A DNA stretch of 64,000 nt from Hymenobacter sp. H14-R3 (GTDB lineage Bacteria; Bacteroidota; Bacteroidia; Cytophagales; Hymenobacteraceae): NCBI RefSeq assembly GCF_030063445.1, contig NZ_JASITD010000023.1, positions 1 through 64,000 on the forward strand, given 5' to 3'. Of this stretch, positions 1-64,000 are shown one piece after another. A program made the translations under genes and the position numbers. Numbering within the stretch: position 1 is the first letter of the stretch; every line of letters starts with the position of its first letter. The notes beneath the pieces were generated by a model. That model did no database searches and had not been told where the DNA came from. It saw only the letters and a program-made list of their open reading frames with translations.

Positions 1-102
1 GTGGAGCGCGGCAATCTTTCCTTCACGCTGGGGTTAGTAATTTCAATGATGCGAACGACCAGGAAAGATTGCCGCGCTCCACTGCGTTGCGCTCGCAAGG
101 AC
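1..102. repeat. Hairpin and dispersed repeat at the 3' end of the glycosyltransferase gene
   Basis: Bases 1-22 pair with 61-82 as an inverted repeat, with a loop of about 38 bases. Bases 72-102 are identical to 57595-57625, where the same 31 bases form the loop and start of the right arm of another 3'-end hairpin. The element ends a few bases before the stop codon (111-113) of the gene read leftward. It is probably a dispersed repeat that also ends transcripts. The left edge may extend beyond the window. Confidence 0.7.
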
Positions 103-110
103 AACCGGCT

Positions 111-1151
111 TTAATACGAAGCCTGCGCCAAGGCGGGCGGCGTCACGCCCAACTGCTCGGCCAGCAGCTGGTCGAGCACCGCGCCGGTGCGGTCGGGGTA
201 GTCTACGGGCACGGGCTGGCCGCGGTGCAGCCAGTCGTCGAGGTGGGCGAGGTGCTTGTCTTTGAGGCCGCGCACCACGGGCACGCCCATTTTGGCGAGC
301 GCGGCGGCGTTGCACTGCTGCTCATACTGCTGCTTCATGGGCACCACCAGCAGCTTTTTGCCCAGAAACAACGCCTCGGCGGGCGTTTCGAAACCGGCCC
401 CGCACAGCACACCGTGGGCCCGGGCCAGGCTCTGCAAAAAGTCGCCGCCGCTCACTGGCCACACCCGCACGTTGCCGTGGTCGGCGGGCTGCTGGCTGTG
501 CTTAGAAAACACCTCCCACTGCACCTTGCGGCTGAGGTAGCGCAGGCGCTCGACCAGCGTGGCCTCGTCGTAGGCGGGCAGATACACCGTATAATGGCCT
601 TCATCAGAGGGCGTTAGCTCGCGCACCTGCCGCCGGATAACGGGCGTGCTGATACCCGGCGCATACGCCTGAAAATGAAAGCCATACTGCGCCGTACTCG
701 GCGCGTAGTGCCGCAGCACGGCGCGGCCGGTGGGGTCCTCCTGCTTGGGGCGGGGCGCGGCGGGGTGCAGCACGGCGCTCTGGTGGCTCAGGGCCACGCA
801 GGGCCGGTGGCGCAGCCGGCAGGCCCAGGCCGATATCGGCTCAAAATCATTGATTACCAGGTCATAATCATCTACCGGTAAATGGCGGATATCGTGCACA
901 AACCCGGCCGAGTTAAACTGCCGGAAGGTCTTCACGAAGTTGATACCGCCCTTCTTACCGAATAAAAAGCCCATGCCGCCCACCCGGTAGCGCACGTCAA
1001 AGGGCAGCGGCAGGTCGGCGGGCGGCCCGCTCACCAAAATATCGAGCTGCCCGCCCAGGGCCGCTACGCGCCGCTGCAACAGCGGCACCACGTCGAGGGC
1101 CCGCATCAGGTGGCCATTGCCAGTGCCCTGGATGGCGTATAAGATATTCAT
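111..1151 (-). CDS. Glycosyltransferase of the MJ1255/VC2487 type (GT-B fold)
   Basis: About 346 residues, beginning MNILYAIQGTGNGH, a glycine-rich N-terminal loop like that of MurG-like and MGDG-synthase-like GT-B enzymes. The C-terminal half has GAGFETPAEALFLGKKLLVVP, the usual nucleotide-sugar pocket of this family. It probably transfers a sugar in envelope or lipid glycan synthesis; the acceptor is unknown. The ATG at 1151 was preferred to a TTG 15 bases upstream because the family motif starts there. It lies downstream of, and in the same direction as, an LpxH-like phosphoesterase, a pairing that suggests a shared envelope role. A strong hairpin at 1180-1231 separates the two. Confidence 0.8.
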   Translation of the reverse strand: MNILYAIQGTGNGHLMRALDVVPLLQRRVAALGGQLDILVSGPPADLPLPFDVRYRVGGMGFLFGKKGGINFVKTFRQFNSAGFVHDIRHLPVDDYDLVINDFEPISAWACRLRHRPCVALSHQSAVLHPAAPRPKQEDPTGRAVLRHYAPSTAQYGFHFQAYAPGISTPVIRRQVRELTPSDEGHYTVYLPAYDEATLVERLRYLSRKVQWEVFSKHSQQPADHGNVRVWPVSGGDFLQSLARAHGVLCGAGFETPAEALFLGKKLLVVPMKQQYEQQCNAAALAKMGVPVVRGLKDKHLAHLDDWLHRGQPVPVDYPDRTGAVLDQLLAEQLGVTPPALAQASY

Positions 1152-1179
1152 TTTATTGATAACCAACTGATTAATAATA

Positions 1180-1231
1180 AGCTCGCTAGAACGTCATGCT
1201 TCACTGCGTTCAGCATGACGTTCTAGCGAGC
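1180..1231. repeat. Hairpin between the phosphoesterase and glycosyltransferase genes
   Basis: About 20 bases on each side are perfectly complementary around a 13-base loop (TTCACTGCGTTCA). The loop and inner arm (GCATGACG) resemble text at 44491-44515, which suggests a dispersed palindromic family. It may attenuate transcription from the phosphoesterase gene into the glycosyltransferase gene. Confidence 0.65.
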
Positions 1232-1262
1232 TCTACGGGTAGTTCTTATACGCCTTAAGAAA

Positions 1263-2177
1263 TCACTTCAATTTAAACTCCAGCAGCAACCCTGCCAGCA
1301 GCGCGGCCGGGCCAGCGTCGGCGGCTAGCTCCTCCGCGTCGGGCGCGTCGGGGGTTTCAGCAGGCTCCGCCATGCGGGGGTCAGCGGCGTAGCGGTAAAG
1401 GGCCCAGCCGGCGTCAGCGGTATATTCGAGGGCGGTGAGGTTTTCGACCCAATCGCCCGAATTTAAGTACGTTACCTCGCCCTGGGGCGTGGCCAGCGTT
1501 TTGATTTCGGGCTGGTGAATGTGGCCGCATGCCACGTAGCGGTAGTCGTTGTCGGCGGCAATGTTGGCGGCCGTCTGCTCGAAGTCACTCACTAAGCTCA
1601 CGGCGCTTTTGACCCGGTTTTTTATGGCTTTGGACAACGCCACTTTGGGCCGGCCTATTTTCTGTAACCCAAAATTAACCAGCCGGTTAAGCAAAATCAG
1701 CAAGTCGTAGCCCTGGCCGCCGAGCTTAGCCAGCCAGCGCGCGTGGCGCATGGTCACGTCAAACACGTCGCCGTGAAACAGCCAGGTGCGGCCGTGCGGC
1801 AGGTCGAGCACCAGCTTGTTATCGAGCTGAAAATGACCAAGCTTCAGGCCCGCAAACTTGCGCAGCAGTTCGTCGTGGTTGCCGGTGAGGTAGTAAATTT
1901 TGGTGCCCTTGGCGGCCAGGCCGGCCAGGTAGCGCACCACCCGCATGTGCGAGGCCGGCCAGTAGTTCTTCGAAAACTGCCAGATGTCCACAATGTCTCC
2001 GTTGAGCACCAGCACGTTGGGCCGGATGCTCTTGAGGTAGCGCAGCAGCTCGGGGGCGTGGCAGCCATAGGTGCCCAGGTGCACATCGCTGATAACGGCC
2101 ACGGCCAGGCGGCGCTTTTTGCGCGGACGCGGGGTGGTAGCCGGCTGGGCGGGCGGCGCAGGCAGCAGCTGCCTCAT
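1263..2177 (-). CDS. Metallophosphoesterase, UDP-2,3-diacylglucosamine diphosphatase-like
   Basis: 304 residues with the full calcineurin-like metal set: DVHLG near residue 32, GDIVD near 60, GNHDE near 100, HGD near 135, and GHIHQPE near 219. This order matches LpxH-like enzymes, which remove UMP from UDP-diacylglucosamine in lipid A synthesis. The C-terminus carries an Ala/Asp/Glu-rich tail of about 40 residues that is not part of the fold. Its start codon overlaps the stop of a small upstream reading frame (ATGA, 2174-2177), which supports translational coupling. Lipid A substrate specificity is inferred; a general UDP-sugar or other phosphoesterase role remains possible. Confidence 0.8.
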   Translation of the reverse strand: MRQLLPAPPAQPATTPRPRKKRRLAVAVISDVHLGTYGCHAPELLRYLKSIRPNVLVLNGDIVDIWQFSKNYWPASHMRVVRYLAGLAAKGTKIYYLTGNHDELLRKFAGLKLGHFQLDNKLVLDLPHGRTWLFHGDVFDVTMRHARWLAKLGGQGYDLLILLNRLVNFGLQKIGRPKVALSKAIKNRVKSAVSLVSDFEQTAANIAADNDYRYVACGHIHQPEIKTLATPQGEVTYLNSGDWVENLTALEYTADAGWALYRYAADPRMAEPAETPDAPDAEELAADAGPAALLAGLLLEFKLK

Positions 2178-2419
2178 GCGGCCGAAGAATAGGGCTGCTG
2201 CGGCTGGCAGCGGCGCGGGCCAGCTTTGGGGCGACGGGGCTTGGTGGGCGGCCCATCGCTGGGCCAGCCGGCGGCCGCACTACCCAAGGCGGCCCGTAGG
2301 TTGCGCCGCAGCGGCCAGCCCAGGGCCAGCCACCAGCCCAGGGCCAGCAGCCACACCAGCCCCGCGCCGGAAGGCTGCCAGTCCAATAAAAAGCGCTTAG
2401 TATCCTGGAGTTTTAGCAT
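2174..2419 (-). CDS. Small putative membrane protein
   Basis: About 81 residues from the ATG at 2419, starting MLKLQDTKRF. One hydrophobic stretch (GLVWLLALGWWLALGWPL, about residues 18-35) could span the membrane; the rest is rich in Arg, Pro and Ala. No family is recognised. The main support is the four-base ATGA overlap with the phosphoesterase that follows. High GC makes spurious open frames common here, so confidence is limited. Confidence 0.4.
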   Translation of the reverse strand: MLKLQDTKRFLLDWQPSGAGLVWLLALGWWLALGWPLRRNLRAALGSAAAGWPSDGPPTKPRRPKAGPRRCQPQQPYSSAA

Positions 2420-2593
2420 ACCCAAAGCTCGCCGCCGACTATTACCCAAGGGTTATGCCAACCTTACATTTTTATCAATTTACGGGGCCAGCAGGCCATT
2501 TTAGCGAATAAACCGGTGGATATCGGGCCGGCAGGCTTTCTTTGTACTAAGCCTTTTTTCTTTCTTTTCACGATTATTTATCTTCTCTTCATA

Positions 2594-3169
2594 ATGCAAT
2601 TTTCTACTGTACGCCGGCTTGGTCTGGTACTGGCCTTGCTGAGCGGGGCTGCCGCCGCCCACGCCCAAAGCCCCAACGGCCCGGCCCGCAAGCGCTATAT
2701 GTTTGCCCAAAAAAACCCGGAGTGCCCGGTGGTGGCCAACCTCACCAAAAACACCGATGAGGACGCCGACGTCACGGGCTCCTACACCCACGTGTGCTAC
2801 CGCTCGCCCGAAGAAATGCTGCTCGAAATTAACGAGCTGCGCAAAATCCACGACTGGGCCGACTCTACTTACCAGCGCCGCCTGGCCGCGCTGCCGCCCG
2901 GCGGGGCGCTCGTGCTCAACATTCGCCGCCAGGGCCCCAAAAACGCCGACCCGTCGCTGCTCACCCTCTCGGCCCGCACCAAAGACGGCAAGGAGGTTTT
3001 TGCCGCCACGCCTAAGCCCGGCTTCGGCCGCTTTTTCGGCCGCGATTTATATCAGAATCAGCAGCTTATCCCCTTCATCAAGCTCGACCCGGCCGCCGGC
3101 CCGCTCACGCTCGTTATTATAGATACCCGGTTACGCCAGCAATTCGAGTACCAATTAACGCCGCAGTAG
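2594..3169 (+). CDS. Secreted protein of unknown function
   Basis: 191 residues from the ATG at 2594. The first 25 residues form a signal peptide (RRLGLVLALLSGAAAAHAQ, cleavage expected after AQA or HAQ). The mature part is compact and soluble with an even mix of charged residues, and includes VCYRSPEEMLLEINELRKIHDW. I do not recognise the family. The open frame extends upstream to 2516, but the signal peptide fixes the start. A periplasmic location is likely. It is transcribed alone and followed by about 300 bases of palindromic intergenic DNA. Confidence 0.65.
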   Translation: MQFSTVRRLGLVLALLSGAAAAHAQSPNGPARKRYMFAQKNPECPVVANLTKNTDEDADVTGSYTHVCYRSPEEMLLEINELRKIHDWADSTYQRRLAALPPGGALVLNIRRQGPKNADPSLLTLSARTKDGKEVFAATPKPGFGRFFGRDLYQNQQLIPFIKLDPAAGPLTLVIIDTRLRQQFEYQLTPQ

Positions 3170-3471
3170 TTTACATAAAGTATTATTAATCAATATTTTA
3201 TCCAAATTACTATGCAAAAAATCTTAGGTAGAGCCTATCCGAGTTGGCGCCGTTAGGCGGGCTGCCTTTTAGCCCCAGTGGGGCGGCATATCAATAACAC
3301 CAACCAAAGACCCAGTTCCAAGGGGGGCGACACCATACGTTTACGGAGGATTAATGTCGCCCCCCCCTTGGAGCTGGGTCTTTGGTTGGTGTTGGTTTTA
3401 TCAACATGTCGCCCCGCCTAACACAAAAGCCACTCCTGATTGCGCATGCGCAACGAGGAGTGGCCTTTGTG
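3170..3471. other. Intergenic region with two long palindromes
   Basis: No gene seen. It is AT-rich up to about 3230 and then holds two palindromes, listed separately (3296-3393 and 3414-3479). A short GTTAGGCGG box at 3252-3260 recurs at 3471-3479 and, inverted, at 3414-3422. Confidence 0.6.
3296..3393. repeat. 98-bp imperfect palindrome
   Basis: Arms 3296-3332 and 3355-3393 are almost fully complementary over about 37 bases (AACACCAACCAAAGACCCAG on the left), with a 22-base loop. It has no poly-T tail, so it looks more like a mobile or REP-like palindrome than a plain terminator. Confidence 0.7.
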
Positions 3472-3479
3472 TTAGGCGG
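3414..3479. terminator. Long hairpin at the 3' end of the SUKH-like gene
   Basis: Arms 3414-3437 and 3456-3479 pair over 24 bases with one mismatch. The right arm includes the stop codon of the leftward gene (3472-3474). It lies between convergent genes and could end both transcripts. Confidence 0.65.
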
Positions 3480-4068
3480 CTTCTCTATTTTCGAGGTGCT
3501 TAGTGGCGGCGGCCAGAAACTCCGCCGGGGTTATAAAATCGTTGAAAAATGCTTCCAGCGTTCCCTCCTTGGTGATTTCGCTAAAGAACACCTCATGGTC
3601 GGTACCATACACGGCGGGGTTTTCCTGGTCGGTATCGGTCAGGCATACGAAGTAGTGGTCGGGAAAGCCGTAGGAATAGCAGATACACATAAAATCCAGG
3701 TCGGCGGCCGCTACCACCTCCCTGATTTCGTCCGGCGTAACCAAACCGTCCAGCTCGCCCTCGTCGGGCGAGCCCGCTTTAAAGGGCGTAAACAGGAAGT
3801 TTCTGAAAAATGCCTGTCCATACGGCACTTCGTGGTCAGCAAAGAAGTGCTCCAGCAGCAGCTGGCAGAACGCCGACCGGTCGGCGTGGTAAAGCGGCTG
3901 GTGCTGCTCCCAAAACCCGGTTACCCCCGTCAGCTCATTGAGGTAGCTAGCCGGGTATAAGGGGTTTTTGAAGACGATGGCCGCCAGGTCTGCCTGCAAC
4001 GACGCGCCCGTTACCCCATCTGTAGTACCCCCCAGGCGCTGAAGCTGCGTTATGATTGCCGGTTTCAT
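3472..4068 (-). CDS. SUKH (SMI1/KNR4)-like protein
   Basis: 198 residues without a signal peptide. The C-terminal part, PAVYGTDHEVFFSEITKEG followed by LEAFFNDFI, resembles the end of SMI1/KNR4 (SUKH) domains; an acidic middle (GSPDEGELDGL) also fits. Many SUKH proteins are immunity proteins of toxin systems, but no toxin gene is adjacent, so a housekeeping or orphan-immunity role is equally open. It is followed leftward by a strong hairpin and preceded by a co-directional Nudix gene 25 bases upstream, so the two may be co-transcribed. Confidence 0.55.
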   Translation of the reverse strand: MKPAIITQLQRLGGTTDGVTGASLQADLAAIVFKNPLYPASYLNELTGVTGFWEQHQPLYHADRSAFCQLLLEHFFADHEVPYGQAFFRNFLFTPFKAGSPDEGELDGLVTPDEIREVVAAADLDFMCICYSYGFPDHYFVCLTDTDQENPAVYGTDHEVFFSEITKEGTLEAFFNDFITPAEFLAAATKHLENREAA

Positions 4069-4092
4069 GGTGAGCTGAAAAGGGTGGCCCGG

Positions 4093-4611
4093 CTAAAATT
4101 TGTGCAGCTGCGCCCACTGCACGGCCAGCATGGTTTTGGCATCTTGCAGCGTCTCCTGCAGCAGCTCGTCGCGCGTGAGGCGCACCATCTCTATCCGCTC
4201 GTTTTCCTCAACCAGGCCGCCGCCCGCGCCGGTTTGGCGGCTCACCTCGGCGTAATACACGGCGATAGTTTCGGCGCTGGTGCCGGGCGAGGGCCACATG
4301 GTTATAATCGCGGTCAACTCGTCGATTTCGTAGCCCAACTCCTCGTGAATCTCGCGGCGCACGGCGGTTTCGGGGCTTTCGTTTTTGTCAATCATGCCGG
4401 CTGCAACTTCGAGCAGTTCGCGCTCGGCGCCCACCCGAAACTGCCGGGTAAGCACGTAGTGCTGTTGCACCGTATCGAAGACCAGCGCCGCCACGGCGTG
4501 GCCAGGGGCAAACTGCTCGCGAGGCAGTTCCTGGCCTTCGGGCGTCTTAATGGTAAGCTTGTTGAGCTTGAAATGGCCGTCGTAGACGCGCTCACGGTGA
4601 ACTATCTGCAT
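4093..4611 (-). CDS. Nudix hydrolase, ADP-ribose/GDP-mannose pyrophosphatase type
   Basis: 172 residues. A complete Nudix box runs from G72 to Y94 (G-x5-E-x7-REIHEELGY), preceded by ELLEVAAG, the pattern of the TIGR00052 group that contains NudF and NudK. It would hydrolyse a nucleoside diphosphate sugar to nucleoside monophosphate and sugar phosphate with Mg2+. All box acids (E87, E90, E91) are present. It stands upstream of the SUKH-like gene and diverges from the RNA helicase gene. The exact substrate cannot be told from sequence. Confidence 0.85.
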   Translation of the reverse strand: MQIVHRERVYDGHFKLNKLTIKTPEGQELPREQFAPGHAVAALVFDTVQQHYVLTRQFRVGAERELLEVAAGMIDKNESPETAVRREIHEELGYEIDELTAIITMWPSPGTSAETIAVYYAEVSRQTGAGGGLVEENERIEMVRLTRDELLQETLQDAKTMLAVQWAQLHKF

Positions 4612-4630
4612 GGGTTGGGGATTTAAGCGC

Positions 4631-4638
4631 TACCTTTG
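4631..4638 (+). promoter_or_regulatory. Putative promoter of the RhlE-type helicase gene
   Basis: TACCTTTG matches the Bacteroidota -7 consensus TAnnTTTG. It implies a leader of roughly 180 bases before the ATG at 4823. No good -33 TTTG box is seen at the usual spacing. Confidence 0.4.
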
Positions 4639-4822
4639 CCGCCGAAGGCAGCCTGGCAATCGGAGCCAGCTGCTGGCCGTAAGTATACGGCCGCCGGCCC
4701 GTCGCGTCGTCATTTCTGGCACCAGGCGCGGGCTTTTTTCCCTCCCATTTTCTTGTACTTGCGCAGGCAGCCGATGGCCTCCGCCCCGGCCACCACCCAC
4801 CGGGCGGGTGGCTCCCCCCTTC

Positions 4823-6274
4823 ATGACCTTTAACGACCTCAACTTGATTGAGCCCATCCTGCGCGCCCTGAGCGAGGAAGGCTATACTACCCCCACCCCC
4901 ATTCAGCAGCAGGCCATCCCGCAGGTGCTCGAAGGGCACGACCTGCTCGGCGTGGCCCAGACCGGCACCGGCAAAACGGCCGCCTTCTCGGTGCCGATTC
5001 TCCAGATTCTGCACCAAACCGCCCAAACCCAGAAAGCTGCCCAGGGCCCCCGTGGCCGCGTGCGCTGCCTCATCCTCACGCCCACCCGCGAGCTGGCCAT
5101 CCAGATTGGCGAGAGCTTCAAGGCCTACGGCCGCCACTTGCCGCAGCTGCGCTCGACCGTTATTTTCGGGGGCGTAGGCCAAAACCCGCAGGTGCAGGCC
5201 TTGCAGCGCGGCGTCGAAATACTGGTGGCCACGCCCGGCCGCCTGCTCGATTTGATGAACCAGGGCTACGTCAACTTGCAGCACGTGGAGGTTTTCGTGC
5301 TCGACGAAGCCGACCGCATGCTCGACATGGGCTTCATCCACGACATCAAGCGCATCCTGCCCAAGCTGCCCGCCGGCCGCCAGAGTCTGTTTTTCTCGGC
5401 TACCATGCCGAACGTTATCAAGGAGCTGTCGGCTACCATCCTGCGCCCCAACCCGGTGCAGGTGGCCGTAACGCCCGTGTCGAGCACCGCCGACACGGTG
5501 ACCCAATCGGTGTTCCTGGTTGACAAAAACGACAAGCCCGCCCTGCTGCGCCACGTCCTCAAGGACCCCGCCATCAAGCGCGTGCTCGTGTTTACCCGCA
5601 CCAAGCACGGCGCCAACAAGGTAACCGAAACCCTGGAGAAAGCTCAGATTACCGCCGAAGCCATTCACGGCAACAAGAGCCAGAACCACCGCCAGCGTGC
5701 CCTCAGCAACTTCAAGGCCGGCACCACCCGCGTGCTGGTGGCCACCGACATTGCCGCCCGCGGCATCGACGTCGATGAACTGACCCACGTTATCAACTAC
5801 GAGGTACCCAACGAGCCCGAAACCTACGTGCACCGCATCGGCCGCACCGGTCGCGCCGGGGCTTTCGGTACTGCGTTTACATTTGTAGAGGAAGAAGAGC
5901 GCGCGTATCTGCAAGATATTCAGAAGCTTATCCGCAAGCAGCTCGACGTAGACAAAGAGCACCCGTACTCCACCAACAGCGTGGCCCCGGTGTCGCTGAT
6001 GGGCAATGAGCGCATCATCCGGCCCAAGGGCCCGGCTGGCCGGCCCGCCCGCGATGGGCGCGGCGGTAGTGGCAGCGGCCAGGGCCGCAGCGGGGCTCCG
6101 CGCTCCAGTGGCTCTACCTCGGGTGGCGGCCGCAGCGAGCACCGCGGCGGCGGGCGGCCGCAGTCATCGGGCGGCGGCGAGCGCTCGGCTTCGGGCGGTG
6201 GCGCACCGCGCAGCAGCCGGCCCTTCTCGGGCGGGCGCGGCGGCAGTGAGGGCAGCAACCGCCGCTCCAGCTAA
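4823..6274 (+). CDS. DEAD-box ATP-dependent RNA helicase, RhlE type
   Basis: 483 residues. All core motifs are present in order: Q motif (TPTPIQQQAIP), motif I AQTGTGKT, PTRELA, TPGRLLD, DEAD within VLDEADRMLDMGF, SAT, and HRIGRTGRAG. The C-terminal tail of about 90 residues is rich in Gly, Ser and Arg (SGGG and RGG-like patches), typical of RhlE-like proteins and probably RNA-binding. It should remodel RNA in ribosome assembly or decay. The ATG at 4823 is chosen because the Q-motif region starts just after it, though the frame stays open upstream to 4610. A second helicase of another subfamily lies at 31498-33489. Confidence 0.92.
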   Translation: MTFNDLNLIEPILRALSEEGYTTPTPIQQQAIPQVLEGHDLLGVAQTGTGKTAAFSVPILQILHQTAQTQKAAQGPRGRVRCLILTPTRELAIQIGESFKAYGRHLPQLRSTVIFGGVGQNPQVQALQRGVEILVATPGRLLDLMNQGYVNLQHVEVFVLDEADRMLDMGFIHDIKRILPKLPAGRQSLFFSATMPNVIKELSATILRPNPVQVAVTPVSSTADTVTQSVFLVDKNDKPALLRHVLKDPAIKRVLVFTRTKHGANKVTETLEKAQITAEAIHGNKSQNHRQRALSNFKAGTTRVLVATDIAARGIDVDELTHVINYEVPNEPETYVHRIGRTGRAGAFGTAFTFVEEEERAYLQDIQKLIRKQLDVDKEHPYSTNSVAPVSLMGNERIIRPKGPAGRPARDGRGGSGSGQGRSGAPRSSGSTSGGGRSEHRGGGRPQSSGGGERSASGGGAPRSSRPFSGGRGGSEGSNRRSS

Positions 6275-6309
6275 GCCAGCTTTTCTGTAGCCTTTGGTTG
6301 AATTAATTT

Positions 6310-6356
6310 CCGGTTGCTTAGCTTCTTACCTGAAGCTGAGCAACCGGTTTTTTTTT
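6310..6356 (+). terminator. Rho-independent terminator of the helicase gene
   Basis: Stem 6310-6325 with 6332-6347 (CCGGTTGCTTAGCTTC and its near-complement), followed by nine T residues. It lies 36 bases after the helicase stop codon. Confidence 0.85.
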
Positions 6357-6443
6357 GCCTTCGCAGAAACAAAAACCCGGCAGACCGGCTTTTTCAGGTA
6401 GCTTTCTCGTCTTACTCTAACGCCGTTTTTCTGGCTCATTAGC

Positions 6444-6923
6444 ATGACTTCCCGCGTTTCCCTCCCCCTCATTCAAGCCCTGCGCGATACCGCCCGTCGC
6501 CTCGCCACCGAGGCCCCCTACCAGTGGGGCCACATGGGCAGCTGTAACTGCGGCCACCTGGCCCAAACCGTGACCCGCCTCACCAAGGCCGAGATTCATA
6601 CCCAAGCCCTGCAGCGCTACGGCGACTGGGAGCGCCAGCTCGTGGACTACTGCCCCACCAGCGGCCTGCCCTTCGACCAGACCATTGACGAAATGCTGGA
6701 GCTGGGCTTCTCCCGCGCCGACCTTACCAACCTCGAAAAGCTTGGCGACCCGGCCGTGCGCATCGGCATTCCGTTTGAACGGCGCAACGCAATGCGCCAC
6801 AACCAGCGCGACGATGTAGTGCTCTACCTCCGCACCTGGGCCGACCTACTTGAGCAGCAGTTGGTGGACGCCCTACCCTTGCCCGCCTTTGCCGAGCCTG
6901 CCCTAGTGGCCGCGCACGCCTAG
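6444..6923 (+). CDS. Conserved hypothetical protein
   Basis: 159 residues, cytoplasmic, no signal peptide. It has a cysteine/histidine cluster near residues 30-39 (HMGSCNCGHLAQ) and another cysteine at about 73 (DYCPTSG), which could bind a metal. The rest is predicted helical. I recall similar proteins in Cytophagales genomes but know no function. It is a single transcription unit, bounded by the helicase terminator and by a long hairpin at 6937-6988. Confidence 0.65.
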   Translation: MTSRVSLPLIQALRDTARRLATEAPYQWGHMGSCNCGHLAQTVTRLTKAEIHTQALQRYGDWERQLVDYCPTSGLPFDQTIDEMLELGFSRADLTNLEKLGDPAVRIGIPFERRNAMRHNQRDDVVLYLRTWADLLEQQLVDALPLPAFAEPALVAAHA

Positions 6924-6936
6924 CGCCGACCCTACC

Positions 6937-6988
6937 AGCCAAAAAGCCCCGGCTACGCAACTTGCGTAGCCGGGGCTTTTTGGCTGGT
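6937..6988. terminator. Perfect hairpin between convergent genes
   Basis: About 23 bases pair on each side (AGCCAAAAAGCCCCGGCTAC on the left) around ACTTG. A run of T on both strands makes it a bidirectional terminator for the hypothetical gene and the small lipoprotein gene. Confidence 0.85.
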
Positions 6989-7029
6989 AGGCCAGGCCCG
7001 CCACCAAGGCAGGCCCAACGCTGGCTTAA

Positions 7030-7206
7030 TTAATAGTTGACGTTGCTGCGCTGCGCCTCACGGTAGCCTTCGGCACGGTGTTCCCGCTTATAGGCGGCAT
7101 CGGCGCTAGGGTCTTTCTCCGCGTCGGGAGCCGTGGAGCAGGCAGCGGTCAGAAACAGGGCCGCGCTGGCGGCCAGCAGCAGAGAGTAGGTGCGCAAGCT
7201 TTTCAT
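7030..7206 (-). CDS. Small lipoprotein of unknown function
   Basis: 58 residues from the ATG at 7206: MKSLRTYSLLLAASAALFL, then LTAACSTAPDAEKD. The N-terminus is a lipoprotein signal with the cysteine at about residue 23. The short mature part is charged (YKREHRAEGYREAQ) and ends in NVNY. It was found by reading the strand directly and is shorter than most automatic length cut-offs. The clear signal sequence makes it convincing. No function is known. Confidence 0.65.
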   Translation of the reverse strand: MKSLRTYSLLLAASAALFLTAACSTAPDAEKDPSADAAYKREHRAEGYREAQRSNVNY

Positions 7207-8176
7207 ACCGCGAAGGTAAGGCCGGCAAGCCTAATGCTGAAAGCCGGCGGCGGCATATTTTACCAAGATGGCCCTCCTTTTCCTCGGTTAGCTCGACCGG
7301 TAGCAAGCCCCGCGTTTGCCAGCCGCCTCTTCTTTAAGGGTTACCAATTTAAGGCCCCGTCCTTCCTATTTACAATTGGTTAAAGCGCTTTTTCAGCGTT
7401 AAGCAACTGAGAGAAACTGACCTGCTTTACTTGTATTATTAGCGGCCACTACCTGGCCACACTAGTATGGTTGGCTGAGAATAATACGGGTAATTTCTAC
7501 GCTCAATACCACCAGGCTGGCCAGCTGGCACCCGCTGCCAGCCTGGTGAGTGCTTATTGCATTAGCGCCAACATGTTGCATTTTAACGGGTAAGCTCACT
7601 GGCAATTCCGTTAGTAAGCAGCCAGGTGCCCATTGCCCACCAACGCCGCTTTGCCTAATTGCATTAAAAAAATATAACACTAGCTTGTAACCAGGCAGAG
7701 TAAATTTCTACCAAAGCTTTGATTAATAAATCATAACTTGTTGAGCATTAATTATTTATGAAATAATAAAACTCAGTCTGCCAGCACCCTAGTAACGAGT
7801 TATTTTTGTTGAATTTAACCCATTTTAACGAGGTGTATGAGGAGATGCATTCCCCAGGTAAAGCACCGCCCCTTAAGCAGTGACTCGGGCTTGCGCTACA
7901 CCTGCATTTGTTGAACTCTCCCCGTAGCAAGCCTGGCAAACGGCATTAGTTTGCGGCCTCTACTCCCTAAGATAAGCTGCTGGCTACTTAGTACTGGCAA
8001 CACCACCTTTATTAGCAGAGTATTTAGTACCCCAGGTGCTGGCTGGTCGGCGCTCATTAGCTTGACGAAGCTGGCAGCAACCCAGTTGAAAAGTCGGTCG
8101 GCAATGCTCGCCCAAACCGGGCGCGCCACCCACTTGGCCTGTTGCTTCAGGCCGTAAAACGGCCTTCAAAAATCAG
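7207..8176. other. Gene-poor AT-rich stretch of about 970 bases
   Basis: No recognisable gene. The base composition is clearly more AT-rich than the flanks, especially 7660-7850. The open frames in it are short, without family resemblance or codon bias. A small perfect palindrome lies at 7510-7548 (arms CACCAGGCTGGC and its complement). It could hold a decayed gene or an unrecognised RNA. Confidence 0.5.
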
Positions 8177-9055
8177 CTAGGATTCGGGCTTATAATCGGC
8201 AAACGACCCATTGCGGTAAAAGATAACGATGCGCCGAATCTCCTTACCCGGCTCCCCTAAAAAAGGTAACAGCCCAGCCTGGGCCGACTGCTTGTCTGCG
8301 GTTGGCACAGTGCCCAGGCTGGCCGCCAACTGGTCGGCGGTGGCAAGCGGTGGCAGGGCCGGAGCCGCGGTAGAGGTCGGAGCAGAAGCTTCGGCAGCGG
8401 GCTTCTGCGGGGCGGCAACGGGCATCCCAGCCACCGTCGGCACAAACCGAGCCGCCCGAAAGGACTGCGTAGCCGCCGAAGCCACTGGTAAAACCGGGGT
8501 TGGAGCGGCTACGGCGGCCGGAACCGCAGCAACAGCCTGCTTACCCGGCGAAAATGCCCGTGGGACTACGGCAGGCACCTGGGTAGGCGCAGGGGCCGCC
8601 TGCACAAGAATAGGGGGGAGTGCCTGCACAAAAGCTACAGCAGCAGGAAGCGTAACCGGAACCGCTAGCACAGCCTCCACTGGCGTTTCCGGGCTAGCGG
8701 CTTGGGGCTGGAGCTGCGCAGCTTCTGGCTCGGTTGGGCTGCTGGTAGCTGGCACAGGCTCTTCTGGTAGTGGGACTACTGTATTCAGGGCCGGGGAAGC
8801 CACTGGGATGTCCTCTTCGGCCGCTGGTGGAGTGGCGGGGGCAGCTTCGTCTAGCATTTCGCCCAGGCCACTTAGCAGCCAGGACAGTGATATTTCAGGA
8901 AAAGCGCTGATAATGCGCTGCACTACGTCCAGGCTGGGCTTATTACGCTCGCTTAAAATATGACTTACCACCGGCCGGCCAACCCCAATAAGGTCAGCAA
9001 ATTGGGTAGGAGTCAGTTGTTTAGTATCCAGCAGCTGCCGAATGCGAGTTACCAT
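8177..9055 (-). CDS. XRE-family regulator with a long Ala/Pro-rich linker
   Basis: 292 residues. Residues 1-60 form a helix-turn-helix of the XRE/Cro type (LTPTQFADLIGVGRPVVSHI, then LSERNKPSLDVVQRI). A low-complexity region of about 190 residues rich in Ala, Pro, Val and Thr follows. The last 30 residues are ordered again (GKEIRRIVIFYRNGSFADY), a tail that may bind a partner or ligand. It is probably a DNA-binding regulator whose C-terminal peptide is held at a distance. A TACATTTG box 19 bases upstream of the ATG probably drives it. The target genes are unknown. Confidence 0.75.
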   Translation of the reverse strand: MVTRIRQLLDTKQLTPTQFADLIGVGRPVVSHILSERNKPSLDVVQRIISAFPEISLSWLLSGLGEMLDEAAPATPPAAEEDIPVASPALNTVVPLPEEPVPATSSPTEPEAAQLQPQAASPETPVEAVLAVPVTLPAAVAFVQALPPILVQAAPAPTQVPAVVPRAFSPGKQAVAAVPAAVAAPTPVLPVASAATQSFRAARFVPTVAGMPVAAPQKPAAEASAPTSTAAPALPPLATADQLAASLGTVPTADKQSAQAGLLPFLGEPGKEIRRIVIFYRNGSFADYKPES

Positions 9056-9073
9056 AGCCGTACTATTACCCTA

Positions 9074-9081
9074 CAAATGTA
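9074..9081 (-). promoter_or_regulatory. Putative promoter of the XRE regulator gene
   Basis: TACATTTG on the minus strand matches TAnnTTTG, giving a very short leader before the ATG at 9055. Confidence 0.45.
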
Positions 9082-9230
9082 CTACGTGCAAGGCATTGCT
9101 GCTGAGTAAATACTATAAAAACTTAATTTACAAAAGTACACCATGGTAGATGCCCTACTACTTACACTTGTGCAGACCAGCATTAATACTTATGTAACAA
9201 AGCAATAATACTGGCGCTGCTCATCTAGTC

Positions 9231-9272
9231 GATACAATTGTATTCACAATTATGCCCCCGCACAATTGTATC
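9231..9272. promoter_or_regulatory. Inverted repeat, possible operator
   Basis: GATACAATTGT (9231-9241) and its exact complement (9262-9272) are separated by 20 bases. Each half contains the palindrome ACAATTGT, so three dyads are nested. The site lies between the XRE regulator gene and the L,D-transpeptidase terminator, so it is a candidate regulator binding site. Confidence 0.35.
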
Positions 9273-9307
9273 ATAACTAGGGCAGACACAAGTGACCCGT
9301 CATAAAA

Positions 9308-9342
9308 AAGGCTCTGCCCTCAATGGGACAGAGCCTTAAAAA
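9308..9342 (-). terminator. Terminator of the L,D-transpeptidase gene
   Basis: AAGGCTCTG (9308-9316) pairs with CAGAGCCTT (9329-9337), with extra pairs inside. Poly-A on the plus strand just to the left gives the T run for leftward transcripts. Confidence 0.75.
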
Positions 9343-9390
9343 CAGTGCTATTTGCCAGCTAACGCAAGGCAAGCGGCATTCAGCGGGAAG

Positions 9391-11148
9391 CTAGTTGAAG
9401 TACTCTTTGGCGAGCGATTTATCGTGGCCGTAGATGTCATCGCGGAAGTGCGCGTGGCCATCGGCATCGGCCCAGGCCGTGAGGTACACCAGGTACACGG
9501 GCAGCTTTTCCTTGAGGGTGATGTACTTCTCGCGGTGCTGCGCAATGGTGTCTTCAATGACAGGCTGGCTCCAGGCGGGGTTGTTGCGCAGCAGGTAGGC
9601 AGCCAGCTTCACGGGCTCTTCCACCCGCACACAGCCGTGGCTGAAGCTGCGCTTGGTTTGCGAAAACAGCTCGTCGTGGGGCGTATCGTGGAGGTAGATA
9701 TCGTTGGAGTTAGGGAAGATGAACTTCACGTTGCCAAGGTCGTTTTTGGGGCCTGGGCGGCGGCGCACGGTGTACTTGAAGTTGGCCTGCGTCACGTTGG
9801 CCCAGTTAATGGTGGCTGGGTTTATCACGGTTGCTTTGCGGCCGTAACCCTTTACTACTTCCATGTCGAGGCGGTCGAGGTAGTGGGGGTTGGCAACGAG
9901 CCTTCCGCGCAGCTCCTTGTCGATAATGCTGTAGGGCACGTTCCAATAAGGGGCCAACACCACGTACTCCATCTTGTCGGAAAAGACGGGCGTAGCGGTA
10001 AGCGTTTTACCCACGATAACGCGCATGGTGAGCGCCTCCTTACCCTGCTCGTACACACGCAGCCGGTACTCGGGGATGTTCACGAGGAGGTAGTCGGGCT
10101 CAAACTTTTTGGGGAGCCAGCGCCAGCGCTCCATGTTCAGGATAACCTGGTTGACACGGTCCTGAATGGGCACGTTGAGCTGGCGCAGGGTTTCACCACT
10201 TACCAGGCCAGTGGGTGGCAGGCCGAGGTCACGCTGAAAAATTTTCACGGCCGCCACCAGTTTAGAGTCGTAGCTGGCAGTGGCCGGAGCCGTAACATTG
10301 TTGACGGGCGTGGCGGTGGCGGCCACCGTAGCCGGGGCTTGGCCGGTAGCTTCGTCGCCCAGCAGGCGCTGCCGCAGCAGGCTCACTGCGGGCAGCGCGT
10401 CGCCGGGCTTGAGGCGGGTAGTAGCCGGCAGAGTAGGCCAGCCACCAGACGCCTGCCGGGCGCGCAGCAGGGCCAGGGCCTTCTTGAGGTAGTCGTACTC
10501 GGGGTGCAGCGGCGCGAAGTCGTAGTACGGGTACGTGCTCTCCCGCTCGCGCAGAATGGTCATGAGCGCGTGGTCGAGCTTGATTTTATTACGCTTGACC
10601 TTCCAGGCGTCGTTCTTGGTATCGCGGGGGTTGGCCACGCCCCGGTAGTAGTCCGAAGCCCAGGCAAAATAGGTACCTGATAGCGCCACATCGAGCTTGC
10701 GCTCCAGCTGGTTACGGCGTGCAGTGTCCTGGCCCACGCTTTTGAGCGTGGATAGCATATCATCTAACTGCTTGACATTGTAACGCTTAGGATCAAGGCC
10801 ATCATCCTTCGCTTTAGCTACTACCGTTAAGAACGTAGCAGCCTGGGGCACGAGTTGATGCTGCTTAAACCACCCCAGTCGAAACTGCCGCTCGCGGTAA
10901 AACTTGCGGGCCCAGCGCTCCTGCGCCTTGAAGTTTGCATCAGCCTGCATGGCCCGAATAACAAATACACTATCGAGGCGCGGCTCGGGGCCGCTGGTGT
11001 CGGCGGCGGTAACTAAACCTGTTTTAGAGCTGGCCTGGTCGACCTGGCTGGCTTGGTCGCCGCCACACGCTACCAGCAGAAACGGCAGGCTGAGCAAACC
11101 CAAAAAGAGGGCCGCTGATAAGAAATGAAGTTGAAGCTGTTTTAGCAT
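9391..11148 (-). CDS. Murein L,D-transpeptidase (YcbB/LdtD-like), lipoprotein
   Basis: 585 residues from the ATG at 11148. The N-terminus is a lipoprotein signal (LLSLPFLLVACGG). The middle holds a helical scaffold and a peptidoglycan-binding-like segment (LPPTGLVSGETLRQLNVPI). The C-terminal YkuD domain has the catalytic motif HGCVRVEEP, preceded by the conserved IYLHDTPHDELF. It should form 3-3 crosslinks in peptidoglycan or attach proteins to it, on the periplasmic side. The frame is open for 15 more codons upstream, but the lipoprotein signal fixes the start. It stands alone between a terminator and a divergent M1 peptidase gene. Confidence 0.9.
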   Translation of the reverse strand: MLKQLQLHFLSAALFLGLLSLPFLLVACGGDQASQVDQASSKTGLVTAADTSGPEPRLDSVFVIRAMQADANFKAQERWARKFYRERQFRLGWFKQHQLVPQAATFLTVVAKAKDDGLDPKRYNVKQLDDMLSTLKSVGQDTARRNQLERKLDVALSGTYFAWASDYYRGVANPRDTKNDAWKVKRNKIKLDHALMTILRERESTYPYYDFAPLHPEYDYLKKALALLRARQASGGWPTLPATTRLKPGDALPAVSLLRQRLLGDEATGQAPATVAATATPVNNVTAPATASYDSKLVAAVKIFQRDLGLPPTGLVSGETLRQLNVPIQDRVNQVILNMERWRWLPKKFEPDYLLVNIPEYRLRVYEQGKEALTMRVIVGKTLTATPVFSDKMEYVVLAPYWNVPYSIIDKELRGRLVANPHYLDRLDMEVVKGYGRKATVINPATINWANVTQANFKYTVRRRPGPKNDLGNVKFIFPNSNDIYLHDTPHDELFSQTKRSFSHGCVRVEEPVKLAAYLLRNNPAWSQPVIEDTIAQHREKYITLKEKLPVYLVYLTAWADADGHAHFRDDIYGHDKSLAKEYFN

Positions 11149-11533
11149 TACAGAGGAAAGATGGGCGGCGGCTAAGCTGGCTGATGCTAGCAAGCCCCCG
11201 CACCCGCGCTAGGGTAACGTTGAAACTGCTCGTTTTACTGAGCAGCTACCGAGCAGGTTGCCCTGGTATAGCCAAGCCTTACGCAAATAACGCGCCTAAG
11301 CGCCCAGATACGGTCGACCGAATTGGCCCGAATACCGTATTTTTTATGGCAGCTGGGTGAGCGATAGCGCCCGTCCGGCGAACACGCCCTGCCCGCTACC
11401 CCAAGCCAGTGGCCAGAAGCGCGCGAGCCCTTCAGCTGGCAGCTGGCCCGCCATGTGGACCGTAACCAGCCTCCCCACTCACTCAGTATTTTTCGGTTTC
11501 CCTCTCTTCCTACTCCTCTTCCCTTCACTCCTG
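11149..11533. other. Divergent intergenic region
   Basis: 385 bases between the L,D-transpeptidase and M1 peptidase starts. No gene seen. TATTTTTCG at about 11488 is a weak match to the Bacteroidota promoter box for the rightward gene. Open frames run through it only because GC content is high. Confidence 0.5.
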
Positions 11534-13351
11534 ATGACCTCTTCTTCCCTGCCGTTGCCCACCGACCCGCACAGCTATGCCGCCACCGGGCTGCTCCGTG
11601 CCCAGCACCTACGGCTGGCCCTGACCGTCGATTTTGCGCAGCGCACGCTTGCCGGCACGGCTACCTGGCTCCTGGCCGGCGGCCCGGCCGGCGGGCCCGC
11701 CGAGCTGGTGCTCGACACCCATGGCCTGCTGCTGGAAGCCGTGCAGCTGGGCGAGGCCGCCAACGGCCCGGCCGCTAACTACCACCTCGCGCCCGCCAAT
11801 ACGGTGCTGGGGCAGGCCCTCCACATCTGGGTGCCGGCGGGCACGGCAGCGGTGCGCCTCACCTACCGCACGGTGCCCGAGGCCGCCGCGCTGCAATGGC
11901 TGACTCCGGCCCAAACGGCGAGTGCGCACCCGTTTTTGTTCACGCAGTCGCAGGCCATTCTAGCGCGTACCTGGCTGCCTTGCCCCGACTCGCCAGGCCT
12001 GCGCTTCAGCTATGAGGCTACCGTGGAAGTACTGGGCCCAGAGCGCGGCCAACTGCTGGCCCTGATGAGCGCTGAAAACCCACAGGCCACCGCGCCCGAT
12101 GGCCGCTACTACTTTCGGCAGCCCCAGCCGGTGCCAGCCTACCTGCTGGCGCTGGCCGTGGGCCGGCTCGACTTCGCCCCACTGAGCGGACGCACCGGCC
12201 TGTATGCCGAGCCGGCCGCGCTACCCCGCGCCGCCCACGAGTTTGCGGAGCTAGAGGCAATGGTAGCGGCGGCCGAACAATTGTATGAGTCTTATCGCTG
12301 GGGTCGCTACGATTTATTGATGCTGCCAGCCAGCTTTCCATTTGGTGGTATGGAAAACCCTTGCTTAACATTTGTAACACCTACAATTATAACTGGCGAC
12401 CGTAGCCTGACCAGCTTAGTAGCCCACGAGCTGGCCCACTCGTGGAGCGGCAACCTGGTTACGAATGAAACCTGGAACGATTTCTGGCTTAACGAAGGCT
12501 TCACCGTTTATTTTGAGCGCCGCATTATGGAGCACCTCTACGGCCGGCCCTTCGCCGAGATGCTGCAAGTGCTGGGCGAAGCCGACTTGCAACACACCCT
12601 CGCGGAGCTGGGCCCGGCCAGCCCGGCCACTCACCTGCGCCTGCACCTGGCGGGCCGCGACCCCGACGAGGGACTCAACGACATTGCCTACGAAAAAGGC
12701 TGCCTGCTACTGCTGACCCTGGAGCAGCTGGTGGGCCGCCCACGCCTCGACGCCTTCATTACGGAGTACTTCGCTCACTTCGCTTTTCAAAGCATGAGCA
12801 CCGACCGCTTTGCCAGCTACCTCACCCAAACACTGCTGACGGCCGGGGAAGCCACGCGCCTCCAGCTACCCACTTGGCTCGATGGCCCCGGCCTGCCCGC
12901 CGGGGCGCCCGTGGCGCAGTCGGCGCGCTTCGCGGCCGTGGGGGTGGCGCTGGCCCAGCTGGCCGCCGGCACCCCACCCGCCGGGCTGCACCCTATAACT
13001 AAGGAGTGGAGCAGCCAGGAGTGGGAGTACTTTTTGCGTGGGCTGCCCCCTACCCTGCCGGCCACCGACCTGGCCCGGCTCGATGCGGCCTTCCACTTTA
13101 CGGCCTCTGGCAATGCGGAGCTGCTGGCCGCCTGGTTTCCGCTGGCACTGCGGGCCGGTTACGCGCCGGCCGATGCTGCGCTCGAAGCTTTTCTGCTCCG
13201 CGTGGGGCGGCGCAAGTTTCTGGTGCCGCTCTACCGGGCGCTGCTAGCCGCGCCGGGTGGCCGGGCCCGGGCGCAGCAGCTCTATCAGCGGGCCCGGCCC
13301 AATTACCACTCGGTAGCCACGAGCACGCTCGACGCGCTGGTGCTGGGGTAA
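11534..13351 (+). CDS. M1 family aminopeptidase, leukotriene A4 hydrolase-like
   Basis: 605 residues. It has the exopeptidase motif GGMEN (in FPFGGMENPCLTF) and the zinc site H298-E-L-A-H302 with the third ligand E321 in NEGFTVYFE, exactly 18 residues later. A helical C-terminal domain (EWEYFLRGLPPTLPATDL) like that of leukotriene A4 hydrolase and aminopeptidase B follows. It should remove N-terminal residues from peptides. No signal peptide is seen from the ATG at 11534, so it is cytoplasmic. The upstream open frame contains a hydrophobic run, but family alignment favours 11534. Confidence 0.9.
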   Translation: MTSSSLPLPTDPHSYAATGLLRAQHLRLALTVDFAQRTLAGTATWLLAGGPAGGPAELVLDTHGLLLEAVQLGEAANGPAANYHLAPANTVLGQALHIWVPAGTAAVRLTYRTVPEAAALQWLTPAQTASAHPFLFTQSQAILARTWLPCPDSPGLRFSYEATVEVLGPERGQLLALMSAENPQATAPDGRYYFRQPQPVPAYLLALAVGRLDFAPLSGRTGLYAEPAALPRAAHEFAELEAMVAAAEQLYESYRWGRYDLLMLPASFPFGGMENPCLTFVTPTIITGDRSLTSLVAHELAHSWSGNLVTNETWNDFWLNEGFTVYFERRIMEHLYGRPFAEMLQVLGEADLQHTLAELGPASPATHLRLHLAGRDPDEGLNDIAYEKGCLLLLTLEQLVGRPRLDAFITEYFAHFAFQSMSTDRFASYLTQTLLTAGEATRLQLPTWLDGPGLPAGAPVAQSARFAAVGVALAQLAAGTPPAGLHPITKEWSSQEWEYFLRGLPPTLPATDLARLDAAFHFTASGNAELLAAWFPLALRAGYAPADAALEAFLLRVGRRKFLVPLYRALLAAPGGRARAQQLYQRARPNYHSVATSTLDALVLG

Positions 13352-13475
13352 GCGTGGTGGGCCACGGCCTACCTCCGGAGCCCATTCCCGGGTTCCCCTA
13401 ATTTCACGGCCAGCTGGCAATCCCTAAAACGGCGGCCGTACTTTTACCTTCTTCCAATCAGACTAGCTACTACCG

Positions 13476-14384
13476 TTGAAACATCTTATTCCACGCGGCA
13501 AGCTCATCGCCATCGGGGGCAACGAGGATAAAGGCACCTACCCTACCGTTCGAAGCAAGCGCCAGTATTACCTGAATTTTTTTGAGTTGGGTATCCTCAA
13601 GCGTGTCGTGTCCGAGTCGGGCAAGGCCGACCCGCGCATTGAGGTCGTTACCACTGCCTCCATGATTCCGCAGGAGGTGGGCCCGATTTACATCGGCTCC
13701 TTCGCCATGCTCAACTGCCACAACATTGGCATCATGGATATCCGCACGGCCGCCGATGCCCGGCAGCCCGAGTACCTGGCCCGCCTGCTGGCCGCCGATG
13801 TGGTGATGTTTTCGGGCGGCAACCAATCGCGCCTGCGCGAGATGTTTGGCGAAACCGATTTTCTCGACACCCTCACCCGCCGCTACCATACCGAGCCCGA
13901 CTTCGTGATTGCCGGCACCAGCGCCGGGGCCATGGCCATGTCGCAGCACATGATACGCGGTGGCTCGGTACCCGACGCCCTGCTCAAGGGGGCCGTGAAA
14001 ATGGGCACTGGCTTCGGCCTGCTGCCCACCGCCCTCATCGACTCGCACTTTGTGAAGCGCGGGCGCTTTGGCCGCCTCATCGAGGCGGTGGCGCTCTACC
14101 CCAAGCTCATCGGCATCGGGCTGGGTGAAGACACGGGCGTACTCATCACCGATGGCCACCTGGTCGAAACCATTGGCTCGAACCTGGTCATCATTCTGGA
14201 TGGCCACGACATTGCGCACAATAACACGGCGGCCGCCAAGAAGGGCACGACCCTCTCCATCGAAAATTTCAAGATGCACGTGCTGGCCAAGGGTAACGTG
14301 TACTGCATTACGGAGCGCAAGTTTTACGTGAGCAAGGAAGCCGCCACGCCCACTGCGCTGCCCAACGCCACACCGGTCGCCTGA
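13476..14384 (+). CDS. cphB: Cyanophycinase (peptidase S51)
   Basis: 302 residues starting at TTG (13476); no ATG fits, and the family N-terminus PRGKLIAIGGNEDKG begins at once. The nucleophile elbow GTSAGAMAMS puts the catalytic serine at about residue 149, and VMFSGGNQSRLRE is also typical. The enzyme cuts the Asp-Arg polymer cyanophycin to beta-Asp-Arg dipeptides. The isoaspartyl peptidase at 15504-16439 would split those dipeptides. No cyanophycin synthetase is in the window. Some S51 relatives act on other beta-linked peptides, so the natural substrate is not certain. Confidence 0.85.
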   Translation: MKHLIPRGKLIAIGGNEDKGTYPTVRSKRQYYLNFFELGILKRVVSESGKADPRIEVVTTASMIPQEVGPIYIGSFAMLNCHNIGIMDIRTAADARQPEYLARLLAADVVMFSGGNQSRLREMFGETDFLDTLTRRYHTEPDFVIAGTSAGAMAMSQHMIRGGSVPDALLKGAVKMGTGFGLLPTALIDSHFVKRGRFGRLIEAVALYPKLIGIGLGEDTGVLITDGHLVETIGSNLVIILDGHDIAHNNTAAAKKGTTLSIENFKMHVLAKGNVYCITERKFYVSKEAATPTALPNATPVA

Positions 14385-14395
14385 GTCACGCATCC

Positions 14396-14464
14396 TTAAC
14401 CAGTAACAAGGCCTCGTGCTACATTGGCAAGGCCAATGTAGCACGAGGCCTTGTTACTGGTTAA
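14396..14464. terminator. Perfect 33-bp hairpin between convergent genes
   Basis: Arms 14396-14428 and 14432-14464 are fully complementary with a three-base loop (AAG). The right arm contains the stop codon of the leftward hydrolase gene (14454-14456). It serves as a bidirectional terminator and is unusually long and exact. Confidence 0.85.
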
Positions 14465-15389
14465 AGTTTTGATTTACAGTTTTTTCTGATAAATCCAGAT
14501 TAGATAATGGCCCATTGTCCGCTAGGATTTTTTGGGCGATGAGCTGGTTGGTGGGGCTCAAAATGCTGAAATGGCTCGCGCCCCGCACGGGGATAAACCG
14601 AACCTGGGGGTTGGTCGACGTTTTGGCCATTGCCCGCAACGATTCAATATTACCCTGCTCCGTACCTTCGAAAACCCAGACCGGGGTTTGAATGGAATGT
14701 AGCCAGAGCCCTGGCGTGCGCAGCTCAACTTCGCGCTGGTTGGTTGGGTCGAAGGGCAAAAACCCCGAATCGGTGCCATAGTCGGCGGCACTCTCCACCG
14801 GCCCAAACGCGAATGTGGCGCGGTAGCGATTTGTGCTTTCGGCTACCAGCAGCGCCAACGTGCCGCCGGTGCTGTGGCCACCAAGATAAATACGCTTGGC
14901 ATCAACGTAGTGCTGAGCCTGTAAAAAGTTGGTGGCAGCCAGCACATCATCCACTTCTCCCAAAAAACCTTCTTTACGGCCCGGGTTATCATTGCCGCCG
15001 CGCAGGGAAGGGAACAGCATCACGATGCCAGCCTGGCGGTAAGCGCTGGCAGTCTGGTCGTTATCGGCGGGCGCGGGCGTCCACACGTCGCCAATAGAAG
15101 CGCAGTCGCCCCCCGCTATCCAGATAATAGCCGGGTGCTTCTTGCCATCGTGCGGGTCTGGGGTAAGGTAGGCCGCCAGCTTCCCAACGGGCGATTCATA
15201 TTTAACTAATTGAAAGTCATTGGCTTGCGGCTCTTCAGCCGGCTCCTCATCGGTAGCCTGCGCGGTAAGCTGCGTTTTGAAGCCGCGGCGGGCTTCGGCC
15301 AGCGAAAGCCTGGTTTCCGTTTTTGCCGGCTGAGGCTCGCAGCCGGTAGCAGTCAGCAACAATATGAGCGTAATTGGAAGCAGTTTCAT
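14454..15389 (-). CDS. Alpha/beta-hydrolase lipoprotein
   Basis: 311 residues. The lipoprotein signal ends in LLLTATGCEP with the cysteine at about residue 17. The hydrolase fold shows GGHSTGGTLALLVAES (nucleophile serine), PAIIWIAGGD near the oxyanion strand, and RGASHFSILSPTNQ supplying the catalytic histidine. It resembles acyl-peptide hydrolase and dienelactone hydrolase groups. The substrate is unknown; it is anchored to a membrane facing the periplasm. It lies between the cyanophycinase and isoaspartyl peptidase genes, running the same way as the latter, so a role in peptide or ester turnover is possible but unproven. Confidence 0.75.
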   Translation of the reverse strand: MKLLPITLILLLTATGCEPQPAKTETRLSLAEARRGFKTQLTAQATDEEPAEEPQANDFQLVKYESPVGKLAAYLTPDPHDGKKHPAIIWIAGGDCASIGDVWTPAPADNDQTASAYRQAGIVMLFPSLRGGNDNPGRKEGFLGEVDDVLAATNFLQAQHYVDAKRIYLGGHSTGGTLALLVAESTNRYRATFAFGPVESAADYGTDSGFLPFDPTNQREVELRTPGLWLHSIQTPVWVFEGTEQGNIESLRAMAKTSTNPQVRFIPVRGASHFSILSPTNQLIAQKILADNGPLSNLDLSEKTVNQNFNQ

Positions 15390-15503
15390 AGGCTGAGCGG
15401 GTGCCTGCTAGTGGCGGCCAAAGCTACTACCCGGCCGCCTTCACTGCCAAGCTATTTTACTAGCACGCAGACCAGCTCTGCTTTTATATAGTCGCGCTTT
15501 CGG

Positions 15504-16439
15504 CTAATAAATAGCCACCTGCTCCTCCCCCGCCGCGTTGCGGCTGGCGCGGTACATACCTTCCGAGTTGAAGGGCAGGGCCAGGTTACCGGCCGCGTCC
15601 ACGGCAATGAGGCCGCCCTCCCCGCCCACCGGGGCCAGCTTATCGTGCACCACCACGCGGCAGGCTTCGGCCAAAGACAGTCCTTTGTACTCCATGAGGC
15701 AGGCCACATCATAGCCCACCACGGCCCTAATAAAAAACTCGCCGTGTCCGGTGCAACTGATGGCGCAGCGCGCATCGGCCCAGGTGCCGGCCCCAATGAG
15801 CGGCGTATCACCGATGCGCGAGTAGCGCTTGTTGGTCATGCCGCCGGTGCTGGTGGCGGCGGCCAGGTGGCCATGCTGGTCGCGGGCCACGGCCCCAACG
15901 GTACCTTTTTTCCAGTTGGGATCGGCGGCCGGGGCCGGGCTGGCCGCGTGGTCGAGCTGCATGCGGCCGGCCGCAATAGCCTCTTGCAGCTGGTCGAAGC
16001 GCTGCTGCGTGAAAAAATACTCGGCCGGCTGCATGGGTAGGCCGTGTTCGCGGGCCAGGTCGTCGGCCCCAGGGTAGGCCAGCAGCACGTGCTCGGTAGC
16101 CTCCATCACGAGGCGGGCGGCCCGAATGGGGTTTTGCACCTGGCGCACGCCCGCCACAGCCCCGGCCCGGCGGGTGGCCCCGTCCATGAGGGCGGCGTCC
16201 ATCTCGTGGTGGCCGTCGTGGGTAAACACGGCCCCGCGCCCGGCATTGAAGAGCGGGCAGTCTTCGAGGCTGCGCACGGTGGCTTCTACAACGTCGAGGG
16301 CGGGCGCGCCCTGGGCCAGCAGGGCCGTGCCCGTATCCAGCGCAGCCCGCAACGCGGCCCGGTAATTGGCTTCTAGCGTGGGCGTAAGCGAGGTGCGGGC
16401 AATGGTGCCAGCCCCCCCATGTAGAGCAAGAGCAAACAT
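15504..16439 (-). CDS. Isoaspartyl peptidase / L-asparaginase (Ntn hydrolase)
   Basis: 311 residues from the ATG at 16439 (MFALALHGGAGTI). The autocleavage site KKGTVGAVA makes Thr of GTVG (residue 180) the N-terminal nucleophile of the beta chain. STGGMTNKRYSRIGDTPLIG and CTGHGEFFIR are further family hallmarks. No signal peptide, so it is cytoplasmic. It hydrolyses beta-aspartyl dipeptides and asparagine. Together with the nearby cyanophycinase it could complete breakdown of beta-Asp-Arg to free amino acids; the general role is recycling isoaspartyl peptides. Divergent from the DUF3127 gene, with 270 bases between. Confidence 0.9.
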   Translation of the reverse strand: MFALALHGGAGTIARTSLTPTLEANYRAALRAALDTGTALLAQGAPALDVVEATVRSLEDCPLFNAGRGAVFTHDGHHEMDAALMDGATRRAGAVAGVRQVQNPIRAARLVMEATEHVLLAYPGADDLAREHGLPMQPAEYFFTQQRFDQLQEAIAAGRMQLDHAASPAPAADPNWKKGTVGAVARDQHGHLAAATSTGGMTNKRYSRIGDTPLIGAGTWADARCAISCTGHGEFFIRAVVGYDVACLMEYKGLSLAEACRVVVHDKLAPVGGEGGLIAVDAAGNLALPFNSEGMYRASRNAAGEEQVAIY

Positions 16440-16664
16440 ATTCTGATTGAACAATTAACTAAGTTTCTTGCGCAAGAACGGCACTTTCTGCAGCTTCTGC
16501 TGGTTGAAACAGTACGTATAGACAATAATTTACTGCCTGTCAAGTAGTTAGTTTATCAATTCTACACTATTTTTTTTAGCCAAACCAGTTGTAAGTGCCT
16601 GAAAAAAGTGGGGTAGCCACTAAGCTATTCTGCCAAAAGCATGGCCTTCTTCGGTTTTTTTTCG

Positions 16665-16672
16665 TAGGTTTG
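16665..16672 (+). promoter_or_regulatory. Putative promoter of the DUF3127 gene
   Basis: TAGGTTTG matches TAnnTTTG, 37 bases upstream of the ATG at 16710. No clear -33 box is present. Confidence 0.4.
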
Positions 16673-16709
16673 GCCTTTAGTTTTCTCCATTTCAAATTTC
16701 CCCTTTCCG

Positions 16710-17138
16710 ATGGCATACGACGTAACCGGCCGCCTGCACGAAATCTTTGACGAACAGCAGGTAAGCGAAAAATTCCGCAAGCGCGAGTTCGTCCTCGAAG
16801 TGCAGGATGGCCAATATCCCGAGCAAATTAAGTTTCAGTTGGTGCAGGACAAGACGGCCCTTATCGACCCCTACAAAATGGGCGACGAGGTAAAAGTGAC
16901 ATTCAACCTGCGCGGCCGCGGCTTCAACAAAAACGGCCAGATGCTGTACTTCACCAACCTCGAAGCCTGGCGCATTGAGGCTGCTACGGCTGGCGCGCCC
17001 GCTGGCGGCGGTGGCTCGGCCTACCAGCCCCAGGCCCGCCCGGCCGCTCCTCAGAACCAGAACCCCAGCCTCCAGGCGCAGCCCCGCCCCGCGGCGCAGC
17101 CCATCGCTGGCGACGACGACAATGACCTGCCCTTCTAG
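16710..17138 (+). CDS. DUF3127 protein with an SSB-like C-terminal tip
   Basis: 142 residues. Residues 1-92 match DUF3127 (VTGRLHEIFDEQQVSEKFRK, then VKVTFNLRGRGFNKNG), a small beta-rich fold common in Bacteroidota. A Pro/Gln/Ala-rich linker of about 40 residues follows, and the protein ends in DDDNDLPF. This arrangement copies bacterial SSB proteins: OB domain, flexible linker, acidic tip ending in Pro-Phe that recruits repair proteins. A role in single-stranded nucleic acid binding is therefore inferred. A dispersed repeat begins immediately after its TAG stop codon. Confidence 0.85.
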   Translation: MAYDVTGRLHEIFDEQQVSEKFRKREFVLEVQDGQYPEQIKFQLVQDKTALIDPYKMGDEVKVTFNLRGRGFNKNGQMLYFTNLEAWRIEAATAGAPAGGGGSAYQPQARPAAPQNQNPSLQAQPRPAAQPIAGDDDNDLPF

Positions 17139-17189
17139 ACCGCAGATTTAACGGATTGCGCAGATACGCCCGCCTGCGGCGGGCTGACT
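17139..17189 (+). repeat. 3'-end dispersed repeat, copy 1
   Basis: Begins ACCGCAGATTTAACGG directly after the stop codon of the DUF3127 gene and ends GGGCTGACT. It contains a small CGCCCGC/GCGGGC hairpin. It matches copies at 17968, 18217 (inverted), 31265 and 31443 (inverted). Confidence 0.8.
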
Positions 17190-17236
17190 GTTCTTTTTTG
17201 GTGCGAGGTTGGTCTTTAGGCTTGCTTTGCGAATGT

Positions 17237-17270
17237 AGATTGTGCCGCTCCCTTTATGGGGGCGGCACAT
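17237..17270 (+). terminator. Hairpin after the DUF3127 gene
   Basis: TGTGCCGC pairs with GCGGCACA around CTCCCTTTATGGGGG (which also pairs inside), followed by TTTG. A likely terminator about 100 bases after the stop codon. Confidence 0.55.
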
Positions 17271-17346
17271 TTGCTTTCCAGCCTACGTTCTATTACTTAT
17301 AATGAAAGCTAATGGCTGACAGCTATTAGCTAACAGCTTGACGGAA

Positions 17347-18027
17347 ATGGATTTACGCGTACTTATTGACCGGGGCGAGGGCGAGCGGCTTGAATTCAAA
17401 AAGAAGACTACCCACCCTACCCGCATTGCGCGCACGCTGGCTTCGCTGGCCAACACGCACGGCGGCCGGGTGCTGGTGGGCGTGGAAGACGATGGCCGCA
17501 TCGTGGGCGTGCGCGATGCTGAGGAAGAAATGTTTGTGCTGCGCGATGCTGCCGCCCATTATGTTGACCCACCCCTCACGCTGGCCTTCCACGAAGTGGA
17601 AACGGAGGCTGGGCTTATCGTACTGGTAGTCAGCGTATCCGAAAGCCATACCAAGCCTCACCGCGCCCAGATGGCCCCCGGCGAATGGCGCAGCTACGTG
17701 CGCGTGCACAACGAAAGCGTGCAGGCCAGTAGCCTCACCGAAAAGGTGTTAGCGCACGAGCAACCCGAAGCCAGCTTCGAAAACCTCCCCCTTAACAAAG
17801 ACGAGCTGCGCGTGCTCGACTACCTCCAACACACGCAACCCCGTATCACGGTAGCGCAGTACACCAAGCTCATCAACGTGAGCCGCCGCCGCGCCTACCG
17901 CACCCTCATCAAGCTGGTGCTCCACGGCTACCTCCGCTACCACGACAAAGAAAAGGAACCTTACTACACCGCAGATTCAAACGGATTAAACGAATTTCGC
18001 AGATACGCCGCTAAAGCGGCTGACTAA
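17347..18027 (+). CDS. Schlafen/AlbA_2-type putative DNA-binding protein
   Basis: 226 residues from the ATG at 17347. The N-terminal domain (GEGERLEFKKK, LASLANTHGGRVLVGVEDDG) is the AlbA_2 module found in Schlafen-like and ATP-binding regulatory proteins. The second half (LDYLQHTQPRITVAQYTKL, VSRRRAYRTLIKLVLHG) is a winged-helix-like domain. It is probably a nucleic-acid-binding regulator. The last 20 residues, from TADSNG to KAAD, are encoded entirely by a copy of the 3'-end dispersed repeat, so the original protein probably ended near EKEPY. It is convergent with a tiny Lys-rich gene at 18279. Confidence 0.75.
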   Translation: MDLRVLIDRGEGERLEFKKKTTHPTRIARTLASLANTHGGRVLVGVEDDGRIVGVRDAEEEMFVLRDAAAHYVDPPLTLAFHEVETEAGLIVLVVSVSESHTKPHRAQMAPGEWRSYVRVHNESVQASSLTEKVLAHEQPEASFENLPLNKDELRVLDYLQHTQPRITVAQYTKLINVSRRRAYRTLIKLVLHGYLRYHDKEKEPYYTADSNGLNEFRRYAAKAAD

Positions 18028-18029
18028 GC
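17968..18029 (+). repeat. 3'-end dispersed repeat, copy 2 (inside coding sequence)
   Basis: ACCGCAGATTCAAACGG onward, ending CGGCTGACTAAGC. It has the CGCCGCTAAAGCGGC hairpin in the middle. In other copies the preceding codon is a stop; here it is TAC, so translation runs through to the TAA inside the repeat. Confidence 0.8.
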
Positions 18030-18109
18030 AATACGCTGACTTTTAATTCCTTCCGCAGAGTAATAAAGGCGCACAGCACGTCCATAAGCGGACTGGCTAA
18101 AAGATGGAT

Positions 18110-18150
18110 AAAATAGAAAAGGCTGCCCATAAGAGCAGCCTTTTCTGTTA
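18110..18150. terminator. Bidirectional terminator inside a repeat pair
   Basis: AGAAAAGGCTGC pairs with GCAGCCTTTTCT, with A/T runs on both sides. It lies between inverted copies 2 and 3 of the dispersed repeat and between convergent genes. Confidence 0.75.
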
Positions 18151-18216
18151 TGCCCTAACGGCTAAGTCAAAAAACGAATCAAGCAACAAACAGAACCAGC
18201 TCTGATAATTCCAATA

Positions 18217-18278
18217 GCTTAGCCAGCCGCGTAGTGGCGTCATCTACGAGATTCGTTTAATCCGTTTGAATCTGCGGT
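18217..18278 (-). repeat. 3'-end dispersed repeat, copy 3
   Basis: Inverted copy. Read leftward it starts ACCGCAGATTCAAACGG immediately after the TAG stop (18281-18279) of the Lys-rich gene and ends near GCTAAGC. Confidence 0.8.
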
Positions 18279-18395
18279 CTAGTCTTGCTTGCGGGCGCGG
18301 GCTACTTTTTTCTCGTCCTTATCGGCTTTCTTTTCTTTCGTCGTTTTGGCGGGCTCTTTCTTTTTCTCTTTTCGGGCGTCTTGGGCTTTGGCCAT
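18279..18395 (-). CDS. Tiny lysine-rich protein
   Basis: 38 residues, beginning MAKAQDARKEKKKEPAK and ending ARKQD; about 40 percent lysine or arginine. It is too short for most length cut-offs. It has an ATG, a clean highly charged composition and a stop that abuts the dispersed repeat as real genes here do. Such peptides are often nucleic-acid or ribosome associated, but nothing specific can be claimed. Confidence 0.5.
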   Translation of the reverse strand: MAKAQDARKEKKKEPAKTTKEKKADKDEKKVARARKQD

Positions 18396-18517
18396 GAGTG
18401 AAAATGGTTGGGGTGGAGGGAATAAAAACCAGGTCAGTGCTGCAAATTAACGCATTCTGGCGGGTTGATGTTGTGTAACGATATGTGGCTGGGCACTACT
18501 TACTGATTACTCACTAG

Positions 18518-19072
18518 TTAAGCAGTAAGCAGGGCCGGCCAGTAGCGCTCACGCAAAATGCGCAGGTGGTGCTGCTCATGGCCCGCCGTGATGTAGAGCA
18601 GCGACCGAACCGTAACGGGCCCGCCGTTGGCGCGGCCAGCGCGGTCTAGCTGCCCGCCGTTCAGCCCCGCGAAGAAGGCCAGCGTGGCGGCGCGCACGGC
18701 GTGATATTCCGTTAGCAAGTCGCTCATTATCCTGTCATTAGCTTCGCTATTGGCCACGTAGTCATCCTGCTCGAAGCCGGGTAGCTCCTGCGCATCGGCG
18801 CGGGCAAAGCGCAGGGCGCGGTAGGTGAAGATGCGCTCAGAATCGGTGATGTGGAGCAGCATTTCCTTGGGCGTCCACTTGCCGGGGGCGTAGCGCATAA
18901 GCGCCTGCGCCTCGGTGAGGCCCGAAAACTCGCGGTGCAGTTCGGCGGCTTGCTGGCGTAGCTGGGCCAGCGGTTCGGCGTCGGCGGGCACCAGGTCGAT
19001 ATACGCTTGGGTGTAAGGTAAATACGTGCCGGGCGCGGGGCGCTCCTGGCTGGCAATAGGGGTAACGGACAT
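18518..19072 (-). CDS. DinB-like protein (possible independent start)
   Basis: 184 residues from the internal ATG at 19072 (MSVTPIASQERPAPGTYLPY). It is a complete DinB_2-type protein on its own, with the three histidines of the metal site (LHITDSE, HEQHH). TACCTTTG lies five bases before the ATG, so a nearly leaderless transcript could start here. I list it as an alternative product of the same frame. DinB-like enzymes include bacillithiol- or mycothiol-dependent transferases; the actual reaction is not known. Confidence 0.6.
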   Translation of the reverse strand: MSVTPIASQERPAPGTYLPYTQAYIDLVPADAEPLAQLRQQAAELHREFSGLTEAQALMRYAPGKWTPKEMLLHITDSERIFTYRALRFARADAQELPGFEQDDYVANSEANDRIMSDLLTEYHAVRAATLAFFAGLNGGQLDRAGRANGGPVTVRSLLYITAGHEQHHLRILRERYWPALLTA

Positions 19073-20041
19073 GGGAGCAAAGGTAGCCGGCCGCCGCAGA
19101 TACTGAAATTTCAGCTGCACCGCGCCGTGCGGGCGGCGCATGAGCGGCCGGCCGCCCAGCCGCCCGCGCGCCGGGCGCGGCTCCCGGGCCGCCACCTCGG
19201 GCGCGGCCAGCTCGCTGGTACCGAAGGCCCAACGTAAAAAATCGGGCATGATGGTGCCCCAGGTATCGGGGTGGTGGTGGCCGCCGGGCACCTCTATGTA
19301 GCGCGCGGCGGTGGGGGGCAAGCCCTGCGCCGCTAGCACCGCCAGCATATCCAGGGTATCGTCGATGGCGTCGATGATGCCGTTGTGGTTGCGGTCGGTG
19401 GTTTCGTCGTCGGTGCCGGTTTGCAGCCAGAACTGCTGGCCGGGCCGGGCCGGGCGGGCGGCTACCAGACTGTGCATCAGGCGGTCGGCGTCGGTATAAC
19501 CGTCGTTCAGCCCCCGGCCCCGCCACCAGAAGGAACCGCTGAATATGCCGCTCCGCAAGAACGCCTCGGGGTGGTGCCAGGCCAGGTCAAAAGCCATGAG
19601 CCCCCCCAGCGACATGCCCGCCACGGCCGCCTCGGCGGGGCTGGCGCTGGCGTGGTAGTGGGCCTGCACATAGGGTAGCAATTCCTTGAGCATGAAGTCG
19701 GTGTAGCGGCCGGCGCGGCTGCCCCGGCCCAGGTAGTCGGGCCGGGCGGCCACGCCGTATTCCTGCAAGCGGTCGGCCGCATGAATGGCTACCAGCACAA
19801 ACGGCCGCACCTCGCCCCGCCGAAACAAACGGTTGAGCGTGGCCGGCAGGTGCAGGCGCGCCAGGTCTTGCCCATCCTGGAGGTAGAGCACCGGGTAGGG
19901 CTGCGCGGCCCGCGCCGAAAAGCCGGGCGGCAGTACCACGTCCAGGCGCACCACGCGGCCCAGCGCCACCGAAAACAAAGACTCGTCGCGCCGCACTACC
20001 ACGGTAGCCCCGCGCGGCGACTGAAATCTGAAAACTGCCAT
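18518..20041 (-). CDS. Esterase fused in frame to a DinB-like domain
   Basis: About 507 residues in one frame from the ATG at 20041. Residues 1-290 are an esterase of the PF00756 type: VAGMSLGGLMAFDLAW (nucleophile Ser), a calcium-loop-like DRNHNGIIDAIDDT, and PGGHHHPDTWG. Residues 324-507 are a DinB-type four-helix bundle with metal ligands in LLHITDSE and GHEQHHLRIL. The two parts are probably separate genes, because a TACCTTTG box and an ATG (19072) sit exactly at the junction. If so, the esterase has lost its stop codon or the genes have become fused. The esterase substrate is unknown; DinB-type enzymes often use thiol cofactors. Confidence 0.7.
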   Translation of the reverse strand: MAVFRFQSPRGATVVVRRDESLFSVALGRVVRLDVVLPPGFSARAAQPYPVLYLQDGQDLARLHLPATLNRLFRRGEVRPFVLVAIHAADRLQEYGVAARPDYLGRGSRAGRYTDFMLKELLPYVQAHYHASASPAEAAVAGMSLGGLMAFDLAWHHPEAFLRSGIFSGSFWWRGRGLNDGYTDADRLMHSLVAARPARPGQQFWLQTGTDDETTDRNHNGIIDAIDDTLDMLAVLAAQGLPPTAARYIEVPGGHHHPDTWGTIMPDFLRWAFGTSELAAPEVAAREPRPARGRLGGRPLMRRPHGAVQLKFQYLRRPATFAPMSVTPIASQERPAPGTYLPYTQAYIDLVPADAEPLAQLRQQAAELHREFSGLTEAQALMRYAPGKWTPKEMLLHITDSERIFTYRALRFARADAQELPGFEQDDYVANSEANDRIMSDLLTEYHAVRAATLAFFAGLNGGQLDRAGRANGGPVTVRSLLYITAGHEQHHLRILRERYWPALLTA

Positions 20042-20157
20042 TGACCCGCAAATAAACACGACTTGGGCCCATTTTAAAGAAAAGTTGGTCGTTCGGTTTT
20101 CCTGCTTAGTTTGCGGCCGGTTCCGGTGCGCGCGTCATCCCCGCCGGCCCCTTCCTC

Positions 20158-20862
20158 TTGCACGAAGAACATCGCCGCTTTCACTCCCAGCACCTGGGCA
20201 CTGACATGGAAATGCTGGTCGTGGGCGACTATGGCTACCCCATCCTCATTTTCCCTACTTCCAACGGCCGCTACTACGAGGCCCGCGATTTTCACCTCAC
20301 CGATTCGGTGCGCTGGTTTGTTGAAAACCGGCTTATCAAGCTTTTCTGCATCGACAGCGGCGATAAGTGGAGCTGGTACGCCAAGCACCTGCACCCCGGC
20401 ACCCGCGTGCACAACCACGGCCTCTACGACTGCATGATTAGCGAGGAACTGGTGCCCAGCATTCAGCACGAGTGCCAGGTCGATAAAATTGGCGTAGCCG
20501 GCTGCTCACTCGGTGGTTACCAAGCGCTTAACTATGCCTTCCGGCACCCCAACCAGGTAGCGCACATGTTCTCGATGGGCGCTGCCTTCGACATTCGCAT
20601 GTTTCTGGATGGGCACTACGACGAGCAGGCGTACTTTCATAACCCGCTCGACTACATGCCTAATGCTCAAGATGATAACTTCTACCAGATGAATATCGTG
20701 CTGGGCACCGCCGAAGATGACTTCTGCAAGGGCTCCAACTACCTGATGTCGGAGATTCTCGCGCGCAAGGGCATTCCGCACCGCCTCGATGTGCGGCCGG
20801 GTACCCACGACTGGCCCGTGTGGCGCGACATGTTTCCCACCTACGTCTCCTCTATCCTTTAA
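20158..20862 (+). CDS. Esterase-family alpha/beta-hydrolase, first gene of the amidoligase set
   Basis: 234 residues from a TTG (20158). Later ATGs would delete the conserved start HEEHRRFHSQHLGTDMEML. The nucleophile elbow is VAGCSLGGYQALN, the catalytic aspartate is probably in LGTAEDDF and the histidine in GTHDWPVWRD. It has no signal peptide, so it is cytoplasmic. It is the first of five same-strand genes that include two ATP-grasp proteins, a GCS2-type ligase and a glutamine amidotransferase. It could hydrolyse or transfer an acyl group on the product or an intermediate. The product itself is not known. Confidence 0.8.
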   Translation: MHEEHRRFHSQHLGTDMEMLVVGDYGYPILIFPTSNGRYYEARDFHLTDSVRWFVENRLIKLFCIDSGDKWSWYAKHLHPGTRVHNHGLYDCMISEELVPSIQHECQVDKIGVAGCSLGGYQALNYAFRHPNQVAHMFSMGAAFDIRMFLDGHYDEQAYFHNPLDYMPNAQDDNFYQMNIVLGTAEDDFCKGSNYLMSEILARKGIPHRLDVRPGTHDWPVWRDMFPTYVSSIL

Positions 20863-20946
20863 GTAGTTACTTCCGTAAACGCTTCAGCGCTCGCGCCTAC
20901 TCCTATCCTTTCCAACTCCTTAGAACGCTCCGTTCTTCCCCTACCC

Positions 20947-22107
20947 ATGAAAAAAATCGGCATCTTGTTTGGCCAGGAAAACACCTTTCCCCAGGCCTTT
21001 GTGGACCGCGTTAACCAAAAAGCCGTTGAGGGCATCACGGCCGAATTCGTTAACATTCAGGAAGTAGAGCAGGCCGTGGCCACCGACTACGCCGTCATTA
21101 TTGACCGTATTTCGCAGGACGTGCCCTTCTACCGCGCCTACCTCAAAAACGCCGCCCTCACCGGGACGGCCGTGATTAACAACCCGTTCTGGTGGAGCGC
21201 CGACGAGAAGTTCTTCAACAACGCCCTCGCCGTGCAGCTTGGCGTGCCGGTACCCAAAACCCTGCTGCTCCCCAGCAAGGCCCGCCCCGACGACACCAGC
21301 GAGAACTCGTTTCGCAACCTCGGCATGTTCGACTGGGAAAAGGCCTTCGAGAAAATCGGCTTCCCGGCCTTCATGAAGCCCCACTCGGGCGGCGGCTGGA
21401 AAAGCGTGTACAAGGTTGACAACCCCTACGAAGCCTACCGCGCCTACGACGAAACCGGCCAGCTGGTAATGCTATACCAAGAGGCCGTTGACTTCACCGA
21501 CTATTTCCGGTGCTACTGCCTCGGCGGTAAAGACGTGCTCATTATGCCCTACGAGCCGCGCAACGCCCCCCACCAGCGCTACCAAACCGAGATGAAAACC
21601 ACGGGCGAGGCCGGCGAAAAGCTGCTCGCCACCGTCAAAGACTACGTGCTGCGCCTGTGCCAGGGCCTGGGCTATGACTTTAATACGGTGGAGTTTGCGG
21701 TGCGCGACGGCATCCCAATCGCCATTGACTTTGGCAACCCTGCTCCCGATGCCGACATTGACTCGGTAGGCCCCGAAAACTTTGAGTGGGTAGTGGAGCA
21801 CGCTGCCAACCTGGCCATTGCCCGCGCCCAGGCCCAAAAGCCCGGCGCCGACAACCTCACCTGGGGCACTTTCGTGCAGAAGTCGGCCCACGCCGTGGCC
21901 GTTGGCAAAGGCACTATGGAAGTAGGTGCTGCTGTGCACGAAACCAACGACCTGGGTGCCAACCCACCCAAGCCCGCCAAAAAGGCGGCTGCGCCCAAGA
22001 AATCGGATGCTCCCAAGCCCGAGCCCATCACGGGTGCCGAGCTAAAAGCTAAGCCGGCCCCCGCCGCCAAGGCACCTCCCAAGCCTAAGAAACAGTCAGT
22101 CAAATAG
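20947..22107 (+). CDS. ATP-grasp ligase with a basic Ala/Pro tail
   Basis: 386 residues. Residues 1-300 are an ATP-grasp fold: FPAFMKPHSGGGWKSVYKV with K144 and a glycine-rich loop for ATP, YQEAVDFTDYFRCYC, and IPIAIDFGNPAPDADID near the metal site. It resembles RimK/D-Ala-D-Ala-ligase-like enzymes, which activate a carboxylate as acyl phosphate and join it to an amine. Residues 325-386 form a Lys/Ala/Pro-rich tail (KKAAAPKKSDAPKPEP) that may bind nucleic acid or a partner. It lies 84 bases after the esterase gene and ends before a clear hairpin at 22127. Confidence 0.85.
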   Translation: MKKIGILFGQENTFPQAFVDRVNQKAVEGITAEFVNIQEVEQAVATDYAVIIDRISQDVPFYRAYLKNAALTGTAVINNPFWWSADEKFFNNALAVQLGVPVPKTLLLPSKARPDDTSENSFRNLGMFDWEKAFEKIGFPAFMKPHSGGGWKSVYKVDNPYEAYRAYDETGQLVMLYQEAVDFTDYFRCYCLGGKDVLIMPYEPRNAPHQRYQTEMKTTGEAGEKLLATVKDYVLRLCQGLGYDFNTVEFAVRDGIPIAIDFGNPAPDADIDSVGPENFEWVVEHAANLAIARAQAQKPGADNLTWGTFVQKSAHAVAVGKGTMEVGAAVHETNDLGANPPKPAKKAAAPKKSDAPKPEPITGAELKAKPAPAAKAPPKPKKQSVK

Positions 22108-22126
22108 TCAGGTAGGCTTTCTTACT

Positions 22127-22167
22127 GTAAAAGGGCTGCTACCACCGCTTGGTGGCAGCCCTTTTAC
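22127..22167 (+). terminator. Hairpin inside the amidoligase set
   Basis: GTAAAAGGGCTGC with GCAGCCCTTTTAC plus inner ACCACC/GGTGGT pairs. It lies between the ATP-grasp and GCS2-type genes, so the set may be two or more transcripts or be attenuated here. Confidence 0.7.
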
Positions 22168-22228
22168 AGCTTCGCCTCGTGAGCAGGCAACCCAAGTTTC
22201 CATCCACTTCCTAGTTAGCTCACTACGT

Positions 22229-23332
22229 ATGCCCCGCCCCGTTTTCACCCTCGGCATCGAGGAAGAGTTTCAAACCATCGACCCCGTTACGCGGGACCTG
22301 CGCTCGCACATGTCGAAAATTGTGGAGGACGGCAAAATCACGCTGCACGAGCAGGTGAAGGCCGAAATGCACGAGTCGGTAGTGGAAGTGGGCACCAATA
22401 TTTGCAAGAATATTCAGGAAGCGCGTACCGAGGTGGTGCACCTGCGCCGCCAGGTAATCGAGTTGGCCGACCGCGTAGGCTTGAAAATCGCCGCCGCCGG
22501 CACGCACCCCTTCTCACGGTGGCAGGACCAGCCCATCACGCCCGATGCCCGCTACGATAAAATAGTGGAAGAATTGCAGGAAGCCGCCCGGTCTAACCTG
22601 GTTTTTGGGATGCACGTGCACATCGGCATCGAGAACCGCGACTTGGGCGTGTATATGATGAACGCGCTGCGGTATTTTCTGCCGCACCTGTTTGCACTCA
22701 GCACCAACTCGCCCTTCTGGGAAGGCCGCGAAACCGGTTACAAATCCTTCAGAACCAAGGTATTCGAACGCTTTCCGCGCACCGGTATTCCTGACTATTT
22801 CACCAGCGCCTCAGAGTACGACGAGTTTATCGCGCTGCTGATAAAAACCGGCTGCATCGACAACGGCAAGAAAATCTGGTGGGATTTACGTCTGCATCCT
22901 TTCTTCGACACCATCGAATACCGCATCTGCGATATGATGATGCGCTCAGACGAAACCATTGCCGTGGCAGCCGTAATGCAGGCCCTGGTAGCGAAAATTT
23001 ATAAGCTCAAGTGCCAGAACTTAAATTTTCGACTTTATCGCAGCTCACTCATCAAGGAAAATAAGTGGCGGGCGGCCCGATATGGTATTGATGGTCAATT
23101 GATTGACTTTGGCACGGAGGAGGAAAAGCCCGCCCGTCAATTAATTCTGGAATTACTGGATTTTGTGGATGATGTACTCGACGACTTAGGCAGCCGCCAC
23201 GAAGTAGAGTATATTCTTAAAATGATGGAAATGGGCACCGGAGCCGACCGCCAACTAGCTGTTTTTCAGCAGACTGGTGACTTGACTAAAGTGGTTGATT
23301 ATATTCTGACCGAGACGGCCTACGGACTTTAG
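22229..23332 (+). CDS. GCS2-type carboxylate-amine ligase (YbdK-like)
   Basis: 367 residues. LGIEEEFQTIDPVTRDL at the N-terminus holds the acidic metal-binding patch of the glutamine-synthetase-like fold, and FGMHVHIGIENRD and DLRLHPFFDTIEYRICD are further hallmarks. YbdK has weak gamma-glutamyl-cysteine ligase activity, so the enzyme should form an amide between a carboxylate (often glutamate) and an amine with ATP. The fold differs from that of its ATP-grasp neighbours, so the set has at least two separate ligation steps. Full length for the family and no signal peptide. Confidence 0.88.
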   Translation: MPRPVFTLGIEEEFQTIDPVTRDLRSHMSKIVEDGKITLHEQVKAEMHESVVEVGTNICKNIQEARTEVVHLRRQVIELADRVGLKIAAAGTHPFSRWQDQPITPDARYDKIVEELQEAARSNLVFGMHVHIGIENRDLGVYMMNALRYFLPHLFALSTNSPFWEGRETGYKSFRTKVFERFPRTGIPDYFTSASEYDEFIALLIKTGCIDNGKKIWWDLRLHPFFDTIEYRICDMMMRSDETIAVAAVMQALVAKIYKLKCQNLNFRLYRSSLIKENKWRAARYGIDGQLIDFGTEEEKPARQLILELLDFVDDVLDDLGSRHEVEYILKMMEMGTGADRQLAVFQQTGDLTKVVDYILTETAYGL

Positions 23333-23358
23333 TTAAGCTGCTGTGAACAAATGGGCCG

Positions 23359-23366
23359 TATTTTTG
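23359..23366 (+). promoter_or_regulatory. Putative promoter before the amidotransferase gene
   Basis: TATTTTTG matches TAnnTTTG, 54 bases before the ATG at 23421. This suggests the second half of the set can be transcribed separately. Confidence 0.4.
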
Positions 23367-23420
23367 CAGCTTAACTACTTCACGGCTAGCTATTAATTAG
23401 CTAAAATAAGTTTTATTTTT

Positions 23421-24245
23421 ATGAGTAAGTTTAGAATTGCTATTCTGGATATGTACAACAATTTTCCTAACGAGGGAATGCGTTGTATTCGACAACTATT
23501 GCACCGTACGGAAGCAGCGCAGCAAGTGGAATTTATAGTTGACACTTTTAATGTGCGGGCGGCCAACGAAATACCCGATTTCACTTATGACATCTATATT
23601 TCGAGCGGCGGCCCGGGCAGCCCCTTGCAGTCAGATGAGCCGTGGGAACCGTTGTATTTCGATTTTATCGACAATTTATTTGCATTTAACAGCACGGCCG
23701 AGCATAAAAAGCACCTACTACTTATCTGCCACTCGTTCCAGCTGATAAGCCGTCATTTCGGGTTGGGAGAAATAAGCAAGCGTAAATCGACTTCGTTTGG
23801 CGTGCTGCCCGTGCACTTGACCGAAGCCGGCCACACCGACCCGGTTTTTGCGCAACTACCCGAGCCCTTCTACGCCGTTGATTCGCGCGATTATCAACTT
23901 ACTGATTTGCACCCCCAACGCCTAGCCGAATTAGGCGTTGAAATACTGTGCCTGGAAAAAGAGCGTCCCCACATTCCCCTGGCCCGCGCGGTAATGGCGT
24001 TGCGCTTTTCACCCGAAATAGTGGGTACGCAGTTTCACCCCGAGGCTGATGGCGAAGGTATGCTACGCTACATGCTCACCGATGAGCGCAAGAAGCAAGT
24101 AATTGCGTCGTATGGAGAGGATAAATACCACGAAATGGTGCATCTACTTGCCGACCCCGAAACAATTGAGGTAACGGAAGCAATCATTATTCCCACGTTT
24201 TTGCAGCGTGCGTTGAATGCCTTGCGCGAGCCGGCTCTAATCTAA
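23421..24245 (+). CDS. Class I glutamine amidotransferase
   Basis: 274 residues. The triad is visible: C103 in LLLICHSFQL, then H206 and E208 in VGTQFHPEADGEGM. SSGGPGSP supplies the oxyanion loop. The elbow ICHSFQ differs slightly from the usual G-x-C-x-G. The family either gives ammonia from glutamine or cuts gamma-glutamyl bonds, as PuuD-like proteins do. Beside ligases it may supply ammonia to form a terminal amide or remove a gamma-glutamyl group. Its base composition is more AT-rich than the genes before 22.5 kb. Confidence 0.85.
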   Translation: MSKFRIAILDMYNNFPNEGMRCIRQLLHRTEAAQQVEFIVDTFNVRAANEIPDFTYDIYISSGGPGSPLQSDEPWEPLYFDFIDNLFAFNSTAEHKKHLLLICHSFQLISRHFGLGEISKRKSTSFGVLPVHLTEAGHTDPVFAQLPEPFYAVDSRDYQLTDLHPQRLAELGVEILCLEKERPHIPLARAVMALRFSPEIVGTQFHPEADGEGMLRYMLTDERKKQVIASYGEDKYHEMVHLLADPETIEVTEAIIIPTFLQRALNALREPALI

Positions 24246-24274
24246 ATTATTGGTTCAGTACGCAGTAACTATTG

Positions 24275-24305
24275 GCGCGAATCACTTGATTCGCGCTACT
24301 TTTTT
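24275..24305 (+). terminator. Hairpin between the amidotransferase and second ATP-grasp-like gene
   Basis: GCGCGAATCA (24275-24284) pairs with TGATTCGCGC (24288-24297) and is followed by CTACTTTTTT. It lies 19 bases before the next ATG (24324), so it may also act as a regulator of that gene. Confidence 0.7.
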
Positions 24306-24323
24306 GTCTTAAATTATCTCCCG

Positions 24324-25514
24324 ATGATTCCTGCTCCCCGCCAATTATTCAACGAGGCTTTCACCCCTGAGCGCTATCAGGGAATGCTAGCCGATATGGA
24401 CCATCAACTACCCGGGCAGCTTGACTTTAGGATAGCGGAAACCCCAGTCTTCGTTCCGGCTGCGCTCCGCGACAAGCTCATTCGGGCGGGTCAGGATATT
24501 ATTGACGTGCTGCAACAGCCTACCTTCAAAGAGCTTACCGAAGGCGCTATTCCACCCAGCCAGCGCGTACCGAACGAAGACGCCCACGCTGAATTTTTGA
24601 CGTTTGATTTTGCCGTGTGCCGAAATTCTGATGGGGAGCTGGAGCCGCAATTAATTGAGATGCAGGGCTTTCCATCGCTGTACGCGTTTCAAGCTTACCT
24701 ACCCGGCGTATTTGCTGCGCATTACCCCATTGCTGAGTCTGTTTCGCCCTTCATTGAAGTAGCCGATGCCGCCGCTTACCAGGCTAATTTTAAGAGACTG
24801 CTATTGGCTGATGAAAACCCGGAAAATGTAATTCTGCTGGAGTTATTTCCTGAGCGTCAAAAAACCCGGATTGATTTTGCCTTATCCAAAAAATACTGGG
24901 GGATTGAGGTAGTTTCGCTACCCGACATCAAGAAGCATGGCCGTCAATTATTTTACGAAAAAGACGGTCAAGAAATACTAATTAAGCGCATCTACAATCG
25001 CATCATTTTTGACGAGTTGGAGCGCCACCCTGACTTGCACCCCGCCTTCAACCTGACCGACGATGTTGATGTGACGTGGGTGGGGCACCCCAACTGGTTT
25101 TTTCGCATCAGCAAATACACCCTGCCGCTCATTACCAGCGCTTTCGCACCCCCAAGCTATTACCTAAATAAGCTAACCGCGTATCCCAGCGACTTGGAGA
25201 ACTACGTACTAAAGCCGCTTTTTTCGTTCGCGGGGGCCGGCGTCCGGCTGCACATCACGGCCGCTGATTTGGATGCGCTGCCCGACAAACAGAATTATTT
25301 ATTGCAACGCAAGGTTACTTACGAGCCCGTAGTTCAGTCACCCGATGGCTTAGTGAAGTGTGAGATTCGCCTGCTCTACACCTGGCCCCACGCAGATGCG
25401 CAGCCGAAATTGGTAGCCGGGCTGGCCCGCCTGAGCCGTGGCGAGATGATTGGTGTTGATTTCAACAAGAATAAAGATTGGGTGGGTGGCACAACTCCCC
25501 TGTTTGAGCGGTAA
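24324..25514 (+). CDS. Second ATP-grasp-like protein, probably circularly permuted
   Basis: 396 residues, no signal peptide. Features that suggest an ATP-grasp fold are EPQLIEMQGFPSLYAFQ (acidic metal site, unusually early in the chain), EILIKRIYNRIIFDEL, and YVLKPLFSFAGAGVRL (nucleotide lysine and glycine loop). Metal-site residues before the nucleotide loop point to a circularly permuted arrangement as in glutathionylspermidine synthetase-like proteins. It is the last gene of the set. The fold call is inferred from motifs only; a structure prediction would settle it. Confidence 0.65.
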   Translation: MIPAPRQLFNEAFTPERYQGMLADMDHQLPGQLDFRIAETPVFVPAALRDKLIRAGQDIIDVLQQPTFKELTEGAIPPSQRVPNEDAHAEFLTFDFAVCRNSDGELEPQLIEMQGFPSLYAFQAYLPGVFAAHYPIAESVSPFIEVADAAAYQANFKRLLLADENPENVILLELFPERQKTRIDFALSKKYWGIEVVSLPDIKKHGRQLFYEKDGQEILIKRIYNRIIFDELERHPDLHPAFNLTDDVDVTWVGHPNWFFRISKYTLPLITSAFAPPSYYLNKLTAYPSDLENYVLKPLFSFAGAGVRLHITAADLDALPDKQNYLLQRKVTYEPVVQSPDGLVKCEIRLLYTWPHADAQPKLVAGLARLSRGEMIGVDFNKNKDWVGGTTPLFER

Positions 25515-25597
25515 GCCAGCACGCTTTTGCAACGTACTCAACTCCAGCAGCGCTGCTACGTATTAGGCAGCTATTATCCGCAACAAATCCCGGTTTC

Positions 25598-26089
25598 ATG
25601 TCAACTTTTACCGAACAAGGCCTTAGAATTTCTAAAAACGCTATTTTTAACGTCTTTATCAACCGAGCGACTAAGTTGCTGGGTAAACCATTCAAGATAA
25701 TTACCATCTTGAATGAAACAGCTAACAAACTTGCTGACAAAGAGAGCAAAGACAATAAATTTAAGCAGCTTTTTGATGTTGCCCTAACGTTGGTTCGCTT
25801 GGTGCGTAGCTACGTAACAGGGGATTATCGCCAGATTCAAACGAGCACTATTATTTCGGGGTTGGCAGTACTTCTTTACGTGCTGAGCCCTATTGACCTA
25901 GTACCTGATTTTATTCCAGTAGTAGGGTTCTTGGATGATTTGAGCTTGATAAGCTGGTTTCTCGGAAAATTTCAGGTGGAAATTGAGCGCTTTCGTGATT
26001 GGGAGAACCAGTCGTCGCAGTCAGTTGCCTCAGCGCCTGCAAATGGGGACCAATCATTGCCAGCCGTGGCCGAGTTAGGTCACTCGTAA
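25598..26089 (+). CDS. YkvA family (DUF1232) membrane protein
   Basis: 163 residues. The signature YVLSPIDLVPDFIPVVGFLDD (about residues 92-112) is that of DUF1232, with one or two hydrophobic segments around it (STIISGLAVLLYVL). Function unknown; probably an inner-membrane protein. It follows the amidoligase set by 83 bases on the same strand, but the family is widespread, so a shared role is not implied. Confidence 0.85.
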   Translation: MSTFTEQGLRISKNAIFNVFINRATKLLGKPFKIITILNETANKLADKESKDNKFKQLFDVALTLVRLVRSYVTGDYRQIQTSTIISGLAVLLYVLSPIDLVPDFIPVVGFLDDLSLISWFLGKFQVEIERFRDWENQSSQSVASAPANGDQSLPAVAELGHS

Positions 26090-26158
26090 TTTTCTCGCGG
26101 TATTTTTTTTGTAAAGTCAAGATGTTGAACAACTTGGTTTTACAGCTATTTATTGACT

Positions 26159-26458
26159 ATGCCTGTATTTGCTATTTCCTTGCGTCTACCAGACTCATTT
26201 TCCGAAGATTTTTTAAATCTCATTCCGCAGCATCGGTCATTTATTAATAATTTACTCTCTGAGCGCATTATTGAGTCTTACGCAATTGGTGCCGACCGTA
26301 GCCGTGGGTGGGTATTTATGAATGCTGAGGATGAAGAAGCGGTTCGTAGCATAGTAGCACAATTTCCGCTCTACCCCTACTTGCAGGTAGCTAGCATTGA
26401 CAGGTTGTTTATTTTTGACAGGGCAACTTCTCAGTTTCCGCAAATCAGCTTAAACTAG
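26159..26458 (+). CDS. Small YCII-like / muconolactone isomerase-like protein
   Basis: 99 residues from the ATG at 26159. The pattern of a first beta strand (PVFAISLRLPDSF), a middle helix and a final strand (YLQVASIDRLFIFD) resembles ferredoxin-like dimeric alpha-beta-barrel proteins of the YCII group. A TTG two codons upstream is the only other start. Family assignment is tentative and no reaction can be inferred. Confidence 0.6.
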   Translation: MPVFAISLRLPDSFSEDFLNLIPQHRSFINNLLSERIIESYAIGADRSRGWVFMNAEDEEAVRSIVAQFPLYPYLQVASIDRLFIFDRATSQFPQISLN

Positions 26459-26495
26459 GCAAGTGCCTGACAGGTAATTTTTTATAATATATCAA

Positions 26496-27353
26496 GTGCG
26501 CGTGGCTTTTCGTATTCCTCTCCTAGTCTCTATTGTCACCGCAACATGTGGCGGGATACTACCTGCACCAGCCGCCAGCTCCATGACGACGCAGCTGCTT
26601 ACAACGCGGCTGGTTACGGCTATAAAAACGCTCAAATCTATTCGCTGCAATGCAGAAGCAATAGAGCGCATTGGCAATAAAACGGCCCCGGATTATACGA
26701 CGATGAAAATTACGTTTAATCCGTACCGGGTTTATCTAAAAAACCAGAAAGGCGTGGAGGTATTATACGTTACTGGCCAGAACGACAACGAGGCTTGGGT
26801 ATACCCGGCCGCCTTTCCTTACATCACGCTTAGCCTCAATCCGCAGGGTACGCTAATGCGTAAGGGTCAGCACCACACAGCTTTACAAGCTGGCTTCGAA
26901 ACAATTGCCGACTTACTAAGTGGCCCCGATGGCCGGGGTGAAAATGTATTCAGCCGTTCTTTTCGCTATGCGGGAGATAGCATATCTCACGGCAAGCCCT
27001 GCTACATTTTGCGCTCTGATTATCCTCAATTTCGCTACATTGACTACCGCGTGGGTAAAAACGAAACGATTTCATCCGTTTCGGAGCGCTTTAGCTGCGG
27101 TGAATACCGCATTGTAGAGCGTAATAAGTTGAGCGTAGATAGCAAATTGACCGAAGGCCAAGTATTGCAGGTACCTAATTCCTATGGCCGGCGGGTTATT
27201 GTGGTAGTAGACGCGGCAACTTATCTACCTGCCTCCGTTACGGCTTTTGATGACAAGGGATTGTATGAAAAGTACTCCTTCTTGAACTCCGTCGTAAACC
27301 AGCCTATTCCTCTGGCTGAATTCAGCAAGGAGTATAAAGGATACAAACTCTAA
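26496..27353 (+). CDS. DUF1571-like exported protein with a LysM domain
   Basis: 285 residues from a GTG (26496). The signal peptide is FRIPLLVSIVTATCGGILPA. The main part (RIGNKTAPDYTTMKITFNPY, RVYLKNQKGVEVLYV) matches DUF1571 proteins of Bacteroidota, which resemble outer-membrane lipoprotein-binding folds. A LysM module of about 45 residues (YRVGKNETISSVSERFSCG to LQVPN) is inserted near residue 187. LysM binds peptidoglycan, so the protein is probably periplasmic and wall-associated. The LysM lies inside rather than at an end of the chain. Confidence 0.7.
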   Translation: MRVAFRIPLLVSIVTATCGGILPAPAASSMTTQLLTTRLVTAIKTLKSIRCNAEAIERIGNKTAPDYTTMKITFNPYRVYLKNQKGVEVLYVTGQNDNEAWVYPAAFPYITLSLNPQGTLMRKGQHHTALQAGFETIADLLSGPDGRGENVFSRSFRYAGDSISHGKPCYILRSDYPQFRYIDYRVGKNETISSVSERFSCGEYRIVERNKLSVDSKLTEGQVLQVPNSYGRRVIVVVDAATYLPASVTAFDDKGLYEKYSFLNSVVNQPIPLAEFSKEYKGYKL

Positions 27354-27400
27354 TAACGAATAATACGGGTTATCATAGTTGATAATCAATTATTTGCCCT

Positions 27401-27433
27401 AAAAAGGGCTGCCTATCTAGGCAGCCCTTTTGC
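27401..27433. terminator. Bidirectional terminator
   Basis: AAAAGGGCTGCCT pairs with AGGCAGCCCTTTT around ATCT. It lies between the convergent DUF1571 and SDR genes. Confidence 0.85.
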
Positions 27434-27469
27434 ATTTATAAATTCCTGAAATACGTGCCAATCAGCAGA

Positions 27470-28342
27470 TTAGCGGCGCATGGTTTTCTCAATGGTATCC
27501 CACATTTCCGGCGTCAGGGCTTCCAACTTATTGAATTCGCCGGCTCCGTTGAGCCACTCGCCACCGTCGATGGTAACAACTTCGCCGTTGACGTAGGCCG
27601 AGAAATCGGAGACGAGGTAGGCGGCTAGGTTGGCTAGCTCCTGGTACTGGCCCACGCGCTTGAGGGGCACGCTGGCGGCGGGGTCGAGCTGGCTGGCGAG
27701 AGGCTCGGGAAACAGGCGGCTCCAGGCACCTTCGGTCGGAAAGGGGCCGGGCGCAATGGCGTTGGAGCGGATGCCGTACTTGGCCCATTCCACGGCCAAG
27801 GAGCGCGTAATGGCCAGCACGCCCGCCTTAGCCGCGGCCGAGGGCACTACGTAGGCCGACCCAACGGAGGCGTAGGTGGTCACAATATTCAGGATGGTGC
27901 CGGGCTGCTTATCGGCTATCCAGCGCTTGCCCACGGCCAGCGTGCAATTATAGGAGCCGCGCAGCACGATGTCCACTATCACGTCGAATGCTTTATGGCT
28001 TAGGCGCTCGGTGGGGCTGATAAAATTACCCGCCGCGTTGTTGAGCAGCACATCGACGCGGCCAAACTCGGCGTAGGTGCGCGCTAGCATATCCTCTACC
28101 TCATTGTATTTACGCACGTCGCAGGCCACGGCCAGCACGCGGCCACCCGTTTGCTGCCGCAGTTCAACTGCCGTTTGTTCAAGTACGGCGAGTTTGCGGC
28201 TTGTGATAGTCACATTGGCCCCTAATTGCAGAAAGTAAGTGGTCATGGCGCGTCCCAGGCCAGTGCCGCCGCCCGTTACGATGATTGTTTTACCCGCCAA
28301 AGCGTTATCGCGAAGCATGGGTTGTGCAAAAGAATTTGTCAT
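27470..28342 (-). CDS. SDR oxidoreductase, 2,4-dienoyl-CoA reductase-like
   Basis: 290 residues from the ATG at 28342. Rossmann motif IVTGGGTGLGRAM, NNAAGNF, and the segment SAYVVPSAAAKAGVLAITRS. The usual YxxxK tyrosine position is serine here, which is the pattern of the 2,4-dienoyl-CoA reductase branch rather than a damaged enzyme. IAPGPFPTEGAWSRLF is also typical of that branch. It probably uses NADPH to reduce unsaturated acyl-CoA in beta-oxidation. The frame is open 37 codons further up, but the alignment starts at MTNSFAQPM. Divergent from the YeeZ-like gene. Confidence 0.85.
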   Translation of the reverse strand: MTNSFAQPMLRDNALAGKTIIVTGGGTGLGRAMTTYFLQLGANVTITSRKLAVLEQTAVELRQQTGGRVLAVACDVRKYNEVEDMLARTYAEFGRVDVLLNNAAGNFISPTERLSHKAFDVIVDIVLRGSYNCTLAVGKRWIADKQPGTILNIVTTYASVGSAYVVPSAAAKAGVLAITRSLAVEWAKYGIRSNAIAPGPFPTEGAWSRLFPEPLASQLDPAASVPLKRVGQYQELANLAAYLVSDFSAYVNGEVVTIDGGEWLNGAGEFNKLEALTPEMWDTIEKTMRR

Positions 28343-28481
28343 GGTTTCTAGTGAGGTACAAGCTAGCCAACTGCTGGGCGGCCCGAAGGTAAGTATCACT
28401 TCTCCACTGCATGGCTTTGCTGCATTCATGCGCAACTTGCATCCTTTTAGCATAGCAAACTAGTATTCAAGCTTAATTTTT

Positions 28482-29342
28482 ATGTCTGTTACCCCCGTTG
28501 TAAGTGCAGTTGCCTCCCCTTCCGCCGTGGCCGTGCTTGGATGCGGCTGGTTGGGCCTCCCCCTGGCAAAGCACTTGCTAGCGCAAGGCCACCGCGTGCT
28601 GGGTACCACCACTTCCCCCGAGCAGCTCCCCTTACTAGCCGCCCAGGGCATTGAGGCTCAACTTCTTCAACTAGGTAGCGACTTCACCGCTACCGACGAA
28701 GCCCGGCTGACCAGCCTTCTCAGCCAAGTGACTACACTGGTACTCAACGTACCGCCGCGCGCCGCCGTGGCCGGCGGCTACCCGCAGCTGCTGCGGCCCG
28801 TGCACCGGGCCGTGGCGGCGGCGCGGGTGCAGGCCGTGCTGTTTGTATCTACCACGGGCGTTTACCCCGATGAGCCGCGCCTGATGCACGAAACGGATGC
28901 CGTAAGCACCCGCGACGCCGCCTCTGATGTGCTGCGTACGGAGGGCCACTTTGTGCCGCGCTACGGGCAGTGGAAAAGTACGGTAGTGCGCCTGGGCGGC
29001 CTTATGGGCCCCAACCGGGCACCGGGCCGCTTTTTAGCTGGCCGCCAAAACCTGCCTCAGGGCGATGCCCCTACCAACCTGCTGCACCTCACCGATGCGG
29101 TGGGCGTGCTGAGCACCATTATTAGCCAAGACATCTGGGGGCATACCCTCAATGTGTGCGCACAGTCGCACCCATTGCGGCGCGAATTTTATCCGGCTGC
29201 CGCCACTTACATCGGATTGGAACCACCCACCTTTCAGGCCGGAGGCAGCAGCAGTAAGTTGATAGATTCCAGCCGGTTGCGCAGCCTGGTACCTTATACT
29301 TTTCAGCACGATGACGTGCTGGCGGCGCTGCCCTACTGCTAG
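28482..29342 (+). CDS. NAD(P)-binding protein, YeeZ-like SDR
   Basis: 286 residues. The N-terminal nucleotide loop is AVLGCGWLGLPLAKHL, and the middle has VLFVSTTGVYPD, typical of extended SDR and YeeZ-like proteins. The C-terminal region carries no recognised catalytic lysine motif in the usual place (YGQWKSTVVRLGGLMGP may supply it). Substrate unknown. The flavoprotein gene follows 30 bases later on the same strand, with its own TACCTTTG box in between. Confidence 0.75.
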   Translation: MSVTPVVSAVASPSAVAVLGCGWLGLPLAKHLLAQGHRVLGTTTSPEQLPLLAAQGIEAQLLQLGSDFTATDEARLTSLLSQVTTLVLNVPPRAAVAGGYPQLLRPVHRAVAAARVQAVLFVSTTGVYPDEPRLMHETDAVSTRDAASDVLRTEGHFVPRYGQWKSTVVRLGGLMGPNRAPGRFLAGRQNLPQGDAPTNLLHLTDAVGVLSTIISQDIWGHTLNVCAQSHPLRREFYPAAATYIGLEPPTFQAGGSSSKLIDSSRLRSLVPYTFQHDDVLAALPYC

Positions 29343-29360
29343 GGAGCCGAGCGGGGGTTT

Positions 29361-29368
29361 TACCTTTG
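29361..29368 (+). promoter_or_regulatory. Putative promoter of the flavoprotein gene
   Basis: TACCTTTG matches TAnnTTTG and lies only four bases before the ATG at 29373, implying a nearly leaderless transcript. Confidence 0.45.
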
Positions 29369-29372
29369 TTGC

Positions 29373-30668
29373 ATGTCGTTGCCTGGTTCCCCCGTTTCTC
29401 CTGCGCCCTCCCTGCCAGCCATTGCGGTGCTGGGCGGGGGGGCAGCGGGCTTTTTTGGTGCTATTGCCTGCGCCGAGGCCAACCCTCAGCAAGTAGTTTA
29501 CCTGCTTGAGAAAAGCCCCAAGCTGCTGAGCAAGGTACGCGTGTCGGGGGGGGGGCGCTGCAACGTAACGCACGCCTGCGAGTCGGCCGCGCAGCTGGTG
29601 CAGCACTACCCCCGCGGCGGCCGGCAGCTCAAGGATGCCTTCAAGCAGTTTGGCGTGGCCGATACTATTGCATGGTTTGGTCAGCGCGGGGTAACCCTCA
29701 AAACGGAAGCCGACGGCCGCATGTTTCCGACCACCGACAGCAGCGAGACCATTGCCCGCGCCCTCGAAGACGCCGCCCGCCGCGCCGGCGTGCTCGTGCT
29801 CACGCGCACCGCCGCCGAGCAGATTACCACGCTCCCCGACGGCCATTTCAGCCTGACCCTCAGCGGCGAAGGCAGCACTAGGCTGGGGCCCGAGCTGCGC
29901 GTGAGCCGCTTGCTGGTGGCCACGGGCGGCAACCCTAAGTCAGTGGCCTACGACTGGCTGCGCGCCCTAGGCCACACCATTGCCGAGCCGGTACCTTCGC
30001 TCTTTACGTTTAATGTGCCGGCTTCGCCCCTGCGCGAACTGCCCGGCGTGAGCGTGCCCCACGCCCGCGTGGTGCTGGCCGGCGAAAAACTGCAATACGA
30101 AGGGCCTCTGCTAGTTACGCACTGGGGCGTGAGCGGCCCGGCTGTGCTCAAGCTCTCGGCCTGGGGAGCGCGCCGCCTGCATGAGCTGGGCTACCACGGC
30201 ACCGCGCTCATCAGCTGGGTGCCCACCCACACCGATGAAACGCTGCGCCCCTGGGCCCAGGCTTTTCGCCTCGAGAATGGCAAAAAGCAAGTGGCGGCCC
30301 ACCCGCAGTTTGGCCTGCCCACGCGCCTGTGGCGCACGCTGGCAACGGAGGCGGGCATCGGCTCCGAAACCCGCTGGAACGAAGTACCCGCCAAGGCTCA
30401 GAACCGCTTGCTAGAGCTGCTGTTGCGCACGCCCTTGCAGGTGCAGGGCAAAACCACCCACAAGGATGAGTTTGTGACGTGCGGCGGCATTCCGCTGGGC
30501 GAAGTTAACCTCACTACCTTCGAAAGCCGCTGCGTACCTGGCCTCTTCTTTGCCGGCGAAGTACTTGATATTGATGGCATTACGGGTGGCTTTAACTTTC
30601 AGGCTGCCTGGACGACTGGTTTCCTGGCCGGCCAGGCCATGGCCAGGGTAGCGCAGCCCGTAAGCTGA
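29373..30668 (+). CDS. HI0933/BaiN-like FAD-dependent oxidoreductase
   Basis: 431 residues. The dinucleotide motif AVLGGGAAGFFGAIACAE is at residues 16-33, then KVRVSGGGRCNVTHAC, LLVATGGNPKS, and the C-terminal FAD signature DIDGITGGFNFQAAWTTG. This is the full pattern of the HI0933 family. A relative, BaiN, is a bile-acid oxidoreductase in gut bacteria; most members have no known substrate. Cytoplasmic and probably monocistronic. Confidence 0.88.
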   Translation: MSLPGSPVSPAPSLPAIAVLGGGAAGFFGAIACAEANPQQVVYLLEKSPKLLSKVRVSGGGRCNVTHACESAAQLVQHYPRGGRQLKDAFKQFGVADTIAWFGQRGVTLKTEADGRMFPTTDSSETIARALEDAARRAGVLVLTRTAAEQITTLPDGHFSLTLSGEGSTRLGPELRVSRLLVATGGNPKSVAYDWLRALGHTIAEPVPSLFTFNVPASPLRELPGVSVPHARVVLAGEKLQYEGPLLVTHWGVSGPAVLKLSAWGARRLHELGYHGTALISWVPTHTDETLRPWAQAFRLENGKKQVAAHPQFGLPTRLWRTLATEAGIGSETRWNEVPAKAQNRLLELLLRTPLQVQGKTTHKDEFVTCGGIPLGEVNLTTFESRCVPGLFFAGEVLDIDGITGGFNFQAAWTTGFLAGQAMARVAQPVS

Positions 30669-30810
30669 GCCTTTTGGGTAGAGATACACATAGGAAGGGA
30701 ATGGCGCACAAGCGGCATAAAATTGGGGTATATGAGGCCAAATTGTAACCCTGCGGGCAGTTGCCTAGTAAACTGCTTCACCTTTCCAACTTACATTTCC
30801 TTTTCCAATC

Positions 30811-31263
30811 ATGGAAGCCAAAGCAACCCAAACCGCCCTTAACTCCCTCATCACCGTTCTCAAAGATGGCCAGAAAGGCTACGCTGATGCGATGACCGAT
30901 GTAAAGGACCAGAATCTGAAAGACCTGTTTAAGAAGTACTCTGCTCAGCGTGCCAACTACGTGACGGAAATTGAGGACCAGATGTTCAAACTCGACCTGC
31001 ACCCTGATACCAACGAAAGCTCGTCGGTGCTCGGCTCTATCCACCACGTTTGGATTGATTTGAAAGCTGCTGTAACTGGCCACGACAACCAGGCCATTCT
31101 TGCTGAGTGCGAGCGCGGTGAGGACGTAGCCAAGAAGGCCTACGAAGAAGCTTCCAAAATTCAAGACCTGCCCGGCGACCTGAAATCGGTTATCGAAAAG
31201 CAGTCGCAAGGCGTACTGGCAGCCCACGACGAAATCCGCAGCCTGCGCAACTCCTCGAAGTAA
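30811..31263 (+). CDS. PA2169-type four-helix-bundle protein
   Basis: 150 residues, nearly all helical. ALNSLITVLKDGQKGYADAM and the acidic/histidine positions spread over the helices match the PA2169 (DUF2383) group, ferritin-like four-helix bundles often induced under stress. Cytoplasmic. A copy of the dispersed repeat starts one base after its TAA stop codon, and the convergent DEAD-box gene has the mirror-image copy. Confidence 0.8.
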   Translation: MEAKATQTALNSLITVLKDGQKGYADAMTDVKDQNLKDLFKKYSAQRANYVTEIEDQMFKLDLHPDTNESSSVLGSIHHVWIDLKAAVTGHDNQAILAECERGEDVAKKAYEEASKIQDLPGDLKSVIEKQSQGVLAAHDEIRSLRNSSK

Positions 31264-31264
31264 T

Positions 31265-31319
31265 ACCGCAGATTCAAACGGATTTAGCAGATATGCCCCT
31301 GCGGGGCTGGCTAAGCGAA
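31265..31319 (+). repeat. 3'-end dispersed repeat, copy 4
   Basis: ACCGCAGATTCAAACGG onward, with the CCCCTGCGGGG hairpin and ending GGCTAAGCGAA. It starts one base after the PA2169-type gene's stop codon. Confidence 0.85.
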
Positions 31320-31321
31320 TG

Positions 31322-31443
31322 ACAATAGAAAAGGCTGCCCATATGGGCAGCCTTTTCTATTGCAGATGTATTGGTTGGTGCCCAAAACCACCTGAAATCA
31401 CAATAAAAAAGGCTGCCCATACAGGCAGCCTTTTTTATTGTGA
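31322..31443. terminator. Two successive bidirectional terminators
   Basis: First hairpin 31324-31363 (CAATAGAAAAGGCTGCCC with its complement). Second hairpin 31401-31442 (CACAATAAAAAAGGCTGCC with its complement). The stems are near-copies of each other and of 18110-18150. They lie between inverted repeat copies 4 and 5. Confidence 0.85.
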
Positions 31444-31497
31444 TTCGCTTAGTCAGCCCCGCAGGGGCGTATCTGCTAAATCCGTTAAATCCGCGGT
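31443..31497 (-). repeat. 3'-end dispersed repeat, copy 5
   Basis: Inverted copy starting ACCGCGGATTTAACGG immediately after the TAG stop (31500-31498) of the DEAD-box gene. The four copies at 17968, 18217, 31265 and 31443 form two inverted pairs at convergent gene ends. Confidence 0.85.
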
Positions 31498-33489
31498 CTA
31501 TTCGCCGCTGTCGCGCTTGCCTTTGTAGCCGCCGCCGTAGCTGCTACCACCGCCTTGGCCACCTTTGTAGCCACCACGCTGATAACCACCACCTTGGCTG
31601 CTGCCACCGCGGTCGCCGCCGTAGCTGCTACCACCTTCGCGGCTACCACCTTTGTAACCACCACCGTAGGAGCTGCCGCCTTCACGACGCTCGCCACCAC
31701 CGTAGCTGCTGCCACCACGGTTGCCACCACCAAAAGGTGGGCGGCCACCTTCGCGACGGTCGCCGCCGCCGAAGCCACCGCGACGCTCACCCCCGCCGAA
31801 GCCACCTTCGCGGCGCTCGGGGCGGTTAGTGCCTTCTTCCTTAGCGGCTGCGTCTTGCACCGGGGTAGCGATGCTGAACGTAACCGGCTGGCCCTGGATG
31901 CTGCTGCGGCCAAGCTGGCCCACAATCTCCTCGGCAAACTCGTTGGGCACTTCTACAAAGCTGAACTTGTCGTAGAGGGCGATGTCGCCTACCTTGTTGC
32001 CGGGCAGGTTGGTGCTCTCGCCAATCAAGTCAACTACATCGCGGGGGTGCAGGCGGTCCTTCTTGCCCATGCTGATGAACAGGCGGGTGTAGCCGGGGCG
32101 GCTGGCGCCGCGCTCGCGGCTGGCATCGAGGCTTTGCTCGTTGCGCTTATCCTCCTTCATGTTCATCTTGAGCAGTGCAGCGGCGATGTCGAGCGAGGTG
32201 ATTTCCTCACTCTGGTCGAGCAGGCGCTGCACGCGGCCGATGTACTTATCGAGGTTGCCTTTCTCCACCACATCCTTAATCTGGCTTAGGAACAGCGTGG
32301 TTTTCACTTCCGACACATCAGCAAACGACGGCACTTGCGCCAGTTTAATGTCAGCCTTGGTGAAGCGCATGATATCGCGCAGCTTGTAGATGTCGCGGCC
32401 ACTCACGAAGGTGAAGGCGCGGCCGTTCTTACCAGCGCGGCCGGTGCGGCCAATGCGGTGTACATAATACTCCTCGTCGGCAGGCAGGTCGTAGTTGAAT
32501 ACGGCCTCCACGTTGTCTACGTCGATACCACGGGCGGCTACGTCGGTGGCAACCAGGATTTCGAGCGTGTTTTTGCGGAATTTATCGAGCGTGTTCTGGC
32601 GCTGAGCCTGGCTCATGTCGCCGTGCAGACCGTCGGCGAAGTAGCCTTTGGCTTGCAGGTCGGCCACAATCTCATCCACCATGCGCTTCGTATTGGCGAA
32701 GATGATGGTCGATTTCAGGTTGTACATGTCCATCACGCGGGTCAGCACATCCTTCTTCTGCGGGCCCCGCACTTCGAAGTAGCTCTGCTCGATGTTGGAC
32801 ACCGTCATTTGCTGGTGGTTGACCTTCACTACCTGCGGGTCGCGCTGGTACTTCTTGGTCATGTCCATAATCGGCTTGCTCATCGTAGCCGAGAAGAACA
32901 CCGTCTGGCGGTTCTCGGGCATCTTGCTGAGTACAAATTCGATATCCTCCCGGAAGCCCATGTCGAGCATTTCGTCGGCTTCGTCGAGGATGATTTTGGT
33001 TGCCTTATCGAGCTTCAGCGTACCGCGCTCGATGTGGTCCATTACGCGGCCGGGGGTGCCGATTACGATTTGCACACCGCGCTCCAAGGCGCGGAACTGC
33101 CGGTCGTACGACGAGCCGCCGTAAATGGGCACTACGGCTAGGCCTTTCTTATACTTACCCAGCTTCTGAATTTCGCCCGAAACCTGCACGGCAAGCTCAC
33201 GGGTGGGGCAAAGCACAATCACTTGCACGTCACGGCTTTCGCCGTCCACGCCCTCAATGGCGGGAATAGCAAAGGCAGCCGTTTTGCCGGTACCCGTCTG
33301 GGCCTGGCCGATAACGTCTTTGCCAGCGAGCAGTACGGGGATAGCCGATGCCTGAATGGGCGAGGCTTCCTCGTAACCCATTTCGGTGATAGCGCGCTGT
33401 ACTTCGGGCGAGAGGTTTAACTCGTCGAAACGAACTTTAGGCTTCTCGGTGGTTTTTGCGGGGGTATTTTCTACTTGTTCGGTATCCAT
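31498..33489 (-). CDS. DEAD-box RNA helicase, DeaD/CsdA type
   Basis: 663 residues. Core motifs AQTGTGKT, PTRELAVQ, TPGRVMD, DEAD in ILDEADEMLDMGF, SAT and HRIGRTGRAG are all present. After the core comes a DbpA-type RNA-binding domain (RLFISMGKKDRLHPRDVVD, GDIALYDKFSFVEVP), as in DeaD. The last 110 residues are Gly/Arg/Ser/Tyr-rich repeats of the GGGYKGG and YGGGERREGG kind. It should unwind RNA in ribosome assembly and cold adaptation. The promoter box at 33730-33737 gives a leader of about 240 bases, as expected for cold-regulated mRNAs. Confidence 0.93.
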   Translation of the reverse strand: MDTEQVENTPAKTTEKPKVRFDELNLSPEVQRAITEMGYEEASPIQASAIPVLLAGKDVIGQAQTGTGKTAAFAIPAIEGVDGESRDVQVIVLCPTRELAVQVSGEIQKLGKYKKGLAVVPIYGGSSYDRQFRALERGVQIVIGTPGRVMDHIERGTLKLDKATKIILDEADEMLDMGFREDIEFVLSKMPENRQTVFFSATMSKPIMDMTKKYQRDPQVVKVNHQQMTVSNIEQSYFEVRGPQKKDVLTRVMDMYNLKSTIIFANTKRMVDEIVADLQAKGYFADGLHGDMSQAQRQNTLDKFRKNTLEILVATDVAARGIDVDNVEAVFNYDLPADEEYYVHRIGRTGRAGKNGRAFTFVSGRDIYKLRDIMRFTKADIKLAQVPSFADVSEVKTTLFLSQIKDVVEKGNLDKYIGRVQRLLDQSEEITSLDIAAALLKMNMKEDKRNEQSLDASRERGASRPGYTRLFISMGKKDRLHPRDVVDLIGESTNLPGNKVGDIALYDKFSFVEVPNEFAEEIVGQLGRSSIQGQPVTFSIATPVQDAAAKEEGTNRPERREGGFGGGERRGGFGGGDRREGGRPPFGGGNRGGSSYGGGERREGGSSYGGGYKGGSREGGSSYGGDRGGSSQGGGYQRGGYKGGQGGGSSYGGGYKGKRDSGE

Positions 33490-33729
33490 GATGGAACGTA
33501 ATAGGTTGATGGGCCACCTGGTTTTCCAAAACCTGGGTGACTTTGTGGGGAATGAGACTACGCTCTGAAAACAGCCGGCTCAACAGCGGCGGCGCTTCTT
33601 CCCCCTCAACCTTCCTACTAACGACAAGGCGGAAAAAATACGACCGATAAAACGGGAAACTACTCGGCAGCCAATTACTTACTCTGGGCCACCCCGGCCA
33701 CTCAATGGGGCCGTTCTCAAATGCGGGTG

Positions 33730-33737
33730 CAAAGGTA
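33730..33737 (-). promoter_or_regulatory. Putative promoter of the DeaD-type helicase gene
   Basis: TACCTTTG on the minus strand matches TAnnTTTG, about 240 bases upstream of the ATG at 33489. The long leader suggests post-transcriptional control. Confidence 0.45.
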
Positions 33738-33803
33738 CGGATTTTTTTTGGAAATGGCTAATTTATTTCTACTTAATCTTATCAGCGGCAGTACCGCCTA
33801 GCC

Positions 33804-33860
33804 CTGACTAGGTATTAGCACGAGTCTGGCGTAGCATAACCCGTGCTAATACCTAGTCAG
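33804..33860. repeat. Perfect 19-bp palindrome
   Basis: CTGACTAGGTATTAGCACG (33804-33822) and its exact complement (33842-33860) with a 19-base loop. No T run follows; it may be an REP-like element or a bound site. Confidence 0.7.
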
Positions 33861-33881
33861 TTCTGCTAGCCCGAAGCATAA

Positions 33882-33915
33882 AAAAAGCGCCCTCCCGCGT
33901 GGGAAGGCGCTTTTC
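33882..33915 (-). terminator. Terminator of the cold-shock gene
   Basis: AAAAAGCGCC and CTCCC pair with GGGA and AGGCGCTTTT, with A residues on the left giving a T run for the leftward transcript. 35 bases after the stop codon. Confidence 0.8.
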
Positions 33916-33949
33916 GGTAGCACGAAAGGCGCGGATGCTTAGATTGATA

Positions 33950-34147
33950 CTAGAGCAACGACACTTTCACGGCGTTTGGGCCTTTACGGCCTTCCGCTTC
34001 TTCGTACTGAACTTTGTCTTTCTCTTGTAGCGACTTGGCGTCTACTAGGTCGGTGACGTGGACGAAGATGTCTTGGCCAGTCTCGTCGTTTTTGATGAAA
34101 CCAAAGCCTTTGGTCTCATTGAAGAATTTTACCGTTCCGGTCGGCAT
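33950..34147 (-). CDS. Cold-shock domain protein
   Basis: 65 residues from the ATG at 34147: MPTGTVKFFNETKGFGFIK, with RNP1 KGFGFI and RNP2 IFVHV. Full length for a CspA-type OB-fold RNA chaperone. It binds single-stranded RNA and prevents secondary structure. A TATCTTTG box at 34256-34263 on the minus strand implies a leader of about 110 bases, in line with cold-shock genes. The chromosomal neighbour is a DeaD-type helicase in the same direction, with which it may work. Confidence 0.93.
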   Translation of the reverse strand: MPTGTVKFFNETKGFGFIKNDETGQDIFVHVTDLVDAKSLQEKDKVQYEEAEGRKGPNAVKVSLL

Positions 34148-34255
34148 AATAAAAAAAATTTGGGGGTGTCGCCAAAGCCCAGTGGCAAGCTGGGGACCTT
34201 GGATGCTAACACACCGGAGCGGACCGGAACAGCACCACAGAGCCTTGGGTTGCGC

Positions 34256-34263
34256 CAAAGATA
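34256..34263 (-). promoter_or_regulatory. Putative promoter of the cold-shock gene
   Basis: TATCTTTG on the minus strand matches TAnnTTTG; the leader would be about 105-110 bases. Confidence 0.45.
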
Positions 34264-34302
34264 AACAAAATCCCCGAACTTCGTCACGCTCAAAAAAAAC
34301 TT

Positions 34303-34728
34303 ATGGACACGCCCGCCGCCCCTACCCACGCTTACAGTCACGTCTTTACCGTTGAAGCGTCGGACATCGACCAGCTCGGCCACGCCAACAACGTGGCCTA
34401 CGTGCGCTGGGTGCAGGAGGTGGCCGCCGCCCACTGGCACCACCTCTACCCGCCCACCGCCGAATTGCCACCCCAGGTGTGGGTGGTGCAGGAGCACCAC
34501 ATACGCTACTTACGCTCGGCCTACGCTGGCGATGAGCTCCAGGTTAGGACCTGGGTAGCCGATGTGAAGGGCGCTAGCTCCAAGCGCCTTACTCGCATCG
34601 AGCGCGTGACCGATGGGCAGCTGCTATGCGCCGCCGAAACGCAGTGGGTACTGCTGGATGCGGGCAGTGGCCGGCCGGTGCGCGTACCGGCAGATATAAC
34701 GGTGCGGCTCATCCCTAGTGCTAGTTAA
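34303..34728 (+). CDS. Acyl-CoA thioesterase, hot-dog fold (4HBT)
   Basis: 141 residues. VEASDIDQLGHANNVAYVRW holds the catalytic aspartate and the hot-dog helix of the YbgC/FadM-type group, and VVQEHHIRYLRSAYAGDEL follows as usual. It hydrolyses an acyl-CoA or acyl-ACP thioester in the cytoplasm. Its TAA stop overlaps by a few bases the stop of the convergent broken gene that ends at 34725. Confidence 0.85.
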   Translation: MDTPAAPTHAYSHVFTVEASDIDQLGHANNVAYVRWVQEVAAAHWHHLYPPTAELPPQVWVVQEHHIRYLRSAYAGDELQVRTWVADVKGASSKRLTRIERVTDGQLLCAAETQWVLLDAGSGRPVRVPADITVRLIPSAS

Positions 34729-35151
34729 GCAGAGCCGTGAATACTAAAATCAGCTGCTCGCCCGGTGGTTAAATTGAGGATAGTTTCAAAATATCCATTT
34801 CCACCATCCTCCGCATCTACTACAGTAGCCTCAAAGTAAGCGCTGCCCTCCTCGCTATGGAAAGAACTAGCTTTTGCGAAACCATTAATCCAAATTACCT
34901 TTTCTTGCTTTTCATTAAAATAGGCCACGTATTGAATTCCATAACCTGGATGACTGTAGCCCCGGCTAGAAGCTACGCCGCCTAGAATAACCTGCTTATA
35001 CTCACTGTAATTAACACGCTCGTTGTGTACTTCCACGGCTTTGATAACCATCTCTTTCATGAGGGCTATTTCTGGCGGAGACAAGGGCGCTTTAGCTACT
35101 ATCTTATGAGCAGGGAACCGCATAAATTCTACATGACTCTTAGGTGGTGGT

Positions 35152-35610
35152 CTAAGTGAGGATGATATTACGGTTATGGCAATCAATGCTAATTTTAATA
35201 CGTGCGGTGTGCATTTTCAGGCATTTGCTGAAGGAGCAACTTTTGCGCACCAGCACCCCGCACCGATGGCGCAAGGAGCAGTTAATGGCCTCCACGACAT
35301 TGGTGCCACCATCTCCTTTGGGGCAGCGCCGATGTCGGCTAGCAGGTAGCACCTGGGGGTAGGCTTTCCACTCGTCCGTGAAATACCAGCAGTGGCGGCG
35401 GTAGCGCGCGGGCAGCTGGTGCCAGAGCCGATGAGCGGCCTCCGCGCCCCGCGTGCCCAGCGTCCAGGCCACGATCCGACGACTCGCCCGCTCCACGGCC
35501 AGCCAGAGCCAGACTTTCTGCTTCTTACGACCCACGAAGGTCCACATCTCATCCATTTCTAGTGCTTCCCACCGCTTTTTCTGCGCCTTTTTTGACCGCA
35601 GACGGGGCAA
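35152..35610 (-). CDS. insB: IS1-family InsB catalytic frame
   Basis: About 152 residues shown from a TTG, but normally made by -1 frameshifting from InsA, joined through KKKAALVAPALPRLRSKK. The DDE acids are visible: D in EMDEMWTFV, D in YFTDEWKAYP, and E in TNVVEAINCSLRHR. SFSKCLKMHTARIKI is the typical IS1 C-terminus. Length and motifs are complete. Confidence 0.88.
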   Translation of the reverse strand: MPRLRSKKAQKKRWEALEMDEMWTFVGRKKQKVWLWLAVERASRRIVAWTLGTRGAEAAHRLWHQLPARYRRHCWYFTDEWKAYPQVLPASRHRRCPKGDGGTNVVEAINCSLRHRCGVLVRKSCSFSKCLKMHTARIKISIDCHNRNIILT

Positions 35611-35618
35611 AGCCGGGG

Positions 35619-35903
35619 CTACAAGGGCGGCTTTTTTTTTATCCGGCCCGCAATGGTCATGCGCGAAACCCCGGTTGCCCGCACGATGCTGCGTTGCGAA
35701 TTGCGCTCTTCCAGCAGCTTATCCACCTGCGCATACTGGGCGGCTTTGGCCACGGCCGCGGGCTCGAAGCGAGCCTGGTGGCGGCACGCTTTGCATTGGT
35801 AGCGGGCGTGCCCCTGGCTATGGCCATTGCGCCGAATTTGGTCGCTGCCACATTTGGCGCAAAAATGTTGTGTGTAAACCATAATAGCTCCTACGGATTT
35901 CAT
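35619..35903 (-). CDS. insA: IS1-family InsA-like protein
   Basis: 94 residues. It has a zinc finger (FCAKCGSDQ then YQCKACRHQ) and a helix-turn-helix (SQRSIVRATGVSRMTIAGRI), the DNA-binding part of IS1 transposase. The frame ends in IKKKPPL after an A9 run (minus strand, complement of 35632-35640). A -1 shift there joins it to the InsB frame to give the full transposase. Alone, InsA acts as a repressor in IS1. Confidence 0.88.
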   Translation of the reverse strand: MKSVGAIMVYTQHFCAKCGSDQIRRNGHSQGHARYQCKACRHQARFEPAAVAKAAQYAQVDKLLEERNSQRSIVRATGVSRMTIAGRIKKKPPL

Positions 35904-35991
35904 CCCTACTTAGACCACCGCCGACTCTTAAAGCTATTGAAATTTAATTCGTAATAAACCGGGTAGTCCATATTTAGCAGTCCTTTAGTTA

Positions 35992-36102
35992 ATACTATCC
36001 TCCTTCTGCACGTACTTCGCCTCGACCCGCTCCGGCAAGACGCACTAATTAACGGAAGAATATCCGAAGTTGACAATAGGTTACTTACCCAGCAGCCAGC
36101 CG
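35992..36102 (+). pseudogene. Remnant of the helicase 5' end
   Basis: Aligns codon for codon with the first 37 codons of the helicase gene at 36596: ILSSFCTYFASTRSGKTH, stop, LTEEYPKL versus MPAPFRIYSASAGSGKTYQ. The ATG has become ATA and a CAA codon TAA. It follows the broken hypothetical gene just as the intact helicase follows the intact paralogue. So the pair was tandemly duplicated and the left helicase copy was cut off. Confidence 0.8.
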
Positions 36103-36149
36103 GTAAGCGTATCGGCAGATTTAGCGGGGCGATTGATGCCTGCTACCGG

Positions 36150-36575
36150 CTAGGCGGAACCATGAATCTGGATACCATCTGTCGTCCCGGTGGTTAAATT
36201 AATAGTGGTTTCAAAATACCTGTTTCCGCCATCCAGTACGAGCACTGCATGCGCTTCAAAGCTGGATGCGTCTTCTAAGTTATGCGAGTTATTCTCCAAA
36301 GTGAATCCGTTAATCCAACTTATTTTTTCTCCCTTTTTATTTGAGTAGGCTACGTATTGTATCCCGAACCCATCCAAGTCAACCCGCTCATATTCGTTGT
36401 GGTCAACGTACTCATTATATGCCATTAGGGCACTAATGAGCAGCTTCTTCATAAGTTTAGTTTCTTGTGCCGACAGATGCGCTTCACTAATTTCCTCCTG
36501 CGTGAGCTCCCATTCGAATTTCAAGGAATTTTTGAAGCCGTCGAAATTTAATTCGTAATAAATCGGGTATTCCAT
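36150..36575 (-). CDS. Hypothetical protein, intact paralogue of the IS-split gene
   Basis: 141 residues from the ATG at 36575 (MEYPIYYELNFDGFKNSLKF). A helical N-terminal half leads to a beta-rich C-terminal half (FGIQYVAYSNKKGEKISWIN, YFETTINLTTGTTDGI). No signal peptide and no family recognised. It diverges from the helicase gene with only 20 bases between start codons, so the two share a control region. Persistence of one intact copy beside a disrupted one suggests a function, but which is unknown. Confidence 0.65.
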   Translation of the reverse strand: MEYPIYYELNFDGFKNSLKFEWELTQEEISEAHLSAQETKLMKKLLISALMAYNEYVDHNEYERVDLDGFGIQYVAYSNKKGEKISWINGFTLENNSHNLEDASSFEAHAVLVLDGGNRYFETTINLTTGTTDGIQIHGSA

Positions 36576-36595
36576 ATTTAGCAGTTCTTTAATTA

Positions 36596-39500
36596 ATGCC
36601 AGCCCCTTTTCGCATCTATTCCGCCTCAGCCGGCTCCGGCAAGACGTACCAATTAACAAAGGAATACTTGAAGCTGGCGCTGGGCTACCCGCAGCCAGCC
36701 GACCCCACGGGCGAGCGCGTGTATAAGCCCGATTATTTCAAGAGTATTCTGGCGATAACCTTTACCAACGACGCAGCGGGCGAGATGAAGGAGCGCATTG
36801 TGGGCGCGCTGCGCCGCTTCACGCAAGCACCTGGCGATAAGTCCGATGCGTTACTGGCAGAGGTCGCGGCCGAGCTGGCCCACGAAGGCCAGCTGCCCAG
36901 CTACCTGCGCACGCCGGCCGAGTGGCAGCGCGAGGTGCGGCAGCGCGCCACAGCCACGTTTCGACTGGTGCTCTACCACTACGCCGACTTTGCGGTGAGC
37001 ACTATCGACTCGTTTGTACAGCGCATCGTCACGGCGTTTACGCGGGAGTTGAATTTGCCCGCCACGTTTGAGGTGGAATTGGATACCGACAGTGTGCTGC
37101 GCTCGGCGGTGGCCGCATTGCTGGACAAGGTGAACCGCGACCCGCAAAGCAAGCTGCTGAGCCAGACGCTAGCCGACTACGCGCTGGGCCAGGCCGAGCA
37201 GGGCCGCAACTGGAACAAGTTGCCCGACGAACTGCTAGACTTTGGCCGGGCGCTGTTTAGCGAGAGCGTGCACGAGGCCGTGGCGCAGTTGAGCCAGAAA
37301 ACAATGGCCGATTTCCGGGCGCTCGACCAGGATATTCGGGCCCGGCAGCGGGCGGCCGAAGACGCCGTGCAAACGCAGGCCGACCGGGCGCTGGCCGTGC
37401 TGGCGGCGGCGGGCATCGAGGCCGAGCACCTGGCCAGTGGCAGCAGCGGCATCTACGGGCATTTTACCAAGTGGGAACGCTGGCTGAGTCCGCCCGACAA
37501 GGACGGAATTTTCCCGACCGCCACGGCACGCAAAACCCTCGATAGTGGCAAGTGGTGGAGTGAGAAAGGCAAAAAAGCCGGCTTGGTGCCCGCCATTGAA
37601 GCGGCCCAGCCCGAACTGGAAGCGGCGTTTAACGAGCTGCTTGAATTGCGCTTGCAACACTTGCCCGGCTACGTGCTACTGGGGGCAGTGCAGCCGTTTT
37701 TATTTCATGCCTCGCTGCTAAGCGAATTAAATAAGCTGGTCGAGGAAATCAGCCGCGAGCGCAACGTAGTCCTGATTTCGGAATTTAACCGGCGCATTGC
37801 GGCCATTGTGCTGAATGAGCCAGTACCGTTTATTTACGAGCGGCTGGGAGAGAAATACCGCCACTTATTAATTGACGAGTTTCAGGATACGTCGGTATTG
37901 CAGTGGAATAATTTGTTACCGCTGGTAGAAAACGCGGTCGCCAACGGCGGCCTTTCGCTGGCGGTGGGCGATGCCAAGCAGGCCATTTACCGCTGGCGTG
38001 GCGGCGAGCTGGAGCAGATTCTACGCCTCTACCAGGGCGATACTACGGCCCTGGCGGCGCGGGCGCGCGACGCCAACATGCGCCGGCTGCTGGACGAGCG
38101 GTATTACACGCTGCAGCAGAATTTAGAGCCGCATTCGCTGGCCATTAATTATCGGAGTGAGCCGGCGATAATTGGGTTTAATAACGAATTCTTTTCCTAC
38201 GTGCGGGAGCGCAGTGGGGAGCATGCACTGGTGCAGGGAATTTTCGAGTCAGGATTTCAACAGGAGGCGCCCGGCGGGGACAGTTTAGCGTTTGGAACAA
38301 AGAGTGAGGAATTACCAACTACTAATTCTTTACCCTTTGTTCCAACTACTAACTCTTCCACCGCTGGCCACGTTGAATTATTATTTACCCAGGATGACGC
38401 GCCCGCCCAGCGCTACGACCCGGCCACCGGCCACTACCTACCCGATATGCTGCCCGGCTACCCAGCCGGGGCCGTGCTCGACTACGCCGAAAGCACCTGC
38501 TACGTGGCCTTGCAACTCATAGAGCAGGCCCTGGCCGACGGCTTCCACCTGCGCGATGTGGCCGTGCTGTGCCGCACCCGCCGCCAAAGCCGGTTACTAG
38601 CTAAGTTTTTGAAAGAGCGGGGTTTTCCCATCATTTCGGCCGATTCGCTGGCCTTGCAGTTTGCCGAGGTGGTGAACCTGCTGGTGGCCGTGATGCGGGT
38701 GCTGCACCAGGGCAACGATACCCTGGCGCGGGCCGAGGCGCTGCTGCTGCTCGATAAGGTGGTGCGCCGCCTATCCCCTACCCCGGCGCGGGCCCGGCAC
38801 ATTGCCGAAGTGGCCAATAAGAAGGACAGCAGCAAGCCTTTTTTCGACGAGCTGCGCAGCCTTGGCTTTGACGTGGACGAGCAGACGACCGGCAATCTGG
38901 GACTCTATGAGTTGACCGAAAAATTAATTGGTATTTTTGGCTTGCTAGGGGCCAATGCGGAGAGCGATTACTTGTTTCGCTTTTTGGATTTGACGCTGGA
39001 ATTCAGTCTGAAATTCGGGAATAATCTGGGTAATTTTCTGACGCATTGGGACGAGCGCAAGGGCACGCTCAGCATTAATGCGCCGGGCGGGGCCGATGCC
39101 ATTACCATTACCACCGTGCACAAGGCCAAGGGGCTGGCGTATGGCATTGTCATTGTGCCCTTTGCCGACTGGTCGCTGGTGCCCCACGCGGGCGAATTGC
39201 TGTGGGGCCGCCTTACCGCAAGCGAAAAACCCCTGCCCGAGCTACCCGACGTGGCCGTGGTGCGCCTCAATAAAACTCTGACTTACACGCCCTTGGCGGA
39301 GCAAGACGAGGAAGAACGCGAAAAAACGTTGCTCGACGGCCTCAACACGCTTTACGTAGCGTTTACCCGGCCCCGGCACCGGCTCTATATTCTGAGCAAA
39401 ACTCCCGCTGAGTCCAAAAAAACGACCGGCGAATTACCTCTATCAGTGGCCGAGGCTGTGCCGGCCGCAGCCCAGGGTGCCGCCCGCGACGTGGCCGACT

Positions 39501-40159
39501 TGCTGGCTGGCTACCTGCGCCAACTAGGTCAGTGGCAAACCGATAGCACCAGCTTTGTTCTCAACCAGGGCGCGACGGCTACTCAACGAATCAAGAATGA
39601 TAAATTGGAAATTGGAAATTTTTCCCTTACCAACCTCACCTCCACACCCTGGCCCGAGCGCCTCAAGCTGCGCCGCCACGCCACTACAGTGTTTGATTTT
39701 GATGAGCAGGAAAAACTGGGCGAGCTGAATCGCAAGCTGCATTACGCGCTGCGCCGGCTGCTATCGGCCCAGGACCTGGGACGCACCCTGCGCCAGCTCG
39801 TGGCCGAAGGCGTTGTAAATCAGCAGGAAAAACCAGCGCTGGCGGCAGGCCTCACCCAGCTGCTGGCCGACCCGCGCCTAGCCCCTTATTTTGCCGAAAA
39901 CCTGGCCGTAGAAACGGAGCGCGAAATATTAATTGGCGGCCGCACCCAGCGCGCATACAAGCCCGACCGCATTGTGTTTGGTACCGGCCCCAGCCGGGCC
40001 GAGCAAACGGTGACTATGCTGGATTTTAAGCTACCGCCGCCGCAGGATATTCATAAAATTTGGCTGCGTGATTATGGCAAATTATTCCGGGAATTGGGCT
40101 ACGCCGACGTGCGCGGCATTGTTTATTACTTTGGGTCGGGTGAGATAGCCGAGGTATAA
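36596..40159 (+). CDS. UvrD/AddA-like helicase-nuclease
   Basis: 1187 residues. Helicase motifs: SASAGSGKTYQ (Walker A) at the start, FTNDAAGEMKERI, LLIDEFQDTSVLQW (Walker B), VGDAKQAIYRWRGG, ITTVHKAKGLAYGIVI, and TLYVAFTRPRHRLYIL. The C-terminus (residues 1080-1180) shows YKPDRIVF followed by VTMLDFKLP, which fits a PD-(D/E)xK nuclease site of the RecB/AddA type. It should process double-strand ends for recombination. The usual AddB-like partner is not beside it in this window. Residues 555-580 are Thr/Asn/Ser-rich and look like an insertion. Confidence 0.85.
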   Translation: MPAPFRIYSASAGSGKTYQLTKEYLKLALGYPQPADPTGERVYKPDYFKSILAITFTNDAAGEMKERIVGALRRFTQAPGDKSDALLAEVAAELAHEGQLPSYLRTPAEWQREVRQRATATFRLVLYHYADFAVSTIDSFVQRIVTAFTRELNLPATFEVELDTDSVLRSAVAALLDKVNRDPQSKLLSQTLADYALGQAEQGRNWNKLPDELLDFGRALFSESVHEAVAQLSQKTMADFRALDQDIRARQRAAEDAVQTQADRALAVLAAAGIEAEHLASGSSGIYGHFTKWERWLSPPDKDGIFPTATARKTLDSGKWWSEKGKKAGLVPAIEAAQPELEAAFNELLELRLQHLPGYVLLGAVQPFLFHASLLSELNKLVEEISRERNVVLISEFNRRIAAIVLNEPVPFIYERLGEKYRHLLIDEFQDTSVLQWNNLLPLVENAVANGGLSLAVGDAKQAIYRWRGGELEQILRLYQGDTTALAARARDANMRRLLDERYYTLQQNLEPHSLAINYRSEPAIIGFNNEFFSYVRERSGEHALVQGIFESGFQQEAPGGDSLAFGTKSEELPTTNSLPFVPTTNSSTAGHVELLFTQDDAPAQRYDPATGHYLPDMLPGYPAGAVLDYAESTCYVALQLIEQALADGFHLRDVAVLCRTRRQSRLLAKFLKERGFPIISADSLALQFAEVVNLLVAVMRVLHQGNDTLARAEALLLLDKVVRRLSPTPARARHIAEVANKKDSSKPFFDELRSLGFDVDEQTTGNLGLYELTEKLIGIFGLLGANAESDYLFRFLDLTLEFSLKFGNNLGNFLTHWDERKGTLSINAPGGADAITITTVHKAKGLAYGIVIVPFADWSLVPHAGELLWGRLTASEKPLPELPDVAVVRLNKTLTYTPLAEQDEEEREKTLLDGLNTLYVAFTRPRHRLYILSKTPAESKKTTGELPLSVAEAVPAAAQGAARDVADLLAGYLRQLGQWQTDSTSFVLNQGATATQRIKNDKLEIGNFSLTNLTSTPWPERLKLRRHATTVFDFDEQEKLGELNRKLHYALRRLLSAQDLGRTLRQLVAEGVVNQQEKPALAAGLTQLLADPRLAPYFAENLAVETEREILIGGRTQRAYKPDRIVFGTGPSRAEQTVTMLDFKLPPPQDIHKIWLRDYGKLFRELGYADVRGIVYYFGSGEIAEV

Positions 40160-40229
40160 TTGCCGGGCAGTAGCGTTGGCAGCACCGGGCCAGCCAGCGC
40201 TGCTGCCCGGCTGAGGCCGGCCCTGACCC

Positions 40230-40237
40230 TACTTTCG
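40230..40237 (+). promoter_or_regulatory. Weak promoter box before the DUF885 gene
   Basis: TACTTTCG differs by one base from TAnnTTTG and lies five bases before the ATG at 40242. Confidence 0.3.
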
Positions 40238-40241
40238 CTGC

Positions 40242-42008
40242 ATGAAACTTCGCTACCTGCCTTTGCTGGCGCTGGCCTTGCCCGCCTGCACCAGTAACTC
40301 TACAAATACCACCGCCGGCCCGGCTACCACTACGCTGGCCGATGCGCGCTTCGACCGCTTCAAAAACCAGTTTATTCTGGATTTGTGGAAGCAAAACCCC
40401 GACTACGCCTCGTCGCAGGGCTTTCACAAGTACGACTCGCTGCTGGTGATTCCGGATGCGGCGCAACGGCAGCGTGAGGCGGCCTTCGTGGCTCAAAACC
40501 TGGGAGTACTCGGGCGCTTTTCGCTCGACAGCCTATCGGCTAACAACCAGATTGACTACCACTTACTCACTAATGAGCTGCGCTCGCAGCGCTGGTATGC
40601 TGACACGCTCAAAAGCTGGCAGTGGAACCCCGCCAGCTACAACCTGGGGGCCAGCGTGGGCGACCTGCTCAATGGCCGCCACTACCCGCTGGGCCGGCGC
40701 TTACGCAACATTTCCGACAAAATAGCTGGGGCGCAGGCGTTTTACCAAGCGGCGCAGGCTACTATCAGCCAGCCCACCCGTGAGCACCTGGCGCTGGCCG
40801 TGCAGCAAAACCAGGGTGGCCTGGCCGTATTTGGCCCCGCGCTGGCCGACTCAGTGCGGAAATCGACCCTGAGTGCGACCGAAAAGCAGCTGCTGACGCA
40901 GCGCATTGCCGGGGCCCAGGCGGCGGTGCAGGGCTACATAGGGTTCCTGAATCAGCAGCTGGCCAGTGCCAAAGCGTTTCGCTCGTTTCGCATTGGCAAG
41001 GCGCTGTTCGACCGCAAGTTTGCGCTCGATATTCAGTCGCGCTACTCGGCCGATGAGGTGCTGGCATTGGCCCAAAAACACAAGGCCGACCTGCTGCACG
41101 ACATGGGCAAGCGGGCGGCCCGGCTCTTTCCTAAGTACTGCGCCGGGCGGCCCATGCCCAAGGACACGCTAGCACTTATTCGGCAAGTAATTGACCAGCT
41201 GGCACTTAAGCACGCGCCGCGGGACGGCTTTGTGGATGCCGTGAAGCGCCAGATTCCGACCCTTACCAAGTTTGTGAACGACCACGACTTGCTGGCCCAG
41301 GACCCCAGCAAGCCGCTGGTGGTGCGCGAAACGCCCGGCTACATGCGCGGCAGCGGCGCGGGGGCCAGCGTGAGCGCCCCCGGCCCCTACGATACCAAGG
41401 CCAACACCTACTACAACGTGGAGCCGCTGCCCGCCACCTGGACGGCCGCCCAGGCCGAGAGCTACCTGCGTGAGTACAACGACTATACCTTGCAGATTCT
41501 TAACATCCACGAGGCCATTCCGGGGCACTACACCCAGCTCGTGTACGCCAACCGCTCGCCCTCACTGGTGAAAAGCATTTTCGGCAACGGAGCCATGATT
41601 GAGGGCTGGGCCGTGTACTCGGAGCGCCTGATGCTGGAGGCCGGCTACGGCAACAACTCGGACGAAATCTGGCTGCTGTGGGATAAATGGAATATGCGCT
41701 CGACCCTCAACGCGGTGGTTGACAACCTTATTCAAACCCAAAACGCCACCGAGGCCAGCGTGGTGGCGCTGCTCACCGGCGTGGGCTTTCAGGAAGAAGC
41801 CGAGGCCCGCAACAAGTGGCACCGCGCTACCCTCAGCCAAGTGCAGCTTAGCTCGTACTTCACTGGCTACACCGAAATAGTGGCGCTGCGCGATGAAATC
41901 AAGCAGCGCGAGGGTAGCAAATTCAACCTCAAAAAATTCAATGAGCAGTTTTTAAGCTACGGCAGCGCCCCGGTGCGCTACATTCGGGAATTGATGCTAC
42001 GCCGCTAG
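40242..42008 (+). CDS. DUF885 family lipoprotein, putative zinc peptidase
   Basis: 588 residues. Lipoprotein signal LPLLALALPACTSN with the cysteine at about residue 16. The metallopeptidase-like motif is LNIHEAIPGHYTQL (HExxPGH), with a downstream GAMIEGWAVYSERL supplying another acid. This is the DUF885 signature; members are predicted M2-like peptidases. It probably acts at a membrane in the periplasm. The stop is followed by ACCGCCGGATTAAC, similar to the start of the 3'-end repeat, perhaps a truncated copy. Confidence 0.85.
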   Translation: MKLRYLPLLALALPACTSNSTNTTAGPATTTLADARFDRFKNQFILDLWKQNPDYASSQGFHKYDSLLVIPDAAQRQREAAFVAQNLGVLGRFSLDSLSANNQIDYHLLTNELRSQRWYADTLKSWQWNPASYNLGASVGDLLNGRHYPLGRRLRNISDKIAGAQAFYQAAQATISQPTREHLALAVQQNQGGLAVFGPALADSVRKSTLSATEKQLLTQRIAGAQAAVQGYIGFLNQQLASAKAFRSFRIGKALFDRKFALDIQSRYSADEVLALAQKHKADLLHDMGKRAARLFPKYCAGRPMPKDTLALIRQVIDQLALKHAPRDGFVDAVKRQIPTLTKFVNDHDLLAQDPSKPLVVRETPGYMRGSGAGASVSAPGPYDTKANTYYNVEPLPATWTAAQAESYLREYNDYTLQILNIHEAIPGHYTQLVYANRSPSLVKSIFGNGAMIEGWAVYSERLMLEAGYGNNSDEIWLLWDKWNMRSTLNAVVDNLIQTQNATEASVVALLTGVGFQEEAEARNKWHRATLSQVQLSSYFTGYTEIVALRDEIKQREGSKFNLKKFNEQFLSYGSAPVRYIRELMLRR

Positions 42009-42080
42009 ACCGCCGGATTAACCCGAACCTTTGCTACAGGCGGCGGGTTGTGCCGCCATCCATATCCTGCCCCTTTTAGC

Positions 42081-42434
42081 ATGACCGAAGAAGCCCGTCA
42101 ACACGTAGTTGATACCGACGATGAACACCTGCGCCGCCTTACGCACGAGCACCTCAAAGTATTCGCCAAGTTCACGTCCGAAAACTGCGCGGCTTGCGAA
42201 GCACTGGCCCCGCCCTTTGCCAAGTTTGTGGATAATCCCGAAAACACAGGCATTCTATTCGTACGCCTCGACACGGACCAGAACCCGGTGGCTAAGAAGC
42301 TGATGGAGCAGAAGATAGCTCCTTTTTTCGTGAGTTACTGCCAGGGGCGCCTTATTGAGTGCGACGCCCTCACTGAGGAAGCCGAGGTAATAGCCCAGCT
42401 TGAGCGCCTGCGCGCCTTTTTGCCCGCCAAGTAA
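42081..42434 (+). CDS. Thioredoxin-like protein with a CAAC site
   Basis: 117 residues from the ATG at 42081. Thioredoxin fold: LKVFAKFTSENCAACEALAP gives C36-A-A-C39 in place of the usual WCGPC; the cis-proline is in KIAPFFVSY. No signal peptide, so it is cytoplasmic. It could be a redox or chaperone-like thioredoxin relative; the missing Trp and Gly-Pro would change its potential. Downstream (42447-42478) is a small hairpin. Confidence 0.75.
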   Translation: MTEEARQHVVDTDDEHLRRLTHEHLKVFAKFTSENCAACEALAPPFAKFVDNPENTGILFVRLDTDQNPVAKKLMEQKIAPFFVSYCQGRLIECDALTEEAEVIAQLERLRAFLPAK

Positions 42435-42594
42435 GCAAACCTAATAGCCTGCCAGATGCGTGAAAGTACCTGGCAGGCCACTGGGAAGCAGTTTGCGCCG
42501 TGATAATCCGCCTCCTTTGACCACAATTTAGGGGAGATGCTTTCCAGTAGCCTGCCCAGTGGCTGTCTGACAGCATATTTTATAACTACCAGGT

Positions 42595-43578
42595 ATGCAG
42601 GCGTTTCCATCGCTATCCGTTGTTATTCCCTCCTACAACCAAGGCCAGTTTATTGAGCGCACGCTGCTAAGTATTTTAAGGCAGGATTACCCCGGCAAGG
42701 TAGAGGTTATCGTGGCGGACGGGGGCTCGACGGACGAGACGGTAGCAATACTGAAAAAATACGATACCCAGCTCACCTGGTGGTCGGCCCCCGACGCGGG
42801 CTTTGTCGATGCCGTAACCAAGGGGGTGGCCCGCGCCACGGGCGAAATCCTGGCTATTCAGAGTTCCGACGACTACTACCTGGCGGGGGCATTTCGGAGC
42901 ATGGCGGCCGCGTTTCGGCGCCACCCCACGGCCAGCTTTGTGTCGGGCGGCGACTATGCCATTACTCTGGAAGGCGTGGTGGTGGGCGCAAGCTGCCCGC
43001 ACGGCGAGATTACGCCCCGGAGTATTTTGTTGCACAAACTACCCTCGCAGCACGCCACGTTTATCAAGCGGCACTATTTTGACCTCACCGGCGGCCTGCG
43101 TGCCGAAGTAGATATGTGCGCCGACGTGGACCAGTGGTACCGCGTGGCCAACCTAGAGCCAGGCCAATACATCTCCGAGATGCTGGCCGTGTACCAGCTT
43201 CAGCCCAACCAGCGCACCGCCACCAGCAACAAGTGGCCGGCCAGCCTCATTCGGATGATGGAGCTGTGCGAGCAGGAGCCGCGCTACAACCAAGCCTTTC
43301 GCCTCACCCCCGCCGAGCGCCGCGACCTGTACACCTACTGGGAGGTGTACTGGACGGCCAAGCGCGACAAGGCCGCCGCCCGCCCCATCGCCTTTGCCAA
43401 GCTGCCCGGCTGGCTCGGCTACAGCCCCCGCACGCGCCGCACCATTTTGGAGGCCAGCATCAATCCCCTGGTGCGCAAGCTGGCCAAAAAAGCACTCCCT
43501 ACCCGCTTAGCACGGGTGTTGAAGCCCCTTGAAACCTACCCCATCAGCCAGGCGGAGCTGGGCTGGTGGCAAGCCTGA
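42595..43578 (+). CDS. Family 2 glycosyltransferase
   Basis: 327 residues. GT-A fold: LSVVIPSYNQGQFIERTLLS, VEVIVADGGSTDET, and the acidic IQSSDDYYLAG in the place of the DxD metal site. Later CADVDQWYRVANLEPGQYIS supplies the catalytic region. Soluble, without membrane segments. It transfers a sugar in surface glycan synthesis; donor and acceptor are unknown. No polysaccharide cluster surrounds it. Confidence 0.85.
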   Translation: MQAFPSLSVVIPSYNQGQFIERTLLSILRQDYPGKVEVIVADGGSTDETVAILKKYDTQLTWWSAPDAGFVDAVTKGVARATGEILAIQSSDDYYLAGAFRSMAAAFRRHPTASFVSGGDYAITLEGVVVGASCPHGEITPRSILLHKLPSQHATFIKRHYFDLTGGLRAEVDMCADVDQWYRVANLEPGQYISEMLAVYQLQPNQRTATSNKWPASLIRMMELCEQEPRYNQAFRLTPAERRDLYTYWEVYWTAKRDKAAARPIAFAKLPGWLGYSPRTRRTILEASINPLVRKLAKKALPTRLARVLKPLETYPISQAELGWWQA

Positions 43579-43603
43579 ACCACCTGGTTTTAGCAGGTTA
43601 ATC

Positions 43604-43675
43604 TTTTACGACCTACGCAAGACGTTTGCAATTACGAGCGAAGCGTGGTAAGGACAAACATTTTGCGTAAGCTCT
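43604..43675. repeat. Palindromic stretch between GT2 and YdcF genes
   Basis: ACGCAAGACGTTTG and CAAACATTTTGCGT form imperfect arms around ACGAGCGAAGCG. It resembles dispersed Bacteroidota palindromes with GCGAAGCG cores. No gene here. Confidence 0.4.
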
Positions 43676-43701
43676 ATCTCGCTTAAAAATACCGACCTAT
43701 T

Positions 43702-44469
43702 TTGTTCTTTCTACTTTCTAAGCTGCTCGATTTTATTTTGTTGCCCACTGTGTGGCTGGTGGGGCTGCTGCTGGCCGCGTGGCTGGCCCGGCCCGACGGC
43801 CGGGCGCGGCAGCGCTGGCTGGGTGCGGCGCTACTCGTCACGCTGCTCGGCACCAGCAATGCGCTCGTAAACGAGGCGCTGCTGGCCTGGGAGGTGCCGG
43901 CCGTGCCGCTGGCTGCGGTAGCTCCCGCCGATGCGGCAGTACTGCTCACGGGCGTCACCATCGGCGATAAGTCGCCCCACGACCGCGTGTACCTGAGCCG
44001 GGGGGCCGACCGCTTCACCAACGCGCTGTGGCTGTACCGGGCCGGCCGGGTGCGGCGCATCATTATCTCGGGCGGCTCGGGGGCGGTACTTACCACCCGG
44101 GGCACCGAGGCCGGCAGCCTGCGCACGCTGCTGCGCCTGGCCGGCGTGCCCGACGCGCACATTTTGCTGGATGAGCGCAGCCGCAATACCCACGAGAACG
44201 CCTTATTTACCAAAGAGTTATTGGCTAAAAACCTTGATATCAAGTCATTGGTATTAGTAACGTCGGCTTTTCACGAGCGGCGGGCGCTGGGCTGCTTTGC
44301 CAAAGTGGGCCTGCACCCGCAGCCGTTTCCCGCCGACTTCCGCAGCACCAACCGCAGTTGGACGCCCGACTACTGGCTACTGCCCAGCGCCAACGCCCTC
44401 AGCGACTGGAGTACGCTGCTGCACGAGCTAGCGGGCTGGGTAGTGTATAAGGTGGCTGGTTATTGTTGA
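43702..44469 (+). CDS. YdcF/SanA-type DUF218 membrane protein
   Basis: 255 residues, apparently starting at TTG (43702). Two hydrophobic segments come first (LLSKLLDFILLPTVWLVGLL, then WLGAALLVTLLG), followed by a DUF218 domain: DAAVLLTGVTIGDK, RIIISGGSGAV, and SRNTHENALFTKELL. These proteins sit in the inner membrane and are linked to envelope integrity (SanA, ElyC). The soluble domain probably faces the periplasm. No ATG fits the first membrane segment, so the TTG is likely. Confidence 0.8.
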   Translation: MFFLLSKLLDFILLPTVWLVGLLLAAWLARPDGRARQRWLGAALLVTLLGTSNALVNEALLAWEVPAVPLAAVAPADAAVLLTGVTIGDKSPHDRVYLSRGADRFTNALWLYRAGRVRRIIISGGSGAVLTTRGTEAGSLRTLLRLAGVPDAHILLDERSRNTHENALFTKELLAKNLDIKSLVLVTSAFHERRALGCFAKVGLHPQPFPADFRSTNRSWTPDYWLLPSANALSDWSTLLHELAGWVVYKVAGYC

Positions 44470-44538
44470 TAAAGAGATTAAAAAGAACATCATGCGGCAC
44501 GCAGTGAAGCATGACCGCCTATTTGGATAGCCTCTCAG

Positions 44539-45936
44539 CTACTCCGTTTTACCAGCCGCCGGCTTTGCCTCCTTGGCAATCCAGACTGATTTCTGGTTAA
44601 CGAATTCGTGCATACCCAGGCGCGAAAGCTCGCGGCCGTAGCCCGAGCGCTTGATGCCGCCGAAGGGCAGCTCGGGCATTGATTTTACCAGGCTGTTGAT
44701 GAATACAGCCCCACTTTCCAGCTGGCGGGCCAGGGCTTCGGCCTTTACCAAATCGCTGGTCCACACGGCCGCGCCGAGGCCGAAGGGCGAGTCGTTGGCC
44801 AGGGCTACGGCGTGGTCGGCGTCGCGGGCGGTGAGCACCAGCGCCACTGGCCCAAAAAACTCCTCGTAATAAGCACGTTGGCCTTTGCGCACGTTGGTGA
44901 GGATAATAGGGTCAAACTGCGTAGTACCGGCCTGGGGCTGGCCGCCAGCCAGCGCCACCCGGGCGCCCTGCGCCACCGAGGCGGCCACTTGCTGGGCCAG
45001 CGCATCGGCGAGGTCGGGGCGGGCCAGGGGGCCGTAGTCGGTGGCTTCGTCGAGGGGGTCACCGTAGCGCAGGGCTTGCAAATGGCCCTTTAGGAGGCGC
45101 ACAAACTCGGGCTGCACGCTCTTCTCCACAATGAAGCGCTTGGCAGCGATGCAGCTTTGGCCGGCGTTGAGCATGCGGGCCTGGGCGGCGGTTTGGGCGG
45201 CCAGCGCTAAGTCAGCATCGGCCAGTACGATAAACGGGTCGGAGCCGCCCAGCTCCAGCACGGTTTTCTTGATATGCTGCCCGGCGGCGGCGGCCACGGA
45301 AGCGCCCGCCCGCTCCGAGCCCGTGAGCGTGGCGGCCCGCACCCGGTCGTCGGCCAGCAGCTGGGGCACCAGGTCCGTTTCGATGAGCAGGGTGCGAAAC
45401 GCGGCCGGCGGCAGGCCCGCATCGTGCAATAGTTTTTCCAGGGCCAGCGCGCACTGCGGCACGTTGGGCGCATGCTTGAGCAGGCCCACGTTGCCAGCCA
45501 TAAGAGCGGGCGCGGCAAAGCGCACCACCTGCCACAGCGGGAAGTTCCAGGGCATAATGGCCAGCACCACCCCCAGCGGCGCGTGGCTGATGAAGCTGCG
45601 GCCAGCGTCGGTTTTCACCTCCTCGTCAGCCATAAAAGTGGCCCCGTGCTCGGCGTAGTACTCGCAGCAGGTGGCGCACTTCAGGGCCTCGGCGCGGCCG
45701 TCGCGCAGGGGCTTGCCCATTTCGATGGCCATGAGGTGGGCCAGCTCGTGCTGGCGCTCGCGCAGCAGGGCGGCGGCCTGGCGCAGCACCGCCGCGCGCT
45801 CAGCAAAGGAAGTGGTGCGCCACTGGGCCGCCGCCCGGTGCGCCTGGGCCAGGATGCGCTCGGTTTTCGCCCACGAAAAAGCCACGAAGCGGCGCAACCG
45901 GCGGCCGGTATAGGGGTTTATCGATTCAATAGCCAT
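44539..45936 (-). CDS. NAD(P)-dependent aldehyde dehydrogenase, succinate-semialdehyde type
   Basis: 465 residues from the ATG at 45936. It has the glutamate LELGGSDPFIVL (general base), the cysteine NAGQSCIAAKRF (nucleophile), and MPWNFPLWQVVRFAAPAL. These match the GabD/Sad branch of aldehyde dehydrogenases. It would oxidise succinate semialdehyde or a similar aldehyde to the acid. The upstream 15 in-frame codons are not part of the family. No GABA transaminase is beside it, so the substrate is unconfirmed. Confidence 0.85.
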   Translation of the reverse strand: MAIESINPYTGRRLRRFVAFSWAKTERILAQAHRAAAQWRTTSFAERAAVLRQAAALLRERQHELAHLMAIEMGKPLRDGRAEALKCATCCEYYAEHGATFMADEEVKTDAGRSFISHAPLGVVLAIMPWNFPLWQVVRFAAPALMAGNVGLLKHAPNVPQCALALEKLLHDAGLPPAAFRTLLIETDLVPQLLADDRVRAATLTGSERAGASVAAAAGQHIKKTVLELGGSDPFIVLADADLALAAQTAAQARMLNAGQSCIAAKRFIVEKSVQPEFVRLLKGHLQALRYGDPLDEATDYGPLARPDLADALAQQVAASVAQGARVALAGGQPQAGTTQFDPIILTNVRKGQRAYYEEFFGPVALVLTARDADHAVALANDSPFGLGAAVWTSDLVKAEALARQLESGAVFINSLVKSMPELPFGGIKRSGYGRELSRLGMHEFVNQKSVWIAKEAKPAAGKTE

Positions 45937-46162
45937 AAGCAGGGAAGAAAGCGCGCGAAATCTTTGGTCAAAAACCGCCACCTTATCCTCTTAAACCGTA
46001 CAGTAGGCTACCAGGTTACGCACTTAGTACCAAGGGTTCAGGCAGCTGCTACTAGCCGCGCACCCACCTTACATCGCCCAAAACGCAAAATTATCCTACA
46101 TTCGCTGCGGGTTGCCAAACGTTTCGGCTGGCCCTGTCGGTTTTGTTCTTTCGTTTTTACCC

Positions 46163-46723
46163 GTGTCCGACCTCCCCTCCATATCCACCCCAACTGCCGC
46201 TGAAGCGGTACTGGTCGGCCGCCTCCGCGACCGTGACCAGTCGGCCATGACCGAGTTCTACGACCGCTACTCGGCGGCGCTCTACGGCGTTATCAACCGC
46301 ATCGTGAAAGATGAGGAAGAGGCCGCTGATGTGCTGCAAGAGGCCTTGGTAAAAATCTGGCATTCAATGGCTAGTTACGATACGTCTAAAGGGCGGTTGT
46401 TTACCTGGGTGGTGAACATCAGCCGGAATTTAGCGATTGATAAAATCCGCTCGCGGCAGCACCGCGTAGGTTCTCGCACTCAGGGCCTCGACGATAGTCT
46501 GGCTGCGCAACGCCAGGCGGCCCCCGAGACTTTCCGCCCCGAGCACGTGGGCTTGCAAGAGATTACTCGCAAGCTAGTGCCCGAGCAACGCCAAGTTATC
46601 GACCTGCTCTACTTCGGCGGCTTCACCCAAAGTGAGGCGGCCGAGGAACTCAACCTGCCTTTGGGAACGGTTAAAACCCGCGCCCGCACCGCTCTGAAAA
46701 TACTGGCCAAACTTATCCGTTAA
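46163..46723 (+). CDS. ECF-type RNA polymerase sigma factor
   Basis: 186 residues from a GTG at 46163 (MSDLPSISTPTAAEAVLVGR). Region 2 is YDRYSAALYGVINRIVKDEE to ADVLQEALVKIW with SKGRLFTWVVNISRNLAIDK; region 4 is VIDLLYFGGFTQSEAAEELN and LGTVKTRARTALKIL. It resembles SigK-type sigma factors. The anti-sigma gene follows 15 bases later on the same strand, so the pair is an operon. The cue and regulon are unknown. A TTG 17 codons upstream is a less likely start. Confidence 0.9.
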   Translation: MSDLPSISTPTAAEAVLVGRLRDRDQSAMTEFYDRYSAALYGVINRIVKDEEEAADVLQEALVKIWHSMASYDTSKGRLFTWVVNISRNLAIDKIRSRQHRVGSRTQGLDDSLAAQRQAAPETFRPEHVGLQEITRKLVPEQRQVIDLLYFGGFTQSEAAEELNLPLGTVKTRARTALKILAKLIR

Positions 46724-46737
46724 TAATATCCAAGTCC

Positions 46738-47628
46738 GTGGAAGATTTTCAAACCTATATTGAATCAGGTCGCCTCGAGCAATACGCTTTGGGCGAGCTT
46801 GACCCGGCCGCCCAGGCCGAAGTAGAAGCCTGGGCGGCGCGCTCATCCCAGGTCCGCCAGGAGCTGGATGAGTTGCTGGATGGCATCGGCTTCTACGCCG
46901 AGGCCCACGCCCAAACGCCCCCCGCCGCCCTGCGCGACCGGGTACTACGTAATGTATTAGCTGAGATTGGGACTACCGCCGCCGTTGCGTCGGCTGCGGT
47001 AGTCTCCCCCGCTCCAGCCGCCCCGGCCCCCACCATGCGGGTATCGGCTTCCAACCCGCACCTTGCCAAAACCGCTGCCGTGAGCCCGCCCGTGGCTCAG
47101 CGCAGTAGCTGGGCCATTGCCGCCTCCGTAGCCCTGCTGCTGAGCCTAGCGGCCAACGCGCTGCTTTACAGCCGCTGGCAACAGGCTGACTCTGACTTGG
47201 TTGCTGCCCAGAACAGCCAGGCCCGCTTCGCCCAAACCTCGCAGGTAATGGAGCGCCGCCTTAGCTCTACCCAAGAGCAGCTGCACGTGCTGCGCTCGCC
47301 CCAGGAGTTCAAGATGGTAGCCCTGGCCGGCACCCCGGCCCACGCCGACGCCAAGGCCCGGGTGCTGTACAGCGCCACCACGCACCGCGTGTTTATCGAC
47401 GTGCAAAACCTGCCCAAGCTGCCCGAGGGTAAGCAATACCAGCTCTGGGCTTTGGACAAGGGCAAGCCCGTTGATGCAGGGGTGCTGGCCTTTGCCACCG
47501 CCGCCGGCGACAGCCTCCAGCAGATGAAGGACATCGCCAGCGCCCAAACCTTCGCCATGACGGTGGAGCCCACCGGCGGCAGCGTAGGCCCCACGCTCAC
47601 TACGATGACGGTGGTAGGTAATATTTAG
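46738..47628 (+). CDS. Anti-sigma factor, RskA-like
   Basis: 296 residues from a GTG (46738). The N-terminus (YIESGRLEQYALGELD) is the sigma-binding part. One membrane segment lies near residues 123-143 (SSWAIAASVALLLSLAANAL). The periplasmic RskA domain follows (VYVDVQNLP-like FIDVQNLPKLPEGKQYQLWA). It should hold the preceding sigma factor inactive at the membrane until a signal triggers its release. A linker rich in Ala and Pro lies before the membrane segment. Confidence 0.88.
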   Translation: MEDFQTYIESGRLEQYALGELDPAAQAEVEAWAARSSQVRQELDELLDGIGFYAEAHAQTPPAALRDRVLRNVLAEIGTTAAVASAAVVSPAPAAPAPTMRVSASNPHLAKTAAVSPPVAQRSSWAIAASVALLLSLAANALLYSRWQQADSDLVAAQNSQARFAQTSQVMERRLSSTQEQLHVLRSPQEFKMVALAGTPAHADAKARVLYSATTHRVFIDVQNLPKLPEGKQYQLWALDKGKPVDAGVLAFATAAGDSLQQMKDIASAQTFAMTVEPTGGSVGPTLTTMTVVGNI

Positions 47629-47657
47629 CCCGTCACCAGTGCTTATTAATTAATTGA

Positions 47658-47698
47658 AGCGCCCGTTTTGCCTTACTGGCAAAGCGGGCGCTTTTTTA
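47658..47698 (+). terminator. Terminator of the sigma/anti-sigma operon
   Basis: AGCGCCCGTTTTGCC pairs with GGCAAAGCGGGCGCT (one bulge) and is followed by six T residues, 30 bases after the stop codon. Confidence 0.85.
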
Positions 47699-47768
47699 TT
47701 TAAATGAGCCGTTAACATTTCCGGCGGGCCTGCGTTGTATTCGTCACATCGCTCGCCCTACTTAGCTC

Positions 47769-48314
47769 ATGCACGGCACCATCTTTACGCTCCTAAAACG
47801 CTACGTTCAAACGCAATACGACCACAGTACCTGGCTGAAGCTGGTGGAGGCCGCCAACCTGGAATCGGGTGATTTCAGCCACAAGGAAGTGTACCCCGAC
47901 GAGCATATTTATGCCCTGATAGGTCAGGCCGCCACCAAAATAGGTATTTCGGCCGGCGAGCTGCACGAAAAATTTGGCGAATACCTGGTGCCAGACCTGA
48001 TGTATATGTACCAGAAATACATCAACCCCGACTGGCGGACGCTCGAAATGCTGGAAAATACCGAGCACAGCCTGCACAACCAAGTACGCCGCGAACACCC
48101 CGAAAACTCGCCGCCCGTACTGCAAGTCAAGCGCCTGAACGACAATGAGGTGATGATTAATTACGTGTCGCAGCGTCGCATGAGTGGCCTAGCCATCGGC
48201 ATTGTGCGCGGCCTGGCCGCTTACTACGACGAGGCCGACCGCATCGACGTAATGCCCACTACCAGCGAGGACGGGGAGCGCGTGCAGATTCACGTGCGGC
48301 GCAGCAGTAAATAA
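47769..48314 (+). CDS. Stand-alone H-NOX (heme NO/O2-binding) protein
   Basis: 181 residues, the full length of an H-NOX domain. H103 (in SLHNQVRREH) is the expected proximal heme ligand. The heme-propionate motif YxSxR is Y132-V-S-Q-R136. The spacing H to Y is 29, the same as H102-Y131 in the Thermoanaerobacter H-NOX. It should bind heme and sense nitric oxide. In other bacteria H-NOX proteins regulate a nearby kinase or cyclase; none is adjacent here, so the partner must be elsewhere. Convergent with the exonuclease VII small-subunit gene. Confidence 0.88.
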   Translation: MHGTIFTLLKRYVQTQYDHSTWLKLVEAANLESGDFSHKEVYPDEHIYALIGQAATKIGISAGELHEKFGEYLVPDLMYMYQKYINPDWRTLEMLENTEHSLHNQVRREHPENSPPVLQVKRLNDNEVMINYVSQRRMSGLAIGIVRGLAAYYDEADRIDVMPTTSEDGERVQIHVRRSSK

Positions 48315-48380
48315 GTAATTCGGTACTTAAAAAGGCGGCTCGCAATCTATGCGAGCCGCCTTTTTTAAGTACCGAATTAC
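48315..48380. terminator. Long perfect hairpin between H-NOX and xseB
   Basis: Arms 48315-48344 and 48350-48380 pair almost fully (one extra T). It starts right after the H-NOX stop codon and ends just before the xseB stop codon. Bidirectional terminator. Confidence 0.9.
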
Positions 48381-48381
48381 G

Positions 48382-48678
48382 TTAGAATAACCTCGGTGAG
48401 GCGGGGCGGCCGGGGCCACCTGACTGGTAATCGTCGGTATCATCATCCTCTTCGTTATCAGGCGCTTGCTCCGGCTTTTCCGGCTCGTCATCTTCCTCGT
48501 CCAACGAGTCGAATACGCGGTCGAGCGAGGCTTCGGCGTGGCGGAGCTTATGGCGGCACACGCGGATTAATTCGGCCGAGCGCTCGGCGCGGGCAGTGAG
48601 GTCGTCCACGTCTACCTGGTCGGTTTCGAGGCTGCGGAGAATCGTTTCCAGTTCCTGGATGGCTTCGTTGTAAGTCAC
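48382..48678 (-). CDS. xseB: Exodeoxyribonuclease VII small subunit
   Basis: 98 residues from a GTG (48678). MTYNEAIQELETILRSLETD to RAELIRVCRHKLRHAEASL-like helices match XseB, which forms coiled-coil contacts with the large subunit. An acidic tail (DEEDDEPEKPEQ, DDDTDDYQ) of about 35 residues is longer than in many homologues. It lies 31 bases downstream of xseA on the same strand. Confidence 0.9.
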   Translation of the reverse strand: MTYNEAIQELETILRSLETDQVDVDDLTARAERSAELIRVCRHKLRHAEASLDRVFDSLDEEDDEPEKPEQAPDNEEDDDTDDYQSGGPGRPASPRLF

Positions 48679-48709
48679 TGCTGTTTAATTATGATTTATG
48701 GATTGGGAG

Positions 48710-50101
48710 CTACGAATTAGCGGGCTGAATTGGGACGGTGCGTTGGCGCAAAACGTGGTTTTCGCGCCGCAGGATGGCCGTTTCCAAGCTCATTGCTTTT
48801 AGCTCGTAGCTGGCGACTATTTTCTCCAGCTGGCGCTGAAGCAGAAAGCGTTGCGTGAGCAGGTGCTCGCGGCGGCGTTGGTGGTGGCGCGAAAAGCGGC
48901 GCAGAACCGTGCGAGCGCGGCGGCGGAGCTGCTGCTCTTCGCGGCCCAGAGCGCGGCGGGCAGCGGCGGGCAGCGTGTAGCGGTAGCCTTCGAGGTGCTG
49001 GCCCAGCTGGCGCAGGTGCTGGCGCGGGGCGTGGGTGGCCTGGCGGCCGCGCTGGGCCAGGGCCGTGTGCGCGTGGCGCAGCTGCTGGTGGGCTGCGGCG
49101 CGCGTGCCATCGGCCAGGCGCTGCACCTGGGCGCGGTAGCGGGCCAGGTGCTGGCGCGTGCGCTCGGCCACGCGGTCGGCGTATTCCAGAAAAATACCTT
49201 CGAGGCGAGCCAGGCGCTCGACCAGGAAAGCGGCCACGGCGGTGGGCGTTTTGAGGGCGCGGTGGGCCACCAAGTCCAACACGGCCTCGTCGCGCTCGTG
49301 GCCTATTCCAGTGAGCACGGGCAGCGGAAACGCGGCTACTGCGGCCGCCAGGCCATACTCGTCAAAGGCCAGCAAATCGGTTTTCGAGCCGCCGCCCCGA
49401 ATGATAATCACTACCTCAAACTGCCCCCGGCGCGGCCGAATGGCATCGAGCGCCCCCCGGATGCTGGCCGGCGCATCCTCGCCCTGCATGAGCGCCGGGA
49501 ACAGCGTCAGCGAAAAATCGAACGGTGCTTCTTCGAGCTGGCGCACAAAGTCTTGAAAGCCAGCGGCCGTGGGCGACGAGATAACGGCCAGCCGCTGCGG
49601 CCCCAGCGGCAGCGGCAGCGCCTGCTGGCGCGTGAGCAAGTCTTTTTCTTGCAGCTTGCGCAGGGTGGCCAGGCGCAGGCGGGCCAGCTCGCCCACGGTG
49701 TAGCTGGGGTCAAGGGCCAGCACATCGAGCGAAAAGCCGTACTGCTCGTGAAACGTCACTTTCACGCGCAGCAGCAGGCGCAGGCCGGGGCGCAGCTCCT
49801 GGCCGGTGGCCTCGGCAAAGGCGGGCGCAAGCTGGGCGTAGCGGCTGCCCCACATGGTGGCCCGCGCCTGCGCCGTGAAGCCCAGGGCCGCGGCATCGGC
49901 GGCGGGCTCGGTGAGGGTGAGGTAGCAGTGGCCGCCGGCCTGGCGCGGGCGCGTCATTTCGGCTACCTCGGCCACTACCCAGTAGCTATCGGGGAAGCGG
50001 TGCTGGAGCGCGGCGCGCACCTGCGCCATGAGTGCACCCAGGCTGAGCGGGGCGGGCGGCTCGGTGGGCGGGGGCCCAGCGCGGCGATTGTATAAAGGCA
50101 T
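48710..50101 (-). CDS. xseA: Exodeoxyribonuclease VII large subunit
   Basis: 463 residues from the ATG at 50101. An OB-like N-terminus (SYWVVAEVAEMTRPRQAGGH), the catalytic core with VISSPTAAGFQDFVRQL and IIRGGGSKTDLLAFDE, PVLTGIGHERDEAVLDLVAH, and a long basic coiled coil at the C-terminus. With XseB it cuts single-stranded DNA in mismatch and crosslink repair. Family alignment begins after the Pro-rich first 20 residues, so the ATG at 50101 is suitable. Confidence 0.92.
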   Translation of the reverse strand: MPLYNRRAGPPPTEPPAPLSLGALMAQVRAALQHRFPDSYWVVAEVAEMTRPRQAGGHCYLTLTEPAADAAALGFTAQARATMWGSRYAQLAPAFAEATGQELRPGLRLLLRVKVTFHEQYGFSLDVLALDPSYTVGELARLRLATLRKLQEKDLLTRQQALPLPLGPQRLAVISSPTAAGFQDFVRQLEEAPFDFSLTLFPALMQGEDAPASIRGALDAIRPRRGQFEVVIIIRGGGSKTDLLAFDEYGLAAAVAAFPLPVLTGIGHERDEAVLDLVAHRALKTPTAVAAFLVERLARLEGIFLEYADRVAERTRQHLARYRAQVQRLADGTRAAAHQQLRHAHTALAQRGRQATHAPRQHLRQLGQHLEGYRYTLPAAARRALGREEQQLRRRARTVLRRFSRHHQRRREHLLTQRFLLQRQLEKIVASYELKAMSLETAILRRENHVLRQRTVPIQPANS

Positions 50102-50291
50102 AAGTGGAGCAAGAAGCCGGGGCCGGCCGCGGAAAGTTCCGTTACCGGGGGCTGGCCCGGCCCGGGCAAGGGGCCGCAAAAGTACCAGCCAGCGGGTGGT
50201 AGCGCCCGCAAATACTTGCTGCGCAACCGGAACCGGCGCTTAACTTGCGGGCCTCAATCCCAACCCCCATCCCATCCACTTTTTTCTTTTT

Positions 50292-52349
50292 ATGTCAACA
50301 ACTTCCCGTTACCAGCGGGGCGCGGCCCTGGCCGTGGCGGCGCTGGGCCTGGCTGCCGCGAACCCCGCACTGGCCCAAACCACTGCCGCCGCTGGCGTAG
50401 GCATCAACCCCGCCAACATTGATAAGTCGGTGAGCCCCTGCGACGACTTCTTTCACTACGCCTCGGGCAACTGGCTGAAAAACAACCCCGTGCCGGCCGC
50501 CGAAAGCCGCTGGGGCAGCTTCAACGAGCTGGCCGACCGCAACAACGCCACCCAAAAGGCCATTCTGGAGGAGCTGGCCCGCAACTCAGGCAAGGCCGTG
50601 AAGGGCACCAATGCCCAGAAAGTGGGCGATTTCTACGCCGCTGCCATGGACACCATGGCCATTGAGCAGGCTGGCCTCACCTACCTCAAGCCCTACCTCG
50701 ACCGCATTGCGGCCATTAAAACGCTGCCCGAAATGCAGAAGTTTTTGGCCGACCCCAAGGCCCAGGCCGGCAGCGTGTGGTTTAACTCGGGCGTGGGCCA
50801 GGACGAGAAAATCAGCACCCAGTACGCGGTGCAGTTTTACCAGGGCGGCCTTTCGCTGCCCAACCGCGACTACTACCTGAAGGACGATGCGCGCTCGAAA
50901 AACATCCGGGCCGCGGCAATAACCTACCTGACCAACACCTTTAAGCGCCTCGGCGACAGCGAAACGGCCGCCGCCGCCAACGCCGCCACCGTCATGCGCA
51001 TTGAGACGCGCCTGGCCAAAGCCAGCAAAAGCCCGGTGGACCTGCGCGACCCGCAGGCCAACTACAACAAGATGACCGTGGCCGAGGCCAGCAAGGCGTT
51101 TCCGAACCTCAACCTACCGTTGATGCTGAAGGATAACCACCTCGGCACGGCCAAGGAAGTGATTGTGGGCCAGCCCGAATTTATGAAGGAGGTGAGCGCC
51201 ATGCTCGCCGCCGAGCCCATTGCCGACCAGCGGCAGTACCTGCGCTTTCACCTGGTGAGCAGCGTGGCCAGCGCCTTGCCCAAGGCTTATGGCGACGAGG
51301 CGTTCCGCTTTTCGCAGGTGCTGAGCGGCGCCAAGCAGCAGCAGCCCCGCTGGAAGCGTATGCTGCGCTCGACGGACGGCGCACTGGGCGAGGCTTTTGG
51401 CCAACTCTATGTGGATAAGGCCTTTAGCCCCGCCGCCAAAACCCGCGCCAAGGAAATGATTGAGAACCTGCGCAAGGCCTACGGCGAGCGCATTATGGCC
51501 ACCGACTGGATGAGCGCGGCCACCAAAAAGGAGGCCCTGGTGAAGCTCAACGCCTTCACCGTAAAAATCGGCTACCCCGACAAGTGGAAGGACTACTCCA
51601 AGCTTAACATCAACCGCCAGAGCTACTTGCAAGATGTGCTGGCCGCCCGTACCTGGGCTACTGATGACAACCTCAGTAAGTTTGGCAAGCCCATCGACCG
51701 CACCGAGTGGGGCATGACGCCGCCCACGGTGAACGCCTACTACAACCCGCCGATGAACGAGATTGTGTTTCCGGCCGGCATCTTGCAGTCGCCCTTTTAC
51801 GACCCCAAGGCCGATGACGCGGTGAACTACGGCGGCATTGGCGCCGTAATCGGCCACGAAATGACCCACGGCTTCGATGACCAGGGCCGGCAGTACGACT
51901 CGAAGGGCAACCTGCGCGACTGGTGGACCAAGGAGGACGGCGACAAATTCAACGCCAAGGCCGAGATGGTGGGCAAGCAGTACGACGCCTTCATGCCCCT
52001 CGACTCGGTGCACGTGAATGGCAAGCTGACGATGGGCGAAAACCTGGCCGACCTCGGTGGCCTCACCATCGCCTACAACGCGTTTCAGAAAACGCCGCAG
52101 TACAAGGAAGGCAAGAGCATCGACGGCTTCACGCCCGACCAGCGCTTCTTCCTGGCCTGGGGCCAAATCTGGCGCACCAACATTCGGCCCGAAGCGGCTC
52201 GCCAGCAAGTACTTACCGACCCGCACTCGCCGGCGCAGTTCCGCACCAACGGTCCGCTCATGAACATGCCCGAGTTTTACAAAGCCTTCGGCTGCAAGCC
52301 CACCGATAAGATGGAGCGGCCCGCCGCCGAGCAGGCCCGGATTTGGTAA
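50292..52349 (+). CDS. M13 (neprilysin-like) metallopeptidase, copy 1
   Basis: 685 residues with a signal peptide (GAALAVAALGLAAANPALAQ). The zinc site is H522-E-M-T-H526 in GHEMTHGFDDQGRQ, the third ligand is E583 in MGENLADLGGLTIAY, and NAYYNPPMNEIVFPAGI is the substrate-binding loop. It should cut small peptides in the periplasm or outside. A near twin follows at 52595, about 70 percent identical by eye. The stop codon is followed within four bases by a dispersed palindrome (52353-52443). Confidence 0.92.
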   Translation: MSTTSRYQRGAALAVAALGLAAANPALAQTTAAAGVGINPANIDKSVSPCDDFFHYASGNWLKNNPVPAAESRWGSFNELADRNNATQKAILEELARNSGKAVKGTNAQKVGDFYAAAMDTMAIEQAGLTYLKPYLDRIAAIKTLPEMQKFLADPKAQAGSVWFNSGVGQDEKISTQYAVQFYQGGLSLPNRDYYLKDDARSKNIRAAAITYLTNTFKRLGDSETAAAANAATVMRIETRLAKASKSPVDLRDPQANYNKMTVAEASKAFPNLNLPLMLKDNHLGTAKEVIVGQPEFMKEVSAMLAAEPIADQRQYLRFHLVSSVASALPKAYGDEAFRFSQVLSGAKQQQPRWKRMLRSTDGALGEAFGQLYVDKAFSPAAKTRAKEMIENLRKAYGERIMATDWMSAATKKEALVKLNAFTVKIGYPDKWKDYSKLNINRQSYLQDVLAARTWATDDNLSKFGKPIDRTEWGMTPPTVNAYYNPPMNEIVFPAGILQSPFYDPKADDAVNYGGIGAVIGHEMTHGFDDQGRQYDSKGNLRDWWTKEDGDKFNAKAEMVGKQYDAFMPLDSVHVNGKLTMGENLADLGGLTIAYNAFQKTPQYKEGKSIDGFTPDQRFFLAWGQIWRTNIRPEAARQQVLTDPHSPAQFRTNGPLMNMPEFYKAFGCKPTDKMERPAAEQARIW

Positions 52350-52352
52350 AAG

Positions 52353-52443
52353 GGTAGCGTGGACTCTGCGAGTCCGCACGTGGGAACGTTGAAGCATCGT
52401 TCGAACGTCGCTCCACGCGCGGACTCTCAAAGTCCACGCTACC
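52353..52443. repeat. 91-bp nested palindrome after the first M13 gene
   Basis: Arms 52353-52377 and 52429-52443 onward pair (GGTAGCGTGGACTCTGCGAG on the left with its near-complement). A second dyad is nested inside (GTGGGAACGTTGAAGC with GTTCGAACGTCGCTCCAC). It starts four bases after the stop codon. I consider it another 3'-end dispersed repeat. Confidence 0.7.
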
Positions 52444-52445
52444 AA

Positions 52446-52477
52446 AAACCCGCCCTTGACCAAGGGCGGGTTTTTTT
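52446..52477 (+). terminator. Terminator of the first M13 gene
   Basis: AAACCCGCCCTT pairs with AAGGGCGGGTTT and is followed by further T residues. Confidence 0.88.
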
Positions 52478-52594
52478 GTGCAAGATTCTGGCTTTTACCC
52501 CCTGTTTATCTTGCTATGGTGCAACTGTGCGGCGGCGCATTCATCTATTGACCCTAAATTCACGCGCTGCCTTTTCTCCTAACCACTCTTTTCT

Positions 52595-54655
52595 ATGTCC
52601 TCTCCTACTATTTCGCGGATGGCGCTGGCTACGCTGGGCCTCGGCACGCTGGCCGCTACTACCGCTTTTGGGCCACCCGCCAAGCGCCCCGCGCCCCCGC
52701 AGCAGGGCGTGGGCATCAACCTCGCCAACATCGACCAGTCGGTGTCGCCGTGCGAGGATTTTTACCACTACGCCAATGGTAACTGGCTGAAAAACAACCC
52801 CGTGCCAGCTGCCGAAACCCGCTGGGGAGCCTTCAATGAGCTGGCTGACCGCAACCAGGGCGTGGAGAAGCGCATTTTGATGAAAGCTGCCGCCGACCGC
52901 TCGGCTAAGCCGGGGTCGAGCATCCAGAAAGTGGGCGATTTTTACGCCGCCGCCATGGACTCGGCCGCCATTGAGGCCGCGGGCCTCAAGTACTTGCAGC
53001 CGCGCCTTGCGCAGGTTAACAACCTCAAGAACCTGGGCGACATTCAGAAGTATATGGCTGACCCCAAGTCGTTTGGCACGGGCTGGTACAGCTTTGGGGT
53101 GCGCCAGGACAGCAAGAACAGCACCCAGTACGCCGTGGCAATGGGTCAGGGTGGCCTGGGCCTCGGCGACCGCGATTACTACCTGAAGGACGACGGCCGC
53201 TCGAAAACCGTGCGCGCCGCCTACAAGGCTTACATGACCAGCGTGTTTCAGCTGCTAGGCGATGCGCCGAGCCTGGCCGCCACCAACGCCGATGCCGTGC
53301 TGGCCCTCGAAACCAAGATGGCCACCGCCAGCCGCAGCCGCGTTGACCTGCGCGACCGCCTCAAGAACTACAACAAGGTGACCGTGGCCCAGGCCACCAA
53401 GGACTACCCCAGCCTCGACATTCCGCTGGTGCTGAAAGGCAGCGGCCTCAGCAGCGCCCAGGACCTCATCATCGGCCAGCCCGAGTTCCTAGCTGCCGCT
53501 AACACGCTGATGGCCAACACGCCCATCGCCGACCAGCAGCAGTACCTGCGCTGGCACCTGGTGGAGGGTGTGACCTCGGCCCTGCCCAAGGCCTACAGCG
53601 ACGCCAGCTTCCGCTTTCAGCAAACGCTCACCGGGGCCAAGCTGCAGCAGCCGCGCTGGAAGCGCTCGCTGCGCGCCACCGACGGCGCGCTGGGCGAGGC
53701 ATTTGGTCAACTATATGTGGATGAGGCGTTTAGCCCCGCCGCCAAGGCCCGCGCCAAGGAGATGGTCGAAAACCTGCGCAAGGCCTACGGTGAGCGCATT
53801 ATGGCCACCGACTGGATGAGCGCCGACACCAAGCAGGAGGCCATCCAGAAGCTGAACGCCTTCGCCGTGAAAATTGGCTATCCCGATAAGTGGAAGGATT
53901 ATTCGGCGCTGAAAATCACCCGCCAGAGTGCGCTCGAAAACCTGTTTGCCACCGCCGAATGGCGCTCGAAGGACAATACCAGCAAGTTTGGCAAGCCCAT
54001 CGACCGCGGCGAGTGGGGCATGACGCCGCCCACGGTGAACGCCTACTACAATTCGAGCATGAATGAAATCGTGTTCCCGGCCGGTATTTTGCAGCCCCCC
54101 TTCTACGACCCCAAGGCCGACGACGCGGTGAACTACGGCGGCATTGGCGCGGTAATCGGCCACGAAATGACCCACGGCTTCGACGATCAGGGCCGCCGCT
54201 CGGATGCCAAGGGCAACTTGCGCGACTGGTGGACCAAGGACGACAACGACAAGTTCAACGCCAAGGCCGACATGGTAGGCAAGCAGTACGACGCCTTCTC
54301 GCCCCTCGACTCGGTGCACGTGAACGGCAAGCTGACGATGGGCGAAAACCTGGCTGACATCGGCGGCCTCACCATCGCCTACCAAGCGTTCCAGAAGACG
54401 CCGCAGTACAAGGCCAGTCAGAAGATTGACGGCTTCACGCCCAACCAGCGCTTCTTCCTGGGCTTTGCCCAAATTTGGCGCGCCAACCAGCGCCCCGAGG
54501 CCATGCGCCAGCAAATTCAGACCGACCCGCACTCGCCCGGCCAGTACCGCACCAACGGCCCGCTCATGAACATGCCCGAGTTCTACGAAGCCTTCGGCTG
54601 CAAAGACGGCAACAAGATGGTGCGCGCCACCGCCGACCGCTCGCGCATTTGGTAG
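52595..54655 (+). CDS. M13 (neprilysin-like) metallopeptidase, copy 2
   Basis: 686 residues. The N-terminus (MALATLGLGTLAATTAFG) is a weaker signal peptide than in copy 1. The zinc motif H523-E-M-T-H527, GENLADIGGLTIAY and NAYYNSSMNEIVFPAGI are intact. The two copies align without gaps in the catalytic half and differ mainly before residue 350. The pair arose by tandem duplication and may differ in substrate range. Confidence 0.92.
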   Translation: MSSPTISRMALATLGLGTLAATTAFGPPAKRPAPPQQGVGINLANIDQSVSPCEDFYHYANGNWLKNNPVPAAETRWGAFNELADRNQGVEKRILMKAAADRSAKPGSSIQKVGDFYAAAMDSAAIEAAGLKYLQPRLAQVNNLKNLGDIQKYMADPKSFGTGWYSFGVRQDSKNSTQYAVAMGQGGLGLGDRDYYLKDDGRSKTVRAAYKAYMTSVFQLLGDAPSLAATNADAVLALETKMATASRSRVDLRDRLKNYNKVTVAQATKDYPSLDIPLVLKGSGLSSAQDLIIGQPEFLAAANTLMANTPIADQQQYLRWHLVEGVTSALPKAYSDASFRFQQTLTGAKLQQPRWKRSLRATDGALGEAFGQLYVDEAFSPAAKARAKEMVENLRKAYGERIMATDWMSADTKQEAIQKLNAFAVKIGYPDKWKDYSALKITRQSALENLFATAEWRSKDNTSKFGKPIDRGEWGMTPPTVNAYYNSSMNEIVFPAGILQPPFYDPKADDAVNYGGIGAVIGHEMTHGFDDQGRRSDAKGNLRDWWTKDDNDKFNAKADMVGKQYDAFSPLDSVHVNGKLTMGENLADIGGLTIAYQAFQKTPQYKASQKIDGFTPNQRFFLGFAQIWRANQRPEAMRQQIQTDPHSPGQYRTNGPLMNMPEFYEAFGCKDGNKMVRATADRSRIW

Positions 54656-54681
54656 GGTATTTGTAAATGGTTTAAACGACG

Positions 54682-54713
54682 AAACGCCCGGCCAGTAGGT
54701 CGGGCGTTTTTTG
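54682..54713 (+). terminator. Terminator of the second M13 gene
   Basis: AAACGCCCG pairs with CGGGCGTTT around GCCAGTAGGT, then T residues. Confidence 0.85.
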
Positions 54714-54721
54714 TGCAGGTC

Positions 54722-55240
54722 TTAGCCTCGGCTGTGGTACCCTAGAGCGTAAAATTGCTGTGTGTTGAGGTTGTAGCAAACCTCCCAAACGGAAGGGCCA
54801 ACGTCTAAAATCATCAAATGATGAGACAGCCAGTTATCATTATCACTCTCGAAAAATTGGATAAAGAGGCAAGCTTGGCGTTGCGTATTGTAGAACCCGA
54901 AATATTGACGCCTCTAATCTGGCAGGTGCGTTTGGATGTAGGCAAGGTTGGCTGAATCAGGAGCAGTAAGCGGGGAGCGAATATCGCTAATACCTCTCAT
55001 ATTCAATTGGTTCTCGGCAACTTCGGCTTGCTGGCAAGTAGGTGTAAAGTGGTGAGGCTTTACCAGCGTCTCGTGTAAACCTAGCGTATCAAGTAGCGCC
55101 GCCGCCGGGAATAGCGCACAATTGGCCCCCAGCACCTGCACTGGGGTAGCCATAAGGTCCCTGAGCGTTAGTTGAGCCTGCGCGTTGGCCTGTCCAAAGG
55201 AAAGAAAACAACTTAATAAACAGAAGAGTAGGCAGCGCAT
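54722..55240 (-). pseudogene. Exported hypothetical protein interrupted by an in-frame amber codon
   Basis: The first 108 codons (MRCLLFCLLSCFLSFGQANA signal peptide to YIQTHLPD) end at TAG 54916-54914. The same frame stays open for 63 more codons (RRQYFGFYNTQRQACLF, then SVWEVCYNLNTQQFYALGY) to TAA at 54724-54722. The continuation has natural composition and no other in-frame stop. It looks like a protein of about 172 residues with one nonsense mutation, or a recoded stop. No family is recognised. Confidence 0.65.
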
Positions 55241-55531
55241 ATTAAAAAACAGGTGTTAACGTAAAAATAGTTAGAGTGCTTTACGGTGAAAAATAAGGAT
55301 GTGGAGCATTTGAAAGCAGCAAGGTATGCGGGATAATTACCCACGAAAAAGCCCGGCTTCCTTTCAGAAACCGGGCTTCGTAACCGCTACAGCCAAGAGC
55401 TTTGAGGCTCCGATTCGAAGATACGCAAAATTTGGCATTGCGATGCGGGGCAACGGAAATATGGCCGCCCGGCCCGAACTTAGGCCCCGTCAGGCGGGCC
55501 CCGTGGGGTAGTGGCCTGGCCTTTATTCCTT
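55241..55531. other. Intergenic region before the S1/P1-like gene
   Basis: About 290 bases. It has a hairpin at 55349-55378 (AAGCCCGG with CCGGGCTT) and a short tRNA-like box (GATTCGAA) that does not fold into a tRNA. No gene seen. Confidence 0.45.
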
Positions 55532-56734
55532 ATGAAAAAAACTCTTCTGAGCCTGGGGCTGCTGGCCGGGCTACTGGGCCCGGCCGCGCCCGCCGCCCGC
55601 GCCTGGGGCGTGGTGGGGCATCGCGTTATTACCCAAGTAGCTGTGTATGAGCTGCCCACGGCCATGCAGGCGTTCTACTTCCGGCACCTGCCCGAGCTAG
55701 CGCGCCTAAGCACCGCCCCCGACGAGCGCCGGGGCCAGGACCCGCAGGAGGGCAGCCGCCACTTCATCCGCCTCGACCACTATTCGGAGGATAATCCGTT
55801 TGCCAAAATACCCCGCACCTACGACGAGGCAGTGGAGAAATTCTCGGCCGACACGCTCCAGAAATACGGCACCCTGCCCTGGGCCGTGCTCGATGCCAAG
55901 CAGCAGCTGGTGGCGGCGTTCCGGGCCCGCGACACGGTGGCCATCATTCTGCGGTCGGCTGAGCTGAGCCACTACGCCGCCGATGCCTTCGTGCCGTTGC
56001 ACACCACCGTCAACTACGACGGCCAGCTCACCGGGCAAACCGGGCTGCTGGCGCTCTGGGAAAACCAGCTACCCGAGCGCTTTTTGAAAGACTACAAGCT
56101 GGATGGCGAAGAAAGCAAGGTGCTGAAAGACCCGCTGGCGGCCATCTGGCTGGTGTTGCAGAATAGCTACGGCTTCCTCACCTCCACCTACGACCTCGAA
56201 GCCAAAACCAGCAAGGGCTTGAAGGCGCAGACCAAATACACGTTTTCGCACCGGTTTGGCCGCACCCAGCGCCGCTATTCCGACGCCTTTGCCGATGCCT
56301 ACGAGAAGGAAGTGGGTGGCATGGTAGCCTTCCGCCTAAAAGGGGCTTCCCCGCTGGTGGCCTCGCTCTGGCTCACGGCCTGGCAGGAAGCGGGCCGCCC
56401 CGACCTGGCCCAGCTGCTGGTCCCACCCAAGCTCAGCAAGGAGGAAAAAGACCACTTAACCACCCAGCTCAAGGCCTGGAAAGCCAACACCCTCTACCAG
56501 GACCAACTGCTGCTAGCCCTGCAAAAGGAGAAAAAAAGCGTCGATGCAGACGAAATAAAAGCCGCCGAAGGCGAAGCTGCCCCCCCGCCCCCACCCGAGC
56601 TGGTAGCGCCCGCCGCCCCCAAGCAAAAGGCCCCGCTAACCCCCGCCGCCACAGCCCCGCCCGCCAAGGCAAAAGCGAAAACCAAAGGCCCGGAGGGCAC
56701 CAATAAACAGAAAGCAACTGATTTTACCTGGTAG
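55532..56734 (+). CDS. S1/P1 nuclease / zinc-dependent phospholipase C-like protein
   Basis: 400 residues from the ATG at 55532. Signal peptide TLLSLGLLAGLLGPAAPAARA is followed by WGVVGHRVI; in this fold the new N-terminal Trp binds zinc. Other likely ligands are in FIRLDHYSED, LSHYAADAFVPLHTT and ALWENQL. It would cut phosphodiesters or phospholipids outside the cytoplasm. The C-terminal 75 residues (EGEAAPPPPPELVAPAAP to KAKTKGPEG) form a Pro/Ala/Lys-rich tail not found in the enzyme family. Nuclease or lipase activity cannot be told apart from sequence. Confidence 0.8.
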   Translation: MKKTLLSLGLLAGLLGPAAPAARAWGVVGHRVITQVAVYELPTAMQAFYFRHLPELARLSTAPDERRGQDPQEGSRHFIRLDHYSEDNPFAKIPRTYDEAVEKFSADTLQKYGTLPWAVLDAKQQLVAAFRARDTVAIILRSAELSHYAADAFVPLHTTVNYDGQLTGQTGLLALWENQLPERFLKDYKLDGEESKVLKDPLAAIWLVLQNSYGFLTSTYDLEAKTSKGLKAQTKYTFSHRFGRTQRRYSDAFADAYEKEVGGMVAFRLKGASPLVASLWLTAWQEAGRPDLAQLLVPPKLSKEEKDHLTTQLKAWKANTLYQDQLLLALQKEKKSVDADEIKAAEGEAAPPPPPELVAPAAPKQKAPLTPAATAPPAKAKAKTKGPEGTNKQKATDFTW

Positions 56735-56810
56735 CAAAGCGCAGATTAACAAGTAGTTGCCATAAAACACAATTCGTGTCACCGCTGCCTTTTTAATTTT
56801 CAACCGACTT

Positions 56811-57557
56811 ATGACGCGCTATTTTTCGGGGGCCTGCGCCGCTTTGCTGGCAGTAAGCTTGCTGGCCGCCTGCGGCCCGGCCGACCACCCTACTGCAGCT
56901 CCGCCCCCACCCCCCAAGCCAGTGGGCCCCGACATTGCGGCCCTCACCGACAGCACCGCGCCAGCCGCGCTGCTGGCCTATGGCCAACAGTATCCCGGCT
57001 CCGAAGTGCTGTTTAAGACGCGCCTGGGCAATATCCGGGTGCGGCTTTATGATGACACGCCCGTGCACAAGGCCAATTTTTTGCTGCTGGCCCGGCGCGG
57101 CGTGTTTGACGAAACGGTGTTCAACCGGGTGGTGAAGGGCTTTGCCGTGCAGGGCGGGCAAACGAGCGGCGTGCGTAGTATTCACCTGCGCCGCTACCGC
57201 CTGCCGCCCGAGTTTCGGCCCCAGCACTTCCACGTGAAGGGCGCGCTGGGCATGGCCCGCTACGACGACGATAAAAACCCCGGCCACCTCTCGTCCAACA
57301 CCGATTTTTACTTCGTGGTAGGCGAAAAGCTCACACCCTACCAGTCGCGCGGCGCGGCTGGCCGGCCCCTCACCCCGGCCCAGGTGGCGGCCTACGCCAC
57401 CAAGGGCGGCGTGCCCACGCTCGACGGCAAGTACACGGTATTTGGCGAAGTAATTGAGGGACTGGATGTTGTGGACAAAATCTCGCAGATTCCCGTTGAC
57501 CCGCAGGATAAATGGCCCATCAACGACGTGGCCATGAAGGTGGAGGTGGTGAAGTGA
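56811..57557 (+). CDS. Cyclophilin-type peptidyl-prolyl isomerase lipoprotein
   Basis: 248 residues. Lipoprotein signal LAVSLLAACGPAD. The cyclophilin fold begins FKTRLGNIRVRLYDDTPVHK and continues ETVFNRVVKGFAVQGG and SSNTDFYFVVGEKLTP. An insertion of about 25 residues (RSIHLRRYRLPPEFRPQHFH) lies in the middle. It should catalyse proline isomerisation during folding in the periplasm. A hairpin separates it from the convergent amidohydrolase gene. Confidence 0.88.
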   Translation: MTRYFSGACAALLAVSLLAACGPADHPTAAPPPPPKPVGPDIAALTDSTAPAALLAYGQQYPGSEVLFKTRLGNIRVRLYDDTPVHKANFLLLARRGVFDETVFNRVVKGFAVQGGQTSGVRSIHLRRYRLPPEFRPQHFHVKGALGMARYDDDKNPGHLSSNTDFYFVVGEKLTPYQSRGAAGRPLTPAQVAAYATKGGVPTLDGKYTVFGEVIEGLDVVDKISQIPVDPQDKWPINDVAMKVEVVK

Positions 57558-57560
57558 GTG

Positions 57561-57652
57561 GAAGGAATAAGTACGCAAAAGGCGTCTGTCCTTGCCGCGC
57601 TCCACTGCGTTGCGCTCGCAAGGACAGACGCCTTTTGCGTACTTATTCCTTC
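57561..57652. terminator. Perfect 34-bp hairpin carrying the 31-base dispersed repeat
   Basis: Arms 57561-57594 and 57619-57652 are fully complementary. The loop and first bases of the right arm (57595-57625) equal 72-102. The right arm includes the stop codon of the amidohydrolase gene (57643-57645). It lies between convergent genes and ends both. Confidence 0.88.
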
Positions 57653-58956
57653 GCCCCACCCACGTACACCTTGCCCTCCTTCATCACGAATTTGGGCCGG
57701 GTTAGGGTCGAGATATTTTGCAGCGGGTTATCCTCCACGGCCACTACGTCGGCGTATTTACCGGCTTCTAGGGTGCCCAGGTTAGTGGGGTCGCCGAGGA
57801 GCTCGGCGGCGTTGAGCGTGGCCGTGCGGATGGCGTCGAGCGGCGACATGCCGGCCTCGGTCATGTAGGTGAATTCCAGCGCGTTCTGGCCGTGGCGGTA
57901 CACGCCCGCATCGGTGCCAAAGGCCACCCGCACCCCCGCCTTGATGGCCCGGCCGAAGGTGCCCTGCATTTGGGTGCCCACGGCCAGCGCCTTGGCCGCG
58001 ATAACGGGCGGGAAGTAGCCCGGGTGCTGGCGCGTGGTGTCGGCCACCGACTTGCCGGCGATGATGGTGGGCACGTACCAGGTGCGGTTTTTGGCCATCA
58101 GCTGAATGGCTTCCGCATCCATGAGCGAGCCGTGGTCGATGCTGGTAACGCCGGCCCGCACGGCCCGCTTGATGCCTTCGGCCCCGTGGGCGTGGCAGGC
58201 CACGGGCATGCCTAAGTCGCGGGCCGTCTGCACGATGGCCCGGATTTCCTCTTCCGTGTACTGCGCGCCGGTGCCGTCCTTGCTCAGGTCGAGCACGCCG
58301 CCAGTGCTGGCAATTTTGATGAGGTCGGCCCCGCGCCGGAACTGCTCGCGCACGGCCTGGCGGCACTGGTCGGGGCCGTTGGCCACGCCCTCGGCGGGGC
58401 CGGGGTTCAGCTTCTCCATCATAAAGTCGCTGAGGCCATCGGTGGGGTCCATGTGGCCGCCGGTGGCCGAAATGGCCACGCCCGCCGAGTAGATGCGCGG
58501 CCCCGGCACCAGGCCCCGCGCCACGGCCTTGCGCAGGGCCGTGTTCACGCCCGAGCCCCCGCAGTCGCGCACTGTGGTGAAGCCCGCCCGCAGGGTAGTG
58601 AGCGCGTTGGCCTGGGCGCGGTAGGCCACGTCGGCGGGGTTGAGGGTGAATTGCTCGGCGAAGGACGCGCGGCTGGGTACGGATTCCAGGTGCACGTGGC
58701 AGTCGATGAGGCCGGGCAGCACCGTGCGGTTTTCGAGGTTGATAACCTGGTCTTGCGGCCCGCTGGCGGCGGTGTAGCCGGCCTGCACGGCCGTGATGCG
58801 GTCTTTTTCGACCACCAGGGTTTGCTGGGTGAGCAGGCGGCCGGTGCGCACGTCGAGCAGGCGGCCGCAGTGCAGCAGCGTTTTTTGGGCCAGCGCCGCG
58901 GGGCCTGTGAGGCCCAGGGCGGCGAGAAATACGAGTGAGCGGGTAGCTTTGCGCAT
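57643..58956 (-). CDS. Secreted amidohydrolase, imidazolonepropionase/prolidase-like
   Basis: 437 residues. Signal peptide SLVFLAALGLTGPAALA. Metal ligands of the amidohydrolase barrel: DCHVHLES (HxH), LIKIASTGG (candidate for the carboxylated lysine), CHAHGAEG, SIDHGSL and FGTDAGVY. Such exported enzymes often act as Xaa-Pro or other metal-dependent dipeptidases. The substrate is not determined. Complete in length. Confidence 0.88.
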   Translation of the reverse strand: MRKATRSLVFLAALGLTGPAALAQKTLLHCGRLLDVRTGRLLTQQTLVVEKDRITAVQAGYTAASGPQDQVINLENRTVLPGLIDCHVHLESVPSRASFAEQFTLNPADVAYRAQANALTTLRAGFTTVRDCGGSGVNTALRKAVARGLVPGPRIYSAGVAISATGGHMDPTDGLSDFMMEKLNPGPAEGVANGPDQCRQAVREQFRRGADLIKIASTGGVLDLSKDGTGAQYTEEEIRAIVQTARDLGMPVACHAHGAEGIKRAVRAGVTSIDHGSLMDAEAIQLMAKNRTWYVPTIIAGKSVADTTRQHPGYFPPVIAAKALAVGTQMQGTFGRAIKAGVRVAFGTDAGVYRHGQNALEFTYMTEAGMSPLDAIRTATLNAAELLGDPTNLGTLEAGKYADVVAVEDNPLQNISTLTRPKFVMKEGKVYVGGAKE

Positions 58957-59058
58957 AAGGCAACGAGTAAGAATCGGTGGGTAGAAAGGCCGCGCAAGCT
59001 ACGCCCGCCGGCCCGTCGGCTCATATTCAAGCCGTTAAAAATCAATTTCCTTTTTATC

Positions 59059-59313
59059 ATGACTACCCAGCAAGACTTTGAGGCCGCCGCCGTGCGCGCC
59101 CAGCAGCTGCCCGCCAAGCCCTCCAACACGGTGCTGCTCCAACTCTACGCCCTCTACAAGCAGGGCACCGAAGGCGACGTAACCGGCACCCGCCCGGGAG
59201 GATTCGACTTCAAAGCCATCGCCAAGTACGATGCCTGGCACCAGCTGGCCGGCCTCAGCAAAGACGCCGCCCGCCAGCAGTACGTGGAACTGGTAACCGA
59301 GCTGGCCGGCTAG
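59059..59313 (+). CDS. Acyl-CoA-binding protein
   Basis: 84 residues, full length for ACBP. The signature LLQLYALYKQGTEGDV and KYDAWHQLAGLSKDAARQQY contain the helices and the tyrosine and lysine positions that hold long-chain acyl-CoA. It buffers and carries acyl-CoA in the cytoplasm. Bacterial copies are not very common. Its TAG stop overlaps by one base an inverted repeat that extends to the start of the next gene. Confidence 0.9.
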   Translation: MTTQQDFEAAAVRAQQLPAKPSNTVLLQLYALYKQGTEGDVTGTRPGGFDFKAIAKYDAWHQLAGLSKDAARQQYVELVTELAG

Positions 59314-59450
59314 CGGTAAATGAGCAGGTGAGTAAATGAGTAAGTTATTGGGGTTCAGCGGAAAGCAGCTTTTGGACTCTTCTATTTTCACAAGGCTATT
59401 CGTGCTGCCCACAACTACTTTACTCATTTACTCACCTACCCATTTACCGC
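59313..59450. repeat. 30-bp inverted repeat from stop codon to start codon
   Basis: Left arm 59313-59342 (GCGGTAAATGAGCAGGTGAG...) and right arm 59421-59450 match with about three mismatches. The left arm starts on the last base of the ACBP stop codon and the right arm ends one base before the next ATG (59451). Arms are built from ATGAGTAA-like short units. The 78 bases between hold nothing recognised. Confidence 0.75.
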
Positions 59451-60494
59451 ATGGATATCTCCCGTAAAAAACCCAGCTACCCGCTTACGCCGGCGCTGCG
59501 CCAGTACCTGCGCGACTACGACCGCGAGGCGCCGCTGCCAGTGAGCTACGCCGATTTGCTGCGCTTCAGCAACTCGTTTGCCCTGCTCGACCGCAGCGGG
59601 AAGGACACGCTGTGGCAAACCGTTTTTTACGAGCCGCAGAACATGCTGGAGCTGAGCCAGGGCCTGGTGCAGGTGTACGCGCTGCTCAAGACGGCCGGCG
59701 ACCTCTCGTTTGCCGACGACCTGCTGGCTGACCGCATTGACTACTGCCGCTTTGGCAACTCGCATCCGTTTCGGGTGCGCATCCTCAACCAGCTCAACGA
59801 CAACTACGACTACTTCTACGTGAAGCAGGCCGATGCCTCGCGCCTCTACGGCCTGGAGCTGGAGCATTTGCTGTCGCCCAATTCGATGAACTTCCTGGTT
59901 GACAGCGGCAATACGCTGGTGGAGGAGCACATTGCCGGCATTCCGGGCGACGACTTTATCCGGCTGCGGCTCAACCAGCCGCACCTCAACCAGGTGCGGA
60001 TTGCCAAGGAATTTGTGAAGTTTAACGAGCGCTGCTTTGCCCGGCTGCTGGGCGATATGCGGGCCTACAACTACGTTATCGACGTGACGCCCGACTTCGA
60101 GGACGAGCAGTACCGGGTGCGGGCCATCGACTTCGACCAGCAGAGCTACGAGGGCCGCCGAGCCATGTATGTGCCCCAGTCGTTCAAAGACAACCAGGCC
60201 GTGGTGGAGCTGTGCGCCCACCTGCTTAAGCCCAGCACCCTGCGCCAGTATCAAACCGAGGAGCGCACCCTCATGGCCCGCCGCGCCCGCGCCGAGCGCC
60301 ACCGCCTCAAGGCCCTGCTCGACGTGATGCGTCGCCAGCAGCTGGCCCCCGTGGAGAAAGTGGACGAGCTAAAAACCGCCCTCAACCGCTACCACCACAC
60401 CCAAAAATTCGACCACTGCGACTCGATGGGCGACATCGTGCGCCAAAACCTGTGGCTCATGCTGGGCCCGCGCACGCTGGCTGGCACCCTTTAG
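59451..60494 (+). CDS. Conserved hypothetical protein with kinase-like motifs
   Basis: 347 residues, no signal peptide. Segments in the order of a protein-kinase-like fold are: YFYVKQADASRLYGLELEH (possible Lys and helix-C Glu), FARLLGDMRAYNYVIDV (catalytic-loop-like), and YRVRAIDFDQQSYEG (DFD in the place of DFG). A basic helical C-terminus follows (ERTLMARRARAERHRLKALL). The canonical HRD is absent, so it may be a divergent kinase or a pseudokinase. No function is known; the fold call is inference. Confidence 0.6.
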   Translation: MDISRKKPSYPLTPALRQYLRDYDREAPLPVSYADLLRFSNSFALLDRSGKDTLWQTVFYEPQNMLELSQGLVQVYALLKTAGDLSFADDLLADRIDYCRFGNSHPFRVRILNQLNDNYDYFYVKQADASRLYGLELEHLLSPNSMNFLVDSGNTLVEEHIAGIPGDDFIRLRLNQPHLNQVRIAKEFVKFNERCFARLLGDMRAYNYVIDVTPDFEDEQYRVRAIDFDQQSYEGRRAMYVPQSFKDNQAVVELCAHLLKPSTLRQYQTEERTLMARRARAERHRLKALLDVMRRQQLAPVEKVDELKTALNRYHHTQKFDHCDSMGDIVRQNLWLMLGPRTLAGTL

Positions 60495-60868
60495 CGCTGC
60501 CCCAAAGCAGTAGTTTCCCAGTTGCGAATCGCTACGTAAAATTCCAGTTGCTTGGGTGAAAGAAGCTGCCGCGCAACTTGTAGCAACGGCGCATCACCGT
60601 CCAACATCAAATCCTCTATAAAAGAAACGTGCAAGGCATTGTCCAGGGCGCTATCAACTTTGGGGAGCACATAGTCAACAAAACGCAGCATTCGCGTAAA
60701 TTCCGGCAAATCACCGCTGGCTACACATTTGTTAGCATGCCGCGTTAGGCAGGCAACTTGTAGATGAATCAAACCAGCCCAGTCCTCATCAAGTATATCC
60801 GCCGCTACTACCGGAAACTGCTCAACCACTAACTGAACAAAAGCTTGACGCGAAATCTCTGGCTGCAC
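60491..60868 (-). CDS. Small hypothetical protein, DUF7674-like
   Basis: 125 residues from a GTG (60868). Helical throughout: FVQLVVEQFPVVAADILDED, CLTRHANKCVASGDLPEF, HVSFIEDLMLDGDAP. The pattern resembles small DUF7674 proteins, which are of unknown function. The open frame continues upstream through a terminator of the CDGSH gene, so the start must lie after about 60900. Its stop overlaps the convergent kinase-like gene by four bases. Confidence 0.55.
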   Translation of the reverse strand: MQPEISRQAFVQLVVEQFPVVAADILDEDWAGLIHLQVACLTRHANKCVASGDLPEFTRMLRFVDYVLPKVDSALDNALHVSFIEDLMLDGDAPLLQVARQLLSPKQLEFYVAIRNWETTALGQR

Positions 60869-60898
60869 AATAATGAAATTAACGTCGCTTATGCTAAA

Positions 60899-60941
60899 AG
60901 CAAAAAGGTCATTACCCAAAGCTAGCAGGGTAATGACCTTT
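60899..60941 (-). terminator. Terminator of the CDGSH gene
   Basis: AAAAGGTCATTACCC pairs with GGGTAATGACCTTT around AAAGCTAGCA. It lies between the CDGSH gene and the small hypothetical gene, both leftward. Confidence 0.8.
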
Positions 60942-60963
60942 CGAATTAATTGAGGGCAAACAG

Positions 60964-61194
60964 CTACACTACCGGCTTCGGCGCGGGCAGGTCGAAGGCC
61001 ACGGCCGGGTGCTCGAAGTGCCCTTTGTGCGAGCCATCGCAGAACGGCTTCTGGGCGCTCAGGCCGCAGCGGCAAATGCTGATGCGCTCGCGGCCGCCGA
61101 GGCCGTAGGCGTTGCCCTGGGCATCAACAAGCTGAATATCTTCGCCTTCTACGCGGAGCGAGCCATTGGAGAGTACGGTTAGTTTGGTAGCCAT
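60964..61194 (-). CDS. CDGSH-type iron-sulfur protein
   Basis: 76 residues from the ATG at 61194. The cluster motif is complete: C41-R-C43-G-L-S-A-Q-K-P-F-C52-D-G-S-H56, a three-Cys one-His ligand set for a [2Fe-2S] cluster. A short beta strand region precedes it (LTVLSNGSLRVEGEDIQLVD). Soluble, cytoplasmic; probably redox or cluster transfer. The GNAT gene is 44 bases upstream on the same strand. Confidence 0.92.
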   Translation of the reverse strand: MATKLTVLSNGSLRVEGEDIQLVDAQGNAYGLGGRERISICRCGLSAQKPFCDGSHKGHFEHPAVAFDLPAPKPVV

Positions 61195-61238
61195 TTTTGG
61201 TTGGAGCAAAAAGATGAATGAGGAATTAAGTTGTTGAT

Positions 61239-61763
61239 TTACAAATCTTTACGCAGTACGTAGTCGTTCATCCAGTACGGGCCAATGGCGATGTCCTCTT
61301 CGCGGTGCTGGGCAAAACCCTGGCGCTCGTAGAAAGCCAGGGCGGGGTTGTGGCGGTTCACGTTGAGCTCCAGCGCCTGGCCGCCGGCCGTGCGCACGGC
61401 CGCTACCACGGCCTGCACGAGGTGCTGGCCCAGGCCCTTGCCCTGGTGCGAGGGCAGCACGTAGATTTTGTTGAGGTGGTACACGCTCTCCGGCTTTTCG
61501 GAGTACGAGGCGAAGCCGCCGGGCTGGCCATCTACATAAGCCAGCAAAAACTGGTGGTGCTGCTCGCGCATCTGGCGGCGCAGGGAAGCCGGCGTGTAGA
61601 TGACGCGGTACATGTAGTCAATCTGCTCCTTCGAGATGATGAAGCGGTAGGTAGGCTCCCAGGTAGCGTCGGCCAGCGCAATGATGGTGGGAATATCCTG
61701 CTCGGTGGCGGGCTGAATGTGCAAGGGGGTAGCCGGCGGAACCGGGGTAGTGCGGGGAGGCAT
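61239..61763 (-). CDS. GNAT N-acetyltransferase
   Basis: 174 residues from the ATG at 61763. The acetyl-CoA site is LNKIYVLPSHQGKGLGQHLV (Q-x-x-G-x-G/A), followed by QALELNVNRHNPALAFYERQ and GFAQHREEDIAIG. Cytoplasmic. The acceptor is unknown. It diverges from the small exported gene at 61911 and probably shares a transcript with the CDGSH gene. Confidence 0.88.
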   Translation of the reverse strand: MPPRTTPVPPATPLHIQPATEQDIPTIIALADATWEPTYRFIISKEQIDYMYRVIYTPASLRRQMREQHHQFLLAYVDGQPGGFASYSEKPESVYHLNKIYVLPSHQGKGLGQHLVQAVVAAVRTAGGQALELNVNRHNPALAFYERQGFAQHREEDIAIGPYWMNDYVLRKDL

Positions 61764-61910
61764 AAGCAACGAAGAATCAAACGAAGGTCGGGCAAAAAAC
61801 CGACTTACTGGCTGCGTTGGCATACGCAGGACGGCCGCCGGCCGTTAGGCTGGCACCAAGTTGGCCCGCATTTCGCCAAGCGTTTTCCATCCAACCTCGT
61901 ATTTATCCCC

Positions 61911-62399
61911 ATGAGCAAGTCTGATTTTTGCCTCCGCCACGCCAGCGCCGCGCTGCTGCTGGCCGCCCTGCCCCTGCTGGCCACTGCCCAAAACACGCGC
62001 CAGGACAGCCTGCTGCGCAGCGGCGAGCTGGTGGGTGGCCGCCCCCACGCCTCGGCGCCCCGCACGGCCGCCGCCGCCGGCACCACCCGCCGCTTTGTGG
62101 CCAGCGGCGACCCGGGCCTAACCAAAATAATGCACGAGAGCATTGATATCAACCGCCTGCCCACCAGCCAGATACTGGGTGTGTACAGCCGCTTTCTGGA
62201 TGCCACCCGCGCCCAGCGTCGGCAGTGGAGTACCCAAGACTGGGACGAGGCCAGCGCCGCCCTCACCCGCCTCAACGCCCGCTACGAAACTGTGCGCCAG
62301 GAGCTCCCCCTCGACGACCGCCTGACGGTGCGCACCTACCAGGGTGAGTTCCGGACGCTGCAAGGGGCGCGCCGCGTGAAAGACCGCGTGAACGAGTAG
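61911..62399 (+). CDS. Exported hypothetical protein
   Basis: 162 residues from the ATG at 61911. Signal peptide RHASAALLLAALPLLATAQ. The mature protein has an Ala/Thr-rich start and a helical second half (SRFLDATRAQRRQWSTQDWD, LTRLNARYETVRQELPLDDR) that may form a helix pair. It probably lives in the periplasm. No family is recognised. Confidence 0.7.
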   Translation: MSKSDFCLRHASAALLLAALPLLATAQNTRQDSLLRSGELVGGRPHASAPRTAAAAGTTRRFVASGDPGLTKIMHESIDINRLPTSQILGVYSRFLDATRAQRRQWSTQDWDEASAALTRLNARYETVRQELPLDDRLTVRTYQGEFRTLQGARRVKDRVNE

Positions 62400-62405
62400 T
62401 TCCGG

Positions 62406-62858
62406 CTAGCGGTGCGCCAGCCACTGCAAGGCCGGTTCCACATGCCGAAACGACTGGGCCCGCAGCTCGTGCGTAATAGCTTCAATGAATTCGTGGCTGC
62501 CCGGAAAATTTATGAGCTGGCTGGCCGTGCCGTGGGCCAGCACGTGGGCCATTACCCGCACACCGCGCTCGCTGGCCTCGGGCAGCCACTCGTAGTGGAG
62601 CCAGGGCAGGGCCTCGCCCCACTCGCCCGTCACCGCCTGGTGGTTGCTGAGCAGGCGGCGCGGCAGCACCCCATTGGCAAAAAGGTGCATGCCCGCCCGG
62701 GCACCCCGCACCACGGCATCGGCCGTGAGGTGGCCGTGCCAGCTGATGTGCAGCAGGTCCTGCTCCTGGTATAAATCGAAGTCGGCCAGCGGGGCTCCGT
62801 GCGCGTCGGGCAGGCATAGCAAACGGGTGGCGGGGGTGGCAGTGGTAAATGCGTTCAT
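62406..62858 (-). CDS. STAS/SpoIIAA-like small protein
   Basis: 150 residues. The pattern ADFDLYQEQDLLHISWHGHL, then RRLLSNHQAVTGEWGEALPW and SERGVRVMAHVLAHG, resembles SpoIIAA-like (STAS-type) proteins with alternating strands and helices. It could be a regulatory or lipid-binding domain. Tail-to-tail with the exported hypothetical gene at 61911-62399. Confidence 0.6.
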   Translation of the reverse strand: MNAFTTATPATRLLCLPDAHGAPLADFDLYQEQDLLHISWHGHLTADAVVRGARAGMHLFANGVLPRRLLSNHQAVTGEWGEALPWLHYEWLPEASERGVRVMAHVLAHGTASQLINFPGSHEFIEAITHELRAQSFRHVEPALQWLAHR

Positions 62859-62893
62859 AGTGGGTAAAGAAGGAGGTAGGCTGGTGCCCGGCT

Positions 62894-62901
62894 TACCTTT
62901 G
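62894..62901 (+). promoter_or_regulatory. Putative promoter of the deoxynucleoside kinase gene
   Basis: TACCTTTG matches TAnnTTTG, 36 bases before the ATG at 62938. Confidence 0.45.
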
Positions 62902-62937
62902 ACGTCCTCTCGGACCGCCTACAGTTATTTCTATCGT

Positions 62938-63561
62938 ATGCACATTGCTATCGTCGGCAACATCGGGGCCGGCAAAACCACGCTGGCCCACAAATTAGCC
63001 CACCATTTTCGGTGGGAAGTATTCCTGGAAGAAGTAGAAGATAACCCGTATCTCAAAGACTTCTACGCAGATATGCCGCGGTGGGCTTTTCACTTGCAGG
63101 TTTATTTTCTGAATGGCCGCTTTCGCCAGACGCGCCGCATCAAGGAGCTGGTGCAGGAGGGCAAAAGCGTCATTCAGGACCGCACCATTTACGAGGATGC
63201 CCACATTTTTGCGGCCAACCTGCACCAGTCGGGCCTGCTGGCTGAGCGCGACTATAACAACTATTACGCCCTCTTCGAGAGCATGATAGACCTGGTAAAC
63301 CCGCCTGACCTGCTACTCTACCTGCGCGCCGACCTGCCCAAGCTCATCGGCCAGATTGAGAAGCGCGGCCGCGACTACGAGAACTCCATTAGCATCGAGT
63401 ACCTCAAAAACCTCAATGAGCACTACGAGCAGTGGATTGCCAGCTACAAGCACGGCAAACTGCTCATCATCGACGTGAACGAGCTCGACTACGTGCGCAA
63501 CCCCGAAGACCTGGGCTCCATCGTCGAACGCATTGACGGTAAGCTCTTTGGCTTATTCTAA
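62938..63561 (+). CDS. Deoxynucleoside kinase
   Basis: 207 residues from the ATG at 62938. P-loop IVGNIGAGKTTLAHKLA, QVYFLNGRFRQTRRIKE, VIQDRTIYEDAHIF (ERS/DRS-type site), and LLLYLRADLPKLIGQIEKRG with the lid arginines. These are the motifs of the dCK/dGK family. It phosphorylates a deoxynucleoside (dA, dG or dC) in salvage. The open frame extends 98 codons upstream without family similarity, so the start is at 62938. Confidence 0.92.
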   Translation: MHIAIVGNIGAGKTTLAHKLAHHFRWEVFLEEVEDNPYLKDFYADMPRWAFHLQVYFLNGRFRQTRRIKELVQEGKSVIQDRTIYEDAHIFAANLHQSGLLAERDYNNYYALFESMIDLVNPPDLLLYLRADLPKLIGQIEKRGRDYENSISIEYLKNLNEHYEQWIASYKHGKLLIIDVNELDYVRNPEDLGSIVERIDGKLFGLF

Positions 63562-64000
63562 GTTACCTGCAAGTGCGCAGCGGAACCGCCGTTTTGTCAA
63601 AAACCTGGTTTTTGGGTAACGCTACTTCCTGGCGCGCGCGTTGAGGCACTGCCTGGTGCGGGAGCGCATTAGCAAGCGCTGGCGTTTTGCCCGGCTAACC
63701 GGGAAAAGCAATAAGACAAGGGCCCCGCTCGGATTTTCCGGCGGGGCCTTTTGGTGGCTGGCAGGCTTGGCTGAGGGTGAAATAGTATGCCGCACCATCC
63801 GGCATGTACGACGAGGAGTGAAACCCTGCTTTGGGGAGGCTGCCAGCGAGCAACCAGGGGCTATTACCGGCTAGGCGGGGTCTCCCGTCAACTATTGGCA
63901 GGCTATATACCCAACTAGTGGCGGCTGGCCCCGTAGAAGCGCAGAAGCTTAGCGTACCGGCAACCCAAAAGCCGAGCTTGTGGCTACGTGACCCTGCCAA
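63562..64000. other. Right edge of the window, no gene seen
   Basis: 439 bases with a hairpin at 63721-63748 (GGCCCCGC with GCGGGGCC, then TTTT), a plausible terminator. Open frames here are short or lack family features. A gene starting beyond the edge cannot be excluded. Confidence 0.5.

Follow-up and report, generated by a model that had tools for sequence, protein, structure and literature searches.

Does a run of five neighboring ligase and hydrolase genes in Hymenobacter sp. H14-R3 form a single pathway, and what would such a pathway make? The genes lie on contig NZ_JASITD010000023.1 (assembly GCF_030063445.1), of which we analyzed positions 1 to 64,000 of the forward strand (the window).

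Results

Composition of the gene set

The window contains five consecutive plus-strand open reading frames, E, G, C, T and A, at the positions given by the first-pass annotation. We list them with the divergent gene beside E and the signals in the gaps.

18518..20059, minus strand: divergent PF00756 esterase with a C-terminal DinB_2 domain (fusion; Pfam, position kept)
20158..20862, plus strand: E, PF00756 esterase / alpha-beta hydrolase (Pfam; TTG start)
20947..22107, plus strand: G, RimK/Ddl-like ATP-grasp ligase whose C-terminal tail is variable and rich in Lys, Ala and Pro (profile, alignment, model)
22125..22169, no strand assigned: terminator- or attenuator-like hairpin in the G-C gap, 20-bp stem (gap folding)
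22229..23332, plus strand: C, GCS2/YbdK-type carboxylate-amine ligase, PRK13515 (Pfam/NCBIfam)
23359..23366, plus strand: TATTTTTG, possible Bacteroidota-type -7 box upstream of T (consensus match)
23421..24245, plus strand: T, class I glutamine-amidotransferase-type enzyme (PF00117, conserved triad)
24273..24298, plus strand: intrinsic-terminator-like hairpin with a T run in the T-A gap (gap folding)
24324..25514, plus strand: A, ligase of the glutathionylspermidine/glutathione-synthetase fold, a permuted ATP-grasp (predicted fold)

Pfam and NCBIfam profiles uphold the families first assigned to E, G, C and T, the RimK match of G lying below cut-off. C is a clear member of the YbdK/GCS2 carboxylate-amine ligases, scoring 539.6 bits against PRK13515 (cut-off 371) and 228 bits against PF04107, with 1r8g (YbdK) and 1tt4 as relatives in the PDB. 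The active-site signature, given as GhExE for GCS2-type ligases in the accessible part of PMC2588565, reads GIEEE or GVEEE in 33 of 34 sequences, the remaining one being gapped. Outside the phylum, 5 of 14 control genomes contained a match to the C family, none over the cut-off. The literature covered, part of it accessible only as excerpts, yielded no native substrate for the PRK13515 subfamily.

G is weakly RimK-like, and its 32.5 bits against TIGR00768 (cut-off 143.4) leave it outside that family. Its model, of low confidence (mean pLDDT 57), matches D-Ala-D-Ala ligase (Ddl) with a Foldseek E of 7e-9. Residues K144, E179, R188, E249, D261 and N264 are invariant in 33/33 sequences, and by analogy we take all of these except R188 to bind ATP and Mg. 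On conserved residues and modelled fold, G is a member of the ATP-grasp superfamily. The C-terminal tail is rich in Lys, Ala and Pro in many lineages and short or missing in many others.

T scores 40.2 bits against PF00117 (cut-off 22.8). The triad C103/H206/E208, described earlier as intact, is found together with a GGPG motif in all 28 sequences, the T of the window included. Judged by the profile match and this Cys-His-Glu triad, T is an enzyme of the class I glutamine-amidotransferase type.

E scores 47.1 bits against PF00756 (cut-off 22), and its TTG start aligns with the starts of its homologues. The expected nucleophile, Ser117, is kept in 18/21 sequences and gone in 3. The divergent esterase-DinB_2 fusion (Pfam, 98.2 and 75.1 bits) had been overlooked and belongs to the conserved unit: in Hymenobacter it lies beside E, as it does in the Maribacter locus L038, where the ORF (287 aa) encodes the esterase alone, and its family was found at 13/60 loci around A.

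A has the predicted fold of glutathionylspermidine synthetase

At E 0.01, A matched nothing among the Pfam and NCBIfam models. A structure prediction, proposed together with the label 'second ATP-grasp-like protein', bears that label out: the model (pLDDT 86.7) has the fold of glutathionylspermidine and eukaryotic glutathione synthetases. It is closest to E. coli YgiC, YjfC and Gss (VIA Z 25.7, 25.2 and 23.8, over the whole length), and its superposition on 7uk8 (Z 25.7, rmsd 3.5, 344 aligned) places A in this fold, at 11-14% sequence identity to the three E. coli proteins.

Six residues of A (D95, E112, Q114, K264, K297 and E347) are invariant in 60/60 sequences, and a K-P-x-F-S ATP-binding stretch is common to A and YgiC. 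The catalytic residues of Cp1B are R139/D141/E163/N165 (PMC12568646, accessible part); those of YgiC, R100/D102/E115/N117, are common to YjfC. A departs from this R-x-D...E-x-N pattern: Asp and Glu are present in 60/60 sequences, whereas Arg is found in 0/60 and Gln replaces Asn in 60/60. The correspondence with YgiC is drawn from motif and fold, as the hhalign alignments were short (61 columns against YgiC/YjfC, 42 against YgiC/YjfC/Gss) and covered only about residues 246-310. Since the Arg is gone and Gln stands for Asn, glutathionylspermidine-type substrates should not be assumed for A. YgiC and YjfC are termed peptidylpolyamine synthetases in the accessible part of PMC12568646. The predicted fold of A is that of YgiC, YjfC and the synthetase half of Gss, whereas the R of R-x-D is missing, and the genomic context of A is unlike E. 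coli tolC-ygiBC and yjfIJKLMC.

Separately, a glutathione-type synthetase may be present in the strain's own genome, where a single PF02955 (GSH-S_ATP) match exceeds the cut-off (C12:74210, ORF of 356 aa).

The genes co-occur across Bacteroidota

Among 395 genomes of the phylum, A is present in 114, strong G in 127, strong C in 117 and T in 86. A and strong G occur together in 110 genomes (A only in 4, G only in 17), A and strong C in 109 (A only in 5, C only in 8), and strong G and strong C in 113; strong G is found in 84/86 T genomes, and 64 genomes carry A, strong G, strong C and T. The line between strong and weak was drawn after the scores were seen and left out 7 G genomes (E 8e-59 to 3e-99) and 12 C genomes (E 1e-77 to 9e-108); with these counted in, the two A pairs stay at 110 and 109. 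The co-occurrence p-values ignore phylogeny.

We examined loci around A in 60 of the 114 genomes, chosen by us and mostly one per genus. The start of A touches or overlaps the upstream ORF at some of them, this ORF being T in 7, C in 5 and an amidohydrolase in 4 of the 60 (start codons being those of the longest ORF). At 20/60 loci, E, G, C and T were all missing from the 11-16 kb fetched around A. The same 20 genomes carry strong G elsewhere in 20/20 cases and strong C in 18/20. Co-occurrence thus persists where the genes are unlinked, which rules out a chance neighborhood. Together the results show that the five-gene set is real and non-random, and the homologues cluster and co-occur across the phylum, contrary to the refuting outcome named in the first-pass annotation.

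The distribution is patchy. A is carried by 26 family-level groups, yet relatives within a genus or family can lack the set; in one family all four genes are present in 6 genomes, none in 11 listed and part of them in 1. Such a pattern points to a probably useful accessory metabolite pathway rather than to housekeeping. T is missing from 45/114 A genomes, and C from all 4 genomes found with A in another family. In one genome C-T-A stands without any G in the genome, and the 12 kb covered there contained no E. A tblastn search of plasmids with G and A as queries gave no match.

In 16 genomes G and T are present and A is absent. All 16 encode another ligase of A's superfamily, X, adjoining G, and in 15 the order G-X-T lies on one contig, whereas X was found in 0/64 other genomes tested (the search took in 46 of the 114 A genomes; X loci were drawn from 8 of the 16). 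Strong C is missing from 9 of the 16, and with C and T so unevenly present the product may differ between lineages. X scores 37.3 bits against PF14403 (cut-off 32) and matches 3n6x with E 1e-9; its relatives are thus the CP_ATPgrasp_2/Mfla_0391 family, and it sits between G and T. The hhalign probability of A against X is 4.5%, and an hmmsearch with X recovered none of the A sequences, so that their kinship lies in superfamily membership and motifs, not in sequence. A or X is present in 130/395 genomes, about a third.

Signals between the genes

The two hairpins named earlier, at 22127 and 24275, are both present in the window. The G-C gap folds with -50.4 kcal/mol (z -5.84) and the T-A gap with -20.9 kcal/mol (z -4.4), and for either gap 0/200 shuffles were as stable. 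Perfect stems of at least 8 pairs were found in the T-A gap at 6/36 loci and in the G-C gap at 5/36, so hairpins are not generally conserved, and both counts are undercounts because the search missed the window's own G-C hairpin. Terminator-like sites in the whole region do not exceed chance (5 found, 7.7 expected).

The box upstream of T matches TAnnTTTG, which we take to be the Bacteroidota -7 consensus. Across the window this motif is about as frequent as expected, with 27 copies against 25.4. It occurs somewhere in the C-T gap at 21/36 loci including the window, a raw count over related loci, at 51 to more than 170 bases from T; the gap lacks it in several of the closest relatives (L002-L007, L034 and L041). 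Given two terminator-like hairpins with a promoter-like box between them, T and A may be transcribed apart from E and G in the window.

Discussion

Proposed pathway

We propose that the set encodes a cytoplasmic pathway, independent of non-ribosomal peptide synthetases, in which successive ATP-dependent ligations yield a small peptide-like amide, with G and A or X as its core; we give this reading a probability of about 0.55. The protein families, predicted folds and conserved catalytic residues support it, as do the clustering of the genes, their shared presence or absence in genomes and the A/X replacement. G and A, or X in some lineages, would carry out the core ligations. C would add a step in most lineages, in which, by the chemistry of its family, a side-chain carboxylate of the glutamate type is activated. 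T probably cleaves or amidates the product; most likely it would cleave or trim an amide, as Gss of E. coli does with its amidase half, a role that an M29 aminopeptidase or an Amidohydro_3 protein may take over in some lineages. E and the divergent esterase may act on ester or acyl intermediates. The order of steps is inferred, and so is the view that the product is a small molecule and not a modified protein. A small peptide- or amide-like product was one half of the original metabolite reading and fits best; its other half, modification of a protein end, has gained no positive evidence. The absence of a transporter noted before is true of the cluster proper, though one lineage carries A as a fusion with a sodium:solute symporter.

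Alternative readings

The role of T leaves room for another possibility, to which we give some weight without favoring it: T would pass glutamine-derived ammonia to A or X, and the product would end in a primary amide, by analogy with the osmolyte NAGGN. Class I amidotransferases are usually paired with a synthetase, and the triad of T is intact. Its position is also suggestive, directly upstream of A in 25/60 loci, with the 7 touching or overlapping cases among the contacts counted above, and T is present in 16/16 X genomes, in 15 of which it comes after X on one contig. The 45 A genomes without T are unexpected for such a role, however, and the nucleophile motif of T, C-H-S-F-Q, differs from the canonical C-x-G-x-Q. 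Moreover, an M29 aminopeptidase gene, whose product should not give ammonia, lies near T's place in 5 genomes, and an amidohydrolase (Amidohydro_3) gene lies directly upstream of A in 5 genomes; T is missing from all 5 in each case, while 3 genomes with the amidohydrolase farther off do carry T. The NAGGN system itself consists of a GNAT/ATP-grasp fusion (TIGR03103) and an asparagine-synthetase-type amidotransferase, and none of the window's E, G, C, T and A proteins matched TIGR03103.

The remaining readings concern the product itself. The ligase families match the logic of GshA-GshB-GspS step by step, which would make C a gamma-glutamylcysteine ligase, G GshB-like and A GspS-like in the synthesis of a glutathione- or glutathionylspermidine-like thiol. 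E. coli YbdK has gamma-glutamyl:cysteine ligase activity according to the title of a reference cited in the accessible part of PMC2588565, and the DinB domain of the Hymenobacter flanking esterase has a bacillithiol-transferase-like match below cut-off. We consider such a thiol unlikely: C is dispensable in some lineages and A lacks the GspS Arg. Bacillithiol synthase, BshC, was found in 79/80 genomes (39/40 with A, from 40 of the 114 A genomes, and 40/40 without), which shows that the main thiol is not replaced by the set; a role as substitute for bacillithiol is rejected. Slightly less probable still is the ligation of amino acids or peptides to the side chain or end of a protein, possibly the Lys-rich tail of G itself. 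The weak likeness of G to RimK and its Lys/Ala/Pro-rich tail in many lineages would suit this, and protein tagging has been proposed for the Anbu ATP-grasp operon (PMC6376114, accessible part). The shortness or absence of the tail in many other lineages speaks against it. Furthermore, no ORF under 160 aa in 160 sequences ended in the C-terminal motif that we took as LysW-type, and a carrier system of that kind is rejected. None of the window's four gaps wholly contains an ORF above 31 aa, and in Maribacter L038 the G-C, C-T and T-A gaps measure just 23, 35 and 0 bp; a typical graspetide cluster is thereby rejected as far as non-overlapping precursors above 31 aa within the gaps are concerned. 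A place in the metabolism of cyanophycin, an Asp-Arg polymer, is very improbable. In the window a cyanophycinase gene lies about 6 kb and a beta-aspartyl peptidase gene about 4 kb upstream of E, and cyanophycin synthetase (CphA) is encoded on another contig of the same genome. In 5/6 genomes of one genus (g12) the stretch downstream of A carries CphA at a distance of 0.1-1.7 kb, and in the sixth CphA is on another contig. CphA was found in 15/40 A-positive (again 40 of the 114 A genomes) against 2/40 A-negative genomes, which leaves 25/40 A-positive genomes without it, so it is not required and cyanophycin metabolism is rejected as the general role. Within the same class the figures are 15/31 (6 of them g12 genomes added deliberately) against 2/9, which is not decisive.

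Relation to known systems

Mixed clusters of ATP-grasp and glutamine-synthetase-fold ligases, assigned to unknown metabolites, are reportedly among the amidoligase neighborhoods of Iyer et al. 2009; by this description the present set is of the same kind. The accessible part of PMC2588565 describes neighborhoods in which a GCS2-like ligase, of a separate family similar in size to GCS2, stands in proteobacteria beside a 'glutamine amidotransferase-like thiol peptidase', with glutathione or related peptide metabolites predicted. The present set likewise has a GS-fold ligase beside an amidotransferase-type enzyme, but its C is a true GCS2 protein and it adds two further ligases and esterases. The accessible parts of PMC8939145, PMC12568646, PMC11237479, PMC2588565, PMC6376114, PMC4431377 and PMC2922099 do not describe the set. 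We found no report of the gene set or its product in the literature searched, which leaves most subscription journals outside and is no proof of novelty.

Implications

The strict replacement of A by X points to two ligases that should share one job. The set provides a concrete, testable list of enzymes, one of which, A, lies outside all Pfam and NCBIfam models. Tentatively, about a third of the sampled Bacteroidota genomes may make an undescribed low-molecular-weight amide through a relay resembling GshA-GshB-GspS, with interchangeable hydrolases and a swap between A and X.

Conservation of the gene set

The first-pass annotation had placed five same-strand genes at 20158-25514 and read them as an amidoligase set; all five plus-strand ORFs, here called E, G, C, T and A, were borne out. 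Together with their neighbors they are:

13476-14384, plus strand: cyanophycinase (TIGR02069, 213 bits against 126.6)
15504-16454, minus strand: beta-aspartyl peptidase/Asparaginase_2, near the E-A cluster
18518-20059, minus strand, divergent: esterase fused to a DinB_2 domain (profile match, conserved position)
20158-20862, plus strand: E, PF00756 esterase (family profile match)
20947-22107, plus strand: G, weak RimK likeness (32.5 bits, under the cut-off of 143.4)
22229-23332, plus strand: C, GCS2 ligase of YbdK/PRK13515 type (539.6 bits against a cut-off of 371)
23421-24245, plus strand: T, class I amidotransferase-type protein (family profile match)
24324-25514, plus strand: A, without a match among Pfam or NCBIfam models

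Neighborhood searches across Bacteroidota, a check that the annotation had proposed, show that A homologues group with E, G, C or T in most loci. Among 41 A loci, from a search reaching close relatives only, 35 carry all six genes in the order divergent esterase-E-G-C-T-A (33 Hymenobacter or its MAGs, 2 Maribacter), making the divergent esterase a member of the conserved unit in the compared loci. Four of the six incomplete loci end at contig ends (L013, L029, L037, L039), and two Spirosoma loci among the 41 keep C-T-A. We then refer to 60 loci sampled from 60 of the 114 A genomes, mostly one per genus. Of the set genes, C lies near A most often (33 loci), followed by G (32), T (27), E (20) and the 18518-type esterase (13); A stands without E, G, C or T nearby in 20. 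The start of A abuts or overlaps the preceding ORF in 16 of the 60 (T 7, C 5, amidohydrolase 4), suggesting translational coupling there.

Several features vary. The DinB_2 domain gives a weak bacillithiol-transferase-like match, and the Maribacter homologue of this esterase (L038) is an ORF only as long as the esterase part. G ends in a Histone-H1-like, Lys/Ala/Pro-rich tail on an ATP-grasp ligase (21870-22107), also seen in L038, L042 and L099, its length ranging between lineages from almost nothing to >100 residues. Elsewhere in the genome, an ORF of 356 aa with a GSH-S_ATP (PF02955) match above cut-off (contig C12, 74210-74686) is possibly a glutathione-synthetase-like or RimK-like protein.

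The genes also occur together across the phylum. In 395 sampled genomes of the phylum A is present in 114, G in 134 (127 strong by search score), C in 129 (117 strong) and T in 86. Strong G coincides with A in 110 genomes, with strong C in 113 and with T in 84; A coincides with strong C in 109, and all four genes are present together in 64. The 20 genomes with a solitary A locus carry strong G elsewhere in 20, strong C in 18 and T in only 4. Fisher p-values for gene pairs (2.5e-30 to 1.7e-80) ignore phylogeny, and the within-family pattern is better evidence of association: in one family (f7) six genomes have all four genes, 11 of those listed have none, and one (G154) is a true partial set. 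Its C-T-A locus (L166) lies on a contig running on beyond C, with neither G nor E within the 12 kb examined and no G anywhere in the genome at E 1e-40. The PRK13515 ligase is accessory, not housekeeping, since it is found in just 6 of 13 Hymenobacter genomes, this one included.

X appears to take the place of A

Strong G occurs without A in 17 genomes. In all 8 fetched of these, an ORF of about 450-480 aa, named X, lies between G and T; it was absent from all 60 sampled A loci. X matches CP_ATPgrasp_2 (37.3 bits, cut-off 32) and 3n6x, a putative glutathionylspermidine synthase (E 1e-9), and has both the R-x-D and E-x-N motifs. A search of 80 genomes, including these 17 and 46 A carriers, found X in 16 of the 17, the exception (G381) also being without T, and in 0 of the other 63, 46 of them with A (0/64 counting G381). 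X adjoins G in 16/16 genomes, and by coordinates T is next on the same contig in 15. No kinship between A and X is visible at the sequence level. Since X occurs in 16 of 17 A-less strong-G genomes and in none of 46 A carriers, the two seem to be alternative enzymes for the same step.

Predicted fold and residues of A

The structure of A, which the annotation had called a second ATP-grasp-like protein, was predicted with AlphaFold2 from an alignment of 11 sequences (mean pLDDT 86.7); the model adopts a glutathionylspermidine/glutathione-synthetase-type fold. All 20 Foldseek matches at E < 0.001 are glutathionylspermidine/trypanothione synthetases, eukaryotic-type glutathione synthetases and relatives. 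VIA-align 2 superposed the model on YgiC (Z 25.7, rmsd 3.5, 344 residues), YjfC (Z 25.2) and Gss (Z 23.8). PMC12568646 classes YgiC and YjfC as peptidylpolyamine synthetases and reports that a related enzyme, Cp1B, needs R139, D141, E163 and N165. Fold and motif suggest that residues 93, 95, 112 and 114 of A are the counterparts of R-x-D/E-x-N. D95, E112, Q114, K264, K297 and E347 are invariant across 60 A sequences; the Arg position holds Arg in 0/60 and the Asn place holds Gln in 60/60. A therefore should not be classed as a glutathionylspermidine synthetase, and it probably acts in the manner of the glutathionylspermidine/glutathione-synthetase superfamily.

Transcription of the cluster

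Several promoters or attenuation had been suggested from hairpins and a box. Folding confirmed stable hairpins in the G-C and T-A gaps, and TAnnTTTG is present in the C-T gap, modestly suggesting separate transcription units in this genome; conservation across loci is limited. A perfect-stem search, which undercounts, found the T-A hairpin in 6/36 loci and a G-C one in 5/36. TAnnTTTG stands in the C-T gap of 21/36 loci at varying distance and is missing from several of the closest relatives. Terminator-like sites in the region are not above chance. The Maribacter L038 gaps are 23 (G-C), 35 (C-T) and 0 bp (T-A).

Relation to known clusters

Mixed amidoligase clusters have been recognized before. 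The passages available from PMC2588565 describe, in 2008, a GCS2-like ligase next to a GAT-like thiol peptidase; that ligase belongs to a different family from C. The passages at hand on ATP-grasp ligases do not describe the E-G-C-T-A set, nor was it met in the literature searched, whose scope excludes the 2009 survey likeliest to include it. Within that literature, it is a variant apparently not described before.

CphA lies elsewhere in this genome (contig C6, 29707); in one genus (g12) it adjoins A in 5/6 genomes. One X locus (L144) has an Asparaginase_2-type protein beside the cluster, under the beta-aspartyl-peptidase cut-off. M17 leucyl aminopeptidase family members occur in three A loci.

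A proposed relay of ligations

We favor a relay of ATP-dependent ligations. G and A or X would perform the core ATP-dependent ligation steps, and C would add one present in most but not all lineages: C is missing in 4/4 A genomes of family f8, and strong C in 9/16 X genomes. T, missing in 45/114 A genomes, may cleave an amide, the reading preferred here and drawn from other amide hydrolases beside A where T is missing. An M29-family protein occurs in 5/60 A loci, directly upstream of A in four, and an Amidohydro_3-family member in 8/60, directly upstream in five (Pfam assignment tested on one M29 and two amidohydrolase members). T is absent from 5/5 M29 genomes and from 5/5 in which the amidohydrolase adjoins A; it is present in three whose amidohydrolase stands farther away. 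Alternatively, T may donate ammonia, the usual role of class I amidotransferases and one that would fit how closely T is coupled to A or X.

As for the product of the relay, protein modification, also entertained by the annotation, found no positive support. A thiol is possible; with BshC in 79 of 80 genomes tested, it would be additional to bacillithiol. Two further partners were found:

L079:4899-6107, plus strand: F15, an extra ATP-grasp enzyme like L-amino acid ligases (4wd3, E 3e-16), also in L080, L091, L099 and L144 (A loci with it number four, X loci one or more)
L118:8573-11173, plus strand: sodium:solute symporter with A fused in frame behind it; in L164 and L165 of this lineage the symporter part is divided between ORFs

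Together the variable partners (hydrolases, F15 and symporter fusion) suggest that a substrate or product is small and soluble.
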